A program made the translations under genes and the position numbers. Source: Myxococcales bacterium (GTDB lineage Bacteria; Myxococcota_A; Polyangia; Polyangiales; Polyangiaceae). Taken from it: a stretch of 43,069 nt of DNA. The stretch covers positions 1-43,069 of the forward strand of contig CAHJWM010000042.1 in assembly GCA_903642325.1 (NCBI GenBank), given 5' to 3'. Numbering within the stretch: the stretch's first letter is position 1; each line of letters opens with the position of its first letter. The notes below the pieces were generated by a model. That model was given only the letters and a program-made list of their open reading frames with translations. It had not been told where the DNA came from and did not search any database. Positions 1 through 43,069 of this stretch are shown here, piece by piece.

Positions 1-840
1 GGCGCTGCCGGCACCGGCGGCGGCGCGCTGGGTGGTGGCGGCAAAGGCGGTGCCGGCGGTTCATCCGGCGCGACGACGGACTGCGCGGGTCGCGCATTGT
101 TCCTGAGCGCCAACGGCACCGGAACCTCATCCGACGCGGCCAAGGCGCGTGTCGAGTTCAACTTGATGAGCGACCTGCCGATCAACAGTGCGGACCGCAC
201 GATCGAGCTTTGGGCGTACATGAAGGCAAGCGACTGGACCGGAAACCAAAACACGCTGTTCTTTTATGGTCCGTACCCATCGGCACGGGACGCGGACGGC
301 TTCGGCTTGGATTTCGGCAATCCCAGTAACTCGATCGGTAGCATCGATCCATTCACCAATGCTCTGTTCGACAATGACAATCAGCCCAGCGGAGTGAACA
401 TCACGACCAGCCAATGGGTTCATTTCGCCATGACATGGGATGGCACGCAGGTGAAGGCGTACGTAAACGGTGTCCAGCGGTCATCGAAAACATCCGATAG
501 CGGCACTCAGAAAGTCTTGAAGACTGGCACGTCCGTCCTCACTCTCGGCGGTTACCCCGGTGAAGGCGCTTACTTTGCCGACTACATCGATGAATTCCGG
601 GTATGGAACGTGGCTCACTCGGCGACGGAGATACTGGCTACCAAGGATAAGACACTGGTCGGCAATGAGGCCGGCTTGGTAGGTTATTGGAAGTTCAACG
701 AGACGTCCGGAACCAGTGCAGCGGACTCGGCGACCACTGCCGGACACGTAGCGCATGCCGGCACTTTGCTGGCGGCGTCCAACAATCAAGTGCCCACGTT
801 CGCTGTGCCGAATCCGGCCGCACCAGTCAGCTGCCCGTAG
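1..840 (+). CDS. LamG-domain secreted protein, 5' end missing
   Basis: The reading frame is open from base 1, so the start, and presumably a lipoprotein signal peptide, lie outside the window. The first ~25 residues are a Gly/Ala linker of the kind that follows the lipobox in myxobacterial lipoproteins. From about residue 30 comes a LamG/concanavalin A-like jelly roll: a TIELWAYMKA strand, then WVHFAMTWDG and VKAYVNGVQ in the middle, and YIDEFRVWNVA near the end. This is the usual LamG order, including the late D-E-x-R-x-W motif. LamG domains bind carbohydrate or protein ligands, so a surface-binding role is inferred; no catalytic domain is seen. The stop lies 23 bases before the aldose 1-epimerase gene, so the two may be co-transcribed. 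The domain call is firm, the ligand unknown. Confidence 0.85.
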   Translation, partial: GAAGTGGGALGGGGKGGAGGSSGATTDCAGRALFLSANGTGTSSDAAKARVEFNLMSDLPINSADRTIELWAYMKASDWTGNQNTLFFYGPYPSARDADGFGLDFGNPSNSIGSIDPFTNALFDNDNQPSGVNITTSQWVHFAMTWDGTQVKAYVNGVQRSSKTSDSGTQKVLKTGTSVLTLGGYPGEGAYFADYIDEFRVWNVAHSATEILATKDKTLVGNEAGLVGYWKFNETSGTSAADSATTAGHVAHAGTLLAASNNQVPTFAVPNPAAPVSCP

Positions 841-863
841 CTAGCGGCAGCTCGAAGGTCGGC

Positions 864-1946
864 ATGACGCCAAAGGCTCCCACGCGCGCCCAGCCGGGTG
901 TGACAGAAACACCATGGGGACGCGCGGACGGAAAAGACGTTAGCCTCTACACGCTGAGCAACGGCAACGGCCTGACGCTGAAGGTCAGCAACTACGGCGG
1001 CGTGATCACCGCCTTCGAAGTTCCCGATCGGCACGGAAAGCTCGCGGACATCGTGCTCGGCTTCGACGAGCTGGCGGATTACGAAGCGAAGAGCCCCTAC
1101 TTCGGGGCGATCATTGGCCGGGTCGCCAACCGTATCGCTGGTGCGCAGTTCACGTTGAATGGTAAAACGTATCTGCTCGCGGCAAACAACGGCCGAAGCT
1201 CATTGCACGGCGGCCACAAGGGCTGGGACAAGGTCGTTTGGAACGCGAAGGTTGCGAGCAGCCGTGAGAGTGCGTCCGTGGAGTTGAGTCACGAGTCGCG
1301 GGATGGCGACGAAGGGTATCCGGGAACGGTGCAGGCCACCAATACCTACTCGCTCGACGATTCGAACGTGCTCAGGATCGAGATGCGGGCGACGACCGAC
1401 CAAGTCACCGTCATCAACATGGCCCACCACACTTATTGGAACCTTGCAGGCCACGCGGCGGGGTCGATTCGCGATCACGAGCTTGCGATTCACGGCCGCA
1501 GCTATACCCCTGCCGATCCACTGAGCCTCACCGTGAGCGGAGAGGTCGCACCGGTATCTGGCACCCCGTTCGACTTCAGGATGGCGAAGGCCATTGGCGC
1601 TGACCTCGAATCCGCAGGCGGTAAGCCGGTGGGCTTCGACTACAACTGGGTCGTCGATGGCGACCCCGGCGCCTTACGGCCCGTTGCGCGGGTGAAGGAT
1701 CCGAGGTCCGGGCGTGTGCTCACCCTCACCGCGAACCAGCCTGGCGTGCAGTTTTACTCCGGGAATTTTTTGGACGGCTCGATCACCGGCAAAGCCTCGG
1801 CCCGTTACGAGCAGTACGCTGGCTTTTGCCTCGAAACCCAAGCGTTTCCAAACGCCATCAATATTCCAGCTTGGCGAAGCTCCGTGATCCTGGAGCCGGG
1901 GCAAAACTATCTGAGCACGATGCACATCGCGTTCACCGCCGAGTGA
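864..1946 (+). CDS. galM: Aldose 1-epimerase (galactose mutarotase)
   Basis: Interconverts alpha and beta anomers of aldoses such as galactose and glucose. The 360-residue length fits the family. Visible motifs are GRVANRI (~85-91), the substrate-site HGGHKGWDK (~114-122), the catalytic-acid His in AHHTYWNLAGH (~187), GFDYNW, QPGVQFYSG and the catalytic-base Glu in FCLETQAFP (~324). The frame is open further upstream, but the ATG at 864 is chosen because it clears the preceding stop, has GAAGG about five bases upstream, and starts just before recognisable sequence. There is no clear signal peptide, so the protein is probably cytoplasmic. No other Leloir or galactose genes are nearby; the close spacing to the LamG gene suggests a possible link to polysaccharide use. 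Confidence 0.95.
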   Translation: MTPKAPTRAQPGVTETPWGRADGKDVSLYTLSNGNGLTLKVSNYGGVITAFEVPDRHGKLADIVLGFDELADYEAKSPYFGAIIGRVANRIAGAQFTLNGKTYLLAANNGRSSLHGGHKGWDKVVWNAKVASSRESASVELSHESRDGDEGYPGTVQATNTYSLDDSNVLRIEMRATTDQVTVINMAHHTYWNLAGHAAGSIRDHELAIHGRSYTPADPLSLTVSGEVAPVSGTPFDFRMAKAIGADLESAGGKPVGFDYNWVVDGDPGALRPVARVKDPRSGRVLTLTANQPGVQFYSGNFLDGSITGKASARYEQYAGFCLETQAFPNAINIPAWRSSVILEPGQNYLSTMHIAFTAE

Positions 1947-2028
1947 GTGACGCCAGCGCGCGGGTCGGCACCGGGGCTACGTTTGTGAGCTCGAAGCGGG
2001 TCGACGCTGGAGCTCGCTCAAAGGCCCA

Positions 2029-2904
2029 TCAGTGTCCGAACACCTCGAACTCGAAGAAGCTCAACCAGGTCGTCGTGTTGGGGAGTGTTGTGGCCGTCAC
2101 GCGCACGTAGCGCGCTCCCACACCATTCGACAAGAGGTATGTCTGATTGGCACTCGTGCTCGTCGTTTTCGATTCATCCAAGATCGAAGAATAAGCAACG
2201 TTGTCTTGGGAACCTTCGATTTTGAACTGATAAAGCGCCGATTTCTCCCAGAGGATATGTAATCTGGTGATTGCATAGCTCTGACCCAAGTCTACTTGCC
2301 AATGGTGCCCAACCGCGCTGTCGACAGCGCAGTAACGGGTGGCGGTGGTCCCGTCATTGCCGAATGCGATGTCATGGGTCAGCTCTACGCTATCGGCGGT
2401 CGCGGGCCTGCCTTTGGACAAAAGCACCTCCACGGGGGCCGAGCCGCCCATTCCGCCGCTCGCCATTCCACCACTCGCCATTCCGCCGCTTGCCGTCCCG
2501 CCGCTCGCCATTCCGCCGCTCGCGGTTCCGCCGACACCGCCGCCCGCCTTGCCACCGGTTCCTCCGCCGCCCATCGCGCTGCCGGCACTGCCACCCTTGC
2601 CTGCGGCAGAGCCTCCGCTCCCACTGGTTCCCCCGCCGCTGGTGGTACCCCCTTCGGAGCTTCCGCCCACGGGGGCGCCTGAGCTTCCCCCAGCGGCGCT
2701 GCCGCCCGGATCGCTCGCGTCACCTGCCATGGCCATGTCTGCGCCAAAACCACCGCTGCCGCCGACAGTTGCGCCCTCCCCGCCCGTTGCGCCTAAGTGA
2801 GGACCTTTGTCATCGTACTCGGCGCAGGCAGCGAGCGCGCTGGCCAGCGCGAAGAACACAGCTACAAACTCATAGGCCTTAGGCCTCTCGTCGCTTCGCG
2901 CCAT
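2029..2904 (-). CDS. F5/8 type C (discoidin) domain lipoprotein
   Basis: A 291-residue exported protein. The N-terminus has a hydrophobic stretch ending in a lipobox (SALAAC), predicting lipid attachment at Cys27. A long Gly/Ser/Ala/Met linker follows (~35-155), including a run of GGMAS-type pentapeptides encoded by a 15-base tandem repeat. The C-terminal ~135 residues are a discoidin (F5/8 type C) domain: HHWQVDLGQSYAITRLHI, the strand YQFKIEGSQDN, and the closing GARYVRVTAT...FFEFEVFG. Such domains bind glycans or phospholipids, so the protein is probably a surface adhesin or a carbohydrate-binding module displayed on a flexible stalk. It is convergent with galM and divergent from the small lipoprotein at 3298. 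The sugar specificity cannot be read from the sequence. Confidence 0.88.
   Translation of the reverse strand: MARSDERPKAYEFVAVFFALASALAACAEYDDKGPHLGATGGEGATVGGSGGFGADMAMAGDASDPGGSAAGGSSGAPVGGSSEGGTTSGGGTSGSGGSAAGKGGSAGSAMGGGGTGGKAGGGVGGTASGGMASGGTASGGMASGGMASGGMGGSAPVEVLLSKGRPATADSVELTHDIAFGNDGTTATRYCAVDSAVGHHWQVDLGQSYAITRLHILWEKSALYQFKIEGSQDNVAYSSILDESKTTSTSANQTYLLSNGVGARYVRVTATTLPNTTTWLSFFEFEVFGH
2446..2535. repeat. 15-bp tandem repeat coding for GGMAS-type linker units
   Basis: Six consecutive 15-base units start at 2446, 2461, 2476, 2491, 2506 and 2521, based on cgccattccgccgct with a few substitutions. On the minus strand they encode Gly-Gly-(Met/Thr/Val)-Ala-Ser pentapeptides in the stalk of the discoidin lipoprotein. 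The period is a multiple of three, so gain or loss of units would change linker length without a frameshift. Confidence 0.9.
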
Positions 2905-3297
2905 GTGCCAGCTCTTGAATCGCTCGAGTTCGTTAAGTGGATCGGTGAGTGACGGCTAGTATGGCTCGGTTTGCCCGCTCGAACTGCGCTCCCGCAACCC
3001 TCGAAGCCGACCATGCCAGGCCAACGCGGTCGATTCGCTATCGCGAATCAACGGCCTCAACTCTGCCTTTCGTACCAAGTCTTGTCAAGGCAGCTGCCCT
3101 CTTCGTAGGTCGGCTGCTCGGACCTCGCTTGTGTGACTCATCGCGCTATCGCACCGCTCGCCGGTTTACGATGTGATGCCGATCACGCAATCCTCGCGCC
3201 GGCTCATGATCCATGTGTCGTCATGTAAGATGACGGCACCAAGGGTGCACACCGCATGAGCATTGTCGATTCGAACAGCAAACAGGAGACAAGCCAA
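2905..3297. other. Divergent intergenic region, no convincing gene
   Basis: A 393-base gap between two divergent lipoprotein genes. A 75-codon frame at 2949-3176 has an Arg/Ser-rich composition, no recognisable domain and no good ribosome site, so it is not called. The gap holds one clear inverted repeat (3032-3049), and should contain promoters for both genes; I cannot place -35/-10 boxes with confidence. Confidence 0.6.
3032..3049. promoter_or_regulatory. 7-bp perfect inverted repeat, possible operator
   Basis: GATTCGC, a 4-base spacer TATC, then GCGAATC. It lies about 130 bases upstream of the discoidin lipoprotein start and about 250 upstream of the small lipoprotein. The dyad is directly visible; a regulatory role is only inferred. 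Confidence 0.3.
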
Positions 3298-3633
3298 ATG
3301 AACCACTATTTCGCCACCGCATTCCTCGTGCTCGCAAGCGTCACGGGTATCGCCTGCGCGGGCTCGACCCCACCCGCAAACGACGTGAGCGGGTCTCCCA
3401 CCTCGAATACCGATGCCACGACTGGGCCCGGCCTTGGAGACGAATCGAACTCACCTCCGACCACCAACACACCCGCGAGCCCTAACAAGAATGAACCCGA
3501 TAACGGATCGACGCGAGGCACCGGCACGGACGCGCCCCCGGCGGGCACGGGGGCCGGCTCCGGATCTAGCCTCACTGGGGTGGGGGAGGGCTCGGGTCCG
3601 GGCGGTAACGGCGCGGGCAAGATAGGAAAGTGA
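3298..3633 (+). CDS. Small Gly/Ser/Pro-rich lipoprotein, function unknown
   Basis: A 111-residue protein starting MNHYFATAFLVLAS and ending its signal peptide at a GIAC lipobox, so lipidation at about Cys19 is predicted. The rest is low-complexity Ser/Thr/Pro/Gly/Asn with no detectable fold, finishing in a Gly-rich tail. An in-frame ATG at 3256 exists, but the ATG at 3298 has AGGAG at 3284-3288 with nine bases of spacing and places the signal peptide at the very N-terminus. It may be a disordered surface or periplasmic spacer lipoprotein; no homologue is recognised. It is followed by the CCGCGG hairpin cluster at 3688-3720. Confidence 0.7.
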   Translation: MNHYFATAFLVLASVTGIACAGSTPPANDVSGSPTSNTDATTGPGLGDESNSPPTTNTPASPNKNEPDNGSTRGTGTDAPPAGTGAGSGSSLTGVGEGSGPGGNGAGKIGK

Positions 3634-3687
3634 GGTTCGAAAACGAAAAGCCTCGACGCCAAGAACATTCGAAGGTGCCAAGAAATA

Positions 3688-3720
3688 CCGCGGCGTCTCC
3701 GCGGAATTTTATTTCCGCGG
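3688..3720. terminator. Three CCGCGG boxes forming alternative hairpins, candidate terminator
   Basis: CCGCGG occurs at 3688-3693, 3699-3704 and 3715-3720. The last two extend to a perfect 8-bp inverted repeat (CCGCGGAA at 3699-3706, TTCCGCGG at 3713-3720) with a TTTTAT loop; the first two can instead pair across five bases, followed by AATTTTATTT. It sits between convergent genes, which fits a two-way terminator. Confidence 0.5.
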
Positions 3721-3854
3721 GCTCGGCGTGTCGCCCCACGCCCACGCGGAAGCTGGCGTCAAGAGCGCGGAGCACGCGCCGCTGAACGGCGACGTCCAAG
3801 CGCGCAGAACGCTGCGCTCGAACGAGTTACCCTGCGCCGTGCCGCTGGCGGCGC

Positions 3855-4415
3855 CTACTTTGCGTTGGCGAGCAACCAAGCGTAGATGTCCCCACGGCCA
3901 GCACTGAGATCGTACGTAGAGTCCCAGATATCGTGCAGGCCAATCGCGACGTCGGTAAAAACTGCGGCTCTCCGCGGTGGAACCGGGCACGCAAGCAAGT
4001 TCGTGAGCGTATCGTGATCCGGCGCGTACGGCACTGTCGGATCTTGATCGCCGTGTAAGGACCAGATTGCGAGGGAGCCAAGCGCGCAGCCCGCGCGCCG
4101 CCATGCACTGCCCACTTGCGTGGGAGGGCCCGGATTGCCGGAGAGCAGCACAGCCGCCGCCACGACCGCGCCTTGCCGTTGCGCCAAGTAGTCCCAGCTA
4201 CCGATCGCACCGCAGCTCAATCCGGTGAGATAGATGCGCTTCGAGTCGACGGCGTAGTGTGCCAGCGCCCGCGTGATGAAGGCGTCGATCACTGCGCCCG
4301 AGGGGCAACCCCCGCCCACCATCACCTCACCGTTGCTAGGCGTATATTGGGGAGAGAGCACGATGAAAAAAGCCAGCGTCGAAGGCGCAATCGGCCTTGA
4401 GAATGGGCGCCACAC
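3855..4415 (-). pseudogene. 5'-truncated alpha/beta-hydrolase (PHB depolymerase/LpqC-type esterase)
   Basis: The 186 residues match the C-terminal two thirds of a dienelactone/PHB-depolymerase-like esterase. A strand FFIVLSPQY is followed by YAVDSKRIYLTGLSCGAIGSWDYL, with nucleophile motif G-L-S-C-G, then the acid loop HGDQDPTVPY and a late His in GLHDIWDSTYD, so the catalytic triad residues are all present. Members normally have about 60 or more residues before this point, including the LHG oxyanion-hole segment and a signal peptide. Here the frame is closed by a stop at 4434-4436 and only a GTG at 4413-4415 is available as a start. The prenyltransferase gene begins about 100 bases beyond. 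This is probably a decayed gene that lost its 5' end; a minimal active esterase is less likely. Confidence 0.65.
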
Positions 4416-4518
4416 GCGCCCAGCAACGCCGCTTCAAAACCCTGCTGTTCTGCCGTCCGGGTCGAGGCGCGCGGGTCCGCTTTCCTTGCGTGCGCCAAGC
4501 AGCGCATGCTCCCACGGG

Positions 4519-5451
4519 ATGTCGACGACTTACCGCGTGCTGTCGTTCGTAAAGCTTGGTCGGCCACGCTTTTTGGTGGCGGGTGTTCTTCTCTTTGCGC
4601 TCGGTGCCGCGCTAGCGGCCGTCGATGGCGCGTCGATCGTTTGGCGGCGCTACGCCTGGGGCCAATGCATCGTCACCAGCACGCAGTGGATGACTCACTA
4701 CGCCAACGAGTACTTCGACGTCGATGCAGACCGCGCGAACCCTACGCCGACGACGTGGTCTGGGGGAAGCCGCGTGTTACCGCAAGGCGTACTGCCGCCC
4801 AGGGTGGCGCTCGTCGCGGCGCTCGCGCTCGCCGCTTGCGCGCTCGTCGCGACCTACGTTGCTCAGCGCCTCGCGGCGAACGCGTGCCTCGTGCTGCAGA
4901 TCGCGCTTTCGATGATCGCGCTGTCCTGGGCGTACAGCGCGCCGCCCGCGCGCCTCCTCAGTCGAGGCCTCGGTGAATTGACCACGGCTCTCGTCGTTAC
5001 CTTGCTTACGCCGCTCTTGGGTTACTCTATTCAGAGCGGTCGCCTGGGACCCCTGCCCCTCGTTGCCTGCTTGCCGTTGTGCGCTCTCCAGGTAGCGATG
5101 CTACTCACGATCGAGCTACCGGACGCGGCGGGCGATGCGGCGACGGGCAAGCGAACGCTCGTCGTACGCCGTGGCGCCCAGTGGGGCGCTCATTTGAGCG
5201 CGTGGCTGGTCGCGCTCAGTTTCTGCGCGCTGCCGCTCTTGGTGCTGTGCCACTTGCCCTGGCAAATAGCCGGTTCCGCGGCCCTTTTAGCTCCGCTCGG
5301 CGCATGGCAGGCGACGCGGCTCTGGCGCGGGGCGTTCCGCGATCCACGGCACTGGGCGAGCTTGGCCTCGTGCAGCGTTAGCCTGCTGGCGGCGACCGCG
5401 CTGGCCGAGTTGCTCGGAGCGCTGCTCAAGCTCACGCCTACTTGGCGGTGA
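4519..5451 (+). CDS. UbiA-family membrane prenyltransferase
   Basis: A 310-residue polytopic membrane protein with about eight hydrophobic segments. It has both Asp-rich motifs of the UbiA superfamily: NEYFDVDADR at ~63-72 for Mg-diphosphate binding, and DAAGDAATGKRTL at ~201-213. These enzymes transfer a polyprenyl chain to an aromatic or quinone acceptor, as MenA, UbiA, heme O synthase and chlorophyll synthase do. The overall look is closest to the MenA/1,4-dihydroxy-2-naphthoate branch, but no menaquinone genes are adjacent, so the acceptor is not assigned. The frame is open further upstream; ATG 4519 is chosen because the sequence from there (MSTTYRVLSFVKLGRPRF) is the usual family start and avoids overlap with the opposing esterase. 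It converges on the next gene with a 14-base 3' overlap. Confidence 0.88.
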   Translation: MSTTYRVLSFVKLGRPRFLVAGVLLFALGAALAAVDGASIVWRRYAWGQCIVTSTQWMTHYANEYFDVDADRANPTPTTWSGGSRVLPQGVLPPRVALVAALALAACALVATYVAQRLAANACLVLQIALSMIALSWAYSAPPARLLSRGLGELTTALVVTLLTPLLGYSIQSGRLGPLPLVACLPLCALQVAMLLTIELPDAAGDAATGKRTLVVRRGAQWGAHLSAWLVALSFCALPLLVLCHLPWQIAGSAALLAPLGAWQATRLWRGAFRDPRHWASLASCSVSLLAATALAELLGALLKLTPTWR

Positions 5452-7042
5452 ACAGATTGCTTTGCGAGATTGTGAACGAGCCATCGCCGGTGTGGGGCCC
5501 GCTTGGACTCTCGAAGTCCGCGCTGAACTCATCCATGAAGCCAGTGGGGCCGGTCATGGCGTCCACCGTCGCCATGTGGCCGTGGGTCTCCACGCGCCAG
5601 ATGTATTTGTGCGTCGATACCAAGCTGTAGGCGCCGCTCGCGACCACCGGCACGTTGAACTGCTTCTTGGTCGTCACGATGAACAAGCCGTCATAGAAGT
5701 CCGTCGCAGCCATCGACACCACGAATGCGCCGGCGCTGCCCGCGCCAGCAGCGAAGCTGAACGGCGTCGCTGCATCTACGTTGCTTGCGCCCGCCGCCGG
5801 CGTCAGCGGCCTAGAGGCGGCGGGAATTGCTGCGCTGAACGTGCCATTGCCGGCAACAAGGCCGTCTTTGTGCGCCACGGCGTATTGACCATAGAAAGCG
5901 TCACCCTCGACGGCCGCCACCGTCACGCTCGCATTGGCAATCGTCGGCACCAAGTAGCTCAACTTGTCGGGGCCCTTGCTGTCGCCGACGAGCTTGATCG
6001 CGGCCCCCGATGTGAAGCGAAGAAATACGCCGTTCGAACGATCCGTCGCGGTATTGGGCGTGATGCTTCCGCTTACGTTTCCCGACGCGATGGCGACCGA
6101 GGCCTTCAGATTCAAGTTGATGGTCGCTGTATCGCTCGTATCGGAGAGCGCAACGAGCGCAGTGTCGTACCCGAGGTAGCTCGACGGCAGCTGGCTAGTC
6201 GCGTCGAATTGCCAAAGCAGGCCGTGTGCGCGCTCCTGCGTCGTGGCCGGCCCGTGCCAATCAGTGCTGGTCTGCACGCCGTTGGCGCCGACTTCAGTGA
6301 GCTCGGCGGCGCCGTCCGACCCGCCGAGCGCGACCGTGAGCGTACGGCTCGCGTCGAGCACTGCGTTTGCGGGTTTGATTAGGATGTTGGCAGAGCGCCG
6401 CGCAAGACCGGCGTACACCTGAAGCGTTGGATCCCGGCGCACGAGCCCTTGATAGACCCAGCCGTACGTCTCCCTCGGGTAGTCGCCCGCAAAGTTGACG
6501 ACGAGGCTAACGTCGTATTGAGCGGCCACGCTTGCAATCGTGAACGCACCCTGCCCGTCCGTGGTGACGAGCGTGCTCCCGATCTGAACCGGCACGTTGC
6601 CAATCGGGTGGCCCCAAAAGTCGATCACGTGTCCGTTCACCGTCGTGTCGCCCGCGCCCACACCGCCTGCACCCGAACCGCCCATACCGCCAGCATGCGA
6701 GCCGCCCGCACCCGAGCCGCCCACTCCACCAGCATCGGCCGTTTCTCCAGCCTGGCCCGCGCTCGGCCCATCCTGACTGACGGTTCCGCCGCTCGAGCTC
6801 CCGCCGTTCGATGCCTTTCCGCCGCCGCCGCCCACGTTCGACCGACCGGCGCCCCCCACCTGCATCCCGACCGTATCCTCACCGCCTTCGCCCGCTTGCG
6901 CCTCGAAGCCCGGAGCAGGCCCTCTATGCACGTCCTCGATACCGAGGAGCGAGCTGCAGGCGGTCAAGGTGGCCCACGTGCAGAGACTTCCGAGCGCAAG
7001 CCGGGCGCGCAAGCCTGAGAGGCATGTGACACCGCTGGTCAT
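5438..7042 (-). CDS. Lipoprotein with carboxypeptidase-regulatory-like domain
   Basis: A 534-residue secreted protein. The signal peptide ends in LTAC followed by SSLLGIEDV, a post-lipobox motif shared with two other lipoproteins in this window. A Gly-rich linker spans about residues 50-135. A transthyretin-like CarboxypepD_reg/CNA-B-type beta-sandwich follows (INGHVIDFWGHPIGNVPVQIG...TTDGQGAFTIASV), then a long beta-rich region without a recognised domain that contains LTPAAGASNVDAATPFSF and IWRVETHGHMA. No catalytic motif is seen. Its ATG (7042-7040) overlaps the stop of the upstream TPR/PEGA gene by one base (TGATG on the coding strand), which predicts translational coupling and a joint role at the envelope. 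The function is unknown; structural or adhesive is most likely. Confidence 0.82.
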   Translation of the reverse strand: MTSGVTCLSGLRARLALGSLCTWATLTACSSLLGIEDVHRGPAPGFEAQAGEGGEDTVGMQVGGAGRSNVGGGGGKASNGGSSSGGTVSQDGPSAGQAGETADAGGVGGSGAGGSHAGGMGGSGAGGVGAGDTTVNGHVIDFWGHPIGNVPVQIGSTLVTTDGQGAFTIASVAAQYDVSLVVNFAGDYPRETYGWVYQGLVRRDPTLQVYAGLARRSANILIKPANAVLDASRTLTVALGGSDGAAELTEVGANGVQTSTDWHGPATTQERAHGLLWQFDATSQLPSSYLGYDTALVALSDTSDTATINLNLKASVAIASGNVSGSITPNTATDRSNGVFLRFTSGAAIKLVGDSKGPDKLSYLVPTIANASVTVAAVEGDAFYGQYAVAHKDGLVAGNGTFSAAIPAASRPLTPAAGASNVDAATPFSFAAGAGSAGAFVVSMAATDFYDGLFIVTTKKQFNVPVVASGAYSLVSTHKYIWRVETHGHMATVDAMTGPTGFMDEFSADFESPSGPHTGDGSFTISQSNLFTAK

Positions 7043-8067
7043 CAAAAGGAGCCCCGCAGCAGGGCGGCGCCAGGCGCGATGCCGATTGCCAAGTTTTTCT
7101 CTTGGCTGCGCGCTGCGGTGAACCAGAGCACGGCCCCGCCGCCTAAAGCGATGCCCCCAACGACGAACGCTACGGTGGAGATCGAAGCCCTCGATTTGGC
7201 AGAGCTATGCGCATCGATGCTCTGCGCGTCACAACCGTAGGGATAGGCGGAGCAATGTGATTTGGCGTCCGACCACTTAGAGGACGCGCTCAGCCCAAAC
7301 ACCGCTCCGAGCGCTACGCCGGCCAAGCCAACCGCGCCGGCCCCGATGGCGACGGTGCGCTGGCCCGAGCCAGCGCCCGACCGCGGCGCTGCTTCGAGCG
7401 GTGGCGCAACGATGCGCTTCGCGTCGCTCGGGGCGCCGCTGCTCGACGACAAGGCCAAGAGCGCAGGGACTTCAACCGCGACCTTACTGGCGTCCCTCAC
7501 CTCCACTTGGGTCGACCATTTCTGTTTGCCGGGGGCGACGGCTTCGACCGTGTGGGGCCCGGGATCCACGGGGATGGGTGAACCGAGCTCGGCCGCCTGA
7601 ACCGCGATGCCGTCGCGCCGAATATCCACCATCTTCGGGTCTTCATCACTGCTCGTGGCGCGAATCGTGATTGTGGACAGCCGTGACTCCAACGCTTGCG
7701 CACGCTGGGTTGCAAAATTTTGTCGAACCGTCGAGCCCGCGGCGCGCGCAAGCGGGATGGCCTCGCGGTACTCGGCCCACGCGCTGGCAGTTTTGCCGAG
7801 CTTCTCGTAGCAGTCCGCGAGATTCAGCAGCGTGCCGAGCCCCGGATCGAGCTGCTCGCTAGCTTCGAACTTCGAGCACGCCTCGCTAAAATTGCCGCTC
7901 CCGACCAGGGCTCGGCCCTGGTTGAACAGTGCTTCCGCGGCGGCGCGGTTACCCGCCCCACCGGTCTGCGCGTGCGCGCTTGCAGTGAACAGCATGGCCA
8001 CGGCACCCACGAAAAGAGCTGCGCGCCTCACCCGATTCTTCGTACTGCACACGCGCTCTCGGGACAA
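7042..8067 (-). CDS. TPR/PEGA-domain protein with two C-terminal membrane helices
   Basis: A 341-residue protein. Order of parts: a signal peptide (RRAALFVGAVAMLFTASAHAQ); TPR-like helices (~40-115, with AAEALFNQGRALVGSGNFSEAC and LLNLADCYEKLGKTASAWAEY); a short PEGA-like sandwich (~130-200, PVDPGPHTVEAVAPGKQKW); a Ser/Ala/Pro linker; a first transmembrane helix; a ~35-residue loop with two Cys (AKSHCSAYPYGCDAQS); and a second helix opening ISTVAFVVGG. The same plan recurs in the gene at 16548-17657. The start is uncertain: TTG at 8067, GTG at 8052, or GTG at 8034, which would give the neatest signal peptide. It is the first gene of a coupled pair with the downstream lipoprotein. TPR and PEGA modules mediate protein or wall contacts; an envelope scaffold role is inferred. 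Confidence 0.82.
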   Translation of the reverse strand: MSRERVCSTKNRVRRAALFVGAVAMLFTASAHAQTGGAGNRAAAEALFNQGRALVGSGNFSEACSKFEASEQLDPGLGTLLNLADCYEKLGKTASAWAEYREAIPLARAAGSTVRQNFATQRAQALESRLSTITIRATSSDEDPKMVDIRRDGIAVQAAELGSPIPVDPGPHTVEAVAPGKQKWSTQVEVRDASKVAVEVPALLALSSSSGAPSDAKRIVAPPLEAAPRSGAGSGQRTVAIGAGAVGLAGVALGAVFGLSASSKWSDAKSHCSAYPYGCDAQSIDAHSSAKSRASISTVAFVVGGIALGGGAVLWFTAARSQEKNLAIGIAPGAALLRGSF

Positions 8068-8135
8068 GCGCCGTGTTCATCACCTCTGGGCTGACAGGCC
8101 GAACCGACGATGTGGATTAAGAGCCATAGGTGATT

Positions 8136-9137
8136 TCATTGCGGCGGACCGCTCGGAAGCGCCGCGAGGTCGAGTCGCTCGACCGGAAGCGCGCCAAATG
8201 CTTCGTCGCTTGCTTCGAGCAGCAGCGCCAGCGTCGGCAGGCGTTGCAAACGCCGCTGAAAGCTCGCGGCATCCGGCACACTCCGACATAGATAGCCGAG
8301 TTGCTCTTTGAGCGGGCCGAGCGCCGAGCTCGGCCCGTCATCCGCGCGCGCCGATAGGGCGCGAGACAAGCGACGAACGTGCAGCGCCAAGTCGACGCCG
8401 CTCGGACGGAATGGCTCGCGGCCCGCAAGCAGCTCGCTCAGCTGCCGAAAGATCCACGGGTTCCGTAACGCAGGTCGTCCGAGCATCACCGCGTCGCAGT
8501 TCGTCTGTTCGAACATGCGCAGCGCCGAGCCCGCGTACCAGATATCGCCATTGCCCACGACCGGGATGCTGAGCTCACGACGGATGAGCGCGACGATACC
8601 CCAGTCCGCCGATCCCCGATAGTGGTCCACGCGTCGGCGAGGGTGAACGGCCAAATAGTCGATGCCGCTGTCTTCCACGAGGCGCGCGTTATTCAGTGCG
8701 TCATCGGTGGTGTCGAAACCGGCGCGGAGCTTAGCCGACAGCAAGCCCGGCACCGCCCGACGCATGGTGCCGAGCAAGCGCGCTAAGAGCACAGGGTCTT
8801 TTAGCAGGGCTGCACCCACATTTTTGCGCACGGCGGCGTTGGTCGGACAACCCAGATTGAGGTCGACCACGTCCGCGCCAGCTCGCGCCACGACGGCGCC
8901 GGCTTCGCCCATGAGTTCGGGATCGTTGCCCATCACTTGTACGCTGAGCGCGACCCCGGGCAGCTTCTCGACCTGACGTTTCAGGTACGAGTGCGAGATG
9001 CGACCGCCGGAGATGCGCACGAATTCGGTGCACACGAGACCCACCGGCCCGTAGCTCGCCAACACCTCGCGCACGGCCGCATTGGTGACGCCCTCCATGG
9101 GAGCGAGGACACAGGCAGGGAGGAACGGAAAGCGCAC
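8136..9137 (-). CDS. tRNA-dihydrouridine synthase (Dus family, DusC-like)
   Basis: An FMN-dependent enzyme that reduces specific uridines of tRNA to dihydrouridine using NADPH. The 333-residue TIM barrel starts with the family motif VLAPMEGVTN and the segment LVCTEFVR. It carries the catalytic-Cys loop VDLNLGCPT, then GAALLKDP, the tRNA/FMN contact AVHPRRRVDHYRG, IPVVGNGDIW, and the phosphate-binding CDAVMLGRPALRNPWIF. The APMEGV spelling and the position of the barrel elements resemble DusC more than DusA or DusB, but the position of the modified uridine cannot be decided from sequence. The frame is open further upstream into the neighbouring remnant; GTG 9137 is chosen because VRFPFLPACVLAPMEG is a normal Dus N-terminus and lies 11 bases after the preceding stop. 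Confidence 0.92.
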   Translation of the reverse strand: MRFPFLPACVLAPMEGVTNAAVREVLASYGPVGLVCTEFVRISGGRISHSYLKRQVEKLPGVALSVQVMGNDPELMGEAGAVVARAGADVVDLNLGCPTNAAVRKNVGAALLKDPVLLARLLGTMRRAVPGLLSAKLRAGFDTTDDALNNARLVEDSGIDYLAVHPRRRVDHYRGSADWGIVALIRRELSIPVVGNGDIWYAGSALRMFEQTNCDAVMLGRPALRNPWIFRQLSELLAGREPFRPSGVDLALHVRRLSRALSARADDGPSSALGPLKEQLGYLCRSVPDAASFQRRLQRLPTLALLLEASDEAFGALPVERLDLAALPSGPPQ

Positions 9138-9148
9138 GGCGATAGACG

Positions 9149-9772
9149 CTAAAGTGGCCGGCGCGTGACGCTCGCGCGGTCGAAGTAGGTAAAGGTTCGG
9201 CCGGCGCTTTTCAGCGTCAGGATCTTCCGCTGCAGCGTCACGCCGTAGGCCACGGCCGGCGCCGAATGGCAGTAGCTCGGATCGTCCGGGCGGCAAGTCC
9301 TAGGCAGCGCGATGACCTTCGAGCTTCGCTCAGACGCCTGTACAGCGTAATCGTCGTGACCGGTTTCTCCGACTTGGGGCTCGCGCAGCACGCGTCCGTC
9401 TGCCGACGCGAGCACTGCGTCGAGCAACGCCGCGATCGTCGGAGCAAGGTCGACACTGCTCGTTGGCAGCTCGTCCTTGAGCCCGCTCTCGAAGTGCGGA
9501 CCGACTGCAATCAACGTATCGTTCACATCGCGCGGACTAAACGAGCCATGCATGCCGCGATAGCGCTGAGCGCTAGCGTACTCGGTGCCCGGCAAGCCCG
9601 CGCTGCCGCCGGCAGCGGCCGCGATGTTCTCGTCCAACACGACGCTCAGCGCCTCGTCCGGTCGACGGATCTCAGTTCGCGCAAAGTCCGCTCGAGCATC
9701 ACGCTCCCGACCGTAGCAGGCAGACGCCCCCAAGTAAGCCGACACGCGTTTTCTGCGACTCATCCCACGCAC
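9149..9772 (-). pseudogene. 5'-truncated alkaline-phosphatase-superfamily hydrolase remnant
   Basis: The 207-residue frame matches only the C-terminal part of a type I phosphodiesterase/nucleotide pyrophosphatase or related alkaline-phosphatase-superfamily enzyme. The recognisable block is GTEYASAQRYRGMHGSFSPR, then VNDTLIAVGPHFESG and SVDLAPTIAALLDAVLASADGRVL, where the His of MHGS is a metal ligand in the family. The several hundred N-terminal residues with the nucleophile Thr/Ser and most metal ligands are absent; a stop at 9776-9778 closes the frame, and the GTG start is immediately followed by basic, non-homologous sequence. It cannot be catalytic as read. A decayed gene is the simplest explanation. 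It abuts the dus start, so dus may now be expressed from a promoter inside this remnant. Confidence 0.65.
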
Positions 9773-9976
9773 GGGCTAGGCTCCAGCCAGTGCGACGCGG
9801 CGGATGAACCTTCGCTGACGCGTGCGGGACAAATTGCCGCTGACTCGGCTGCCAACGGCTCGAGCGCCGTTCTGGTAGCACGCACGAAAGCGAAGCCATC
9901 GCTCCGGCCTCGGAGCTCCGCGGGGCATTGAGGTACTGATTTGAAACCGCTCGGCGGGCGCTGCCGTACTCTGACT

Positions 9977-10612
9977 ATGGCCCGTCATACCGCTTTACAA
10001 ATTGCCTCTCGCAGCACCGTTGCGTTTCTCGCGCTGCTCGCGGGCTCGGGTCTCGCCGCTTGTCGGCGTACCGAACAGGCGTCGTCCGCCAGCACGAACA
10101 CGGCAGTCGCGCTGCCCGCGAGTCCGCCCGGCGCTAGCTCCGCACCCGCGGCAACCTCCGCCAAGCGCGGCTACCAGAAGCCATCCCCGGCCCTGATTAA
10201 ACAGCGTCTAACGCCGCTCGAGTACGACATCACGCAAAACGAAGGCACGGAACCTCCGTTCCAAAACAAGTTCTGGGACAACCACGAGCCCGGCTTGTAC
10301 GTGGACGTGGTCACGGGGGAGCCGCTCTTCAGCTCGCGCGACAAGTACGAGTCAGGCACGGGCTGGCCCAGCTTCACCAAGCCGGTCGAGGCGGCGCGCG
10401 TGGTGTCCCACGAAGACGTCACCCTCGGCATGTCGCGTACGGAGGTGCGCTCTAAGTCCGGTGACTCGCACCTCGGCCATGTCTTCGACGACGGCCCGGC
10501 GCCAACCGGGCAGCGTTATTGTATCAACTCTGCTGCCTTGCGCTTCATCCCCGTCAAGGACCTGAGCCAAGAGGGCTACGCCGACTACTTACCGCTGTTC
10601 TCCGCTCAATGA
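9977..10612 (+). CDS. msrB: Lipoprotein peptide-methionine (R)-S-oxide reductase MsrB
   Basis: Reduces methionine-R-sulfoxide in proteins. The 211-residue protein begins [13 protein letters not shown] with a signal peptide ending in the lipobox GLAAC, so an envelope location is predicted. A ~45-residue Ala/Ser/Pro linker leads to the MsrB domain (~65-211): [54 protein letters not shown] and the catalytic Cys in [12 protein letters not shown] (Cys182). The two CxxC zinc motifs of zinc-type MsrB are absent, as in the PilB-type branch, and the usual resolving Cys before GWPSF is Thr. An ATG at 9977 rather than the in-frame upstream codon at 9941 gives a standard signal peptide. A T-rich terminator follows. 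Role: repair of oxidised envelope proteins. Confidence 0.92.
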
Positions 10613-10623
10613 AGGGCTGCCGA

Positions 10624-10643
10624 GCGCCGCGCGCGTTTTTTTT
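10624..10643 (+). terminator. Candidate intrinsic terminator after msrB
   Basis: GCGC-CGC-GCGC (10624-10634) can form a short GC stem and is followed after one G by eight consecutive T (10636-10643), starting 11 bases past the msrB stop. The stem is short, but the T run is exceptional in this GC-rich window. Confidence 0.55.
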
Positions 10644-10769
10644 GATTGGGGTTAGCGGGCGGGGCCAGCAGTGCTAGGCAGAAAGCTCGAGTTGGGGCCC
10701 GGCTGGCTGACGCTACGCGTCCCTCTGCGCTTTCCTTGCGTGGGTCGTCTGGTAAGATCCTAGCTCCAG

Positions 10770-11501
10770 ATGAGCGTCATCAGCATCCGCGAAGCCCAAG
10801 ACCTTTCCGCCTTTGCCGAACACACGCTGCAACGCCTGACCATAGCCAGCGCGCGGATGGACGGCGCTCAGGACGAGCCCGCCGCCGAGCGCGCATGGCT
10901 CGGGGCGGCGGTGGAACGCGTGACCGCGGGCCTAGAAAGCACACGCCGCGCTCTCGCCGAAGCCAGCGAGCTTCCAGAATTTTCCGGCAACCGCAAGCTG
11001 CAGATCGAGGCTTTGTCTAACGCATTGGCTGACGCAGTCGAAGCCGTGTTCGATGCCATCGTCGCCAACGTCTCGGGCAACGGCCCCTTGATCGAAGCGT
11101 TGTTTCCGCATCAGCGCCTCGATGTGCTGCGCAGGCCGGGCGCGGCGGCAAAGAGCTTTTGGCTCGAGCTCGAGCGCCGCTCCGAGTCCGCGTACGTGCG
11201 TCGCCTATGCGGAGACCCCTGCTACGAATTCTTGCCGCCGCGGCTAGAAGCCGCGAAAGATGCGGAGCGCCAGCTACGGGAGGCGGGGTCACCGCGCGCC
11301 ATGCCAGCTGGCAAAGAGGCGAAGCTGCGCGAGCGCGTAAGCGTTGCCGCCGCTCACTTGGAGGTCGCGTTGTGCCAAGCGCGAGCCTTGAGTGAGGCCG
11401 TATTCGCGGCCGAGCCGGCTCTTTTGGCCGAGCTCGGCCTCGACTCGAGACCGAAGCGGCGCACGCTCCGCGCCGAGCCCGCCAAATTGTCTGCTAGCTG
11501 A
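10770..11501 (+). CDS. Uncharacterised alpha-helical protein
   Basis: A 243-residue protein that I do not recognise. It is predicted mostly helical and Ala/Glu/Arg-rich, with amphipathic stretches such as AAERAWLGAAVERVTAGLES, LADAVEAVFDAIVANVSG and RVSVAAAHLEVALCQARAL. A central segment reads LIEALFPHQRLDVLRRPG, then FWLELERRSESAYVRRL. Two Cys lie close together in RLCGDPCYEF. There is no signal peptide or membrane segment, so it is probably cytoplasmic. Coding is supported by length, low Pro/Arg excess relative to the other frames, and a clean ATG start after a gap of ~125 bases from the msrB terminator. It is convergent with pgk, 24 bases between stops. Confidence 0.75.
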   Translation: MSVISIREAQDLSAFAEHTLQRLTIASARMDGAQDEPAAERAWLGAAVERVTAGLESTRRALAEASELPEFSGNRKLQIEALSNALADAVEAVFDAIVANVSGNGPLIEALFPHQRLDVLRRPGAAAKSFWLELERRSESAYVRRLCGDPCYEFLPPRLEAAKDAERQLREAGSPRAMPAGKEAKLRERVSVAAAHLEVALCQARALSEAVFAAEPALLAELGLDSRPKRRTLRAEPAKLSAS

Positions 11502-11525
11502 TGCGCGGAGGCCGACCTGCGGTCG

Positions 11526-12731
11526 CTATTTGTTGCTTAGAGCGGCCACGCCGGGCAGCACTTTGCCCTCTAAGAACTCGAGCGAGGCGCCGCCACCCGT
11601 GGACACGTGCGACACTTTGCTGGCGACGCCCGCTTTTTTGACGGCCGACGCCGAGTCGCCGCCGCCAATGATGGTGGTCGCGCCCGCCGCCGTAGCTTCC
11701 GCCAATGCTTCGGCGACCGCTATCGTTCCCTTGGCAGAACCGTCGATCTCGAACACGCCGACCGGGCCGTTCCAGATGGCGGTCTTAGCGCCCAGCAGGA
11801 TCTTGCGAAAGGTCGCGATAGTCTCGGGCCCTGCGTCGACCCCCTCCCAATCACTCGGGATCTCTCGGGTGGACACGATCTTCGTGGCGCCCAAGGTTCG
11901 GGCCTTGAAGTCGAGCTTGTCCGTCACGACCACATCGGTGCCGAGGACGATTTTGTCGCCGGCCTCCGCGAGCAGGCTTTTCGCCAACTCCAACTTATCG
12001 TTCTCGACGATCGATTTGCCGACCTCGAAGCCCTGAGCCTTCAAGAACGTGTAGGTCATGCCGCCGCCGATCAAGAGCTTGTCGACCTGGGGCAAGAGAT
12101 GCTTGATGACGTCGATCTTCCCAGACACTTTGGAGCCGCCAATGATGGCCACGAAAGGGCGCTTGGGCTCGGCCAGCGCGCCGCCCAAGTAATCGAGCTC
12201 CTTCTTCATCAGGTACCCTGACGCGGCCTGCGGAACGAACTTCGTGATCCCCTCCGTAGATGCGTGAGCGCGGTGCGCGCTCCCGAAGGCGTCATTGACG
12301 TAAACGTCTGCGAGAGCGGCCAGCTTTTTGGCAAAGACCGCATCGTTCGCCTCTTCCTCGGCATGAAAGCGGAGATTTTCGAGCAAGAGAACGTCGCCGG
12401 CCTGGAGCGCCGCCACCGCCCGTTCCGCGGGCTGACCCACGCAGTCATCGGCAAACGCCACCGGCGAGCCCAGAAGGGCCGCCAGCGCCTCTGCCACGGG
12501 GCGCAGGCTGAATTCCGGGCTGCGCTTGCCGTCTGGACGACCCAGGTGGGACATCAAAATGACTTTGGCGCCCTTTTCTTTGAGATATTTGATCGTGGGC
12601 AGAGACTCCTTCAGGCGTTTGTCGCTCTCCACCTTGCCGTCCTTCAGCGGTACGTTGAAGTCGACGCGCATGATGACGCGCTTGCCCGCACTTTGAATGT
12701 CTTCCACGAACAGTTTGGCCTGGGTGCTCAT
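11526..12731 (-). CDS. pgk: Phosphoglycerate kinase
   Basis: A glycolytic enzyme that transfers the acyl-phosphate of 1,3-bisphosphoglycerate to ADP. The 401 residues match the usual bacterial length. Motifs: [17 protein letters not shown] at the N-terminus with the substrate Asp/Asn, [26 protein letters not shown], the [16 protein letters not shown] block, [40 protein letters not shown], and the nucleotide-site Gly/Asp segment [11 protein letters not shown] near the C-terminus. The frame is open upstream, but ATG 12731 ([12 protein letters not shown]) fits the family start. No gap, tpi or other glycolytic gene is in the window, so it is transcribed alone. Confidence 0.97.
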
Positions 12732-12996
12732 GCGCCCGGGCTTAACAAGGCTCGGCGGCGGTGTCGAGGCGAGGGCACGCGCCCGGCCTGGAGCCGCCCG
12801 CTGCAGCCATTTACGGCTGTCCCTCACCACTGAATCGACGGCCAGGGTCGCCGCCGCGGGTGGCCCCAGGCAGGGCTTTCGTAACCTATTGTCCTACAGG
12901 GGCTTTAGCGGGGCCATGAATTTGCCGAATGGAAGAGTACGCGACACGGACCCGTAACGATCGCACTCGCATAATGAAGTCCCACGCGAGCTTTCA
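12732..12996. other. Gap upstream of pgk, no gene seen
   Basis: A 265-base region that must hold the pgk promoter. Nothing else can be supported. If the doubtful small frame at 12997 is not a gene, the gap extends to the H-type lectin stop at 13277. Confidence 0.5.
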
Positions 12997-13239
12997 ATGA
13001 CCAAACCAACACGTAGCTTCCTTCTCGACCCCGTGTTTCCGGCCGCCGCGAGCATGCCTCGGCTGAGTAACGAATTGCGCGAGCTAGCGGAGATTGGTGA
13101 CGGAGCCTGCGATACCAGTGGCACATGGTTCTTGGGCACGCACCCCGCCGCCGACGAGGACGAGCCGCGATTTGCTACCTCCGACACGGAAGCGCCGACC
13201 GTGCGCCCTGGTTCGCTGCACGCTGCTCGCGCGGATTGA
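12997..13239 (+). CDS. Possible small acidic protein, unknown
   Basis: An 80-residue frame, MTKPTRSFLLDPVFPAAASM, then LSNELRELAEIGDGACD and a Pro/Asp/Glu-rich tail. The composition (acidic, not Arg-rich) and GC-rich third positions look more like coding sequence than the opposing 150-codon frame on the other strand, which is Ser/Arg-rich. There is no clear ribosome site, domain or partner gene. Similar short Asp/Glu-rich peptides are common in myxobacteria as unassigned products, but this could still be a chance frame. Confidence 0.35.
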   Translation: MTKPTRSFLLDPVFPAAASMPRLSNELRELAEIGDGACDTSGTWFLGTHPAADEDEPRFATSDTEAPTVRPGSLHAARAD

Positions 13240-13276
13240 GCCGGCCCCGTGAGCGATCGGCATACGAGCCGTGGGC

Positions 13277-13594
13277 TCAGGTCCCGATCGCGAGCCAGGA
13301 CACTTCGACCGACCAGAGCCGGGTGTTCAGCCAAGTTTCCACGCACAGCGTGAAGCCCAATTCCGTGATGTCCTCGGCGCGTACGCTCAACCGCAGATTG
13401 TCGTCTTTACTCGCATCGATCCCGACGAGCCCGACCTGCACCACTGGGGTAGTCGAAAAGTCGCGCTCGAAGGCGATCAGGTGGCGAAAGCTACGGCGCT
13501 CATCCGGCACCGGTTCGAGCAGCGACCAGCCAGGACAAGCTGAATTCAAACTGACTACCGCCGAGAGTAAACTGAGCGGTGATACATTCGACAT
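13277..13594 (-). CDS. H-type lectin domain protein
   Basis: A 105-residue protein, nearly all one H-type lectin (discoidin I C-terminal/Helix pomatia agglutinin-like) domain: FERDFSTTPVVQVGLVGIDA, then DNLRLSVRAEDITELGFTL, and the diagnostic end TRLWSVEVSWLAIG. This beta-sandwich forms trimers that bind GalNAc-type sugars. The N-terminal ~30 residues have a mildly hydrophobic stretch (LSLLSAVVSLNSA) but no convincing signal peptide, so whether it is exported is unclear. It starts 19 bases after the lnt stop on the same strand and may be co-transcribed with it. ATG start at 13592-13594. Confidence 0.78.
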   Translation of the reverse strand: MSNVSPLSLLSAVVSLNSACPGWSLLEPVPDERRSFRHLIAFERDFSTTPVVQVGLVGIDASKDDNLRLSVRAEDITELGFTLCVETWLNTRLWSVEVSWLAIGT

Positions 13595-13613
13595 GCGCCG
13601 ATGCTACACGTCA

Positions 13614-15224
13614 TTACTCCAAAGCGGCAGCTTTGCGGGGCACCCGTCCGGGTCGGCCATCTCGGCGACGCCGGCCGCTGAACGCCGCGTAAGCCGCGAA
13701 CAGGCCGGGGATCCAGTACGGGTAATCGCCGAGCGCTTCGTACACCGTGCGGCCCTTCAGCCAAGCGATCTGATGCACCAAGGTCTGCTCCTTGAAAGTT
13801 TCGGTGTTGGCCAGCACACGCCCCACGGGATCGATGAACGCACTGACCCCGCTGTTGGTCGAGCGGATGAAGAATCGCCGATGCTCGACGGCGCGGAATT
13901 TGGCGAGGGCTAGATGAATCCAGGGTTCGGTCGTGTCACCGAACCAGGCGTCATTGGTCAGATTGGCGAGCAAATCGGTGTTCGTGTCGCGCGTCACTCG
14001 GTTTGCGAGCGCTGGCACCACGTCATCGTTGCAGATCAAGGTCGCGATCCGATGCTCACCGAGCGGCAGCGGATCGTTCAGCTCCCCCGGCTCGAACTTG
14101 CCGGAGTTCGGCGAAATCTCGTAGAGCGAAGGCAGCTCGCGACCGAGCGGCATGTGCTCGCTAAAAGGCACGAGCTCCTGCTTGTCGTAACGGCCATGGA
14201 CCTCACCCTGCGCATCGGTCACGAGCGCGGAGTTGAAGAACGCATACTCACGTGCGTCGCTCACTGGTTTGACGAGCACGGCGCCGAACAACAAGGGTAC
14301 GTGCAATCGGGCGGCAAACGCTCGCGGCACGGTGCTGGCTGCGTTTTCCTCCAGCATCGCGCCCATGACCGAGGTTTCGCTCCAGATCACTAGGTCCAAA
14401 TGCTGCTTGGCGGTTAGCTCACGCGTTGCGCGAAGATGACGCAACATGCCTTCGTCGTGGCGGCTGCGTTTGCCGAGCAAGCTCATGTTCGCCTGAACCA
14501 ATCCGATTTGAGCCTTGGGGGCCGCAGCCACGCGTTGATCGACCTGATGCATTCGCACGAGGCCATAGAGCCCGGCCACGACCGGCACCAGTAAGTAAGG
14601 CAAGGCCGCGCGCAGGCTCACCGGGCGCCGTTCGATGCGTGCCACCAGAAATTCGCTCAAGCCAAAGTTCGCCGACGCCACGACCAACGTCACGGCGAAC
14701 ACCCCGCCCAACTCTGCAACCTGCGTGAAGACAGGCACGTTGTGCAAGACCGCGCCAAAAGACCAAAAGAAGAGCACCGGAAAAATCAGTTCGCTCGTGA
14801 CGAGCGCAGATAGCCAAACCAAGCCTCCGGAAAAGCGCTGTGTGCCGCGTGCGTACAGCCAAGCGAAGAGGCCCATGCGACCAGCCTCGAAAGCATTGAC
14901 GATCAGCAGTAACAACATGCAGATTGGCGCCGAGAAGCCGCTGAACTGCTTCATCATGTCGACCATCCAGTAAAAGCCGAGGCTGATCATCACGAGCCCG
15001 CTGAGCCAGCCTAACCAGAACGCGCGGCGGGGCGTTTGACCAACCAGAGCCAGACGCAAAGGGATCAACGCCACGAAGCCCAACGGCCAGAGGTCAATGC
15101 CGGGGAACGCCAAAAAGTAGAAGATGCCACACAGCACCGCCGCGGCTGCCGCCCACGCTCCGGGCAACGAAGGCGTCACGGCGAGCGCCTCGGGGGCGAG
15201 ATCCGAATTCGTCGCTCGGTTCAT
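13614..15224 (-). CDS. lnt: Apolipoprotein N-acyltransferase
   Basis: An inner-membrane enzyme that adds the third acyl chain to the N-terminal Cys of lipoproteins. The 536 residues have about seven hydrophobic segments in the N-terminal ~240, then a nitrilase-like periplasmic domain starting AQIGLVQANMSLLGK, and a last membrane segment before a basic tail. The expected catalytic triad is visible: Glu in VIWSETSV, Lys in GRYDKQELVPFSEHMP, and Cys in IATLICNDDV (E267, K335 and C387 in E. coli Lnt). NLTNDAWFGDT is also typical. ATG 15224 (MNRATNSD) is chosen over an in-frame codon at 15413 because the upstream part is basic and unrelated. The many lipoprotein genes in the window supply the substrates. 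Confidence 0.95.
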   Translation of the reverse strand: MNRATNSDLAPEALAVTPSLPGAWAAAAAVLCGIFYFLAFPGIDLWPLGFVALIPLRLALVGQTPRRAFWLGWLSGLVMISLGFYWMVDMMKQFSGFSAPICMLLLLIVNAFEAGRMGLFAWLYARGTQRFSGGLVWLSALVTSELIFPVLFFWSFGAVLHNVPVFTQVAELGGVFAVTLVVASANFGLSEFLVARIERRPVSLRAALPYLLVPVVAGLYGLVRMHQVDQRVAAAPKAQIGLVQANMSLLGKRSRHDEGMLRHLRATRELTAKQHLDLVIWSETSVMGAMLEENAASTVPRAFAARLHVPLLFGAVLVKPVSDAREYAFFNSALVTDAQGEVHGRYDKQELVPFSEHMPLGRELPSLYEISPNSGKFEPGELNDPLPLGEHRIATLICNDDVVPALANRVTRDTNTDLLANLTNDAWFGDTTEPWIHLALAKFRAVEHRRFFIRSTNSGVSAFIDPVGRVLANTETFKEQTLVHQIAWLKGRTVYEALGDYPYWIPGLFAAYAAFSGRRRRDGRPGRVPRKAAALE

Positions 15225-15544
15225 CGCCACCTTGCTATTGCCGGTGCGCGACCCATGCAAGGCCAATTGGGCAGGGCGTTTCGCATTAGTTCTTCGGCTG
15301 ATCGGGATCTGACCGTATCGAGACGGACAAGGTCGTACTTGGCAGATAAGGTCGGCAAAATCGCCCGAGCGCGAAAAAGACTTGCGCAAGTCTGGCGGCA
15401 TTGGGCCGTTCATGACACCGCGTGTTACCCCTTCGCAGCTCCGAACCGCCGCGCCCGGCGGCTGGCCCAGCCGCTGAAGCGCGCCGTTCCACGCCCAGCA
15501 TAGGGCCGTCGGCGCGCCCCAGCTCGCGGGCGGCGCCCAGTCTG

Positions 15545-16411
15545 ATGCCGGGCAAGAGCGTGCATACGCATTCGGTGCTGCTCAGCGCCGTGGCCGGTTA
15601 CGTCGATGCCGCCGGATTCACCGCGCTGATCGGCCTGTTTCCGGCGCACCTCACTGGTGAGATGGTGGGCGACGCGATCGCGTTGTCGTCCGGTCACGCG
15701 CGCGAGCACTTGGCTAGGCTGTGGACACTGCCCGTGTTCGTGGTGGCGGTGGCGGTGGCAACGCTCGTGGCTCGCCTGCGGCGCCGTCAAGGCCAGCGCG
15801 CCATTACCGCCCTTCTGGCCCTCGTGACCACGGCGCTCGCGCTGTTCAGCTTCAGCGATACGTTCTCAGGCATGATGCACGAAGGCGTGCATGTATCGTT
15901 CTTGTTGAGCGGTGGTTGCGCGGTGGCCGCAATGGGCTTTCAGAACACGCTGATGCGCGAATCGCTGCGCGCGTCTTGCCCCACCACGGTGATGACGGGC
16001 AATCTGACGCAAGTAGTGATCGAGATCGTCGATCACCTGTTTGCTTCGGTTTTCGGCGGGAACCCCCCGCTTCGCAAGCCTCGCTCCGGGCTCTGGCCCG
16101 CGGCCGCGGCGCTGTTCGCCTTCGTGAGCTGCGCGGTCCTGGGGGGCGCGCTGACTCGCAGCCTGGGGACGTCGAGTGTCGCCTTACCCACGGCCGTGAC
16201 GTTGCTTTTGACGATCGCCGCATTTCGAGAAGATCGAAAGCGCCGTATCCAAGCTGCGCCCGTCGAAGCCGTGAATCAGGCTCCGTTGTCCGCGTTCGTC
16301 CTCGGCCCGGAATCGCTACAGGCATCGGCGCCGAGGGATGCGCAGCGGCGGCCCCTGAAGCGCACCGCGTCTGGGACACAGCTGTCGTCACGCTTTCGCG
16401 ACGGCAAGTGA
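15545..16411 (+). CDS. DUF1275 (YoaK-family) membrane protein
   Basis: A 288-residue integral membrane protein with about six helices. It opens SVLLSAVAGYVDAAGFTALIG and continues FPAHLTGEMVG, which is the typical N-terminal YVDA...F..H.TGN-like signature of DUF1275. The middle has GCAVAAMGFQNTLMRES and TTVMTGNLTQVVIEI, again family hallmarks. The C-terminal ~60 residues are a hydrophilic tail without a domain. The function of the family is not established. The frame is open upstream, but ATG 15545 (MPGKSVHTHS) places the conserved sequence near the start. It is divergent from lnt across ~320 bases, in which I see no gene. Confidence 0.85.
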   Translation: MPGKSVHTHSVLLSAVAGYVDAAGFTALIGLFPAHLTGEMVGDAIALSSGHAREHLARLWTLPVFVVAVAVATLVARLRRRQGQRAITALLALVTTALALFSFSDTFSGMMHEGVHVSFLLSGGCAVAAMGFQNTLMRESLRASCPTTVMTGNLTQVVIEIVDHLFASVFGGNPPLRKPRSGLWPAAAALFAFVSCAVLGGALTRSLGTSSVALPTAVTLLLTIAAFREDRKRRIQAAPVEAVNQAPLSAFVLGPESLQASAPRDAQRRPLKRTASGTQLSSRFRDGK

Positions 16412-16547
16412 CACCTGGCACCTGAGTGGTGCGACACCAGCCTTGCGCGCCGAGCGTGGCGGTCTGAAGGAACTCGCCCTGCTTGCCGAAGGCATGCACT
16501 TTTACGCGGCGTCAGCAGGGCCCAATCCGAGCGAGCTGATCAGAGCC

Positions 16548-17657
16548 TCAAAAATCTGCGGCAAGTTGCACGCTGCCCGGACCGACGAGTGCTCTGCCGT
16601 GCTGCAGACCAGCGTAGCCGCGGCCTGCCCCGCTTGCCGCATGAGTACCCGAGACGCCATCTATGGTGAAGTAGAGCACGGTGCCCAAAACCAACCCCGC
16701 GCCCCCAACCGCAAATGCGATCGTCGAGATGTTGCCGGATCGTTTGGCCGTGTCCACTGAATTTCGGCTGCTCGCCGGGCACACGTCGGCGGCGCAGCCG
16801 GCGTTCAGATCCTGCTTGTCTTTGATGGCGACCACACCGAACGCCGTGCCCACGCCGACGCCGACCAAACCCACTCCCCACGAGGCGTATGCGGCAACGT
16901 GATTGGGCGCGGCGGCGACAGCGTCGGGCCGCGCTAACGGCGGTGAATGCGGCGTAACGAGCGATGCGGCGGGCATGGCCACCGCCTTCTGCCCAGTGTC
17001 GTCGGTTGAGCTCGGGGCGCTCGGGGGCGGTGCGTTGGGATCCACTTCGAGCTTGAGGGTGACCGTCTGCTTGTCAGCTAAAGCCACGCTCACGCGAGCG
17101 CTCGCTTTCAAAAAGCCTGGTGCGCTGGCTTCGACCACATGCTCGCCGGGGTCGGCCGGCAGCTCACTGTCGAGCAAGGTGTTGGCCACTTGCTGTCCGT
17201 CCACGGTCAGATGCAATTCAGTACCGGCTGGAGCGCTGATCGAGATGGTCAGTCCAGCGATCTTCGGCTTGGCCGCGTCTAGCGCGATTTGCGCCCGCTC
17301 GTAGGCGTTGCTGAGTGCCGCGCTCGGGTTTGCAGGCAGCGGTTCACGTAGAACCCTGCGCAGCATTTCAGTGCCCTCCACCAGCCTACCCTCGCTTACC
17401 TCGCACTCACCGAGCCGGCCGAGCACGATGGCCGAGTGATGAGTTTTTTCGGCGCGATCGAGCTTTGGGATCGCTTGATCGCACTTGCCGGCCCAGGCCA
17501 GCTTGAGCCCGTCCACGGCCAACGCTCTCGCCCCCGCAGTCTCCGCCGCCGTGTCTTCGTCCGCACGAGCGTTTGCAATCGAGCTGAATTGCAGACCCAC
17601 GCCGCACAATACGAGGGTGCCTAACCACGCCGGAGACCGATGTCGAAGCAATGCCAT
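16548..17657 (-). CDS. TPR/PEGA-domain protein with two C-terminal membrane helices (second copy of this type)
   Basis: A 369-residue protein with the same plan as the gene at 7042-8067. A signal peptide ends around SIANARADED; a TPR-like helical part (~30-120) contains ALAVDGLKLAWAGKCDQAI and ALSNAYERAQIALDAAK; a PEGA beta-sandwich (~130-205) contains GTELHLTVDGQQVANTL and DPGEHVVEASAPGFLKAS; a Pro/Ala linker follows. Then comes a membrane helix, a ~30-residue loop with two Cys (LNAGCAADVCPAS), and a second helix opening ISTIAFAVGGAGL. ATG 17657 is preceded by AAGGA at good spacing, which settles the start. It is divergent from the binding-protein lipoprotein at 17830, only 172 bases away, so a shared promoter region and joint function are likely. 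Confidence 0.84.
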   Translation of the reverse strand: MALLRHRSPAWLGTLVLCGVGLQFSSIANARADEDTAAETAGARALAVDGLKLAWAGKCDQAIPKLDRAEKTHHSAIVLGRLGECEVSEGRLVEGTEMLRRVLREPLPANPSAALSNAYERAQIALDAAKPKIAGLTISISAPAGTELHLTVDGQQVANTLLDSELPADPGEHVVEASAPGFLKASARVSVALADKQTVTLKLEVDPNAPPPSAPSSTDDTGQKAVAMPAASLVTPHSPPLARPDAVAAAPNHVAAYASWGVGLVGVGVGTAFGVVAIKDKQDLNAGCAADVCPASSRNSVDTAKRSGNISTIAFAVGGAGLVLGTVLYFTIDGVSGTHAASGAGRGYAGLQHGRALVGPGSVQLAADF

Positions 17658-17829
17658 TGCAATCCTTTCCGAGCCGAATTCCCGGCCGTCTCTAGATTCC
17701 GATGCGCCGAACGCGCGAACACGGCACCAGGGAGCCAGGGTGCGTCCAGTCTCCAACGGCTTATCTAGCCTTGGCTTAAGCCGTTGCACTTGCCACGCCT
17801 GACTTCGGCGCTGGACAGGGATCAACGGC

Positions 17830-19557
17830 ATGTCATCAAATAGTGTCTTCCATCGGGCAAGCTGCGCAGCCGCATTGGTGATAACGGCAGTTGCGGGCTG
17901 CAACAACATCGTCGGCCTCGATCAAATCTCCGTCAGTGACGAAGCGTCGCTGGCGGGTGGGACAGGCGGAAACATCGGCTCGACGCCGGGCAGCGACGCG
18001 GGCGGCGGCGCCCTCAATGACGGCGGAAGTGATGCGATGGCGGCCGCGGGCGAAGCCGGCGGCGGACCGGTTGGCGATTGCACGACGAATCAGCAGTGCA
18101 CCGACCTGGCCGCAGCGGACGTCACCGGCATCGCGGGCGCTCCCGCGGCGATGGCGGCCGCGGCCTCGGTGTGCGTGAAAGCTCCTATTCCACACTGCGT
18201 GAAGCTGCTCAGCCAAGACTGCGATGCGCTCACGGGCGATTATAAGAACGACCAAGCGATCGTGCTCGGCTCGCTCTTTTCTACCAAGGGCACGACCGCA
18301 CCGACGAACTTGTTGCGCCAGCAGTCTGCCGCGCTCGCCATCGAGCAAATCAACTCTCAGGGCGGCGTCCCCGGGGGGAGCACCTCAGCCGACGGTCGGC
18401 CGCTAGTGTTGGTCTCGTGTGACGAATCGACCGACCTGATCCGCGCCGCCACCCACCTCGTCACGGATTTGCATGTGCCTGCCATCGTCGGGCCCAACAC
18501 CAGTCAAGACACGCTCGACGTCTCGACGAAAGTCACCGTCCCGGGAGGGACCGTCGTGATGAGCCCGACCGGCGTCGCGTCCAGTATCGCCTCGCTGCGG
18601 GACAACGACTTGACTTGGCTAATGGTACCCTCCGACGTGCAGCGCGCACCCTTGATGATCAATCAAATTAGCGTCCTCGAGCAAACCCTCAAAGTTACGC
18701 GCAACAAGGCAACCGTCAAGTTGGGCGTCATCTTTCGGAACGACGCACTCGGCATCGGCACGCGAACGTCCTTGAATGATCTGGTCATCAACGGCAAGTC
18801 GATGACTGATCCGGTCAATTTGAACAACAACGTTCAGATCGATGGCTACGACGGCAGCGACGCCACCTTGCAGCCCACCGTGACGAAATACTTGATGTTC
18901 ATGCCAGACATCATCGTGCTGGCGGGCACCGCAGAAGCAATCACGAAGCTCATGGTGCCGCTCGAAGCGCAATGGACCGGCGTGGAGCGGCCGAGCTACG
19001 TTTTGATCGATTCCACGAAGGTGCCGGAGCTGCTCGCCGCAGTCACCAACAACGATGACTTGCGCCGGCGCGTGCGAGGGACCGGAATCACGCCAGGACC
19101 GGCCGGCATGAATACGCCCGGCGAGACCTATAATGCCTTCGTGCTCGACTACAACCAGCGCTACCCCGGGAGCTCCGCGACCACGTCCGGCATGGGCCCG
19201 GCCCACGACGCTGCGTACGCCATCGGCATGGCCCTCGCAGCGACTCGTACCGAGCCCGTATCTGGCGCAAGCATCGCGGCGGGACTGCGCAAGCTGGCGG
19301 GTGGGAAAACGGTGCTCGAGGCCACGAGCACGAATATATTGGCCGCCTTCCAGAAGCTTGCCGCCGGCGAAAAGCTCACCACCATCGGCACGTTTGGCAA
19401 TCTCGAGTGGGACGCCAATGGTGCGGTTCTGGGTGGCACACTCGAAATGTGGTGTATCGGCGTACCCGCCACCAAACCGGCGTACGCTAGCTCGGGATTG
19501 ATGCTCGATATAAAGACGCAAATCCTGAGTGGAAACTATGTTCAGTGCGGACCTTGA
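17830..19557 (+). CDS. Periplasmic-binding-protein-like lipoprotein (LivK/type 1 fold)
   Basis: A 575-residue lipoprotein. The signal peptide ends VAGC, followed by NNIVGLDQISV, a post-lipobox motif shared with two other lipoproteins here. A Gly/Ala/Asp linker (~40-85) leads to a short Cys-containing segment (GDCTTNQQC...CVKAPIPHC...QDC), then a type 1 periplasmic-binding fold (~145-560): AIVLGSLFSTKG, SAALAIEQINSQGGV, PLVLVSCDES, VPAIVGPNTSQDTL, MPDIIVLAGTAEAITK and GPAHDAAYAIGMALAA. Relatives bind branched-chain amino acids or other small ligands. No permease or ATPase genes follow, so a sensing role is more likely than uptake. The stop lies 62 bases before the kinase ATG at 19620, and the kinase frame itself opens inside this gene. 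Confidence 0.85.
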   Translation: MSSNSVFHRASCAAALVITAVAGCNNIVGLDQISVSDEASLAGGTGGNIGSTPGSDAGGGALNDGGSDAMAAAGEAGGGPVGDCTTNQQCTDLAAADVTGIAGAPAAMAAAASVCVKAPIPHCVKLLSQDCDALTGDYKNDQAIVLGSLFSTKGTTAPTNLLRQQSAALAIEQINSQGGVPGGSTSADGRPLVLVSCDESTDLIRAATHLVTDLHVPAIVGPNTSQDTLDVSTKVTVPGGTVVMSPTGVASSIASLRDNDLTWLMVPSDVQRAPLMINQISVLEQTLKVTRNKATVKLGVIFRNDALGIGTRTSLNDLVINGKSMTDPVNLNNNVQIDGYDGSDATLQPTVTKYLMFMPDIIVLAGTAEAITKLMVPLEAQWTGVERPSYVLIDSTKVPELLAAVTNNDDLRRRVRGTGITPGPAGMNTPGETYNAFVLDYNQRYPGSSATTSGMGPAHDAAYAIGMALAATRTEPVSGASIAAGLRKLAGGKTVLEATSTNILAAFQKLAAGEKLTTIGTFGNLEWDANGAVLGGTLEMWCIGVPATKPAYASSGLMLDIKTQILSGNYVQCGP

Positions 19558-19619
19558 AGTCGGCGAGCGACGCTAAAGAAACGCTCCGGGCGGGCGTTAT
19601 TTTAGCGAGGCATGAGAGC

Positions 19620-21206
19620 ATGATGCGAACCCCGGAACCCCGCTTCACCGGCTCGATGCAAACGGGCCCTTCGAGCGGCCTGGTTGCGCTGGCGGATGCA
19701 AGCTCGGTCGAGTTGCCGTTTGCGGCCGGAGATTTGATCGCGGGTAAGTACGAGGTCTTGAAGCTGATCGGCGCGGGGGGAATGGGCTACGTCGTCGCCG
19801 CCACCCACGTCGAGCTGGGCGAGGTGGTGGCGCTGAAGTTCTTGCGCCCCGAGGCCCTGCAGATCGAGGAGCTGGTCGAACGCTTCGCGCGTGAAGCGCG
19901 TGCAGCAGCCAAGATCCGCAGCGAGCACGTGGCACGCGTTTTCGACGTCGGCACCCTGCCGGACGGCGTGCCGTTCATCGTGATGGAGTACTTGGCCGGT
20001 CAGGATCTGTCCGAGGTGTTGGCTCAGGGCGGTCCGTTGCCCATCAAGGTGGCGGTCGAGTATGTGATGCAAGCCTGCGAGGCGCTGGCCGCCGCGCACG
20101 CTGCCGGCGTCGTGCACCGCGATATCAAACCAGAAAACCTATTTCTGACGCGTCACGCCCAGGGGCTCGATTTCATCAAGATCTTGGATTTCGGCATCTC
20201 CAAGGTAGCGCTCACCCCCGGCGGCAAGCGCGCATTCGTGCGGACGATGATGCCCATCGGATCCCCGGTGTACATGTCGCCGGAGCAGATCCGCTCTTCC
20301 GAAAATGTGGATGCACGAACGGACATTTGGTCCCTGGGCTGCGTCCTGTTCGAGCTGCTGACGGGCGTCGTGGCCTTCGACGAGCCGACGCTCATGCAAC
20401 TGAGCGCCGCGATCTTGGAAAAAGACCCCGCGCCCCTGCGCGCGCTGTTGCCGGACGCGCCGGTGGAGCTCGAAAATGTACTGATTCGCTGCCTGGAGAA
20501 GGACGCCAGCAAGCGCTACAGCAATATTGCCGAGTTGGCGATCGACCTCTATACGTTTGCCCCGCGGCGTTCTCGTATCTCGGCCGAACGCTGCTATCAC
20601 GCACTCAAAAACGCGGGCATCGATTGTCCGGATTTCGATCTGCAAAGCGTGTTCCCGCCGAGCCTTGGTGATCTGCCCGCGCCATCGAGCGGAGGAGCGC
20701 GTCGCGTCATTTCCCCGACGTCGACGACGCTGGCGCGAACGGAGACGACGCTGGCGGGGGTGCGGGCCAGCGCGGCGCCTTCGATTACCATCGAAGAAGT
20801 CCCCACACTGAGGCCACCTCACACACGCAAGCTCGCGGCCGGCATTGGTCTTGTCGCGCTGGCGGCGGCATCCTTCGTCGTCGCCCGCGCGTACGATCCC
20901 AACCTGCTCGGAGCGCCGAAAGCTCTCCAACGACCTACCGGAGTCGCAGAGCCGCCGACCACTGCCTTCAGCGCCTCGTTACCGAAAACGCAAGCCAAGG
21001 CGGGCAGCGTCGCTTCACCGATTGATCTGGATGCTCTAGCTACGGATTCGGCCGCCAACAAGGTCGCTGGCAGCTTAGCTCCAGCGCACCCGGCGTCGCC
21101 CGGCGCGCTCTACGCCGCGCCGCGCCGCGCGCCGTCGGCGCCAGCCAAAGCGACGCTAGCCGCTCACAGACATTCGGGCGACGACGAGCTCGACGTGGGG
21201 TATTGA
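19620..21206 (+). CDS. Membrane-anchored Ser/Thr protein kinase (PknB-like)
   Basis: A 528-residue Hanks-type kinase. The catalytic domain (~40-300) is complete: glycine loop LIGAGGMGYVV, Lys in VVALKFLRPE (~72), VVHRDIKPENL (~164), DFG in ILDFGISKV (~190), MSPEQIRS, and DIWSLGCVLFELLTG. After ~100 residues of Ser/Thr-rich linker comes one transmembrane helix (~403-423, GIGLVALAAASFVVARAY) and a ~100-residue Ala/Pro extracytoplasmic tail with no PASTA or other sensor domain. The start could be GTG 19545, overlapping the upstream gene by 13 bases, or ATG 19620; the latter avoids overlap. With its own tail lacking a ligand domain, the adjacent binding-protein lipoprotein is a plausible input partner; this is inference. 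Confidence 0.92.
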   Translation: MMRTPEPRFTGSMQTGPSSGLVALADASSVELPFAAGDLIAGKYEVLKLIGAGGMGYVVAATHVELGEVVALKFLRPEALQIEELVERFAREARAAAKIRSEHVARVFDVGTLPDGVPFIVMEYLAGQDLSEVLAQGGPLPIKVAVEYVMQACEALAAAHAAGVVHRDIKPENLFLTRHAQGLDFIKILDFGISKVALTPGGKRAFVRTMMPIGSPVYMSPEQIRSSENVDARTDIWSLGCVLFELLTGVVAFDEPTLMQLSAAILEKDPAPLRALLPDAPVELENVLIRCLEKDASKRYSNIAELAIDLYTFAPRRSRISAERCYHALKNAGIDCPDFDLQSVFPPSLGDLPAPSSGGARRVISPTSTTLARTETTLAGVRASAAPSITIEEVPTLRPPHTRKLAAGIGLVALAAASFVVARAYDPNLLGAPKALQRPTGVAEPPTTAFSASLPKTQAKAGSVASPIDLDALATDSAANKVAGSLAPAHPASPGALYAAPRRAPSAPAKATLAAHRHSGDDELDVGY

Positions 21207-21266
21207 TATCCCGCTAGACTCCGTGATCGGCGTCAACGCGGCCCGGCGTTCGAAGCCCGTCGCTCT

Positions 21267-22568
21267 TCAGAAAGCCTGGCCCGCCGAAAAATAACCGCTA
21301 ATCGGCGTCGCGTCCGGTGACCAGGCGACGTCGGCGCGGATCACGAAAGAGGTGCCCGACTGGACGCGCAGCCCACCGCCAGCCCCGTACTTCAGACCGA
21401 AGCCCCGGCCGTCGAGCTCGGGATGGGACTCGGCGTCCGCCCAGACACGGCCGCCGTCGAAGAAGGGGACGACGCCCAGAATGAGTGGCTTGCCAAAAGC
21501 ACGAAAGGAGACGGCCTCGACCCGCAGCTCGACGTTACCGAGCGCCTTGAGCTTTCCGTAGTAGCGCTGCGCCGGCACCCCACGCACGCCAGTCGTTCCG
21601 CCCACCGCGAAGGTGTCGTCGAAACGAGCTAGCTCGTAGAACGGTACGTTGCCAAACATCCAGTCTCCAACCACGCGCACGGCCAAGCTGACGCGGTCAG
21701 TCCCTAAAGGCAAAAAACCCCTCACGTTCAGCGTCGCTTCCCCATAACGGTAAGGGAATTCCGTGGTGTTACCGGGGCTCAGCTTGACGTCCAACGTGTC
21801 GAAGCTTCCGCGGTGGCTCGACGTTTCGTTGTCGCGCGTGTCCCACTGCAAACCGTACTTGAACAACACGACCGCGTGTGACTGAGTTTGCCCGATCAGC
21901 TTTTTGACTTCGTCGCTCCCGTTGCGCTGGTCTTCTGCGAGCTTCGAGTCAGCGGCGACCCGGATCAGATTTTGAATGTAGCGAAAGCCGACTCGGCCCG
22001 CCAAATGGTCGACGATCTTACTTCGCACGTCGACGTCGAACTGCGGGTGTCCACGCGTGTACTTGAAGTATTCCGATGCGCTGTCCCGACCCCCGATGGA
22101 TGACGCATTGCCGACGCCGAAGTATTCGACGCGCTCCCACGTGTACGACGGTCGAAGCTCGAGCCGCAGCGGCGCGCCGAACAGCCGCGGAATGGTCAGA
22201 CGAGCATACAAATCTTGGTAAGGGATGGTGAAGCCCTGACTCGCACTGTACTTGAACGTGACCAGGCCCGATGAGTCGACGTTCCAGATGAACGGATCGA
22301 CGCCCTTTTTTACCCGCGCAAAACCTGCGAAATAACCGCCACCAATGCCGAGATCGGTGCTGCCCCCCACCACTGGGACGATGTTGACTTCGGTGTGCGC
22401 CGTGTCCGCGTCGGGTTCACTGGAGTCGGGTTGAACGACGATAGATGTCTTCGACTCGTTCGTTTGACGACTGTTCGAATTGAGCGCATCAGCCGCAAAC
22501 CCCGCTGTGCTCCAACACACGCTAGCCAGCACGAAGCCACGTAAAGCGTGCCCGAAGCGGAATCTCAC
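21267..22568 (-). CDS. Omp85/BamA-type outer-membrane beta-barrel (surface antigen family)
   Basis: A 433-residue outer-membrane protein. A signal peptide (ALRGFVLASVCWSTAGFAADA) is followed by a ~50-residue linker and a beta-barrel of alternating strands to the end, finishing with Phe (SAGQAF), as expected for outer-membrane insertion. The segment FAVGGTTGVRGVPAQRYYGK resembles the V-R-G-(F/Y) lid-lock motif of Omp85 proteins, and GVVPFFDGGRVWAD and LKYGAGGGLRVQSG match the last strands of the bacterial surface antigen (D15) domain. No POTRA domains are present, so this is a short barrel like the TamA/patatin-linked or stand-alone type, not BamA itself. The start is uncertain; GTG 22568 gives the best signal peptide. 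It is convergent with the kinase gene. Confidence 0.8.
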   Translation of the reverse strand: MRFRFGHALRGFVLASVCWSTAGFAADALNSNSRQTNESKTSIVVQPDSSEPDADTAHTEVNIVPVVGGSTDLGIGGGYFAGFARVKKGVDPFIWNVDSSGLVTFKYSASQGFTIPYQDLYARLTIPRLFGAPLRLELRPSYTWERVEYFGVGNASSIGGRDSASEYFKYTRGHPQFDVDVRSKIVDHLAGRVGFRYIQNLIRVAADSKLAEDQRNGSDEVKKLIGQTQSHAVVLFKYGLQWDTRDNETSSHRGSFDTLDVKLSPGNTTEFPYRYGEATLNVRGFLPLGTDRVSLAVRVVGDWMFGNVPFYELARFDDTFAVGGTTGVRGVPAQRYYGKLKALGNVELRVEAVSFRAFGKPLILGVVPFFDGGRVWADAESHPELDGRGFGLKYGAGGGLRVQSGTSFVIRADVAWSPDATPISGYFSAGQAF

Positions 22569-22801
22569 GCGCGCCCGAATGCATGGGCTGTGCCGCCACC
22601 ATTTCGCGCAAATAGTCGGATTGGCGGCCGATGCAATCGTGGCGGCTTGGTCGAGACCCGATCGCACCGCTCAATTTCGCCTCGCGCGCACCCAAACGAT
22701 TCGAGTGTTTCGTGCAATTCGTACGTGCGTGCGCGCAAGCCAGAGCGCGGCTTTGCTATTTTGGAGTAGCTGGCGTCGCGAGCTCGTATTAAGTGCACGG
22801 C

Positions 22802-23038
22802 ATGACGATTCAGGCCGCCGTTGCCGATACTTCCGCTAAAACCGTCGCGTTCGGGGATAAAACCTACGCCATCCAGGCGCTCTCGGATGATAGCTACACC
22901 GTGTTACTGGCGGGGATCCCAGTGGGCCGAGTGGTGTATTCATTCGGAGCCGCCAATGGCGTGCCCGAAGGCAACGCGATCAGTGAGGACGACCTGTACG
23001 CGATCGCCGAGGCCTGGTTCGCGGCCGTCGATGCCTGA
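22802..23038 (+). CDS. Small conserved-looking protein, unknown
   Basis: A 78-residue acidic protein beginning MTIQAAVADTSAKTVAFGDK, with YAIQALSDDSYTVLLAGIPV and a helical C-terminus ending AIAEAWFAAVDA. No domain is recognised. A GTG nine bases upstream is an alternative start. It leads a tightly packed set of three genes (six bases to the next, then a one-base stop/start overlap), so the three products are probably made together. No signal peptide or membrane segment is visible. Confidence 0.65.
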   Translation: MTIQAAVADTSAKTVAFGDKTYAIQALSDDSYTVLLAGIPVGRVVYSFGAANGVPEGNAISEDDLYAIAEAWFAAVDA

Positions 23039-23044
23039 GGCGCT

Positions 23045-23398
23045 ATGAACGTGCGCGACGAGATCATGGCTTTAGAGGCCGAGCTTCGGGAGGCAGAGCT
23101 CCGGCCCGAGCCCGCCTTCTTCGAACGCGCGCTGGCAGACGACGCCGTGCTCGACGGCGAGCTCGCGAAGGCCAAGATCGTAGCCGCACATCGAGCCGGC
23201 GGGGGCGTCAAATTTATAAGCGTAGAGATGAGCGAGTATGAAGTGCGCGAGCATGGCGCGGCCGCCGTCGTCACCTGCGCTGGCGTGTACCGAACGCCCA
23301 CCGCCGTACACGAGCTCGAATTCATGCGGGTTTGGTTGAAGAAACCCGAGGGCTGGCGGATCATTGCCGGATCAGTGACGGCGCGAAAGCCGGCCTAA
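23045..23398 (+). CDS. NTF2-like/DUF4440-type small protein
   Basis: A 117-residue protein with the helix-helix-sheet pattern of SnoaL/NTF2-like domains: an N-terminal helix DEIMALEAELREAELRPEPA, FFERALADDAVLDGELAKAK, strands YEVREHGAAAVVTCAGVYRT and VHELEFMRVWLKKPEGWRIIAGSVT. The W-K-K-x-x-G-W-R-I-I ending is the classic DUF4440 hallmark. These folds form cone-shaped pockets used for binding or catalysis; no catalytic residues can be assigned. It is the middle gene of a three-gene set; its TAA stop (23396-23398) shares a base with the ATG of the next gene, predicting translational coupling. Confidence 0.75.
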   Translation: MNVRDEIMALEAELREAELRPEPAFFERALADDAVLDGELAKAKIVAAHRAGGGVKFISVEMSEYEVREHGAAAVVTCAGVYRTPTAVHELEFMRVWLKKPEGWRIIAGSVTARKPA

Positions 23399-23703
23399 TG
23401 GCAGAGGTTCGTTTGGACCGCGGGCATGACGGTCGCCTGCAGGCATGGGTATGCACGGCTTGGGATCGCATTCGCTTGCGCAAATGTGCGGACATCGTGC
23501 AGGACGGCTTCGGCGGGGAGGCTCGCGACCGCGTCGGCGGTGCAGACTTGGTGTTCTGGGACTTCATGGTCGGCGCGGAGCTAGTGACCGTGCTTCTCGA
23601 GCAGCACGTCGGTATTGCCGTTATCGCAAACAGCAAGACTCCTTCCAACGAAGCTTTGGTGCGTGAGATAGCCGAGCACCTCGTGCTCCACGCGCAGCTC
23701 TAA
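23398..23703 (+). CDS. Small protein, unknown, coupled to DUF4440 gene
   Basis: A 101-residue protein: MAEVRLDRGHDGRLQAWVCT, then WDRIRLRKCADIVQDGFGGE, DLVFWDFMVGAELVTVLLE and a C-terminal helix EALVREIAEHLVLHAQL. It has a mixed alpha/beta look without a recognised domain. ATG 23398 is chosen since it overlaps the upstream stop (TAATG); the frame is open further back, but that part lies inside the DUF4440 gene. The FMVGAELVTVLLEQHVGIAVI stretch is hydrophobic, but it reads as alternating buried strands and is a poor membrane anchor. A role with the two preceding genes is inferred only from packing. Confidence 0.6.
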   Translation: MAEVRLDRGHDGRLQAWVCTAWDRIRLRKCADIVQDGFGGEARDRVGGADLVFWDFMVGAELVTVLLEQHVGIAVIANSKTPSNEALVREIAEHLVLHAQL

Positions 23704-23952
23704 GCCGAAGGTCGTCATTAGCGGGCACGAGTGCACGCGTCAGTCCGCCTGATGGCTACAAATCCAATCCACCAGAGTTGGAAGTGGTGATGGTCACGCA
23801 GAGCTTCGTGGCTCGTCGAAGCCTTCGGCGACGAGGGCGGAGGTGATTTCATGAACCCACGCAGTCACGAGCGCTCATTGACTGGGCCGGCCGAAATGGG
23901 CGTTGAAGATCATTTCCTAAACGGCGTTCAACCAAGTCGCACCTTTGCGCAG
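23704..23952. other. Convergent gap, no gene seen
   Basis: About 250 bases between the stops of a plus-strand set and the SpoU methyltransferase. CTCGTCG at ~23813 and CGACGAG ~17 bases downstream could form a 7-bp stem, but no T run follows, so a terminator is only possible. No coding frame here is convincing. Confidence 0.4.
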
Positions 23953-24435
23953 CTAAGAGTCGAGCAGGCCCAACGCTTCTTGACGCTTCCACTCGGCAAG
24001 CAAAATACCCGACGCAACAGCAAGGTTCAGGCTCTCGGTGGTTCCCGCTTGTGGGATCGTGATCTGCGCTTGGCACTCATCGAGCACCAGCGGCTCGAGG
24101 CCACGCGCCTCCGAGCCGATTAAGAGAAGATCCGTCGGTCGAAAGCGGAAGCGGTACAGGGATGTTGCGCTTTGCCGGGGTACGGTCGCAACACGCCGCC
24201 CCCCATAGCCGCGCAAGAAGTCGAGCGGTGCGCTTTCGATGCGTTGCCACCGAATCTTCGCGAAGGCGCCGGCCGACACCGTGCGCAAGCGCCTTGCATA
24301 GGACTTGCCATAGCGTTCCCGCACCAAACGATGCGGATCGAATACATAGCATTGCTCGAACCCGAAGACCTCGAGCGTGCGTGCCAGCACGCAGAGATTC
24401 TCGAATTGCTCGGGCGCGTAAACGAAGACGTTCAT
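23953..24435 (-). CDS. SpoU/TrmH-family RNA methyltransferase
   Basis: A 160-residue trefoil-knot (SPOUT) enzyme that methylates RNA ribose with S-adenosylmethionine. All three family motifs are present: motif 1 as ENLCVLARTLEVFG with its Arg, motif 2 LLLIGSEARGLEP with the G-x-E, and motif 3 ITIPQAGTTESLNLAVASGI, where the knot forms. The length matches single-domain members such as TrmL/TrmH-like proteins. The target (tRNA wobble position, tRNA G18 or rRNA) cannot be assigned. It is the last of four minus-strand genes with modest gaps (67 bases to the previous one), perhaps an operon. Confidence 0.9.
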   Translation of the reverse strand: MNVFVYAPEQFENLCVLARTLEVFGFEQCYVFDPHRLVRERYGKSYARRLRTVSAGAFAKIRWQRIESAPLDFLRGYGGRRVATVPRQSATSLYRFRFRPTDLLLIGSEARGLEPLVLDECQAQITIPQAGTTESLNLAVASGILLAEWKRQEALGLLDS

Positions 24436-24502
24436 CTTGGTACCCGTACGAAAAAAAGCGCACTTCCTCGGCTCGAAGGCATGCGCTAAACGAATCCGAA
24501 TC

Positions 24503-25153
24503 CTAGGGCGCCGGAGAGAGCGCGCTCAGGCGTTCCTTTGCCGCGGCCACGTAAACGGAGCGCGGGTAACTCTTCAGGAGCTCCGCGATGATTTCACGCT
24601 CGTCGCTGGGCCGCGCTAGTTGGCGCAGCGCTTGCGCCTGGGCCCACAAGGCCTCCGCCATCGTCTCCGGGTTGCCGATGTGACGATAGGTGGCGAGCTC
24701 TCCGAGCGCGCGGTTAGGCTCGCCTTGCGTTAAGTAAACCACCCCCAGGAGCAGGTGGGCTTTGATGCCCTCGGCCGAGCTCGGGAAAAGCTGTTCGAGT
24801 TGCTGGCCCTGAGTGACGGCCTCCGACAAATGACCCTGTTCGCGCGCCTGATTGGCCAGCTCGAATAGCTCGCTGGCAGAGACAGGGCGTCCTAGCGTCG
24901 CGCGGCTCTGGGGCGATACTAAAGCCAAACTGGGCTCATGCTCGACTCGTATCAGAGCTTGGTCGTGCAGCAGGCTCGCTGGTTTCGCGTTGACCATGGC
25001 CGCCGCGATTGGGGCGGCCGGTAGGCGGGGCGCGAAGAGCTGGACGCTGCGCAGTGCGCGCAGCTGTCCGCGAAACACCAAGATTGAAAGCGTGGCAATG
25101 GCGCCCACCGAGATCGCCAGCGCCAGTGACTGCGCCGCCAAGCGGAGTCGCAT
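24503..25153 (-). CDS. Membrane-anchored TPR-like protein, unknown
   Basis: A 216-residue protein. An N-terminal transmembrane helix (LALAISVGAIATLSILVF) anchors a short linker and then a helical C-terminal half with TPR or YfiO/BamD-like repeats: LFELANQAREQGHLSEAVTQ, QQLEQLFPSSAEGIKAHLLL, YLTQGEPNRALGELATYRH, and IIAELLKSYPRSVYVAAAKERL, the last with the Y-P-x-S-x-Y spacing common in outer-membrane-assembly TPRs. ATG 25153 is preferred over a TTG at 25189. It follows the GNAT gene by 38 bases on the same strand. It may be an envelope scaffold or an anti-sigma-like partner, but no sigma gene is adjacent. Confidence 0.7.
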   Translation of the reverse strand: MRLRLAAQSLALAISVGAIATLSILVFRGQLRALRSVQLFAPRLPAAPIAAAMVNAKPASLLHDQALIRVEHEPSLALVSPQSRATLGRPVSASELFELANQAREQGHLSEAVTQGQQLEQLFPSSAEGIKAHLLLGVVYLTQGEPNRALGELATYRHIGNPETMAEALWAQAQALRQLARPSDEREIIAELLKSYPRSVYVAAAKERLSALSPAP

Positions 25154-25191
25154 CGAGCTCACACGGCGAGACGATTGAGCGCCGGTCAAGA

Positions 25192-25689
25192 TCAGCCGGC
25201 CGACAACAGAGTCGAGAATGGCCGCTGCGGCGGAACATGAATCTCGCGCGTCAAGTACGTGGGTTGGGTTTCCTCCAATCCAAAGGCGCAGCCTCGATAG
25301 AAGTCGACCGCCGCTTGGTTATCCGCGCACACCCAAACCACGCTCACGTCGTTGCTCATCATCCACTTCTCCATGTGGTCGAGCAAAGCGCGGCCCACCC
25401 CGCGCCGACGCCAAGCGCTCCGCACGCCCACCTCGTACAGCAGCAGCTCCTGGCCGGGATCGACACGAAGCAGCAGGTGGCAGCAATGCAAAAACCCGAT
25501 GACTTGGCCATCTTCGGTGGCGATCCAATGCAGCACGGCAGGGTTTGCCAGATAACGCTGCGCCATGCCTGGCTTCAGCGGTGCTAAGGGTGCACCGCGC
25601 GCTTCCAAGTCGAAGTCGCGATCTTCGATGGCCAGAAGCTCGAGTATCTCCTCGTCCCCAGGTCCGAGTCGCTTGATTGAAACGCTCAT
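25192..25689 (-). CDS. GNAT-family N-acetyltransferase
   Basis: A 165-residue acetyl-CoA-dependent transferase. It opens IKRLGPGDEEILELLAIEDR, carries strand IATEDGQVIGFLHC, and has the acetyl-CoA loop YEVGVRSAWRRRGVGRAL (the R-x-x-G-x-G/A motif A), then VWVCADNQAAVDFYRGCAFG, the usual GNAT C-terminus. The layout is loosely like aminoglycoside 3-N-acetyltransferase AAC(3)-I, but that resemblance is general and the substrate should be left open. ATG 25689 has a strong AAGGAGA ribosome site, which makes it well translated and fixes the start. It lies between two unknown proteins in a minus-strand group. Confidence 0.88.
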   Translation of the reverse strand: MSVSIKRLGPGDEEILELLAIEDRDFDLEARGAPLAPLKPGMAQRYLANPAVLHWIATEDGQVIGFLHCCHLLLRVDPGQELLLYEVGVRSAWRRRGVGRALLDHMEKWMMSNDVSVVWVCADNQAAVDFYRGCAFGLEETQPTYLTREIHVPPQRPFSTLLSAG

Positions 25690-25772
25690 GTCTTCTCCTT
25701 CGCCATGACCTTACACCCGAACGGCGGTGGCGAGCGAGCGGGCTTGGCGAGCCGCTCGCGCTCGTTGGCCAT

Positions 25773-26180
25773 TCATTCGAAAATGCGGTGCTCACCCGGG
25801 CTCGCGAACGGCTCCTCGATGACGAGCTCCCCGCTTTCCGTGAAGCGAAACGGGAACGTCACTACGAGCGAGTAGCGCTCCGAATGATCGAGGTGCACGG
25901 CCACCGCTTTCTGGACATCGTTGGATGTGGCAAGCACGAGCGCACTAGCTTTGATCTCCCCACGCGCCGCGCCATCACGAAAGCTCGCTTCATACGCGGC
26001 GAAAAGCTCCGCGTGCGACCCCGATGGCTCGGCGCAATAGCCGCCTACGCGCACGATCTGACCCGTGTTGGACATCGTGCTGCCGAAGGGCGGCAGCGAG
26101 CGATGCTCAGTCAATAATTGCTCGGCAATCGGCAACACCTCGCTCATCAGCGCTTCGCAATCATCCTTGCAACTTGCCAT
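25773..26180 (-). CDS. Uncharacterised protein
   Basis: A 135-residue protein beginning MASCKDDCEALMSEVLPIAE, with a long N-terminal helix, and ending in two beta strands YSLVVTFPFRF and ELVIEEPFASPGEHRIFE. The middle, AAYEASFRDGAARGEIKASA and VQKAVAVHLDHSE, is mixed alpha/beta. Similar short proteins with an S-x-x-F-x-x-G-A-x-x-G-x-I-x-A centre turn up in many bacteria without an assigned function; I do not recognise a named family. ATG 26180 is used; an in-frame upstream codon would add four residues. It is the likely first gene of the minus-strand group running to 23953, and diverges from the lipoprotein at 26277. Confidence 0.7.
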   Translation of the reverse strand: MASCKDDCEALMSEVLPIAEQLLTEHRSLPPFGSTMSNTGQIVRVGGYCAEPSGSHAELFAAYEASFRDGAARGEIKASALVLATSNDVQKAVAVHLDHSERYSLVVTFPFRFTESGELVIEEPFASPGEHRIFE

Positions 26181-26276
26181 CGCGGTGAGCAATTGCTACC
26201 ACGATCTCGCGGTAAACCGTGGCGCATCGCACACGGTAGGATTGGCGGCTCGAGTCAGCCGTGGCACTTTCTGCAT

Positions 26277-27533
26277 ATGGGTTACACGTTGGTTTGGTGC
26301 GCAGGCCAGCTGATGTCCGTGTCCTGCTTGGTCGCCGCCTGCAGTAGCCCGAGCGACGCAGACCCGAGCGCGGGCGGGGCCCCCGCCGCGGCGGCAAGCG
26401 CGAGCGAAGCCGGCATGACCCAAGGTGGCGCCACGCCAGGCGTCGCCGGGGTGGGCCAGAGCGGTTCGGCGGCAAACGGCGGCGCTGGCTCCCGGCAAAC
26501 TGGGAGCGGCGGCGGGCCCTCATCCCCGATGCTCGGCGGTTGCGCGATGTTCCCGGCGAGTCATCTATTCAACACAGCGATCGCGGGCTTTCCTGTGCAT
26601 GCCGACAGCAAGCAGTTCATGACCGCCATTGGCTCGCATCGAGTCCATCTAGACCTCGGTACTTCGGTGAACCAAGCCGCCGCGGACTACTACGGCATTC
26701 CATACAACGTCGTGCACTCGAAGACTGGGCCCTGGGCGAGTGCGCGTTACGCCAGCACCGATACGGCAAACCTGTCTTGGGATCCAACCAGCGAAGCCGA
26801 CTGCGCCGCGGGCGACACGCACACGCTGGCTTCACCATGCACAGCGTCGGTAGCGCCGAAGCCGGAATTTCCAATCCCGGATGCACCACTCGTAGAGGGT
26901 GGCATCGTCCGCGATCCGTCGCAGCCCTACGGTGACCACCATCTACTCTTGTTGGACGCCGACACGTGTTCGCTCTGGGAGCTTTATCACGTGTACCCAG
27001 GCGCCAAGGGCGGCTGGGACATCTTCGGCTCGGCCTATTTCGACTTGAAGACGAACCGGCTGCGTCCCGCCGGCTGGACCTCCGCGGATGCAGCCGGCTT
27101 TCCGATCTTACCGCTCTTGCTGCGGGCTGACGAAGCGAGCTCTGGTGTGATCGAGCACGCCCTTCGCTTCACCATCGCTACAGATCATATCCGGCGATCC
27201 TATACCTGGCCCGCGCGGCACCTGACCTCGAATGGCACCTCTTCGGGCGATGAGCCGCCCATGGGCCAAGCATTCCGAATCAAATCCAGCTTCACGATCC
27301 CGAGTAGCTTCAATGCACAATCGCGAGCCATTCTGCAAGCACTGAAAACTTACGGCATGTACATCGCAGACGGTGGCTCGCCGCTCTATATCCAGGGCGA
27401 GCCGAGCGCTCGCTGGGAGAGCGACACGTTCGATCAAGTGCAGTCGGTATCGAGCGACGCGTTCGAGGCGGTGGATTTATCGTCCATCAGTCAGCGCCCT
27501 GGCTTCGATCCGGATTCGGCAACCGTGCCCTAG
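26277..27533 (+). CDS. Large secreted lipoprotein, unknown
   Basis: A 418-residue lipoprotein with lipobox LVAAC near residue 22, a Gly/Ala linker (~25-90) and a globular C-terminal domain (~95-418) rich in aromatic residues. It contains DYYGIPYNVVHS, DHHLLLLDADTCSLWELYHV, WTSADAAGFPILPLLLRADE, TIATDHIRRSYTWPARH and ALKTYGMYIADGGSPLYIQG. The spacing of these blocks is like a family of uncharacterised secreted proteins seen in actinobacteria and myxobacteria. The D-H-H-x-x-x-L-D-x-D-T-C block looks conserved and could be catalytic or metal-binding, but this is unproven. ATG 26277 gives a usable signal peptide; ATG 26313 is an alternative. Confidence 0.78.
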   Translation: MGYTLVWCAGQLMSVSCLVAACSSPSDADPSAGGAPAAAASASEAGMTQGGATPGVAGVGQSGSAANGGAGSRQTGSGGGPSSPMLGGCAMFPASHLFNTAIAGFPVHADSKQFMTAIGSHRVHLDLGTSVNQAAADYYGIPYNVVHSKTGPWASARYASTDTANLSWDPTSEADCAAGDTHTLASPCTASVAPKPEFPIPDAPLVEGGIVRDPSQPYGDHHLLLLDADTCSLWELYHVYPGAKGGWDIFGSAYFDLKTNRLRPAGWTSADAAGFPILPLLLRADEASSGVIEHALRFTIATDHIRRSYTWPARHLTSNGTSSGDEPPMGQAFRIKSSFTIPSSFNAQSRAILQALKTYGMYIADGGSPLYIQGEPSARWESDTFDQVQSVSSDAFEAVDLSSISQRPGFDPDSATVP

Positions 27534-27603
27534 CGCTACCGACGTGCGAGGGCGGGGCTTGCGTCAACTTGGCACGCCGAAGGTGCTCTGGTACGGGTCG
27601 GAC

Positions 27604-28296
27604 ATGAAACGATCTTTACAATGCGCACTCGGCGCGGCGGCCGTGCTTGCGAGCTCCAGCGCTTCGGCTCAAACCTACGGCAGCGCGGGGTTTGGTACCA
27701 AACATCAGCTCGTGATCAGCGCAGAGCGTCTGTTCGGCTTTTATCACGATAGCGCGAGCGTCACGACGAACAATGTCGAGACTACGGTCAAGACCGATTC
27801 TTTCAGCTTGCTGTCCTCGCCCGTCGCGCTCTCGGGTCAGAGTATCTGGAGCTATAGCTCTCCGCGAATGGCCGGCGATTTCTTCATCGTCGATCATTTT
27901 TCGGTCGGTGCTTCGCTCGGCTATTCGCATATCTCCCTGAGTCGACCAGTGGGGCCCAATATGTCCTTCTCGACGAGTGGAGACTCGTGGCTGTTCGCGC
28001 CGCGCGTGGGTTACTCGTACATGTTTAGTGACCTAATCGGAATCTGGCCGCGAGCCGGCTTCACGTACCGGACGCTTAGCGCAGGCAACCTCAGCGCCCA
28101 CGATTTAGCGCTGACGCTCGAGGTACCATTCGTGTTCACCGTGATTCCGCACGTGGTGTTTTGGGGCGGCCCAACGCTTGATTTGGGGCTGAGCGGTTCG
28201 CAAGACACGCCCGTTGGCGCGTTCACTCAAACCCAAGATTTCAACGCCACGGAGGTCGGCATCCAAACGGCGCTCGCGGTCTACTTCGACCTTTGA
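27604..28296 (+). CDS. Outer-membrane beta-barrel protein
   Basis: A 230-residue protein. A signal peptide (MKRSLQCALGAAAVLASSSA then SAQ) is followed by alternating strands with aromatic girdles: HQLVISAERLFGFYHDSA, FSVGASLGYSHISLS, SWLFAPRVGYSYMFSDLIGI and PRAGFTYRTLS, ending ALAVYFDL, as expected for a small barrel of roughly eight strands. There is no recognised enzyme domain. Proteins of this look in myxobacteria are usually annotated only as outer-membrane proteins. It follows the lipoprotein gene by 70 bases on the same strand and may share its promoter. ATG 27604 gives the correct signal peptide; the frame is open further upstream. Confidence 0.75.
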   Translation: MKRSLQCALGAAAVLASSSASAQTYGSAGFGTKHQLVISAERLFGFYHDSASVTTNNVETTVKTDSFSLLSSPVALSGQSIWSYSSPRMAGDFFIVDHFSVGASLGYSHISLSRPVGPNMSFSTSGDSWLFAPRVGYSYMFSDLIGIWPRAGFTYRTLSAGNLSAHDLALTLEVPFVFTVIPHVVFWGGPTLDLGLSGSQDTPVGAFTQTQDFNATEVGIQTALAVYFDL

Positions 28297-28358
28297 CGCG
28301 CGCGTGCAGCCGGGCGGCCGCGCAAACGCGACCGTCCGCTCACATTCAGGTTGCCCGC

Positions 28359-30728
28359 TTACTTGACGGTCGTGCCCGTCGCGCAAAAACCATTGATGCA
28401 ATCCACGTCTGCGCCTGGTACTGGGCAGCAGTCCGACGCTTGCGTACACTTCTCGTACTCCATGGCGCAGCCCGCGGGCTTGCCGCCACACACCAGCTTG
28501 CCGCTCTCATTCGGGCGGCAGTAGCCACTGCAGCATTCGTCCCCCGTCTCGCAGCTGTTGCCGTCCTGCGCACAGGCGTCTACGACCCAAAACCCGCGCA
28601 TGTTACCGGCTGCGAGCTCTTGAGCGGGCAGGTAAAAGGCCGGATGGCTGGGGTCTTTACCCGGCGCCCATTTGAGATCGACCGCCGCGACCCACAGCTT
28701 CTTCGGAATAGCGACGGTGCCGTGTGAGCTATCGTAAGGGTCGCCCTGGGCGATATTACCATACATGCGTCGCGTCGTGAACACGACCCAGGCGTAGCCG
28801 CCCGAGACAATGGGATTCACGGTGGGCTCGTAGTTCATCTGATCGTCATCGGCATGCCCCGAGATGCCCGTGGCGAGCGGCAGGATGCTCTTACCGTCCG
28901 CGCCGTCGCCGTTCAATGCGTTCATTTTCACCGGCTGTGGCGGACTGCCGTCGCTCGGCAAACCCACGAACCAGATCTGCGTCTTGGCGCCCTGCCAGGT
29001 GGCGAACGGATTGCTACCTCGGAAGTTGTTTTGAAACACGACGCCGCTCGAGTCCGGAAGCCATGCCGGCCAACCCGGCACGCCATTGGGGTCAGGGCTC
29101 GTGAACACCCGCTGGACGTTCGAAAACCCGAAGCTCGAACAAGCCGGCGCACCCGCTGCTGCCATGCCCGGGTCACCGCACGCGAAATTCATGACGTCGA
29201 GGGTCTTGCCTGCGCCGCCACCGGGCGGGAGGGAACCTGTCCAGTAGTTGAAGGCGACCTGCTTGCCATCGCGCGAAAAGGACGGCGTGACTGCTTCGCT
29301 AATCACCCCGTCGAGCCCCGGAGCCGGCTCGGCGCTGCTCGTGTCGCGCCGGAAAATCTGCGATTTTGCACCGTACGATTCTTGCGTGTGGCCAGCGCTT
29401 TGAAGGGCAAAAGAGCCGTCCTTCCACAAGCCGGACCATAGAAACTTGCGGTTGTTGCTGGTCATGTCTGGCGCGTTCGCGGTGTAGCTCTGGATGACCG
29501 CGCCCGCTTTGGTCAGATCGTAGGAAGCGCCATTGCTGTAGTCGTCACCCGGCTCCTTGGCGATCTGCGCAAACAGCGTGGAGCCGTCGTCCGAGACCGT
29601 GTGGCAGACGATGCATTGCGTTTTCGCACCGGGCAGGGCCAGCTCAGGATCACTACGGCCGGGCTTGATGGCGAGGATGGCCGCGGGCGAGCGTGCCCCA
29701 GCAATCTGGTCCGCCAAGGTGGTCGCGTATGAGTTATAGTAAACGGTGCCCTTCAGTGGCCCCGATGCGATGATCCAGTCTTGCGCCACCGGGCCGTACA
29801 CGGCCGTCGCGTCGGCGACGCTCACCTCGACGTGCAAGGGGTCGCCGCCATTGCCATTGGTCGCTACCTGCCAGGCCTTTTGGTCTACGTGTTCCCGCAC
29901 TACACTCGAGCCCGCATAAAAGCCGTTGAAGTCGTAGTTCGACTGCGTCAGGTGCACGCGCACGGCGCTCGTGGGCGTGTGCGTTGTTTGCCATTGCAAG
30001 AGCGGCGCGAAGATACCGCGCGGCCACACCGTTCGATCATAAGGATAAAGGAGGCCGAGCTCGGCCGCGTTCGCGGGCTTGCTCGCCGGCCCAAGCAAAC
30101 GCGCGACCGTTGCGTCGTCCACCATCCCACCCGGCGCTTCGCCACCAACGCCACCGATCCCGCCCACACCAGGCGTGACGGTGGTGGGATCCCAGCTCCC
30201 GCCATTTTGAGTGATGCTCAGCTTGATGGTGACCTTGCTCGTAGCGACGGCTTTGCCGTACAGCGCCGACACCAATCCGACACCGCTGAAGTTGCCGTTC
30301 GGCGCGAACATGCCCGTGCCCACTGCGAGCGCTCCCAACTCCCCGCGATCGATCGTCCACTTAGCGGGAACCGCTGCGCCGCCCACGAGCGCCTGAAAAC
30401 CAATCGCTCCCTTTGCGTCATCCCCACCCTTGATAGAAGTGATCACGCCGTTGACGATGGTCACCTCCAGCACCGGGTTGACCGGCATCACGGTCAGGTT
30501 GGTCACGCCAGTGCCATTGCCGTCGCCATTGCCCGGCGCGATACTCCCGCTACCCGCAAGGTTGATATTGCCCGGTGCGCCCGTGCCGGGCCGGGCCGAC
30601 GCCCCGGCCTCGCCATCCATCCCGAAATCGCCGCCGGCGCCGACGAGGCTCGGGTTGTTCTTCGAACTACACCCAGCGACGGCGCAGGCAAACAGACAAA
30701 ATACGGTGCTTCGACGCAAGGCTAGCAT
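28359..30728 (-). CDS. Lipoprotein with CxxCH site, TolB-like repeats and two knottin-like Cys modules
   Basis: A 789-residue lipoprotein; ATG 30728 has GGAGAG five bases upstream, and the signal peptide ends at AVAGC. After a Gly/Asn linker and an Ig-like beta region comes a large repeat region. It contains a heme-type CIVCH site (29601-29615), then beta-propeller blades recalling TolB/PD40, such as SFSRDGKQVAFNYW and WPAWLPDSSGVVFQNN. The last ~75 residues (28383-28574) hold two tandem modules with the same Cys order, C-x6-C-x5-CC-x3-C-x9-C and C-x6-C-x5-CC-x8-C-x4-C, which is the arrangement of inhibitor-cystine-knot peptides. The composite is unusual. A single CxxCH does not prove heme attachment. 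Confidence 0.75.
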   Translation of the reverse strand: MLALRRSTVFCLFACAVAGCSSKNNPSLVGAGGDFGMDGEAGASARPGTGAPGNINLAGSGSIAPGNGDGNGTGVTNLTVMPVNPVLEVTIVNGVITSIKGGDDAKGAIGFQALVGGAAVPAKWTIDRGELGALAVGTGMFAPNGNFSGVGLVSALYGKAVATSKVTIKLSITQNGGSWDPTTVTPGVGGIGGVGGEAPGGMVDDATVARLLGPASKPANAAELGLLYPYDRTVWPRGIFAPLLQWQTTHTPTSAVRVHLTQSNYDFNGFYAGSSVVREHVDQKAWQVATNGNGGDPLHVEVSVADATAVYGPVAQDWIIASGPLKGTVYYNSYATTLADQIAGARSPAAILAIKPGRSDPELALPGAKTQCIVCHTVSDDGSTLFAQIAKEPGDDYSNGASYDLTKAGAVIQSYTANAPDMTSNNRKFLWSGLWKDGSFALQSAGHTQESYGAKSQIFRRDTSSAEPAPGLDGVISEAVTPSFSRDGKQVAFNYWTGSLPPGGGAGKTLDVMNFACGDPGMAAAGAPACSSFGFSNVQRVFTSPDPNGVPGWPAWLPDSSGVVFQNNFRGSNPFATWQGAKTQIWFVGLPSDGSPPQPVKMNALNGDGADGKSILPLATGISGHADDDQMNYEPTVNPIVSGGYAWVVFTTRRMYGNIAQGDPYDSSHGTVAIPKKLWVAAVDLKWAPGKDPSHPAFYLPAQELAAGNMRGFWVVDACAQDGNSCETGDECCSGYCRPNESGKLVCGGKPAGCAMEYEKCTQASDCCPVPGADVDCINGFCATGTTVK

Positions 30729-31775
30729 GATCTCTCCGTAGACGGCACAGCGCCCGTTCTCTGCTACCTCCAGAGAACGCGCTACGCTCGTCTTAGGTGT
30801 AACCCTCGCAATGCGATCGCGAAAGGGGAAAATTACTAATCTGCACCTGAAGCGGGAAGGCCTTTGTAGTTTTTAGTGGGCGTCTATCGAACGGGCGTGA
30901 TCGAATCGACCCCACGCGCACATCAGCGTTCAGGGTGCGCACTGGACTACGAAGCGCCTGTCGCTGAGAGCAATGCGCGCGCGCCGCCGCGCTCACGTCG
31001 CAGTCCTCGTAGGCTACGGCCGCATCTCCCTCGGTGGCGTGCTCGAGCCGGCGCATGCCGCGTCGCGCGCGAAGCTCTACAACAAGCTCGGCCTGCCATG
31101 CAGCGACGGGCGTCACGACGCGCCGCACATTTCCGCGAGATTTCGCCAACCCGACGCTCGTGGGCCAAATTGCCCATTGTCCGCGCAGCGTGCGCCTCCC
31201 TTCGTCGGCGCGCTGGCGCGCCATTTACGTTTCGACGCGGCCTGCGCGAGTTGGTCCCTGCCGCTTCCGCGGAGCCCGGCCGGCGTGCTCGCTGACGCTG
31301 CGTGCGCAGGGTCACTGAGCGTCGCCGCCTGCCGTACCCAGCGGCGCCAAGTCTAGCGCACTGGCGCAACAGGCCGCCTCGAGCCCGACCCCCAAGCGGC
31401 GCGCCAGAGCCACGGTCAGGTCCGTTCTGATAACCCAGTGACTCATGGCATGTCGAAGCTGAATCGATATCATCGTGTTAACCGATACTCTTATGATTGC
31501 CAATGCGCGGCCCTGGTATCGAACAAAAGGCGAAGAGGCGCGGCCTCGACGACCCCGGGGTGACGCTCACTTGCACGGCAACCGCTGAACCACCCATCGG
31601 CAAGCTGGCGCAAGCCAGTTCGCGCTCGCGCGCCCTCACTTGTTTCGCCCCCGAACGCCGGCGGCATAAAATTTCATCGCACTCGGGCGTCGCGCCTGTG
31701 GCAAAGGTCGGGGACAAAACCGCAATAAGCACGCTAAGCTCCGCGGGCCGCACGCCTTCCAACCCCATTACTCCG
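30729..31775. other. About 1 kb without a convincing gene
   Basis: Frames on both strands are short, Arg/Ala-rich and lack domains. The most plausible one is a minus-strand frame at 31312-31503 (ATG 31473), MISIQLRHAMSHWVIRTDLT, then a Gly/Ala-rich end; support is weak. The region 31440-31500 is notably A/T-richer than its surroundings and contains the palindrome GTTAAC, which suggests a promoter or remnant. Nothing resembling a transposase or RNA gene is seen. Confidence 0.5.
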
Positions 31776-32441
31776 ATGCCCCTGAAGAACTCTGAGTTGC
31801 TCGACGAGCTAGCCGCTGGCCTCGACGCCGGCTGGGACACCCCATTTCCCACGGAAGCCGCCGCAATCGAAGGTCCGCCCAGCCGGGGGCGGCTATCGGT
31901 CGCCCCGAGTGAGAACCCGGAGGCACTCGAGGCCGTGGACGCCGACTGGGACGCGGTCAGCCAGCCCGAGCAGGACGGCAAGTCGCGCGCGCGCGCGCAG
32001 CCGCCGGCGCGCCCTGGTTCTGGTCCGTTGCGCCTTAGCAAGCGGGAGCGTCGAGAGGCCGAGCGCAAGCGGCAAGCACACCAAGCTCAGCGCAAGGCGG
32101 CCAACAAGCAACAGCGAAAGGCCGACCGTCAAGTAGAGGCGCGTCGAGCCAGCGACCTCCTCCGGGCCCAGCGGCGGGCAGAGGCCGAGGTCCGCGCAAG
32201 CCGAGCGGCGCCCCCGGTCGCCAAGGCCCCCAAGGTACGAGCGACGGAACCCAAACCCAAACGCGCGGCCAAGCCGGCAAGCGCCCAGTTGTCACCGAAC
32301 CCGCCTCGGGCGGTTGCACAAAGTAAAGCGGCGCCGGCGCCGGTGGTGCTCGATCGCGGCGCAAAAAAGCTGATCCCCCTGATCGCAATTGCGCTCGCGG
32401 TAGGTGTCTCGCTCGGCTTTGCGCTCATTCGCGCACACTGA
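31776..32441 (+). CDS. Lys/Arg/Ala-rich protein with C-terminal membrane anchor
   Basis: A 221-residue protein. An acidic N-terminal third (LLDELAAGLDAGWDTPF and LEAVDADWDAVSQPE, with two D-A-x-W-D-(T/A) repeats) is followed by a long, highly charged helix rich in Arg/Lys/Ala/Gln (RLSKRERREAERKRQAHQAQ), likely a coiled coil or nucleic-acid/protein-binding arm, then a Pro/Ala/Lys linker and one C-terminal transmembrane helix (LIPLIAIALAVGVSLGFAL). It has no signal peptide, so the charged part is predicted cytoplasmic. Function unknown. The frame is open upstream to 31497, but that part has poor coding character; ATG 31776 is chosen. Confidence 0.7.
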   Translation: MPLKNSELLDELAAGLDAGWDTPFPTEAAAIEGPPSRGRLSVAPSENPEALEAVDADWDAVSQPEQDGKSRARAQPPARPGSGPLRLSKRERREAERKRQAHQAQRKAANKQQRKADRQVEARRASDLLRAQRRAEAEVRASRAAPPVAKAPKVRATEPKPKRAAKPASAQLSPNPPRAVAQSKAAPAPVVLDRGAKKLIPLIAIALAVGVSLGFALIRAH

Positions 32442-32685
32442 AGGGCTCACGAAAGGCGCCGTCGATCGCTCGTCGCAAGAGCAGCGAGAAAGCGACTCGA
32501 GATGTGCAGTCCGGGAAGCCGGGTTAGCGCGCCGCGCCCGACATGCGCAGACCCGAGACGCGGAGCGCGGGCGAGGGCCGCGCCGTGGCGTCTCGCTCAT
32601 TGCCGTTAAACGAGTGCTCTGCCGCCGAGAGCAAGCCGCGACGCCAACGTTAGCGAGGCGGATGCAACCCCGCTAGGGGCCGCGC

Positions 32686-32952
32686 TCAGCCGGTGAGCAA
32701 TAGGTCGGGCGGGAGTTGGGCGTGCTCGAGCTTGGGCCGCAACGCGTCGTGTGCAGGGGGGTCGGAGGGGCCGAACACAGCCAGCCTTCGCTTTTCACAC
32801 GCGACAATCTCCGCGACCAGTTCGTGGCAACCGCCGCAGCCCGTCGCGGCGCCGCATTGTTCGCCTACTTCTGCCACCGTGCAGGCGCCGCTGGTGCGGA
32901 CGGCACGACGGACGTCGCGATCGGTCAGGGCATGACAGTGGCAAACGAGCAT
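32686..32952 (-). CDS. bfd: Bacterioferritin-associated ferredoxin (Bfd-like)
   Basis: An 88-residue [2Fe-2S] protein that, in E. coli and Pseudomonas, donates electrons to bacterioferritin so stored iron can be released. It opens MLVCHCHALTDRDVRRAV and has the four expected Cys at 4, 6, 39 and 42 (GCGGC), close to the C4, C6, C38 and C41 of E. coli Bfd. The rest is helical. ATG 32952 is preferred over longer in-frame starts, because it places the iron-box-like site 32979-32997 in the promoter instead of in the coding region. It is divergent from bfr across 343 bases, the expected partner arrangement. Confidence 0.88.
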   Translation of the reverse strand: MLVCHCHALTDRDVRRAVRTSGACTVAEVGEQCGAATGCGGCHELVAEIVACEKRRLAVFGPSDPPAHDALRPKLEHAQLPPDLLLTG

Positions 32953-33295
32953 CGGGGATTGGTTGAAGGTAGCAATTTGATAATGAAAATCAACTCCAGT
33001 CTCAGCGAGCTCACGCTTATCCATAAATGCCCAATAAAAACGCGCCAATGGCCGAGTGGTTAGGCCTGAAGCGCGCAAAACGGCCAGAAGATGCGGGGTG
33101 CATGCTCGTCGGACCGCGAAGGCGACCCGCGCGACGCCCGCGACGCCCGCGCCAAGGCACGGCTTTCGAAGCGCCCGTTCAATGCCAGAGGCGGGAGCCT
33201 GCGGGCAGCGACGATGAGCGCACGTGCTGGCTGAACTTTGCGCAGTGCGGCGTTTGCGGTTCGGGCGGAAGGGGAGCGGTGGTATCGGAGACAAC
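32953..33295. other. bfd-bfr divergent region
   Basis: A 343-base gap holding promoters for bfd and bfr. The only clear element is the Fur-like site at 32977-32997. No gene is seen. Confidence 0.6.
32979..32997. promoter_or_regulatory. Fur-box-like operator upstream of bfd
   Basis: GATAATGAAAATCAACTCC matches the 19-base Fur consensus GATAATGATAATCATTATC at 14 of 19 positions, counted by eye. It sits within the palindrome TTGAT-N7-ATCAA (32977-32993), 26 bases upstream of the bfd start. Its A/T-richness contrasts strongly with the surrounding GC-rich DNA. Fur repression of bfd under iron-replete conditions is known in other bacteria. Confidence 0.6.
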
Positions 33296-33775
33296 ATGCG
33301 CTCAGACCCAGAAGTGATCGATTTCCTGAATGAGCTTTTAACGTCGGAGCTCACGGCCATCAATCAGTACTTCATTCACTACAAGATGTGTGCAAACCAA
33401 GGGTACAACGCGTTGGCTCAAAAAAAGCGCGGCGAGTCGATCGAAGAGATGAAGCACGCCGATATCGTGATCGATCGCATCTTGTTTTTGGACGGTGTAC
33501 CAAACATGCAGCGCCTAAGCCCGGTGCGCGTGGGCGAAGAGCCGGTCGAGATGAATCAACTCGACCTCGCGCTCGAGTTGGAGGCCGTCGACCGGCTTCA
33601 CCGCGGCATCAACTTGATGAACGCCAAAAGCGACCACGGCACCCGCGACTTGCTCGAGCGCATCTTGAAAGAGGAGGAAGAGTCGGTAGATTGGCTCGAG
33701 ACGCAAGCCAGCCTCGTCAAAGACATCGGCCGTGAGCACTACTTGGCTCAGCATTTGCGAAGCTCCGGCTCATGA
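33296..33775 (+). CDS. bfr: Bacterioferritin, with ferroxidase His130 replaced by Ser
   Basis: A 159-residue iron-storage ferritin with heme, numbered exactly as E. coli Bfr. The ferroxidase ligands Glu18 (TSELTAIN), Glu51, His54 (EEMKHAD), Glu94 (LALELE) and Glu127 are present, and so are Tyr25 and the heme ligand Met52. Position 130 is Ser (codon TCG, in [10 protein letters not shown]), where E. coli has His, and His46 is Gly. A ribosome site GGAG sits five bases upstream of ATG 33296. It is divergent from bfd and followed by glutathione peroxidase, consistent with an iron and peroxide-stress block. The loss of His130 predicts a changed di-iron centre. Confidence 0.93.
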
Positions 33776-33806
33776 CCACTGACACTAGTCACGGCGGAAA
33801 GGCACT

Positions 33807-34358
33807 ATGACCGAGCTTCAGAATATTCGAGTGCGGCGCATCGACGGCAGCCCGGGCTCATTGAAGGATTTCGAGGGCAGCGTGCTCTTGGTCGTGAACG
33901 TGGCTTCCCAATGCGGGCTCACCCCGCAATACGAGGGGCTCGAGCAACTTTATGCGAAATACAAGAGCCAAGGCTTACTCGTACTCGGTTTCCCTGCCAA
34001 CGATTTCGGCAGCCAGGAGCCGGGCAGCAATCAGGAGATTGCAGAGTTCTGCAGCAGCAAGTTCCACGTCGATTTTCCGATGTTCGAGAAGATCACGGTC
34101 AAAGGTCAGGCCCAGCACCCGCTCTATCGCGAGCTCATTGCGCAGCAACCCAGCGCGCAACAAAATGACGGCGGTACCTTGAAAGACAAATTGGCGGAGC
34201 ACGGCTTGGCTCCTCAGGCGCCCTCCGACGTGATGTGGAACTTCGAGAAGTTCCTCGTCGATCGTCAGGGCAACGTCACCGCTCGCTTCGCTCCCGACGT
34301 CACGCCGGAAAACCCAGTCCTCGTCGCGGCGATCGAAAGCACGCTCGCCCAGCGCTGA
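33807..34358 (+). CDS. Glutathione peroxidase family, Cys type
   Basis: A 183-residue peroxidase that reduces hydrogen or lipid peroxides, usually with thioredoxin as donor in Cys-type bacterial members. The peroxidatic Cys lies in VNVASQCGLTPQYEGLEQLY; the tetrad partners are Gln in GFPANDFGSQEPG, and Trp and Asn in DVMWNFEKFLVD. The family motif LVLGFPANDF is exact. There is no signal peptide. ATG 33807 follows GGAAAGG. It is 31 bases after bfr, so it is probably in the same transcript, coupling iron storage to peroxide defence. The donor is not decidable from sequence. Confidence 0.93.
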   Translation: MTELQNIRVRRIDGSPGSLKDFEGSVLLVVNVASQCGLTPQYEGLEQLYAKYKSQGLLVLGFPANDFGSQEPGSNQEIAEFCSSKFHVDFPMFEKITVKGQAQHPLYRELIAQQPSAQQNDGGTLKDKLAEHGLAPQAPSDVMWNFEKFLVDRQGNVTARFAPDVTPENPVLVAAIESTLAQR

Positions 34359-34380
34359 TCGGGTTCCGAACGGGGCGCTG

Positions 34381-34605
34381 CTACTTCAGGCGCCCATCCA
34401 GCGCGACGGCCGCATTTGCGGTCATGGTGGCTTCGCGCAACAGGCGGAGCGCAGCCGCTTGATCGTCGGACGGCGGCGTGTGCTTCAAGATCACGGTCGC
34501 GAACGTTTTCGCGGCCTCGTGAATGGCGTCGTAGTGAACGAGCTTCTCGGCGGTGGGCGCATGGTGCTCAAACACGTAGCTCGGATCAAAATCGTATTGG
34601 CTCAT
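34381..34605 (-). CDS. Acb2/Tad1-like small protein (cyclic-nucleotide-sponge fold)
   Basis: A 74-residue protein starting at ATG 34605 with AGGAG upstream. Its sequence follows the pattern of the Acb2/Tad1 hairpin family: VFEHHAPTAEKLVHYDAIHE, then AAKTFATVILKHTPPSDD and the hallmark AALRLLREATMTANAAVAL (compare the family ending P-x-S-x-x-x-x-x-A-L-x-x-L-x-E-A-x-M-x-A-N-A-x-(I/V)-A). Phage Tad1 and Acb2 proteins bind and sequester cyclic oligonucleotide or gcADPR signals of Thoeris and CBASS defence. Here no phage genes surround it; it converges on the glutathione peroxidase gene. The family call rests on pattern memory and needs a profile search. Its function in the host is open. Confidence 0.65.
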   Translation of the reverse strand: MSQYDFDPSYVFEHHAPTAEKLVHYDAIHEAAKTFATVILKHTPPSDDQAAALRLLREATMTANAAVALDGRLK

Positions 34606-34715
34606 CGGTCTCTCTCCTGCGCTAGTCACCGCATCTTAACAGATGCGTGCGCGACAGGGCACGGCGACTCGGACATGTACGCGAAACGGCGCGCCCACGC
34701 CGCGTGGCACGGCCG

Positions 34716-35939
34716 TCACAGCGTCGACGAGAATTTGCCGGCCGCAACGAGCAAGTACAGCACGCGCAACGTGCCCTGGAAGTAGGGCGCGTCGTTCAAC
34801 TTGGCGCTCCGCCAAGCGTTCATGTAGCCATCGAACTTTCCTTGCTCGTAGCCGCCGGCCAAGGCAAAGGCGCCGACGAAAGCGCTGTTTCGTGCTTGGG
34901 CGGCGTTGGGCAAGCCGCCGTTTTCATCGACCCAGCTGGAGATGTTTTGCATGAAGGTCTTGGCTCGCGTATCCCCACTCCAACCGTAGTCGACCGCGAC
35001 CCGGAAGGGAGCTCGGCAAGCGTCGTAGCTGTACTCGGACCCGTTGTCGCTGCCGTCAGGCCCGCTCCAGTCCGGAACCAGATTGGCCATACGCGCCTGA
35101 TAGATGGCGTAGAGCTGATACGAGCCGTCGGCCAGCGCGGTCCAAGTGCCGGCCTGGGTCGTGAAGTAGTGAGCGAAGACCTTGTAATAGCCCGGCGCGA
35201 AATAGGAGGGGTTGATGCGCTGATCTCCGAGAGCGCTGCAGCCGCCGAAGGCGTCGCTCGGCCGCAGCACTTTGCGACCGCTGCACATGTCGGATTCGAG
35301 CCGAGCGATTTTACCGGCCAACGCCTCGGCCTTCGCCAAAAATCCACTGGTTGGCCAATGCGCCGCCGCCTGCACCAGAGCCATGGCCGTGTCGAGGTCC
35401 GCGTCCGTGGCCGAGCCTGCTCCATTGTTGCCCGGCGCTTCACATATCGAGGTCGTCGCGTTCATCAGGCCGTTGTCATCGAGATGATCCTGATAATAAG
35501 TCCATAAGCCGTCGAACAGAGCTTGGTCGGACATGGCCGCAGACAGCAACATGCCGTAGCCGATGCCTTCCGAAACGACGCCTCCGTCTTTCACCACGAC
35601 CCAGGATCCGTTCGGGCAGGCCCCGGTGTGAGCCGCTTTCCAAGATGCATATTCGGTCTTCAACTGCTCGTCGGTGATCGTCGCTGAGCGCGCGCTGTTC
35701 CAGGTGGAGGGCAGCTTCAAGGCGGCAGGGCCCATTCTGTTTTCGACACCGGCGGCGCCTCCTTCCCCAAAGCTTTCGCCTGGGCCCGACGCGTCAGGCT
35801 CGCCGCCTTTAGAGCTCGTTGCTCTACCCTGCGCGCCGCCGCCGGCGGCTCGCGCCGCCTCCGAACCGGGGGAGCCTCCGCAAGCGACGGAGAATAACGC
35901 ACCAATAAGCACAGACCGCAGACGCAAGCAAAGTGTCAT
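34716..35939 (-). CDS. Glycoside hydrolase family 8 lipoprotein (endoglucanase-like)
   Basis: A 407-residue secreted enzyme. A signal peptide ends LFSVACGG, then a Gly/Ser linker (~25-70) leads to a GH8 (alpha/alpha)6 barrel. Catalytic acid Glu lies in VSEGIGYGMLLSAAM (~120), ATDADLDTAMALVQAA (~178) is the GH8 signature, and EYSYDACRAPFRVAVDYGW carries the Asp base region. GH8 members cleave beta-1,4-glucan, chitosan or xylan; cellulase or xylanase cannot be separated by eye. There are no bcs genes nearby, so an extracellular degradative role is more likely than cellulose synthesis. ATG 35939 is chosen; ATG 35984 is also possible. Confidence 0.92.
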   Translation of the reverse strand: MTLCLRLRSVLIGALFSVACGGSPGSEAARAAGGGAQGRATSSKGGEPDASGPGESFGEGGAAGVENRMGPAALKLPSTWNSARSATITDEQLKTEYASWKAAHTGACPNGSWVVVKDGGVVSEGIGYGMLLSAAMSDQALFDGLWTYYQDHLDDNGLMNATTSICEAPGNNGAGSATDADLDTAMALVQAAAHWPTSGFLAKAEALAGKIARLESDMCSGRKVLRPSDAFGGCSALGDQRINPSYFAPGYYKVFAHYFTTQAGTWTALADGSYQLYAIYQARMANLVPDWSGPDGSDNGSEYSYDACRAPFRVAVDYGWSGDTRAKTFMQNISSWVDENGGLPNAAQARNSAFVGAFALAGGYEQGKFDGYMNAWRSAKLNDAPYFQGTLRVLYLLVAAGKFSSTL

Positions 35940-36216
35940 CGAAGCTATGTCATTACTCTGGCGCCAGATGTCCTTACTCGCCATGCCCAATCGCCCGGGC
36001 AACAAGCGACGCCAAGAACAACCGCAAACTATCGTACCGTTAGCGTATATGGCGAAAGTCGCGAGCCCTGATACCTGACGCGCAGGTGCCCGCCCCGGGA
36101 TCTCGCGGCCGACGATGGCGCAATTGGGCGTTCTTGGAAACCTTCTAGCGCGGGCAGTTGAGCCCCGTTATCGACCTCTCTGACGGGTCAACCGGGCCGG
36201 AGATCCGGGCCGCCCA

Positions 36217-38358
36217 CTAATCGGCCAGGCGCGCGGGCTCGACGGCGACCGGGAGCAAACTGCCGTTGCTATTGAGCTTGGCGACGATACTCCAGGTACG
36301 AAGCTGCGCGTCGCTCGCTGGCTCCTGTTCGCGCGGCGTACGACGCAGGTACGTTCCGTCCGATGCCATCTCGTAGGCACGCAAGTTATCGAGCGCGAGC
36401 GGCGTCAAACATTCGTTGCGAATGCGCGTGCGAATCAGCTCGCTCGTGACGGGAAACAACACCTCGACACGCCGATCGAAGTTACGCGGCATCCAATCGG
36501 CCGACGAAAGGAAGAAATCTTCCTCCCCCTCCGGTCCGAACAAGAACACGCGCTCGTGCTCTAAAAACCGGCCCAATAACGAACGCACCGTGATGTGCTC
36601 GGATACCCCCGGTACACCGGGACGCAGGCAGCACACGCCGCGTACCACGAGCTCGATGGTGACGCCCGCGCAGGATGCCGCATAAAGCTCGCGGATCATT
36701 TGGGAGTCGACTAGCGCGTTCAGCTTGCCGAAGATGCGCGCGGGCTGCCCTGCGCGTGCGCGTTCCGCCTGCTCTCGGACCTTCGCGACTAGCGTCGTGC
36801 GCAACGTGACCGGCGCTACGGCTAATTTTCGATAACTGAAGCTGGTCGAAAACCCGGACAGTGAGTTGAACAGCTCCGAGGCGTCCTCACCGATGTCCGG
36901 GTCGGTGGTGAAGAGGCCAGTATCGGTGTAGAATCGGGCGGTGGTGGCGTTGTAGTTGCCGGTGGAGAGGTGCACGTAGCGCCGGAGCTCCGGGCCCTCC
37001 CGGCGCACCACGAGCAACACCTTGACGTGTGTTTTCAGGCCCGCCGCCCCGTAGAAGACGTGCACGCCGGCGCGCTCCAAAGCACGCGCCCAGCCAATGT
37101 TGTTCTCTTCGTCGAAGCGCGCCTTCAGCTCGATGGACACCGCAACCTGCTTACCGTTTTCAGCGGCATGCATCAGCGCACGCACCGCCTCCGAGTTCGC
37201 GCCCGCACGATACAGCGTCATCTTGATCGCCAGCACGTTCGGATCTTCGGCGGCGCGCCGCAGGAACGTGAGCACGGGAGTAAAGGCTTCGTACGGGTGG
37301 TGCAACAAGACATCTGCTTGCCGGATGGCCTCGAACGGATCGGCCAGCTCACTGAGCTCGTGCGGGACGCGCGGCGCGAGCGGCGCGTCATGTAGGTCGG
37401 CCCGCGGGATTTGCGCGATCGCCAAAAGACCGGACAGACCCAGCAGCCCGGCCGTCTCGTACACGTCGTCCTCGTCTATCTCGAGCTTCTGCAAGAACAA
37501 CTTGCGAATACGCTCTGGTACTCCTGGAGATAGCTCCAGCCGGACGGCGGCGCCGAAGCGACGCATGCGCAGCTCACGATCGATCGTCGCCAGAAGGTCC
37601 GCCGCTTCTTCCTCCAAGATGTCCAGATCCATGTCGCGCGTGACCCGGAACGGGTAGCAGCCGACGACGTTCACCCCTGGAAATAAGTCGCCTAGATTAC
37701 CGGCGATCAGCTGCTCGAGCGCAACGTAGTCGGCGCCCGGTGAATCGCCATTCGCCGCCTCGATCAACACGAAGCGCGGCAAGCTTTCGGGCACTTTGAT
37801 GCGCGCGAAACGGCGTTCCGCCGTGGTCGGATGCTCTGCCTCGACGGCCAAAGAAAGCGACAAGTTGGACAAAAAAGGAAACGGGTGCACGGGGTCGACC
37901 GCCAGCGGGGTCAGCACTGGGAATACAGACCGCCGGAAGTAGGCGCGCGCCCAATCCTGTTGCTCGCTGGTGAGCTCGCCAAAAGCGCGTACGCGGATCT
38001 GGTTTTTTGCCAAGGCGGGCAGAAGCTCGCGTAGCCAGAGCGAGACCGCTTCCTCGGTGAGACGCGAAACCAAGACGCGGATGCGCCGGAGCTGCTCTAC
38101 CGCGCTGAAGCCATCTGGCGCCGTGCTGAGCGCGCGTGACTCCAATTGCTCGTGCAGACCGGACACGCGGATCATGAAGAACTCGTCCAAGTTCGAGCCA
38201 AAGATGGCGAGGAACTTGAGGCGTTCTAGCAAAGGCCAGCTTGCGTCCTTGGCTTGGTCGAGCACACGTTCGTTGAACGCGAGCCACGCCAGCTCACGGT
38301 TTAGGTAAAGCTCGGGGTTACGAAATTCGCCGTCGGCCTGGCTCTGATCGGGAGACAT
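36217..38358 (-). CDS. ppk1: Polyphosphate kinase 1
   Basis: A 713-residue enzyme that makes polyphosphate from ATP. The N-terminal domain begins LYLNRELAWLAFNERVLDQA; the head domain has FGSNLDEFFMIRVSGL; the catalytic core has the phospho-His in RRYVHLSTGNYNATTARFYT (~461) and the second essential His/Arg region in SADWMPRNFDRRVEVLFP (~619), all as in E. coli PPK1. The length is typical. ATG 38358 matches the family start. No ppx gene adjoins. In myxobacteria polyphosphate affects development and stress. It is divergent from the BNR-repeat gene. Confidence 0.97.
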   Translation of the reverse strand: MSPDQSQADGEFRNPELYLNRELAWLAFNERVLDQAKDASWPLLERLKFLAIFGSNLDEFFMIRVSGLHEQLESRALSTAPDGFSAVEQLRRIRVLVSRLTEEAVSLWLRELLPALAKNQIRVRAFGELTSEQQDWARAYFRRSVFPVLTPLAVDPVHPFPFLSNLSLSLAVEAEHPTTAERRFARIKVPESLPRFVLIEAANGDSPGADYVALEQLIAGNLGDLFPGVNVVGCYPFRVTRDMDLDILEEEAADLLATIDRELRMRRFGAAVRLELSPGVPERIRKLFLQKLEIDEDDVYETAGLLGLSGLLAIAQIPRADLHDAPLAPRVPHELSELADPFEAIRQADVLLHHPYEAFTPVLTFLRRAAEDPNVLAIKMTLYRAGANSEAVRALMHAAENGKQVAVSIELKARFDEENNIGWARALERAGVHVFYGAAGLKTHVKVLLVVRREGPELRRYVHLSTGNYNATTARFYTDTGLFTTDPDIGEDASELFNSLSGFSTSFSYRKLAVAPVTLRTTLVAKVREQAERARAGQPARIFGKLNALVDSQMIRELYAASCAGVTIELVVRGVCCLRPGVPGVSEHITVRSLLGRFLEHERVFLFGPEGEEDFFLSSADWMPRNFDRRVEVLFPVTSELIRTRIRNECLTPLALDNLRAYEMASDGTYLRRTPREQEPASDAQLRTWSIVAKLNSNGSLLPVAVEPARLAD

Positions 38359-38501
38359 GGTTTACTCGGAACAAGTGGTGAAAACAAATCGTAGTCTCGC
38401 CCATTCGTGCGGCGATCACGTCACGAGCAAGCGACGCGACCACGAAATTACTCTAGCCTGTCTAAGCTGTAGCTCATCCCGTGTCACCCTTCCCTTACCG
38501 A

Positions 38502-39875
38502 ATGGTCGCCGCTCGACTTTGGCCGGTCAGCCTCGTTCCGCTCTGTTTGCTCTGGGCGCGCGGGGCGGAGGCCAATGGGGCCTTTCCCGCCGTTAGCCAA
38601 TTCGTCACGGACCCTCTGGATGGCTCACATCTCGTGCTGCGCTCGAACTTTGGGCTGCTCACCACGAGAAACCAGGGCAAGGACTGGGACTTGGTGTGCG
38701 AAGGCGGGGTCGGGTATCGGGACATCGAGCCGGCGATCGCCGTGCTGGGCGATGGCTCGACGATCGCGGCGCTCGACACCGGCATCGCTCGCAGCGATGG
38801 AATGCAGTGTGACTTCGCCCTCGGCCGCGGAATAGCGACGTATGTTGCGGACGTCGCGCGCATCCCCGGCGCGCCCAGGGCTGCCGTCGCCGTCAGCGTG
38901 GATGTGAGCCGCAACGAATCGCAGGTTTGGCGTTCGCTCGACAGCGGCCAGAATTGGGCGACGTTGGGTGCTCCCCTATCCGATCTGAACGCGGTGACTT
39001 TGGACGTAGCGGGCGACGACGCGGACACGGTGTATGTCAGCGGCTCGGCCGACCGCAGCGGGGTCACAGGGGTGTTGGCACGGACCTCCGATGCCGGCTT
39101 AAACTGGACTCGCTACGACGTGCCGGGCGCGGACAAAACGAGCACCCCCTACATCGCGGCCGTACCCAACGCGCTAACTGCCTACGTGCGGCTGAGCGGC
39201 GCGCGAGGGCGGCTGCTCGTTACGCGCGACGGCGGTGCCCATTTGCGAACGGTGCTGGAGTTTCGGGGACCCTTCGACGGCTTCGCTTTATCCCCCGACG
39301 GAACGATGGCGCTGGCGAGCGGGCGCGCCGACGGCATCTGGCGCGCGCGCGCGGCGACGCTCGACTTCGAACGCCTGTCGTGTGCCAAGCTGCGTTGCTT
39401 GAGTTGGAGCGTGGCCGGCTTATTCGCTTGCGCAGACGAATTCGAAGCAGGCTTCGTGGTTGGCGAATCCAGGGACCAAGGCGAATCTTTCGAGCCGCGC
39501 TTGCATTCTTCGTGCGTGCGCGGACCTCTAGCTTGTCCCGGTCTCAGCTCCGTCGGCAGCGTGTGCCCCGGCGCTTGGCCGGCGGTCTCCGAGCAGCTCG
39601 GCACGGACTGCAACGCGGCGGGCTCGTTCATGCCGAGCACGGCCTGCGGGAGTGAAGAAAAGTCGGCCGCGGGCGCGGCCGGCGATGGCTCGGTCACGTT
39701 GTCCGCCGGCGGAAGTGCAAACGGAACCGGTGCCGGTAGTTGTGCCGTCGATCGCGGCCGAGCACGTTCGAAGCCGTCGTCGAGCTTCGCCGCGCTGTTC
39801 GCGCTGAGCCTCAGCGTCATCTCCCGGCGAGGACGAAAGCGAAGACGCCGTGAATGGGCCCGCAAGCAATGCTAG
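38502..39875 (+). CDS. BNR/Asp-box repeat secreted protein with MYXO-CTERM-like tail
   Basis: A 457-residue exported protein. The signal peptide reads MVAARLWPVSLVPLCLLWAR then GAEANG. The body is a beta-propeller with sialidase/VPS10-type BNR repeats: LLTTRNQGKDWDLVC, VWRSLDSGQNWATL, LARTSDAGLNWTRYD and VGESRDQGESFEP all show S/T-x-D-x-G-x-x-W/F. The C-terminus is a Gly/Ser linker, a Cys (GSCAVDRG), a hydrophobic helix FAALFALSLSVIS and an Arg/Lys cluster RRGRKRRRR, which fits a MYXO-CTERM sorting signal. Surface display is predicted. Only BNR repeats, not a sialidase active site, are seen. GTG 38481 is an alternative start. Confidence 0.8.
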   Translation: MVAARLWPVSLVPLCLLWARGAEANGAFPAVSQFVTDPLDGSHLVLRSNFGLLTTRNQGKDWDLVCEGGVGYRDIEPAIAVLGDGSTIAALDTGIARSDGMQCDFALGRGIATYVADVARIPGAPRAAVAVSVDVSRNESQVWRSLDSGQNWATLGAPLSDLNAVTLDVAGDDADTVYVSGSADRSGVTGVLARTSDAGLNWTRYDVPGADKTSTPYIAAVPNALTAYVRLSGARGRLLVTRDGGAHLRTVLEFRGPFDGFALSPDGTMALASGRADGIWRARAATLDFERLSCAKLRCLSWSVAGLFACADEFEAGFVVGESRDQGESFEPRLHSSCVRGPLACPGLSSVGSVCPGAWPAVSEQLGTDCNAAGSFMPSTACGSEEKSAAGAAGDGSVTLSAGGSANGTGAGSCAVDRGRARSKPSSSFAALFALSLSVISRRGRKRRRREWARKQC

Positions 39876-40938
39876 CCTGTCTAACGCCGTGACCGATGAT
39901 GCCGTGAAGAAGCGGGGCCAAGAGCGGGATACGCGGCGAGTCTGCGGCCTTGCGCTCGGGGCACTCATGATGCCCGTCGGCTTCGCGACCGGGTGCGGCT
40001 CCAGCTCGGACTTGATCATCGGCAGCGACACGATAGCCGTCACGTCGGGCGCGGGCGGCGCGAGCGCCGGTAATGCCGCAGCGGGTGGCCGAGTCTCGAG
40101 CAGCGGCGGGAGCAGCACCGGAAGTGGCGGCACGATAGAAGGGGGAGCCGCCGGCAGCCAGGGGGACGCGGGCGCCGGCGAGCTCGACTGCGATCCGTCG
40201 GATCTCGCACCGGCGGGAAGCTTGCTGCACCGCTACGCGTTCGAGGGCACGGGGGCGGTGGCGACGGATTCGGTGGGCGCGGCGGATGGTCAGCTCATCA
40301 CGGCCGTGCCCTCTATTCCCACGGACAATGATTGTAAAACCCGCGTCGCGGCGGGGCCGGGCGCCACGCTCGATGGCAATGGCCGGCTCGTGCTCGACGG
40401 CTGTCGAGGTTACGTCGACTTGCCGAATCACCTGATCTCCGTCCTCACGGACGTGACCGTCATGGTTTGGGCGACGGCGGCTCCCGGGGCCGCCGCCTAC
40501 GGGCGTTACTTCGACTTCGGGGTTGGCACCGGAGAGGACGACACCACGAGTGCTCAAGGCTCGACATTCCTCGCTGTTTCCGTGGCCGGCAACGCTCCCT
40601 CCCAGCTGCAATTGCTGGCACGCTCGGCCCCCGGGGCAGCCATCGATCAAATCGTTACCACCGTGAAGGTGAATGACAACCGCGAGCACCAGATAACGGC
40701 CGTATTTGCCGGCAATTCTTACGCGGAGCTGTACCTGGACGGCGTTCGGCAGTCGTCGCGCATCCCCATCACCTGGCCGCTCTCGAACATCAATGACGTG
40801 AATGATTGGCTCGGACGGTCTCAATGGCCGAGCGATCATCCGTTTTCGGGTTCGTTCGACGAAGTTCGAATCTACGGACGAGCATTGAGCCGCTGCGCCG
40901 TCCGCGCACTTTACGTTGCCGGTGCGGATTTCCCTTGA
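39850..40938 (+). CDS. LamG-domain lipoprotein
   Basis: A 362-residue lipoprotein with signal peptide ending GFATGC, then GSSSDLIIGSDTIAV (third example of the post-lipobox motif seen here), and a Gly/Ser/Ala linker to ~115. The LamG/Laminin G-like sandwich covers ~125-360: LLHRYAFEGTGAVATDS, GYVDLPNHLI, VTVMVWATAAPG, HQITAVFAGNSYAELYLDGV and the closing FDEVRIYGRALS, the standard D-E-x-R-x-(W/Y) motif. A carbohydrate-binding or adhesive role is likely; no enzyme. The 5' start is uncertain: ATG 39850 overlaps the previous gene by 26 bases; GTG 39889 or 39904 would avoid this. Probably co-transcribed with the BNR gene. Confidence 0.85.
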   Translation: MNGPASNASLSNAVTDDAVKKRGQERDTRRVCGLALGALMMPVGFATGCGSSSDLIIGSDTIAVTSGAGGASAGNAAAGGRVSSSGGSSTGSGGTIEGGAAGSQGDAGAGELDCDPSDLAPAGSLLHRYAFEGTGAVATDSVGAADGQLITAVPSIPTDNDCKTRVAAGPGATLDGNGRLVLDGCRGYVDLPNHLISVLTDVTVMVWATAAPGAAAYGRYFDFGVGTGEDDTTSAQGSTFLAVSVAGNAPSQLQLLARSAPGAAIDQIVTTVKVNDNREHQITAVFAGNSYAELYLDGVRQSSRIPITWPLSNINDVNDWLGRSQWPSDHPFSGSFDEVRIYGRALSRCAVRALYVAGADFP

Positions 40939-41016
40939 AAGCTCCGGCACAGACCGCCCTCACCTCGCCACCGCGTCCGGTCGGCGCCGGCGTCGAGATG
41001 CGATTGGCGAGCGAGC

Positions 41017-41757
41017 TCACTCACTCACCGAGCACGCCGAGCGAATGCGCGACGAGAGCGGCGACTTAGCCGCCAGCGAGAGAAACCGCCGCGCGGCGGC
41101 CTGGCCTTGAGCGGTGCTGCCGGCGCTACAGAGCGCAATGGCCCGAACCCCTTCCCGCTCTTGGCTCAGGACTCCGCTTGGATAGGACGCGGCGTGCTTG
41201 TTCAGGGCGACGAGAGCGGCTTGCGCATCCCCGCGCCGAAGCGCGCCGTCCGCTTGACGGAGAAGCTTCATTTCACCCTCGAGGTCCACGCTGCGGGCAT
41301 GCGCGCGCGTAGGACTCGCCTTTGCTTCTTCCACCGGGAGATCGTTGGCATCGACCACAGCCGCGGGGGGCGCTGGCGCGAGCGTAACCGCCGGCGCGCT
41401 GGCTACCATCGGCGCGGCCTTGACCGCGGCTACGACCGCCCCGGGCTTGGGCTGCGGATGGAAGGCGACGTAGGCACCGACGCTAGCCAGCGCGCCCATG
41501 ACCAACACTGCACCCACTTTCACGGCCGCCCCGCCGAAGAGCGTGGCGCTGGTCAGCGTGCTCGCGAACAAAGGCCCGGCGCTGGCCGCAGCGGAAGAAG
41601 CTTTAGCCGCGGCGAGGGTGGCGGTTCCGGCAACGGCCACGCTGCCGACTCGCAGAAAAACAGCCGCTCGTACGCGTTCCCGGTCCCGCTCGGACGGTTC
41701 GTCGAAGTTGTTCGCTGCATCGAGCAGCGCGCGGGCGTTTGAGTTCAGCTCATCCAT
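41017..41757 (-). CDS. Membrane TPR-like partner of ECF sigma factor (putative anti-sigma)
   Basis: A 246-residue protein. The N-terminal ~35 residues are helical (ELNSNARALLDAANNFDEPS, ERDRERVRAAVFLRVG), a transmembrane or hydrophobic helix follows (VGAVLVMGALASVGAYVAFH, ~80-100), then an Ala/Pro linker and a C-terminal TPR-like part (LLRQADGALRRGDAQAALVA and ALCSAGSTAQGQAAARRFLS). The ATG lies inside the sigma-factor gene: an 8-base overlap, so expression is coupled. Such pairs are common in myxobacteria, in which a membrane partner holds or transmits signals to its sigma factor. No zinc-type HxxxCxxC anti-sigma motif is seen, so a role in sequestration is inferred from the arrangement. Confidence 0.8.
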   Translation of the reverse strand: MDELNSNARALLDAANNFDEPSERDRERVRAAVFLRVGSVAVAGTATLAAAKASSAAASAGPLFASTLTSATLFGGAAVKVGAVLVMGALASVGAYVAFHPQPKPGAVVAAVKAAPMVASAPAVTLAPAPPAAVVDANDLPVEEAKASPTRAHARSVDLEGEMKLLRQADGALRRGDAQAALVALNKHAASYPSGVLSQEREGVRAIALCSAGSTAQGQAAARRFLSLAAKSPLSSRIRSACSVSE

Positions 41758-42361
41758 GACGATTAACCTCTTCGGCTTGGAGCCGCTCGAGCGCTACTTC
41801 GAATTGCTTTCTTGCGGCGCGCAGCCGCGAGTAAACTGTGTTGACGTTCACTCCCACCGCGTCCGCGATGGCTGGCACTGTCATTCCTTCCAACTCCGCG
41901 AGCACGAAGACCGACGCCTTCTCTTCATCCAATCCCGCGATCAGCCGGTGCACGATTCGCCCCGCCTCGGCGCGGCTCGCCTGCTCGTGCGGATCCAGCC
42001 CGCTGTCGGCTAAGATTTCCGGGTCGACAACCGTACTGGCGGTGGGCTGTGCGGCACCCTTTCGGCGTCGGCTGCGGCGATAATTTTGAACGACTCTCAT
42101 CACGATGCTGAAAACCCACGTCTTTATTGCGCAGCGGCCTTCGAATTCTGCCAGGCGCCGATGAACCGTTACGAAAACTTCCTGGGTGACGTCATCTACC
42201 GCGCTGTCAATCACGCCCAACCTGCGCACCGTGCGCCAAACGAACGCAAACGTTTCCTGATAGACTTGGTCAAACGTGGGGCGCACGGCAGCCACGCCGG
42301 AATCCGGAAGGGCGAGATGAGCCACCTCGTCTCCAGTAGAAAATGGGATTCTGATGGTCAA
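41750..42361 (-). CDS. ECF-type RNA polymerase sigma factor
   Basis: A 203-residue sigma-70 family protein of the extracytoplasmic-function type. Region 2 runs FDQVYQETFAFVWRTVRRLG, VDDVTQEVFVTVHRRLAEFE and IKTWVFSIVMRVVQNYRRSR; region 4 has RLIAGLDEEKASVFVLAELE, then MTVPAIADAVGVNVNTVYSR, the helix-turn-helix that reads the -35 element, and ends RAARKQFEVALERL. The linker between them is short and lacks region 3, as expected. The start is uncertain: TTG 42361 or GTG 42325. It is co-transcribed with the membrane partner and divergent from the secreted protein at 42616, which may belong to its regulon. Confidence 0.92.
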   Translation of the reverse strand: MTIRIPFSTGDEVAHLALPDSGVAAVRPTFDQVYQETFAFVWRTVRRLGVIDSAVDDVTQEVFVTVHRRLAEFEGRCAIKTWVFSIVMRVVQNYRRSRRRKGAAQPTASTVVDPEILADSGLDPHEQASRAEAGRIVHRLIAGLDEEKASVFVLAELEGMTVPAIADAVGVNVNTVYSRLRAARKQFEVALERLQAEEVNRHG

Positions 42362-42615
42362 GCAGCAGCTCTCAAAGCCGCCGCGCCCGAGCCAACCGGC
42401 CGAAGCGCTTCATCGAGGTGGGTGTCCGAACATTCTGTATTCTATCAAGCCGTTCCCACAACGCAGGGTTTGAGCAGGCAGCCAGGAGCGGACCAGCGTC
42501 GGGCGCTTCCCGAGCTCCAGCGATAACATAGGCACAATAGCCATAGATAACAGCGACTTATAGTGGATGAATTCGGGATCGCAGGCTCGCTGATGCGACA
42601 CGTGGCGGGGTAAAA

Positions 42616-43069
42616 ATGAGCGAAAGGCAGGCTCGGTCTAGGCGCCTCATCACGGTTGCCCTGGCCCTCCTCCTCCGCGCCAGTACGGCGCGCTCGCAAG
42701 CTCAAGTCGCGCCGGCTGGCCCGCCCTCGCCGCCCACCGCAGCGTTCGAGTTGGAGTGGCGCGCCCCTCCCGGCTGCCCGAGTGCCGACCACGTGCGAGC
42801 CGAGGTTGTCCGCCTGATCGGGCCCGACGCGCATCCGCAAGGCGTCACGCGGGCCTCCGGTGAAATTGCGGCGCTAGAAAATGGCGCCTTCTCACTCGAG
42901 CTTGCTCTCGTGCAATCGGGACGCTCCGGTGAGCGCACGCTCCGCGCGGCAAGTTGCGCTGAAGTGAGCCGAGCAGCCGCACTTTTGATCGCCCTCGCAA
43001 TCCAGCCCGGCGCCGCGGAAGAGGAGCTCGAGCCAACGGCCCCGCGCGCGCCGGTTGCGGCGCCACCCG
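42616..43069 (+). CDS. Secreted protein of unknown function, 3' end missing
   Basis: The frame starts at ATG 42616 and is still open at the right edge (151 codons visible). A signal peptide (RRLITVALALLLRASTARSQ) is followed by Pro/Ala and then a mature region starting FELEWRAPPGCPSADHVRAE, then VRLIGPDAHPQ, and LRAASCAEVSRAAALLIALA, ending in an Ala/Pro-rich stretch. The pattern W-x-A-P-x-G-C-P-x-x-x-x-V and C-x-E-(L/V)-x-x-A-A-A-L-x-x-A-L-A is one I associate with uncharacterised myxobacterial exported proteins next to ECF sigma genes. It is divergent from the sigma factor across about 250 bases, so shared regulation is possible. The function is unknown. Confidence 0.8.
   Translation, partial: MSERQARSRRLITVALALLLRASTARSQAQVAPAGPPSPPTAAFELEWRAPPGCPSADHVRAEVVRLIGPDAHPQGVTRASGEIAALENGAFSLELALVQSGRSGERTLRAASCAEVSRAAALLIALAIQPGAAEEELEPTAPRAPVAAPP

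Follow-up and report, generated by a model that had tools for sequence, protein, structure and literature searches.

An Acb2/Tad1-hairpin gene in the chromosomes of Polyangiaceae-type myxobacteria

The acb2-like gene described here lies in the chromosome of a soil myxobacterium and encodes a 74-residue protein of the Acb2/Tad1 hairpin family. Its host copies form one clade, evolve under purifying selection and carry clade-specific histidines at two known ligand positions. The best explanation, to which we would give about an even chance, is that of a domesticated phage-type Acb2-hairpin gene, maintained by selection, with a remodelled pocket, whose product likely assembles into an Acb2-like oligomer and, by binding, buffers or senses a small nucleotide-type ligand of the host. 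Sponge proteins have been described as phage weapons that soak up bacterial alarm molecules. If this explanation is true, a selected host sponge with a coordinated change of the ligand site would mean that domestication of sponges is possible, and would hint at a nucleotide signal worth controlling in myxobacteria. Neither a host-encoded Acb2 lineage nor a mention of Acb2 together with myxobacteria was found in the literature searched, with most subscription papers outside it.

The gene, its product and its neighbours

The window, that is, the whole analysed stretch of 43,069 nucleotides, contains the following features.

33807..34358, plus strand: glutathione peroxidase, convergent neighbour, 22 bp between the stops (Pfam GSHPx, 5.5e-38)
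34381..34605, minus strand: acb2-like gene, 74-aa protein of the Acb2/Tad1 hairpin family (PF24729), host clade (translation, Pfam, orthologue alignment, AF2 model)
34519..34521, minus strand: codon of His29, at the position of Lys23 of T4 Vs.4, a cGAMP contact (residue comparison, Vs.4 mapping; PMC10097602)
34552..34590, minus strand: codons 6–18 (F6-x-P8-x-Y10-V-F-x-H14-H15...T18), N-terminal signature of the host clade, including H14 (residue comparison, Vs.4 mapping)
34606..34620, minus strand: ribosome-binding-site-like stretch GCAGGAGAGAGACCG ahead of the acb2-like ATG (sequence reading)
34716..36005, minus strand: GH8 glycosyl hydrolase, upstream of the acb2-like gene on the same strand, 110 bp gap (Pfam Glyco_hydro_8, 1.3e-37)

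The acb2-like frame is read from the minus strand, from the ATG at 34605 to the stop codon at 34381–34383, and its translation is MSQYDFDPSYVFEHHAPTAEKLVHYDAIHEAAKTFATVILKHTPPSDDQAAALRLLREATMTANAAVALDGRLK. Upstream of the ATG there is a ribosome-site-like AGGAGAG, and the GC3 value, 0.76, is similar to that of the adjoining window genes. Eleven orthologues, each from another assembly, are 57–72% identical to the window protein, hence the frame is not a chance one.

When the protein was compared with Pfam by hmmscan, the sole family matched was PF24729, Acb2_Tad1_hairpin (E=2.6e-9), with the score of 37.6 bits against the curated cut-off of 27 bits. Three more host copies scanned against this model were over the cut-off too. 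We assign the protein to the Acb2/Tad1 hairpin family on the basis of the Pfam match. The preliminary description had drawn the family link from a residue pattern and had named a search with the family profile as the way to check it, and this search bears the link out. Among the PHROGs, the matches are phrog_31113 (1.5e-12) and phrog_1454 (1.2e-11), neither having a known function. A PDB search with the single window sequence gave no match, and NCBIfam has no model matching the protein.

The neighbours in the window, as named by Pfam, encode a ferritin-like protein, glutathione peroxidase, the GH8 enzyme and polyphosphate kinase. Ten window ORFs, a subset of those in these 43 kb, were compared with Pfam, and none of them was recognised as a phage structural or integrase gene. 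The gpx/acb2-like/GH8 order was considered as a conserved unit and rejected, being absent both from the orthologue loci and from the gpx loci of the genus.

Host copies and their viral relatives

The host genome (G000) has a single acb2-like copy. Six out of eight genomes of its genus carry the gene, and two lack it. In the survey of the family, matches were found in 13 of 108 genomes and in 5 of 48 genera; twelve copies are intact and one, in G433, is broken. The broken copy (L047, 988–1136), from a Labilithrix-labelled MAG, belongs to the host clade and could be a pseudogene or result from misassembly. When 84,980 species genomes (one per species, possibly without the window's own genome) were scanned with patterns specific to the host clade, twelve loci were obtained, namely eleven known intact copies together with the broken copy. 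All of these are in myxobacterial MAGs, labelled Polyangiaceae, Myxococcales, Sorangium, Byssovorax or Labilithrix, and all named carriers found are MAGs. With the PF24729 model, a draw of 379 genomes from the phylum had few further matches exceeding the cut-off (L014–L017), and those that were read are situated in phage-like stretches, L015 adjoining a capsid-like gene. Weak matches in long frames of other genomes of the phylum (L018–L022, E about 1e-3) are below the cut-off and were taken as chance.

The contigs with host copies are up to 440 kb long and contain housekeeping genes such as those of EF-G and phosphoglycerate kinase, both named by sequence reading. The neighbours of the copies encode RNase HI, EF-G, an SDR dehydrogenase, acyl-CoA-binding protein, a Suv3-type helicase, a metal-transporting ATPase and a Ser/Thr kinase. 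Neither phage genes next to the host copies nor defence genes adjoining the twelve were noticed. The non-phage flanks in the window and in the orthologue loci agree with the preliminary description, which had placed the gene in the chromosome outside any phage.

RNase HI is divergent from the acb2-like gene in L008 (2000–2816), L011 (8520–9335) and L012 (9202–10016). An annotated RNase H is also situated two genes from the homologue in phage Tunturi_1 (L029), its sequence looking like a different type. In L009 (7807–10029) and L010 (10526–12741) the acb2-like gene lies between genes for an SDR-type dehydrogenase and acyl-CoA-binding protein, on the same strand and a few bases apart, in an operon-like arrangement. 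As conserved operon partners, RNase HI, found in three genomes, and the dehydrogenase with acyl-CoA-binding protein, found in two, were rejected; none is general.

For the residue comparison, the twelve host copies were set against 99 viral homologues, 98 from IMG/VR and one from the cultured phage Tunturi_1; one viral row (L171), which did not align, was omitted. In the unrooted tree, drawn at midpoint, the host copies form one clade with support 100/98, nested among homologues from tailed phages. The nearest relatives of the clade are viral L048 and L049, followed by L095 and L050; the latter has a terminase gene near its homologue. After ten columns separating hosts from viruses were dropped, with 41 viral rows, the support of host monophyly was 97/63. 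The inner branching order should be regarded as soft, given the short gene and the unrooted tree. The gene tree does not group the window's genus as a single clade, which leaves room for transfer between hosts; moreover, the patchy distribution and the gene order differing between genera make later host-to-host transfer possible.

The nested position of the host copies, in a tree that is unrooted, suggests capture from a tailed phage. The opposite direction, that is, a family of cellular origin taken from bacteria by phages, would draw on the root not being known in a midpoint drawing. However, the host clade is limited to one bacterial family and is situated inside the viral diversity, while elsewhere in the phylum the strong matches are those in phage-like stretches, one of them beside the capsid-like gene, and we regard a cellular origin as very improbable.

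Phage proteins of phrog_1454 and phrog_31113 (for example, those on the IMG/VR contigs of L048, L095 and L050, and gp101 of Tunturiibacter phage Tunturi_1) are the closest relatives, up to 65% identical. They have an F-x-Y-H-x-P motif and align with the host copies nearly gap-free, but differ in having Tyr at position 14 and Arg at position 29 and in lacking the FDPxYV start; they have no annotated function.

The dN/dS ratios (Nei–Gojobori) in seven pairs of host copies are 0.06–0.30, several of them being rough because of high dS, and are equal to 0.06 and 0.10 in the two closest pairs. The host clade is under purifying selection. A fossil, that is, a prophage remnant on its way to loss, would be consistent with the nesting of the clade in viral diversity, the broken copy in G433 and the patchy presence, with two genomes of the same genus devoid of the gene. 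However, such a fossil is scarcely credible given the twelve intact frames with these dN/dS ratios, the ribosome-site-like stretches preceding most starts of the host copies, GC3 like that of host genes and no other phage genes seen nearby. On the other hand, domestication, also raised in the preliminary description, has held up, with twelve intact copies, non-phage neighbours and a clade nested in the viral tree.

Predicted structure and ligand-site residues

The AF2 model, based on 86 sequences, has the mean pLDDT of 93.9 and pTM of 0.78. The predicted shape is all-helical, with a short N-terminal helix (8–11) and then two long helices (19–42 and 47–68) forming a hairpin. This succession of one short and two long helices is the one described for the Acb2 protomer (PMC12043709). 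Foldseek alone, applied to the model, produced no significant match. In the VIA-align ranking, T4 Vs.4 (7uq2) is the first, with Z of 6.9 over 66 residues and rmsd of 3.7, and Acb2 8h2x is the third, with Z of 6.5, these being the two best structures from the family; however, unrelated helical chains have similar Z, 5–6.6, and scores of this size are within the range of unrelated helical bundles.

The Acb2 proteins T4 Vs.4 (7uq2) and that of a Pseudomonas phage (8h2x, 8h39) share with the window protein PF24729, the short N-terminal helix followed by the hairpin, and the interface alanines. On the other hand, Vs.4 has a long insert between the hairpin helices, not present in the 74-aa host protein; the identity to the Acb2 structures is about 24% over the structural alignment, the window protein is encoded by the host, and the cGAMP contacts differ. 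The hairpin domain is also shared, at the Pfam level, with Tad1 (7uav, 7uaw, 8kbf), the anti-Thoeris sponge, the structural match being weak (Z 4–4.5). In Tad1 the hairpin is preceded by an N-terminal beta-sheet domain (PMC12043709), which is missing from the all-helical window protein. The best match of the family profiles among solved structures is Acb2 homolog 43 (9ptq; E=2.7e-5 and 0.002), which has F-D-T-H in place of F-x-Y-H of the phage motif; therefore, varied pocket residues are already present in the family. No paper on this homolog was found in a literature search that mostly stopped short of subscription papers.

In T4 Vs.4, cGAMP is stacked on Y8 and F82 and forms polar contacts with Y8, H11, K23 and R79, and the hexamer interface includes L29, A66, A73 and A77 (PMC10097602). 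The Y8A and F82C substitutions of Vs.4 also abolish Panoptes activation (PMC12657218). According to the MAFFT alignment, and likewise to hmmsearch and hhalign in the parts that these two align, the contacts Y8, H11, K23, R79 and F82 correspond to H14, P17, H29, A65 and A68 of the window protein. The host clade at large has H14, P/A17, H29, A/S65 and A/S68, the cGAMP-contact residues of Vs.4 not being kept. The equivalents of R79 and F82 are already missing from the viral F-x-Y-H-x-P group, hence their loss is not peculiar to the host clade. By its contact residues, the window protein does not qualify as an Acb2 sensu stricto.

Position 14 (Tyr8 of Vs.4) is His in all twelve host copies, while the viral proteins have mostly Tyr (95 of 99; His in three, Phe in one). 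Position 29 (Lys23 of Vs.4) is again His in 12/12 host copies versus Arg in 99/99 viral ones. F6, P8, Y10 and H14 are present in every host copy and absent or rare in the 99 viral proteins, and the FDPxYVF start is a host-clade addition relative to the phage proteins. Since two contact positions are occupied by an invariant His in the host clade, the ligand site seems to be changed rather than decayed; invariance of the changed positions at identity down to 57% suggests a new constraint, not decay. The preliminary description had named missing conservation of the ligand site in orthologues as evidence against its reading, and this is partly the case: the contacts with cGAMP are lost, but H14 and H29 are invariant. 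With the viral Tyr/Arg contrasting with the host His/His, a protein of 74 residues is enough to test the question.

The interface residues L29, A66, A73 and A77 of Vs.4 correspond, in the MAFFT alignment, to F35, A52, A59 and A63. A63 is conserved in all twelve host copies and A59 in eleven; as judged by these residues, the positions are compatible with a hexamer interface of the Vs.4 type. Acb2 itself is a homohexamer that takes up three cyclic dinucleotides.

The same histidines might instead belong to a non-nucleotide binder, with H14, H15 and H29 forming a metal or acidic-ligand site, or with the same hairpin serving as a protein–protein adaptor. This would account for the invariant His at the three positions, the new F6/P8/Y10 segment, likewise invariant throughout the host copies, and the lost cGAMP contacts. 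However, H15 cannot count as a new ligand, being present in 97 of the 99 viral proteins as well, and the host loci share no conserved metal-linked neighbour. We consider a binder of this kind possible but doubtful.

Signal systems of the carriers and candidate ligands

The host genome, 99% complete, has no match to the SMODS CD-NTase, SAVED or TIR_2 families; CD-NTases and TIRs of families other than SMODS and TIR_2 are possible there. Cas10 was rejected, as the sole Cas10-palm match is a GGDEF protein below the cut-off. All 16 host GGDEF domains keep the Asp of the c-di-GMP type at the last position of NDxxGxxxGD, which we take to be the position marking the Hypr cGAMP enzymes, where these differ from Asp. 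Hence a Hypr GGDEF protein was rejected as a host source of cGAMP. Buffering of the host's own CBASS or Thoeris signals, as proposed in the preliminary description, finds little in its favour here. Nor is there a general link across the carriers, a survey for co-occurrence with CBASS or Thoeris having been proposed there as a check: TIR_2 proteins are found in 8/12 of them, SMODS in 1/12 and SAVED in 2/12, one of the two being the SMODS carrier. DAC, the c-di-AMP cyclase, is present in all twelve carriers, which is not discriminating, because DAC genes are widespread.

An anti-defence sponge in the old sense would be encoded by the host or by a mobile element and would silence the signals of CBASS, Thoeris or type III CRISPR, for instance as a protection against self-killing. 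Such a role agrees with membership in the same family as Acb2 and Tad1, with TIR_2 in two thirds of the carriers, and with SMODS and SAVED in one carrier and a SAVED match in another. However, the absence of SMODS, SAVED and TIR_2 matches from the host genome, where the Cas10-palm match is the sub-cut-off GGDEF protein, the replaced cGAMP-contact residues and the defence genes not noticed beside the twelve copies make it distinctly unlikely.

For a domesticated gene, the following course may be proposed. A phage-type Acb2-hairpin gene would have entered the ancestor of some Polyangiaceae-type myxobacteria and become a stable chromosomal gene, retained by purifying selection, with its ligand pocket remodelled. 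The protein would form a two-helix protomer and, most likely, an Acb2-like oligomer, and a small nucleotide-type ligand would be bound in the inter-subunit pocket, His14 and His29 replacing the Tyr and the Lys/Arg that hold cGAMP. Stoichiometric binding would then buffer or sense a host metabolite or a housekeeping cyclic nucleotide; the target ligand would not be an alarm signal of CBASS or Thoeris, and c-di-AMP might be one available candidate. Here we infer the Acb2-like oligomer, the ligand class and the buffering role. A more specific version is offered tentatively, short of an even chance: a phage sponge turned into a standing signalling part of Polyangiaceae-type myxobacteria, where an oligomer with a two-His pocket of new specificity buffers or senses a housekeeping nucleotide messenger. 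Since the host clade departs from Vs.4 at the cGAMP contacts, the ability to bind cyclic dinucleotides could also have been lost altogether.

The F-x-Y-H-x-P phage proteins (phrog_1454 and phrog_31113; loci L048–L189) likely constitute a broad, apparently untested group of sponges. The group is large in IMG/VR, where 207 relatives matched one pattern and 80 were kept.
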